A program made the translations under genes and the position numbers. A stretch of DNA of 9,667 nt, taken from contig JBDREC010000067.1 of NCBI GenBank assembly GCA_043820105.1, positions 1-9,667 of the forward strand. The letters are read 5' to 3'. Below, piece by piece: positions 1 through 9,667 of the stretch (its first letter is position 1; the number at the start of each line of letters is the position of its first letter). Under the pieces are notes generated by a model. It did no database searches. It was given only the letters and a program-made list of their open reading frames with translations, and had not been told where the DNA came from. Source of the stretch: JBDREC01 sp043820105 [NCBI: Pseudomonadota bacterium] (GTDB taxonomy: Bacteria; Bdellovibrionota_F; JAHFAK01).

Positions 1-85
1 AAATTTATTATAAATTTACTTCCCAAATATCCCTTTTATAAATACTTAATTTTGGCTTCCTTCAATATTTTATTATTTTTACTTT

Positions 86-141
86 GGTAGGTGGACCACT
101 TTTGCGTCCGATTACTGGACCAGTTTATCGTCCGATTTGCA
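86..141. mobile_element. Probable right terminus of an IS21-family insertion sequence
   Basis: Two 22-bp imperfect direct repeats lie at 92-113 and 116-137, a 24-bp period, with 19 of 22 positions identical. Each reads TGGACCA-[C/G]-TTT-NN-CGTCCGATT. Multiple terminal repeats of the form TGG-N-CCA/ACA-CTTTT...TCCGATT (or TCGGAAT) are characteristic of IS21-family ends, which finish in CA; a CA is present at 140-141 and another at 144-145. The AT-rich DNA at 1-85 has no credible gene and would be the stretch between istB and the IS tip. The transposase genes would lie left of the window and are not visible, so a solitary remnant end is equally possible. The family assignment rests on recalled consensus, not a search. 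Confidence 0.55.
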
Positions 142-514
142 GACACTGCTCAAAGCAATTAAATTGCATTGCTATGAATGTAGTGGCTTCAGTAAAAAAG
201 ATGTTCGTGAATGTAATGGTAGGGCTATCATGTATGATAATGCTTGCCCTTTGCTTCCCTATCGAATGGGAAAAGGTCGACCTAATGTCAAAATAACTAA
301 GGACTATTGCAAGGTTTGTGTTAAGAATAGTCATGAAATATTAAGAGAAGGCTCAGCTTGTAGAGATTGCTCATTAAAAGATTTCCGTCTTGGAAAAAAT
401 CCAAACTATAAAAAACATAAAAAAATACCCAATGTGACTAATAATAATTTATCCCAAAACACCCCTCTGACTAGCAAAAAACAATCAATTTTAATGTTTT
501 TAGAGGAGGATTAA
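137..514 (+). CDS. Cys-rich duplicated-motif protein, left copy, probably N-terminally truncated
   Basis: Small protein of unknown function with two tandem copies of a C-x2-C ... C ... C-x-L-x2-[YF]-R-[ML]-G-K motif. Counting from the TTG, the cysteines are C12, C15, C26, C37 in the first copy and C58, C61, C75, C78 in the second, so each copy could bind one zinc. A lysine- and asparagine-rich tail of about 35 residues follows. The - strand copy near 4180-3890 is clearly homologous (HC-x2-C, PYRMGKGRP versus PFRMGKGRP, GKNPNYKK versus GKNSNYKK), but it has an ATG and about five more N-terminal residues. Here only a TTG without a ribosome binding site is available, inside the IS21-like end. 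The frame is open back to 50 with no ATG, so the native start was probably removed by the insertion. The next gene begins 5 bp after the stop, suggesting one operon. The true start is uncertain; the open frame and the conserved motifs are solid. Confidence 0.7.
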   Translation: MQTLLKAIKLHCYECSGFSKKDVRECNGRAIMYDNACPLLPYRMGKGRPNVKITKDYCKVCVKNSHEILREGSACRDCSLKDFRLGKNPNYKKHKKIPNVTNNNLSQNTPLTSKKQSILMFLEED

Positions 515-518
515 TACT

Positions 519-809
519 ATGTATTCAAAAGCAAAAAGATCATTGAAATTTGAACCCAAATTAGTTAGTTTTAATGAGCAAAAAACAAAAAAGTTCTTTG
601 AAATAAAAATAGATTCCTTTCTTACTGTTCCAGAACTAGCGAAATGGTTGAATCTTAAAGAAAGTGCGATTTACAATCTTGTTTATTATAGACGGATTCC
701 TTTTAATAAGATTGGTCGCAGACTAAGGTTTAACAAGAATGAAGTACAACAGTGGTTAGATGCAAGTGGAGGCAAAGGAAATTATGTATATCAGAAAGAT
801 TCCTACTAA
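519..809 (+). CDS. Excisionase-like HTH protein (HTH_17 / MerR-type), left copy
   Basis: Protein of 96 residues with a winged helix-turn-helix of the excisionase/HTH_17 type at about residues 34-83: FLTVPELAKWLN, then the recognition-helix stretch ESAIYNLVYYRRIPFNKIGRRLRF, then NEVQQWLD. Such proteins bind att-arm DNA as recombination directionality factors or regulate the integrase promoter; which applies here is inference from position. The basic N-terminus (about 30 residues, rich in Lys) is shared with the - strand paralogue (M-Y-x-x-x-[KR]-R-S-L-K-F). A strong ribosome binding site, AGGAGGA, ends 8 bp before the ATG. The gene overlaps the downstream integrase by 26 bp in another frame, indicating translational coupling. 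It is the middle gene of a Cys-rich / HTH / integrase operon. Confidence 0.85.
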   Translation: MYSKAKRSLKFEPKLVSFNEQKTKKFFEIKIDSFLTVPELAKWLNLKESAIYNLVYYRRIPFNKIGRRLRFNKNEVQQWLDASGGKGNYVYQKDSY

Positions 810-1923
810 GAAAAAAGGTACTATGTACCAATGTGATGTTTGCACTAATCATCAAAGATTTTCAAAAAGATTTTCTAGAAAAGTGGATGCTGAGATGTGG
901 GCTAAGCAACTTGAGTTAAAGAAACATGAAACCGATTTTGGTGAAATAAAGAATAAGAAAATGACTTTTCATGAAATTGCATCAAAATGGATAGCAAAGC
1001 ATGCTGAAATGAAAAAAGCAAAAAGCAGCGTGATCAAAGACAAGCAAATATTAAGGCAATATTTATTTCCCAGATTTGGCAAATTTGATTTTAGAAGCAT
1101 AAGTCCTGAAATGATTGATGATCATATTGTTTATATTAAAGAGATCATACAGCTATCTAATTCCTCAGTTAATCAGCATCTAGCACTTATGAAAACTATT
1201 TTTAATTACGCTATCAAAAGGCGTTATGCTAGATATAATCCCGTTATGGCAGTTGATATGTTGCCTTTAAATCAAAAGGAAGTTGAATGGTGGACCTTAA
1301 AAGATGTTGAAAAGTTTTTGAATTATCAAAAAGATAAGAAGCACTACTTGAGATATTTAGTTGGTGTTAATACTGGACTTAGACCTGGAGAATTGTTTGC
1401 TCTGAAGTGGAGTGCAATTGATTTTAGTAATAGATTGATTTCAATTAAGCGAACATACGAACACAGTACAAACTCCATTAAAGAAACAACAAAAGGTAAA
1501 AAGATTAGACACATTGGGATTAATGAAAGCATTTTCGAACCACTTTTAGAGGCTTTTAAAGCTAATGGAAACAAATATGAACTTGTCTTTGGGAATGAGC
1601 TAGATAGAGCAATTTCACAGACCTCCTTTCTTCAACAATGTTTTTACAAAGACACTATGCGAATTGGTATGAAGAAAATCACTTTTCATGCTTTTTGTAG
1701 ACATACATTTGCTACTAACTATATCATTAATGGAGGTCGAATTGAGGATTTACAAAATATTCTAGGGCACTCTGATTTAAAGACAACTATGAAGTACATT
1801 CATCTTTCAAAAAACTATCTAAGAGACAAGATGGATGTTGTTAATTTTTCACCTACCGAAGATATCCAGTCACAAAATATCATAAATTTAGAAGATGTAA
1901 GAAAGGTAAATCAAGGACTGTAA
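784..1923 (+). CDS. Tyrosine recombinase (phage-type integrase), left copy, altered box II
   Basis: Site-specific recombinase of 379 residues. It has an N-terminal arm-binding region (about 1-50), a SAM-like core-binding domain (about 60-160; TFHEIASKWIAKHAEMKK ... NQHLALMKTIFNYAIKR) and a C-terminal catalytic domain (about 165-345). Catalytic residues visible are R200 (TGLRPGE), a likely beta-hairpin K237 (TTKGKK), R306, H329 (LGH) and the nucleophile Y338 (TTMKYIHL). Box II reads H302-A-F-C-R306-H, so one residue has been inserted in the family's H-x-x-R, and activity may be impaired. I prefer the ATG at 784 over the one at 760: it is preceded by GGAGG and AAAGGA, and it aligns with the MYIR start of the - strand paralogue. 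The start overlaps the HTH gene. The stop lies 77 bp from the 3' end of the tRNA-Arg gene, the usual type of attachment target. Confidence 0.92.
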   Translation: MYIRKIPTKKKGTMYQCDVCTNHQRFSKRFSRKVDAEMWAKQLELKKHETDFGEIKNKKMTFHEIASKWIAKHAEMKKAKSSVIKDKQILRQYLFPRFGKFDFRSISPEMIDDHIVYIKEIIQLSNSSVNQHLALMKTIFNYAIKRRYARYNPVMAVDMLPLNQKEVEWWTLKDVEKFLNYQKDKKHYLRYLVGVNTGLRPGELFALKWSAIDFSNRLISIKRTYEHSTNSIKETTKGKKIRHIGINESIFEPLLEAFKANGNKYELVFGNELDRAISQTSFLQQCFYKDTMRIGMKKITFHAFCRHTFATNYIINGGRIEDLQNILGHSDLKTTMKYIHLSKNYLRDKMDVVNFSPTEDIQSQNIINLEDVRKVNQGL

Positions 1924-1932
1924 TGTGAAAAA

Positions 1933-1962
1933 TTACGAGTTTTTTACGAGTAAAATCGTAAA
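1933..1962. repeat. Short direct and inverted repeats between integrase and tRNA
   Basis: TTACGAGT occurs at 1933-1940 and again at 1944-1951, an 11-bp spacing (one helical turn). The second copy is also the left arm of an inverted repeat, TTTACGA (1943-1949) with TCGTAAA (1956-1962) around a 6-base loop. Helically phased short repeats beside a tRNA and an integrase gene are what integrase arm-type binding sites look like. A weak transcription terminator is the other option, but there is no T-run after the stem. The function is inferred. Confidence 0.35.
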
Positions 1963-2000
1963 TAAATCCTTGGTCTCGCTTAAGGTATTGAAATCATTCA

Positions 2001-2072
2001 TGCCCCCAATAGGAATCGAACCTATAGCTGAGGATTAGGAATCCACTGTTTTATCCATTAAACTATGGGGGC
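2001..2072 (-). tRNA. tRNA-Arg (anticodon CCU)
   Basis: A complete 72-nt cloverleaf can be folded on the - strand. The acceptor stem is GCCCCCA/TGGGGGC with discriminator A. The D arm is GTTT-AATGGATA-AAAC, the anticodon loop TTCCTAA (anticodon CCT, reading AGG), the variable loop 4 nt, and the T arm ATAGG-TTCGATT-CCTAT. CCA is not encoded. The anticodon stem GTGGA/TCCTC has one U-U mismatch at the second pair (28:42), which is unusual, and the D stem is AT-rich. The 3' end faces the + strand integrase and the 5' end faces the - strand integrase. A well-placed promoter lies just upstream, so it is probably expressed. It is the likely integration target for at least one of the two flanking elements. 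Confidence 0.93.
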
Positions 2073-2075
2073 ATT

Positions 2076-2093
2076 TAAATTTTCGAAAATTTA
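2076..2093. repeat. 18-bp perfect palindrome next to the tRNA 5' end
   Basis: TAAATTTTCGAAAATTTA is a perfect palindrome, 3 bp upstream of the tRNA gene. It overlaps the -10 hexamer and the presumed start of the tRNA transcript. It could be a protein-binding site, a recombinase core site or a cruciform. AT-rich composition raises the chance expectation, so its function is open. Confidence 0.5.
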
Positions 2094-2119
2094 TAATCAC
2101 AATTGTTATAAGATTTCAA
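2091..2119 (-). promoter_or_regulatory. Sigma70-like promoter of the tRNA-Arg gene
   Basis: On the - strand a -35 box TTGAAA (2119-2114; five of six match TTGACA) is followed after exactly 17 bp by a -10 box TTATAA (2096-2091). Transcription would start near 2084, giving a leader of about 12 nt before the mature tRNA. Box quality, spacing and position all agree; the -10 box is shared with the palindrome. Confidence 0.55.
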
Positions 2120-2241
2120 CAAATTAATTGGGTTTGTTTGCAGCTGCATTAAGACGGAGGATTTCATTTCGTATTTTTAACGAAAAAATGCCGAAAATAA
2201 TAATTCGTTTTTTAGTTATGGCGAAGGATTTTTTGATTTTA

Positions 2242-3375
2242 TTAAATCTGTGATTCTTTTTTAAAGTTGATAGGTATAACATTTTCATCAAACTTCTCTG
2301 GATCTTTTCCAAACTTTACCACATTCATCTTAGAGACAAGGTAATTTTTTTCCAAATGAATATATATTTTTGTCGTTGTTAATTCATGATGGCCAAGAAT
2401 CATTTGAAGATCACTGATATTACCTCCTTCTATAATGTAGTTTGTAGCAAATGTATGGCGGAGATCATGAAAGCAGATCTTTTTAACATTAGCTTTTTCA
2501 ATATCTTTGGTAAATATTTTTTGTGTAAATGTACTCGGAGAAGGAACCCTATCATTTTTATTGCCAAAGACTAATTCTTTTTTCCCAGCGTTTTGATTGT
2601 TAGCTTCTAGTAAAAGGTTATAAATCTCATTGTTAATACCAATGTAACGAATTTTGTGACTCTTGGTTGTATCTTTAATGGAATTTGTACATTGCTGAAA
2701 AGTTCTACAAACAGTTATTATATTGTTCTCAAAATCAATGGTATCCCATTTGAGTGCTAGCAATTCACCTTCTCGCATTCCGGTATTCAGCGCGACCATG
2801 TAAAGTAAAAAGTAATTTGAGTTTCTATTTGCTTCCAGAAATCTGTTTGCTTCGTCAATCTGCCAATAATCAATCTTTTTAGGTTCAACTCTTAGTAAAT
2901 CAACTGAAGTGACAGGATTGTATTTAACATATTTTTTCCGGTTTAAAGCGTAATTAAATATGGTTTTCATGATCGCCAAATGTTGATTTATAGAGGCATT
3001 AGATAGATTAGTATTCTTTTGTAGAATTACTACGTAATCATCAATCATTTCAGAAGTGATTTTACAAACATTAAATTCTCCAAATTCTGGTAAAATATAC
3101 TGTCTAAGCATTTGCTTATCTTTTCTTACACTGCTTTCAGACTTTTTAACTTCTGCATGTTTTGTGATCCATTGATCAGCCAATTCTATAAATTTGAGTT
3201 TTTTACCTAATTCGTACGAATTTTCATAATCTTCATTTTCTTTAGCTAATTTAGCTGCCCAAATAAAAATATCAGCTTTTCTTCGAAATGTATTACAATG
3301 TTTTTTATGGTTTAAGCAAAGTTCTACTTGAAACACTTTTCCAAATTTCTTTGTCATCCGTTCTCTAATATACAT
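2242..3375 (-). CDS. Tyrosine recombinase (phage-type integrase), right copy
   Basis: Site-specific recombinase of 377 residues, homologous along its whole length to the + strand integrase on the other side of the tRNA (for example SSVRKDKQMLRQYILPEFG, NQHLAIMKTIFNYAL, GMREGELLALKW, LVFGN, HTFATNYI). It has an arm-binding N-terminus, a core-binding domain (about 60-155) and a catalytic domain. The catalytic set is intact: R201 (TGMREGE), likely K238 (TTKSHKIR), H303-D-L-R306 (FHDLRHTFA), H329 (LGHH) and Y338 (TKIYIHL). The ATG is preceded by AAGGAGAG at good spacing and overlaps the end of the HTH gene by 11 bp, so the two are translationally coupled. The gene converges on the tRNA from its 5' side (169 bp away), an uncommon arrangement for a tRNA-targeted element. 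Of the two integrases this one is more likely to be active. Confidence 0.95.
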   Translation of the reverse strand: MYIRERMTKKFGKVFQVELCLNHKKHCNTFRRKADIFIWAAKLAKENEDYENSYELGKKLKFIELADQWITKHAEVKKSESSVRKDKQMLRQYILPEFGEFNVCKITSEMIDDYVVILQKNTNLSNASINQHLAIMKTIFNYALNRKKYVKYNPVTSVDLLRVEPKKIDYWQIDEANRFLEANRNSNYFLLYMVALNTGMREGELLALKWDTIDFENNIITVCRTFQQCTNSIKDTTKSHKIRYIGINNEIYNLLLEANNQNAGKKELVFGNKNDRVPSPSTFTQKIFTKDIEKANVKKICFHDLRHTFATNYIIEGGNISDLQMILGHHELTTTKIYIHLEKNYLVSKMNVVKFGKDPEKFDENVIPINFKKESQI

Positions 3376-3637
3376 AGTACTCTCCTTTATTTGCTTTCAA
3401 CCACTTTTCTATTTCCGTATGACGAAATCTTAGTCTACGTCCTATTTTTAGGAATGGAATTTGCCTGTAATGTACTAAATTATATATCGCTTTCTTGCTA
3501 CAATTCAGCCAATGAGCAAGATCATCCACCGTAAGTAGCTTTTCAGCAGTTATGTCAAAGAGCTTTGTTGTTTTACAATATAGAGGCTTAAACTTTTTTA
3601 TATTAAATTTCAATGATCTTTTTCTAAGTTGATACAT
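3365..3637 (-). CDS. Excisionase-like HTH protein (HTH_17 / MerR-type), right copy
   Basis: The predicted protein has 90 residues: a lysine-rich N-terminus and a winged HTH (LLTVDDLAHWLNCSKK ... YNLVHYRQIPFLKIGRRLRF ... EIEKWLK) that matches the left-hand copy closely. It probably acts as a recombination directionality factor or regulator for the adjacent integrase. I chose the ATG at 3637 because the protein then begins MYQLRKRSLKF, matching the paralogue's MYSKAKRSLKF, with AGGGGG 11 bp upstream. The same frame stays open to an ATG at 3820, and AAAGGGA precedes ATGs at 3820/3814, so a longer 149-151-residue form is possible; those extra residues have no counterpart on the left. An 11-bp inverted repeat, GTATAGTATAC (3639-3649), sits directly before the chosen start and might be an operator. 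The integrase gene overlaps its end. Confidence 0.85.
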   Translation of the reverse strand: MYQLRKRSLKFNIKKFKPLYCKTTKLFDITAEKLLTVDDLAHWLNCSKKAIYNLVHYRQIPFLKIGRRLRFRHTEIEKWLKANKGEYYVY

Positions 3638-3889
3638 AGTATAGTATACCCCCTGGCAAGAACTCACCAATTTCACCTCGTTTTCTTGAGCTACAAGGCC
3701 ATTTTCTACCCTTAAATTCATGGTTCCTGCCCTTATTGTTTCTTTAAAATTATATATAGAAATTATACAGGTCGGTTCTCCTGCTTGTAAAAATGACATT
3801 TTTTTTTCATACATAAGCATTCCCTTTATATAAATATCTTTTAAAGCACCGATATATTATTAAAATAAATATCAATTATTCATGCTTTT
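3638..3889 (-). other. 252-bp spacer within the right module, with in-frame upstream ORF
   Basis: In the left module the Cys-rich and HTH genes are only 4 bp apart; here 252 bp separate them. On the - strand the spacer holds an in-frame N-terminal extension of the HTH gene of about 61 codons. It has several internal ATGs with partial ribosome binding sites (AAAGGGA before 3814, AGGA before the ATG at about 3721). There is also a GTATAGTATAC inverted repeat at 3639-3649. It may be a regulatory leader, an independent small peptide or a real extension; the sequence alone does not decide. Confidence 0.35.
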
Positions 3890-4180
3890 TTACTTTTTAT
3901 AATTGGAATTTTTACCCATTCGAAATCTCCACAGAGCGCAGTCTTCACTTTGGCATTCCCTTACTGCAGATTTATCGCTGCCCATACAATTGAGACACTC
4001 TTGCCTAACTAGCTTTACAGTGGGTCTTCCCTTGCCCATTCTAAACGGGTGTAAAGGGCATGGGTCAAATGCTGTTTCCCCATCACACTTTTTGACATCA
4101 GATAAATTATCCAAGCCAGTGCATTGTATGCAATGACTTCTTATGGATTTTGATGTAGAACAATTCTTCTTTAATACCAT
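3890..4180 (-). CDS. Cys-rich duplicated-motif protein, right copy (intact)
   Basis: Protein of 96 residues with two tandem C4 units: C17-x2-C20, C32, C41 and C62-x2-C65, C76, C81. Each is followed by L-x2-[FR]-R-M-G-K (CPLHPFRMGKGRP and CALWRFRMGKN). The regular spacing suggests two small zinc-binding or other metal-binding knuckles made by internal duplication. Similar short CxxC...CPL-x-PYR-x-GK proteins occur, from memory, in phages and integrative elements; I know of no established function. The ATG has AAGGGAG 6 bp upstream. It is the first gene of the Cys-rich / HTH / integrase module, and the conservation of this order in both modules suggests a role in recombination, its regulation or element maintenance. 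The left copy carries an extra C-terminal tail that this one lacks. Confidence 0.88.
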   Translation of the reverse strand: MVLKKNCSTSKSIRSHCIQCTGLDNLSDVKKCDGETAFDPCPLHPFRMGKGRPTVKLVRQECLNCMGSDKSAVRECQSEDCALWRFRMGKNSNYKK

Positions 4181-4250
4181 ATTAAACTCCCTTATTATAA
4201 TGAAATATTAATAGTGAGTTTTATTAAGACTTGGTAATAAGAATAACGCC

Positions 4251-4264
4251 GGAGTGATCACTCC
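4251..4264. repeat. 14-bp GC-containing palindrome GGAGTGATCACTCC
   Basis: A perfect 14-bp palindrome in the 123-bp gap between the Cys-rich gene start and the end of the XRE gene. It stands out because it is GC-rich in AT-rich surroundings. It has no following T-run on either strand, so it looks more like a dimeric regulator's operator, upstream of the Cys-rich gene, than an intrinsic terminator. A nearby inverted repeat, TTATTA / TAATAA (4221-4226, 4235-4240), may belong to the same control region. Confidence 0.45.
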
Positions 4265-4303
4265 TTAAATAGGTAAAAGCTTAGTCTAAAATAAACTAAA
4301 TTT

Positions 4304-4795
4304 TTATGAAATTAAACCTCCTTTCTTAATTGTATCCTTGCTTGATTGAATATACTTCTTTTTAAAAATAATTTTTAAGATCTCATTTGCTAACTTTTTA
4401 TCAGATTCAGCTTGGTGATTATACTCTTTCATTGTTTTAAAAATAATATCATGCCTAGAAATTTTAATCCCTTCCTGATTTTGAGTATTACAAGTACAAT
4501 ACTGAAAATAGTTTTTAATATTTTTATCAGATTTGTCATATAACACTTTGAATATAAGCTTTTTAGGTTCTGTATTCAGTACCTTGGCAATATTGAATGC
4601 TGCAAGTAATGAGGGCAATTTTGAACCCGTCATGATTTTAGTTAAATAACTATTGCTTATATTTGCAAGTTTACTAAACTCTTTAAGATTTTTTGCTCTT
4701 AAATGATTATCAGGATTTGTAATAAATTCACTTACCATATATTTTATCCATATCACGGATTCTTTCATTTCATATCTTTGATTTTCTTTTTTCAC
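4304..4795 (-). CDS. XRE-type HTH transcriptional regulator
   Basis: Protein of 163 residues with a Cro/C1-type helix-turn-helix at about residues 36-82: KNLKEFSKLANISNSYLTKIMTGSKLPSLLAAFNIAKVLNTEPKKLI. The SNSYLTKIMTGSKLP stretch is the recognition-helix region. The C-terminal half, with a CTCNTQNQ stretch and a lysine-rich end, is not recognised and may be for dimerisation or a ligand. The start is a GTG with AAGGAGG 7 bp upstream; the nearby ATG at 4800 gives only ATG-CGG-TGA. It is transcribed divergently from the primase-helicase, and repeated sequences in the shared intergenic region are candidate operators. By position it would be the element's repressor or copy-control protein, likely autoregulated (inference). 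Confidence 0.85.
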   Translation of the reverse strand: MKKENQRYEMKESVIWIKYMVSEFITNPDNHLRAKNLKEFSKLANISNSYLTKIMTGSKLPSLLAAFNIAKVLNTEPKKLIFKVLYDKSDKNIKNYFQYCTCNTQNQEGIKISRHDIIFKTMKEYNHQAESDKKLANEILKIIFKKKYIQSSKDTIKKGGLIS

Positions 4796-4827
4796 CGCAT
4801 AACCTCCTTTTTTAGCCCTGTAATCTT

Positions 4828-4856
4828 ATTATATCAGATAATTTCCAATCCGTCAA
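4828..4856 (-). promoter_or_regulatory. Strong sigma70-like promoter of the XRE regulator
   Basis: On the - strand, TTGACG (4856-4851) and a perfect TATAAT (4833-4828) are separated by exactly 17 bp. Transcription would start near 4821, about 26 nt before the GTG. An imperfect palindrome, ATTAT-N5-ATAAT (4828-4842), covers the -10 box and could be an autoregulatory operator. Confidence 0.7.
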
Positions 4857-4943
4857 TAGGCTTTACTGAATTAATTAATATAAATATTAAATATTAGTAA
4901 TAATACAATAATATTAGTGATTATGTGGCAAAGGATAATTTCC
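4837..4943. promoter_or_regulatory. Paired GATAATTTCC repeats in the divergent XRE/primase intergenic region
   Basis: The 10-mer GATAATTTCC occurs at 4837-4846, inside the XRE promoter spacer, and again at 4934-4943. The second copy continues as an inverted repeat TTTCC-TTATT-GGAAA. Two identical sites flanking a divergent promoter region fit operators for the neighbouring XRE protein, but no protein-DNA evidence exists. Confidence 0.35.
4890..4920. repeat. Two AATATTAGT direct repeats with 20-bp period, possible iterons
   Basis: AATATTAGT-[A/G]-A occurs at 4890-4900 and 4910-4920, two helical turns apart, in very AT-rich DNA upstream of the primase-helicase gene. Short phased repeats beside a replication gene can be iterons or part of a replication origin. 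Only two copies are present, and the base composition makes chance matches likely. Confidence 0.25.
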
Positions 4944-5091
4944 TTATTGGAAAAAACTACTGCTTTCGTCCTGAATATGATGTTATTTTAATAAATCTAA
5001 AATGATTTTTTTGCTTAAACTTCAAATTGTATTTTTGTATAAAATATATTATGGTTTTAAATTATTATTTCATTTAGAGAAAAGTTTTTCC

Positions 5092-7806
5092 ATGTCCAAT
5101 AAAAATACTCTTCCCCATAGATTAAAATTGATACCAGAAGATTTAGGTAAAATAAAGCCAGAAGGATATTTTACTGAAATACAAATCAAAAAATATAATA
5201 GGGATAATTATAATATATACTATTTTGTAAATGAGGTTAAAGTCCCGCGAGGAATTAGAAATGCAAAAAATATTTATGTTAAAAAAATAAATGCTTTATT
5301 TGTTGATTGTGACTTAAAAGATTATTTAGAAGATAATAAGGTAAATCAGGAAAAGTATCCAGGAGCAACTCTAGGCAAACTAATTGGGAATGGAAAACAA
5401 TACTATTCAAAAAAAGAATTTTTAGATGAAGTTAGAAAATTTCACCTTCAACCTTCGAAAATTGTCGATTCTGGTTATGGAATCCACATTTATTGGCATT
5501 TAAAAAACACACCTAAATTGTTTCCTGTCGATGATTTTGCTTTTTTTCAACAGGCTCTCGCTAATTATTTCAACACTGATCCCGTAAAAGATCCAGTCAG
5601 AGTAATGCGCTACCCAGGAACTTATAATGTAAAATATAATAGAAATAAATTGGTTAAATATATAAATAAAAATTGTGATGAAAACCTTAGATACTCTTAT
5701 GATGATTTTTATAAAATATTCTATAATGAAATAATTGAATTGCAGAATAGTGCAAAGAAAAGAGGCCGACCCAAGAAACCACTTAAGATAGACAATATAA
5801 CTGTTTCTAGTCAATTGCCAAGGAGTTTTGCAAATATCTTAAAGATTAAACCAAAAATATGGAAATTGTTTAAGTGCATTGGTGATAAGTATGCAAACGA
5901 CACAAGCAAGGCTGACTATGCTCTTTCGTGTAAATTAATAACAAACAGTTTCTGTTACGAGGATATCTATTCAATTTTGGCTAATGCCCCAAAAGTATCT
6001 AATAAAGATAGTCGTTATATTGAGAGCTATATTAATAACACAATAAGCAAGGCAGCTGCAGAAATTGACATAGAGATTCCACTTAAAAAACATGGGGTTA
6101 AGCGCAGAGGAGGGTCCGCTGTTGGCCACAGGGTAAATATAGTAACTACCCCACCTATCCTTCGCTGTGTAATTACACGGCCAAGTAGTAGAAATAAAAG
6201 GAAAAAACTTCATGTAATTTCTGCATTCAGAAAGAGAATCAGCTCTGAAGAACTATACATTATCCTAGATAACTTAATCAATAATCCCAAGCCAGGCGCG
6301 TGTGAAATCATTCCAGAGCATCCGGGAAGCGGAAAATCGGCAGCTATTATTAATCTCTGTCTGCAAATAAGACATCAAAACCGCGGAGCTATTATTGTTA
6401 AGGAAAGAAAGGAAGATCTTTATCTGTTAGAAAAAGACCTCAATAACCAAGATCATGTTTTTTGTCTGGTTGGCCATGGAGATGTAATTTGTGAAAAGAA
6501 AATTCTCAATGCTGACAAATTATATTCTCCTTGCAAGGGTTGCAGTATTAAAAGATGTTCTGCTCATCCAACAAAATTTAAAGAACAATATAAATACCCA
6601 ATTCTTCTTATGACAAAGAAACGATTCCAGATAGAAACTTTTTCTGGTAATGGCATGAAGAATTTTATTAACTATATCTCTGGCGGAACAAAGGGTAAAA
6701 GAGAATTTTTGTTCATTGATGAAAATCCAGATTTAATTGCTAATTCTCATTTTTCACAAGAACAAGTTATTAATTTTTTAAGTAAGCTTGGAGATCTCTT
6801 TCATGGAAAGGAAGAATCAAAGATCCCTACTATATTGAACAGTTTAAATAAGCTTAATAGACATATTGATGAATCAAAAAATACAAATACAGGGGTTATT
6901 GAAATTAATCCTCATGAGTTAGAATTATCTTTTGATAAGAAAGAAAAAGACAAATTAATTGAAAAATACAATAATAAAGCAATCGAACTAATCGATAAAT
7001 TAAATATATTGAATGAACATGGTGGATTACTTTTTTCCAAAATAAGAGAATCAGATAATAAAACAATCAATATAGTTTATCCAGACAAGAGATTTTCTCT
7101 AAATCAAGATGAGCTAACAACCTTGCTGTTTGATGGTACAGCCACTTTGGATCCTTCTTATTTAAAGTATGACATTAATCCTGTTGGAAAAATTAAAAGC
7201 TTTAAAAATCTATATTTCCATATACAAGATAAGCAAGTATGTAAATCGAATCTATCTAATCAAAATACGAAAAATCATTATATACCAAAAATATTAAATG
7301 ATATTCGAGCTATTCAGATGGAACAACCAGACAAGAGATTATTCGTAGTTACTACTGTGTCTGATGGAATTGAGGATGAAATTAAAGAAGAGATTAAGGA
7401 ATTAAACCTGAAAAATATTAGAGTAAATCATTATCAAAACTTAAGAGGATCCAATGAATACAGCAAAAGTACTCTAATTTATTTTACTCATATCAATCAA
7501 AAATCAATCGAATATTATATTAGCTATGCTTCAGCGATTTACGGGAGAAATAATATCTTAAAAGAAGATCTTTCTGGAATTGATAAACAAGGTTCTGGTG
7601 GAAGAAGAGGCTTTAAGTCTAGCAAATTAGAAACTATAAGATGTCAGGAAATAGTTACTGATCTTATCCAATGCATTTTTAGAACAAAGCTACGAGTAAC
7701 AGAGGATGAAGATATTCATGTCTATATTGGAATTGAAGATTTAACAATCTTATATTATTTATTTGAATATTTTGAAGATGCCAAAGTATATTCTTGGCAT
7801 CCATAA
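5092..7806 (+). CDS. Primase-polymerase / P-loop helicase fusion replication protein
   Basis: Large replication protein, 904 residues from the ATG at 5092. Residues about 65-180 resemble an AEP-type primase-polymerase: FVDCD (D72, D74), SGYGIHIYW (H132) and VRVMRYPGTYN. A linker with an AT-hook core, KKRGRPKKP (about 222-230), leads to a PriCT-like helical segment (about 266-323, DTSKADYALSCKL). The helicase part has Walker A PGSGKS (411-416), four cysteines C467-x13-C481-x2-C484-x4-C489, a DEN-P Walker B (D543, E544), DGTAT (about 681) and an arginine-rich motif VI-like QCIFRTKLR (860-868). Four Cys between motifs I and II recall the iron-sulphur domain of XPD/DinG helicases, though a zinc site is possible. 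The frame opens at 5002, but those 30 residues are hydrophobic, lack a ribosome binding site and read like non-coding DNA; the site before 5092 is also weak. It would replicate the excised element. Confidence 0.85.
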   Translation: MSNKNTLPHRLKLIPEDLGKIKPEGYFTEIQIKKYNRDNYNIYYFVNEVKVPRGIRNAKNIYVKKINALFVDCDLKDYLEDNKVNQEKYPGATLGKLIGNGKQYYSKKEFLDEVRKFHLQPSKIVDSGYGIHIYWHLKNTPKLFPVDDFAFFQQALANYFNTDPVKDPVRVMRYPGTYNVKYNRNKLVKYINKNCDENLRYSYDDFYKIFYNEIIELQNSAKKRGRPKKPLKIDNITVSSQLPRSFANILKIKPKIWKLFKCIGDKYANDTSKADYALSCKLITNSFCYEDIYSILANAPKVSNKDSRYIESYINNTISKAAAEIDIEIPLKKHGVKRRGGSAVGHRVNIVTTPPILRCVITRPSSRNKRKKLHVISAFRKRISSEELYIILDNLINNPKPGACEIIPEHPGSGKSAAIINLCLQIRHQNRGAIIVKERKEDLYLLEKDLNNQDHVFCLVGHGDVICEKKILNADKLYSPCKGCSIKRCSAHPTKFKEQYKYPILLMTKKRFQIETFSGNGMKNFINYISGGTKGKREFLFIDENPDLIANSHFSQEQVINFLSKLGDLFHGKEESKIPTILNSLNKLNRHIDESKNTNTGVIEINPHELELSFDKKEKDKLIEKYNNKAIELIDKLNILNEHGGLLFSKIRESDNKTINIVYPDKRFSLNQDELTTLLFDGTATLDPSYLKYDINPVGKIKSFKNLYFHIQDKQVCKSNLSNQNTKNHYIPKILNDIRAIQMEQPDKRLFVVTTVSDGIEDEIKEEIKELNLKNIRVNHYQNLRGSNEYSKSTLIYFTHINQKSIEYYISYASAIYGRNNILKEDLSGIDKQGSGGRRGFKSSKLETIRCQEIVTDLIQCIFRTKLRVTEDEDIHVYIGIEDLTILYYLFEYFEDAKVYSWHP

Positions 7807-8178
7807 ATTTATCGCATAGCTTATTATCCTATATAAATGAAAAAATTAACATTTTTAAAATATTTTATTACCTAATTGGTGCATTCATTACATCCCCCCT
7901 TAATATAAATTAATAATTCTCACGTGTTCTAATGATTACAGTATGTTATTCGAAATTAGGTGGTATTTACTAGAGAAATAACTAGGGGGATACACATTTT
8001 TTACTGTTGTGAAATGTGTTTTGGATTAATGGGATTTAATAATTCTAATGAATTTTTTGTCATATACTTTGCCAAATAAAAAATCCTTTACGATTTCATT
8101 CAATATATCAAAAAAAACCAAAATAATAATCTAGTAATTCTACTATATTATAAGATTTCTTTAAAATAATTCACAATA

Positions 8179-8194
8179 TGTGAGCAAGATCACT
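8179..8194. promoter_or_regulatory. CRP/FNR-like binding site
   Basis: TGTGA-GCAAGA-TCACT matches the CRP-family half-site arrangement TGTGA-N6-TCACA with one mismatch. It lies about 76 bp upstream of the predicted start of the lipoprotein transcript. An overlapping TCACA-ATA-TGTGA inverted repeat (8171-8183) precedes it. Whether a CRP-family regulator exists in this organism cannot be seen. Confidence 0.3.
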
Positions 8195-8225
8195 TCCTTT
8201 ATATATATATATTTGCTATACTATG

Positions 8226-8255
8226 TTGTTAAATCAAAAATATGTGTAATATTAT
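8226..8255 (+). promoter_or_regulatory. Possible sigma70-like promoter of the lipoprotein gene
   Basis: TTGTTA (8226-8231) and TATTAT (8250-8255) are separated by 18 bp. The start would be near 8262, giving a 5' leader of about 43 nt. The surrounding DNA is so AT-rich that similar pairs arise by chance. Confidence 0.3.
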
Positions 8256-8305
8256 TACAATATCTAACTTGTTGATATCATAGCAGGTTATTGCAGGGGG
8301 GGGAG

Positions 8306-9538
8306 ATGAGACTTTTTAATATATCATTCTTTTTATTATCTTTAATTTATATTTTTTGTTTAGGCTGTTTAGTTGTGGAGGAGCCTAGTAGCACTTCTGG
8401 AAATAATAATCCCAATAACAATACTGATGAATATGATAATGGGGATAATGATCAATATTCACCTGATGTTACGGATGAGGAAGTTAGCGCCAACGATTCA
8501 ACAGATGATTATGAAATTGAATATGAAAGTCAAAATATTCTAACTATCAATAATGATGATTATTCTCTTAATGTTTATATTGAAATTGATGATGTTTTAT
8601 TTGATTTATATTACAAGGAGGGGAATCAATACTATCTCAACATTAATGACAGTTATGGAAATAGTCTTTTTACAATATTATATTACCCATATTCCGAATA
8701 TGAAATCGAATCAGACGATCTTCCTTTAGGTTCAGATTTGCATCCAGAAATACAAATTTATGATTCGACATCGACCTTAATACTCTCAAGTTTATTTGAA
8801 ACTACAAATTATCAAGGAGAAAGTGAAGATAGTTTTACGCTTGAAAGTGGATATATAACAGAAATTTATTTGGAGATAGTTGATAATTCCTCTGATGAGG
8901 AAGAAGAAGAAACAGTTGTCGACATAACTTCCCCAACAATATCAACTATAAATCCAGATGATTCTGACACGGATGTATCGATAAATTCTACTATTACTGT
9001 AACTTTCTCAGAAGCAATAGATTCATCAACCGTATATGCTGTTACTGATAGTACTGATTGTTCTGGTACAGTTCAAATATCATCAGACGATTTTTCAACA
9101 TGTATTCAGATGTCTGATGATCCAACTGTCTCAGATGATGGAACAATTTTTACATTTATTCCAGCAAGTGACTTATCTTATGAAACAACTTATAAGGTTA
9201 AGCTCACAATTTATATAGCAGACGAATCAGGTAATTATCTTGAATCAGAATATATAATGGATAATGGTTTTACAACAGGAGTTGAACCTGATACAACTGC
9301 ACCTGAAACAACGCTAGATTTATATCCATTGGATCCAGATAATAGTGCAACATTTGAATTTAGTTCCAATGAAGTAGGATCAACTTTTGAATGTGCAATT
9401 GATACAGAGGCATATGAATCTTGTACAAGTCCAAAAGAATATACATCATTAGATGATGCCAGTCATACATTCTATGTTAGAGCAATTGATTCATCGAACA
9501 ATACTGATGATTCAGCGGCTTCTTATGTAAGCGGCTAG
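8306..9538 (+). CDS. Putative surface lipoprotein with Ig-like (Big_5-type) and cadherin/HYR-like repeat domains
   Basis: Protein of 410 residues, probably exported. The signal peptide MRLFNISFFLLSLIYIFCLGC ends in a relaxed lipobox (CLGC), so C21 would be the lipidated residue. An acidic Asn/Asp/Ser-rich linker (about 22-70) follows, then an unrecognised beta-rich region (about 75-195) and an acidic stretch (DEEEEE). A Big_5-like domain comes next (about 206-325: SPTISTINPDDSDTDVSINSTITVTFSEAI ... YETTYKVKLT ... GFTTG). The C-terminal repeat (about 331-408: TTAPETTLDL ... STFECAID ... SHTFYVRAIDSSNNTD) matches a widespread extracellular repeat with a likely disulphide. I chose the ATG at 8306, preceded by AGGGGGGGGAG; a TTG at 8291 is in frame but lacks a good binding site. 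An eight-G run lies in this binding site. Likely role: surface display or adhesion (inference). It appears to be a host gene outside the element. Confidence 0.82.
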   Translation: MRLFNISFFLLSLIYIFCLGCLVVEEPSSTSGNNNPNNNTDEYDNGDNDQYSPDVTDEEVSANDSTDDYEIEYESQNILTINNDDYSLNVYIEIDDVLFDLYYKEGNQYYLNINDSYGNSLFTILYYPYSEYEIESDDLPLGSDLHPEIQIYDSTSTLILSSLFETTNYQGESEDSFTLESGYITEIYLEIVDNSSDEEEEETVVDITSPTISTINPDDSDTDVSINSTITVTFSEAIDSSTVYAVTDSTDCSGTVQISSDDFSTCIQMSDDPTVSDDGTIFTFIPASDLSYETTYKVKLTIYIADESGNYLESEYIMDNGFTTGVEPDTTAPETTLDLYPLDPDNSATFEFSSNEVGSTFECAIDTEAYESCTSPKEYTSLDDASHTFYVRAIDSSNNTDDSAASYVSG

Positions 9539-9610
9539 CAAACCCATCTTGCGCATAAATCTAAAAGCCATATAATACCTTCAATATAAATATAATTAAA
9601 GGATCAATTA

Positions 9611-9667
9611 ATGGAAGTGGAAGCATTGAATAATAATGAAGTCAGGCAACTGGAACAATCAGACGGC
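9611..9667 (+). CDS. Start of an unidentified gene, cut by the window end
   Basis: An ATG preceded by AAAGGA, 7 bp upstream, opens a frame that runs without a stop to the window edge: MEVEALNNNEVRQLEQSDG, 19 residues. The binding site, spacing and lack of a stop support a real gene start, 72 bp after the lipoprotein stop and on the same strand, so it may be co-transcribed. Too short to identify. Confidence 0.5.
   Translation, partial: MEVEALNNNEVRQLEQSDG

Follow-up and report, generated by a model that had tools for sequence, protein, structure and literature searches.

Two homologous Cys-rich/HTH/integrase modules converge on a single tRNA-Arg(CCU) gene

The window, by which we mean the whole 9,667-nucleotide stretch of DNA analysed, contains two inverted modules that converge on one tRNA-Arg(CCU) gene, each encoding a Cys-rich protein, an HTH_17 protein and a tyrosine integrase, as the initial annotation had described. 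The left module (L; 137-1923, plus strand) consists of CysL (137-514), a two-repeat Cys-rich, zinc-finger-like protein in which the third Cys of repeat 2 is displaced; HTH_L (519-809), an excisionase-like DNA-binding protein (PF12728, E 7.5e-11; TIGR01764 excise, E 8.8e-12); and the tyrosine recombinase IntL (784-1923 in an ORF of 760-1923; PF00589, E 3.2e-23). The right module (R; 2242-4180, minus strand) consists of CysR (3890-4180), an intact two-repeat Cys-rich protein, the excisionase-like HTH_R (3365-3637; PF12728, E 1.5e-12) and the tyrosine recombinase IntR (2242-3375; PF00589, E 1.3e-29). In BLASTP alignments, all three protein pairs are homologous and, as had been claimed, clearly diverged: 39 of 89 residues are identical between CysL and CysR (44%, E 2e-26), 49 of 91 between HTH_L and HTH_R (54%, E 2e-30) and 184 of 368 between IntL and IntR (50%, E 9e-133). 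The E-values rule out chance similarity, and identities of 44-54% rule out a recent duplication. Starts were set by homology, with ATG 784 of IntL corresponding to the IntR start and ATG 3637 of HTH_R aligning with residue 1 of HTH_L, where the mechanical ORF list gives 3820. The suggestion that gene overlaps are conserved in both copies holds for the HTH-Int junction (26 bp in L, 11 bp in R) but not for Cys-HTH, where a gap of 4 bp in L compares with one of 252 bp in R (69 bp with the 3820 start).

The right module runs on into a gene for an HTH_3 (Cro/cI-like) repressor (4304-4795, minus strand; PF01381, E 1.5e-6; PHROG transcriptional regulators) and a divergent gene for a putative primase-helicase of 934 aa (5002-7806, plus strand), and it is probably a portion of a longer unit extending to at least 7806. 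The N-terminal part of the latter protein is primase-like (PHROG primase, E 4.2e-7; RepB_primase_C, E 0.005, below its cut-off) and its C-terminal part ATPase/helicase-like, where a Walker-like HPGSGKS and motifs resembling those of helicases were identified by eye; phmmer matched it to no other protein collected. Megablast of the window against plasmid and phage records gave no match. In scans of viral sequences, neither the Int and HTH pairs nor the tRNA pattern or the primase found anything, while IntR alone found one locus at 25% identity and the Cys pair three loci; a single scan of genome contigs yielded two remote loci.

Both HTH proteins score above the curated cut-off of PF12728 / TIGR01764. 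Matches to NF047737 (MAD1, methylation-associated defence system protein) reached 47.1 and 52.7 bits, under its curated cut-off of 80, and a defence role was set aside on these sub-threshold matches and weak PADLOC matches. The two integrases resemble each other far more than either resembles the other eight compared (at most 32% identity). Relative to the tyrosine recombinase catalytic signature (R...K...HxxR...H/W...Y), IntR carries the canonical box II HDLRH, but IntL reads HAFCRH (HxxxR), in which the catalytic His and Arg stand one residue further apart. Alignments to solved integrases place the gap at this very position, and among 58 distinct integrases only IntL matches HxxxR. Judged from its sequence, IntL is a homologous tyrosine recombinase whose catalytic activity is doubtful.

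The left end of L may also be damaged. Two 22-nt direct repeats, 86% identical, lie at 92-113 and 116-137 with a start-to-start distance of 24 bp. CysL lacks a clear start. The first in-frame candidate, TTG 137, begins on the last base of the second repeat and has no Shine-Dalgarno-like sequence upstream, while the TTG that follows in frame, at 164, lies directly against the codon of the first Cys; the N-terminus of CysL has probably been lost. IS21 ends are described as carrying repeat pairs with 23-bp separation (PMC10122671). The spacing at 92 to about 143 fits such an end, the other end and any transposase genes falling outside the window, and we read the repeats as the inner end of an insertion sequence, provisionally IS21-like, with its body left of the window. 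A matching IS copy was not found: a scan with the IS21 motif gave hits in 8 of 165 genomes at two or fewer mismatches, a yield that did not exceed that of the reversed control. Six loci taken from it held single motifs, and inspection by eye recognised no transposase there.

The tRNA-Arg(CCU) gene between the modules (2001-2072 by Rfam, 2000-2073 by ARAGORN; minus strand, CCA not encoded) is the only one in the window. Its 3' end faces IntL, 77 bp from the end of that gene, and its 5' end faces IntR, so that it lies downstream of intR on the same strand; a perfect 18-bp palindrome, TAAATTTTCGAAAATTTA (2076-2093), begins three bases upstream of the 5' end. Among 398 genomes of the G002 phylum, 21 contained a match to the tRNA, the best of them 82% identical; the 119 genomes searched from the order of G559 contained none. 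Between intR and the tRNA, at 2265-2197, promoter-like matches occur on the strand that carries the tRNA (four sites on both strands against 1.6 expected), and these would make read-through from intR unnecessary. No terminator-like site occurs in 1900-2300, which lends little to read-through since 0.2 were expected by chance. The proximity of a tRNA to two integrases might also mean that it is cargo of one element, carried next to the integrase as a replacement for a host tRNA-Arg broken elsewhere (tRNA-dependent lysogeny). There are precedents in phages that bring along the tRNA which they disrupt (PMC10865867), although the cases described there are phages of actinobacteria; here the 3' end adjoins IntL as in ordinary attachment sites and the window shows no other copy of the tRNA, and we regard cargo as very improbable.

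A displaced 3' tRNA fragment was found nowhere in 1-1990, nor a displaced 5' fragment rightward of R up to 9667; the far ends of both elements would therefore lie outside the window, that of L probably to its left. In the search for attachment repeats, the stretches to either side of the tRNA, the left end, the intervals following CysR and preceding the primase gene, and the right intergenic region were aligned locally. None of these alignments stood out: shuffled sequences attained the two highest scores, for the left flank with the right and for the right flank with the right intergenic region, in 17 and 19 of 300 cases, and that of the tRNA itself as a repeat in 83 to 148 of 200. No convincing att repeat came to light in the window, and insertion on both sides of the tRNA is therefore inferred. 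The best end-repeat for R is the 12-bp TTATAAGATTTC (2106-2117 and 8148-8159), a direct repeat that brackets intR to the primase gene. It raises the alternative that R bypassed the tRNA and integrated at a short AT-rich core upstream, for which this repeat is a candidate, its nearness to L being a hot-spot coincidence; the lack of any tRNA fragment on the right side of the window agrees with this. However, a repeat of equal length arose in 65 of 1000 dinucleotide shuffles, tRNA fragments are present at the ends of relatives (see below), and a homologous element landing by the same tRNA without using it seems improbable, which leaves this alternative unlikely.

CysL and CysR match the HMM of a family with the pattern CxxC...C...CPLYPFRxGKNP that occurs in phages and mobile elements. 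Most collected copies have one repeat; two are present in CysL, CysR, L004, L005 and L020. At the limits used, neither CysL nor CysR could be assigned to a Pfam, PHROGs, NCBIfam or PADLOC family, and 13 members of the family gave no convincing Pfam or PHROG match; the predicted structure of CysR (mean pLDDT 40) was set aside. A viral census, with one Cys-motif pattern defining 57 viral stretches and custom HMMs detecting recombinases, placed a recombinase within 2.5 kb of 10 of 61 Cys ORFs. For fully flanked copies the proportion was 6 of 21, against 55 of 343 control ORFs, with none found within that distance for the other 15. In the phylum of G559 the family is present in 10 of 198 genomes, and all 12 places were retrieved (L135-L146): a tyrosine integrase accompanies Cys in 8 of these loci, and a primase or replicative-helicase-type gene lies within about 0.7 kb in 11, including AAA_25 genes, which we take to mark a RepA-like helicase. 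Starting from the integrases, Cys is absent beside most matches examined and present beside some. It occurs neither in 34 Int-match loci (L082-L115, about 1.5 kb of flank) nor in nine extended ones, and the two best Int matches (L116, L117) overlap or adjoin HTH_17 genes with neither Cys nor a tRNA. Ten of the 30 Int places listed lie outside the 34-locus set, two of them within L123 and L124; one of the other eight, G446:C52, has a Cys gene at a distance of about 0.1 kb (L141), and the notion that these integrases are not accompanied by Cys was dropped.

The initial annotation had taken the Cys-rich protein for a functional part of the integration system, a view that gains a little from the integrases in 8 of 12 loci and loses by the 15 of 21 viral copies. 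Our data point to a place for Cys in the replication core of the elements, with Int and HTH inherited alongside it. Most likely, the protein would bind zinc and DNA and have a role in replication or copy control with the primase, not in strand exchange. The comparison reveals a widespread, still unnamed family, often found alongside DNA-replication genes. Its recurrence beside primase/helicase genes in small elements, several with terminal tRNA fragments, together with its occurrence in phages, makes it a candidate small replication factor for mobile DNA, and one that can be tested.

Several relatives lie at tRNA genes or tRNA fragments. L140 is an 8.4-kb island with Cys, primase and Int on the 5' side of a tRNA-Arg(CCG), the Int gene sitting beside the tRNA 5' end. 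Cys and primase separate the tRNA from a 57-bp, 98% identical copy of its 5' part, which lies 8.4 kb upstream and is oriented alike; this copy is the displaced fragment that characterises a 5'-type tDNA island. The L140 integrase (29% identical to IntR) points away from the tRNA, unlike IntR, which points toward it. By eye, L146 has Cys-AAA_25-HTH_17-Int on one strand followed by a tRNA 3' fragment, and in L135, L137, L141 and L144 the 3' half of a tRNA lies immediately outside one of the Int genes; the DNA retrieved for L141, L144 and L146 did not reveal the intact partner tRNA. L020 carries Int and Cys beside tRNA-Ser, and its 15 kb contain no repeat of the tRNA that reaches 14 bp. Two integrases in opposite orientation are present in L135, L137, L141, L143 and L144, and L136 has one plus a 60-aa fragment. 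Such pairs, and the identical mirror-image gene order of L and R, could reflect one ancestral element duplicated in inverted orientation, or two tandem elements rearranged by inversion around the tRNA. This history is nevertheless quite unlikely: 50% integrase identity excludes a recent duplication, the pairs in the relatives flank other genes rather than a tRNA, and no att-like inverted repeat stood out. Of the two explanations offered initially, two related elements at one site or an inversion between att sites, the first is the best reading, given the diverged homologues, the relatives at tRNA genes and L140; there is no evidence for the second.

We therefore favour, with a probability of roughly 0.57, that L and R are two small integrative elements of one class, probably self-replicating, both of which used the tRNA-Arg(CCU), L at its 3' end and R on its 5' side, L being older or dead. 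The core of the class would comprise a tyrosine integrase, an HTH_17 excisionase/regulator, the Cys-rich protein and a primase/helicase; L would have replication genes of its own, unseen here. L would have integrated in the standard way, its Int gene adjoining the restored tRNA 3' end, and its age or inactivity would follow from removal of the CysL start by the IS21-like insertion and from the stretching of HxxR to HxxxR. Integration of R on the 5' side would explain why the tRNA is now downstream of, and in line with, intR, and its transcription might come from R's int operon. Sibling integrases would then occupy opposite ends of one tRNA gene, with the tRNA under an element's int transcription. 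A stronger version makes the tRNA a double hybrid of two homologous elements, its 5' part and promoter (int read-through) supplied by R and its 3' part by L, so that neither could leave without the other's remnant sustaining the AGG-decoding tRNA. We consider this rather improbable; if true, it would represent a two-sided capture of one tRNA, with integrases of one family on opposite halves of their target.

Small primase-bearing satellites, such as PICI-like elements, and integrative plasmids combine Int, an excisionase-like HTH, a repressor and a primase/helicase in a few kilobases, and the locus has the same content within a similar span. It differs from PICI-like satellites in its Cys-rich protein and in that the window ORFs scanned yielded no recognisable gene for packaging or capsid interference, the element ends being outside view. 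As in the accretion of IMEs, ICEs and CIMEs described at one att site (PMC5704250), related elements are stacked at one target and one has decayed, but the modules are head-on around the tRNA rather than side by side in tandem, and the nine window ORFs scanned include no relaxase. Like the tDNA islands catalogued in Islander (PMC4383910), a tyrosine integrase adjoins a tRNA gene, and both arrays and rare 5'-fragment islands are on record there (125 entries under 'Tandems >= 2'; 5' fragments in 159 of 3919 islands). Unlike in those described, the end-marking tRNA fragments are not in the window and two homologous integrase modules face one tRNA from opposite ends. The locus appears to belong to a familiar kind of mobile DNA, and it is mainly its arrangement that is unusual.

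The window (9667 bp, 30% GC) contains two gene sets that are mirror images of each other, with a single tRNA-Arg(CCU) gene (2001-2072, minus strand) between them. The left set comprises cysL (137-514), HTH_L (519-809) and the tyrosine integrase gene intL (784-1923), all on the plus strand, and the right set comprises intR (3375-2242), HTH_R (3637-3365) and cysR (4180-3890) on the minus strand. Beyond cysR, the right set extends into an HTH_3 repressor gene (4795-4304) and, divergent from it, a gene for a putative primase-helicase of 934 aa (5002-7806); the next gene (8291-9538) encodes a lipoprotein-like protein containing a Big_5 domain. A run of eight G (8296-8303) lies directly 5' of the ATG (8306) of this last gene; a run of 8 was reached in 1 of 100 shuffles of this 30% GC sequence, and slipped-strand phase variation of the gene through the run would be possible. 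BLASTP of the left-right pairs gave identities of 44% for the Cys-rich proteins, 54% for the HTH_17 proteins and 50% for the integrases, bearing out the initial annotation in its description of two diverged, inverted sets around one tRNA gene. Of the gene overlaps it had considered conserved, that between the HTH and integrase genes is common to both sets (26 bp on the left, 11 bp on the right), whereas the Cys-HTH spacing differs (4 bp on the left vs 252 bp on the right). The window is best filed as two related elements at one tRNA, as that annotation had also proposed: the left (L) and right (R) modules would be two members of a small tRNA-targeting integrative element variant that is apparently undescribed, as judged by library scans and literature searches.

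L is inferred to be in decay and R to be intact. IntR carries the canonical motif HDLRH, and IntL reads HAFCRH, with one surplus residue between the catalytic His and Arg, a position at which a gap opens when it is aligned to solved integrases. Among 58 distinct tyrosine-integrase sequences collected, 41 have the HxxR pattern and IntL alone has HxxxR; the other 16 are off both simple patterns, and all seven of these that were inspected keep the two-residue spacing, with Tyr replacing His in six. CysL is without a clear start, its TTG at 137 beginning on the last base of a pair of 22-nt direct repeats (92-113 and 116-137, 24-bp spacing). Repeat pairs separated by 23 bp are described as a feature of IS21 ends (PMC10122671), and given this resemblance, the start of CysL was probably cut off by an IS21-like end, to which no IS copy was matched in the searches made.

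Relatives of the Cys-rich protein, which had been taken for a functional part of the integration system, suggest that it is more aptly assigned to the replication core of the elements than to their integration machinery. In the phylum that contains genome G559 and the Tenacibaculum genome G001, Cys matches occurred at 12 places in 10 of 198 genomes, and all 12 were fetched (L135-L146). A primase or replicative-helicase-type gene lies within ~0.7 kb of Cys in 11 of these 12 loci, and a tyrosine integrase is present in eight. One primase family (Pfam Prim-Pol and PriCT_2 in two scanned loci, our own HMM for the rest) accounts for L135, L136, L137, L141, L143 and L144, while L142 has a primase remnant, L140 PriCT_1/DnaB_C, and L138, L139 and L146 AAA_25; none was recognised in L145, whose neighbours lie outside the domain scan. 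Against placing the window modules in one class with these elements, the putative primase-helicase of the window matched none of the other proteins collected. The six loci with the shared primase family present a recurring small element, HTH_17-integrase-primase-Cys. A second, inverted integrase lies near Cys in L135, L137 and L141 (only a 60-aa fragment in L136) and farther away in L144 (5.4 kb) and L143 (7.5 kb). The closest integrase matches came from 19 of 296 genomes, and seven of the 10 Cys genomes belong to that set, a count that is not independent, since five of the 10 (G434, G446, G469, G523 and G531) share one element family. In the phylum of the alphaproteobacterial MAG G002, the two-repeat Cys model matched 4 of 398 genomes: L020 and L021 are small elements with a tyrosine integrase, the former adjoining tRNA-Ser and the latter with its HTH_17 gene and Cys overlapping by 4 bp; L022 has a probable integrase (named by eye) 3.6 kb off, beside tRNA-Ser; and L023 is prophage-like, as judged by eye. 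Also counting against such a class, none of the 34 loci fetched for an integrase match showed Cys within ~1.5 kb; one integrase match outside these 34 adjoins Cys (L141). The two best integrase matches (L116 and L117, 27-32% identical) both lie beside HTH_17 genes, with neither Cys nor tRNA present. In L117 (8153-10022), two related HTH_17 genes flank the integrase on the same strand.

CysR contains two CxxC...C...C-x-L-x-x-[FY]-R-x-G repeats. No fitting family for CysL or CysR was found in Pfam, PHROG, NCBIfam or PADLOC. For 13 family members, the matches in Pfam and PHROGs were few, weak and without a common family, and the motif strings were absent from the literature searched. Relatives also occur in plasmids and phages, and one DNA pattern located the motif in 57 viral stretches, some of them near-copies of one another. 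Purpose-built HMMs placed a tyrosine or serine recombinase within 2.5 kb of 10 of the 61 Cys ORFs in these stretches; for the 21 ORFs with at least 2.5 kb of sequence on both sides, the count was 6 of 21, compared with 55 of 343 for control ORFs taken from these stretches, and HTH_17 models had no match in the 57. Together these results argue that in viruses Cys is not, as a rule, an integration gene. The viral contig L001 has a Cys-rich gene and a serine recombinase gene (521 aa, named by eye) arranged tail-to-tail at 863-2765, ~70 bp apart.

The arrangement of L is that of a 3'-type tRNA island. R lies on the 5' side of tRNA-Arg(CCU), facing it and in line with it, and fits the 5'-type class, a minority of 159 among the 3919 Islander islands (PMC4383910). 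For 5'-type islands, tRNA expression from the integrase promoter is described, seldom in bacteria (PMC8371274). Between intR and the tRNA no terminator-like site was found (chance expects 0.2), and the same scan returned promoter-like matches at 2265-2197 on the tRNA strand, so that the tRNA may possibly have a promoter of its own. A perfect 18-bp palindrome, TAAATTTTCGAAAATTTA, occupies 2076-2093, three bases off the tRNA 5' end. Displaced tRNA fragments, which would prove insertion of L and R at this tRNA, are absent from the window; either the far island ends lie outside it, with the lipoprotein gene as cargo of R, or R used a site other than this tRNA, for which the sole candidate is a 12-bp repeat at 2106/8148 that was equalled in 65 of 1000 shuffles.

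Several relatives also have tRNA sequence beside an integrase. In L146, Cys, AAA_25, HTH_17 and integrase genes run in the same direction, the left order of the window plus one helicase gene, and a tRNA 3' fragment follows directly past the int stop; in L135, L137, L141 and L144, a tRNA 3' half lies just outside the second, inverted integrase. These five fragments were read by eye, and the intact partner tRNA was not found in the fetched DNA of L141, L144 and L146. In L140 the integrase adjoins tRNA-Arg(CCG) at its 5' end, with a 57-bp copy of the tRNA 5' part (98% identical) lying 8.4 kb upstream in the same orientation. The stretch (7261-15709) forms an 8.4-kb 5'-type island with integrase, Lin1244-like, primase-helicase and Cys genes. 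Telling against a close parallel with R, the L140 integrase points away from its tRNA and is 29% identical to IntR. Given the tRNA 3' fragments and the 5' island, it seems that Cys-carrying elements can integrate either 5' or 3' of tRNA genes, and L140 is the clearest precedent among the relatives.
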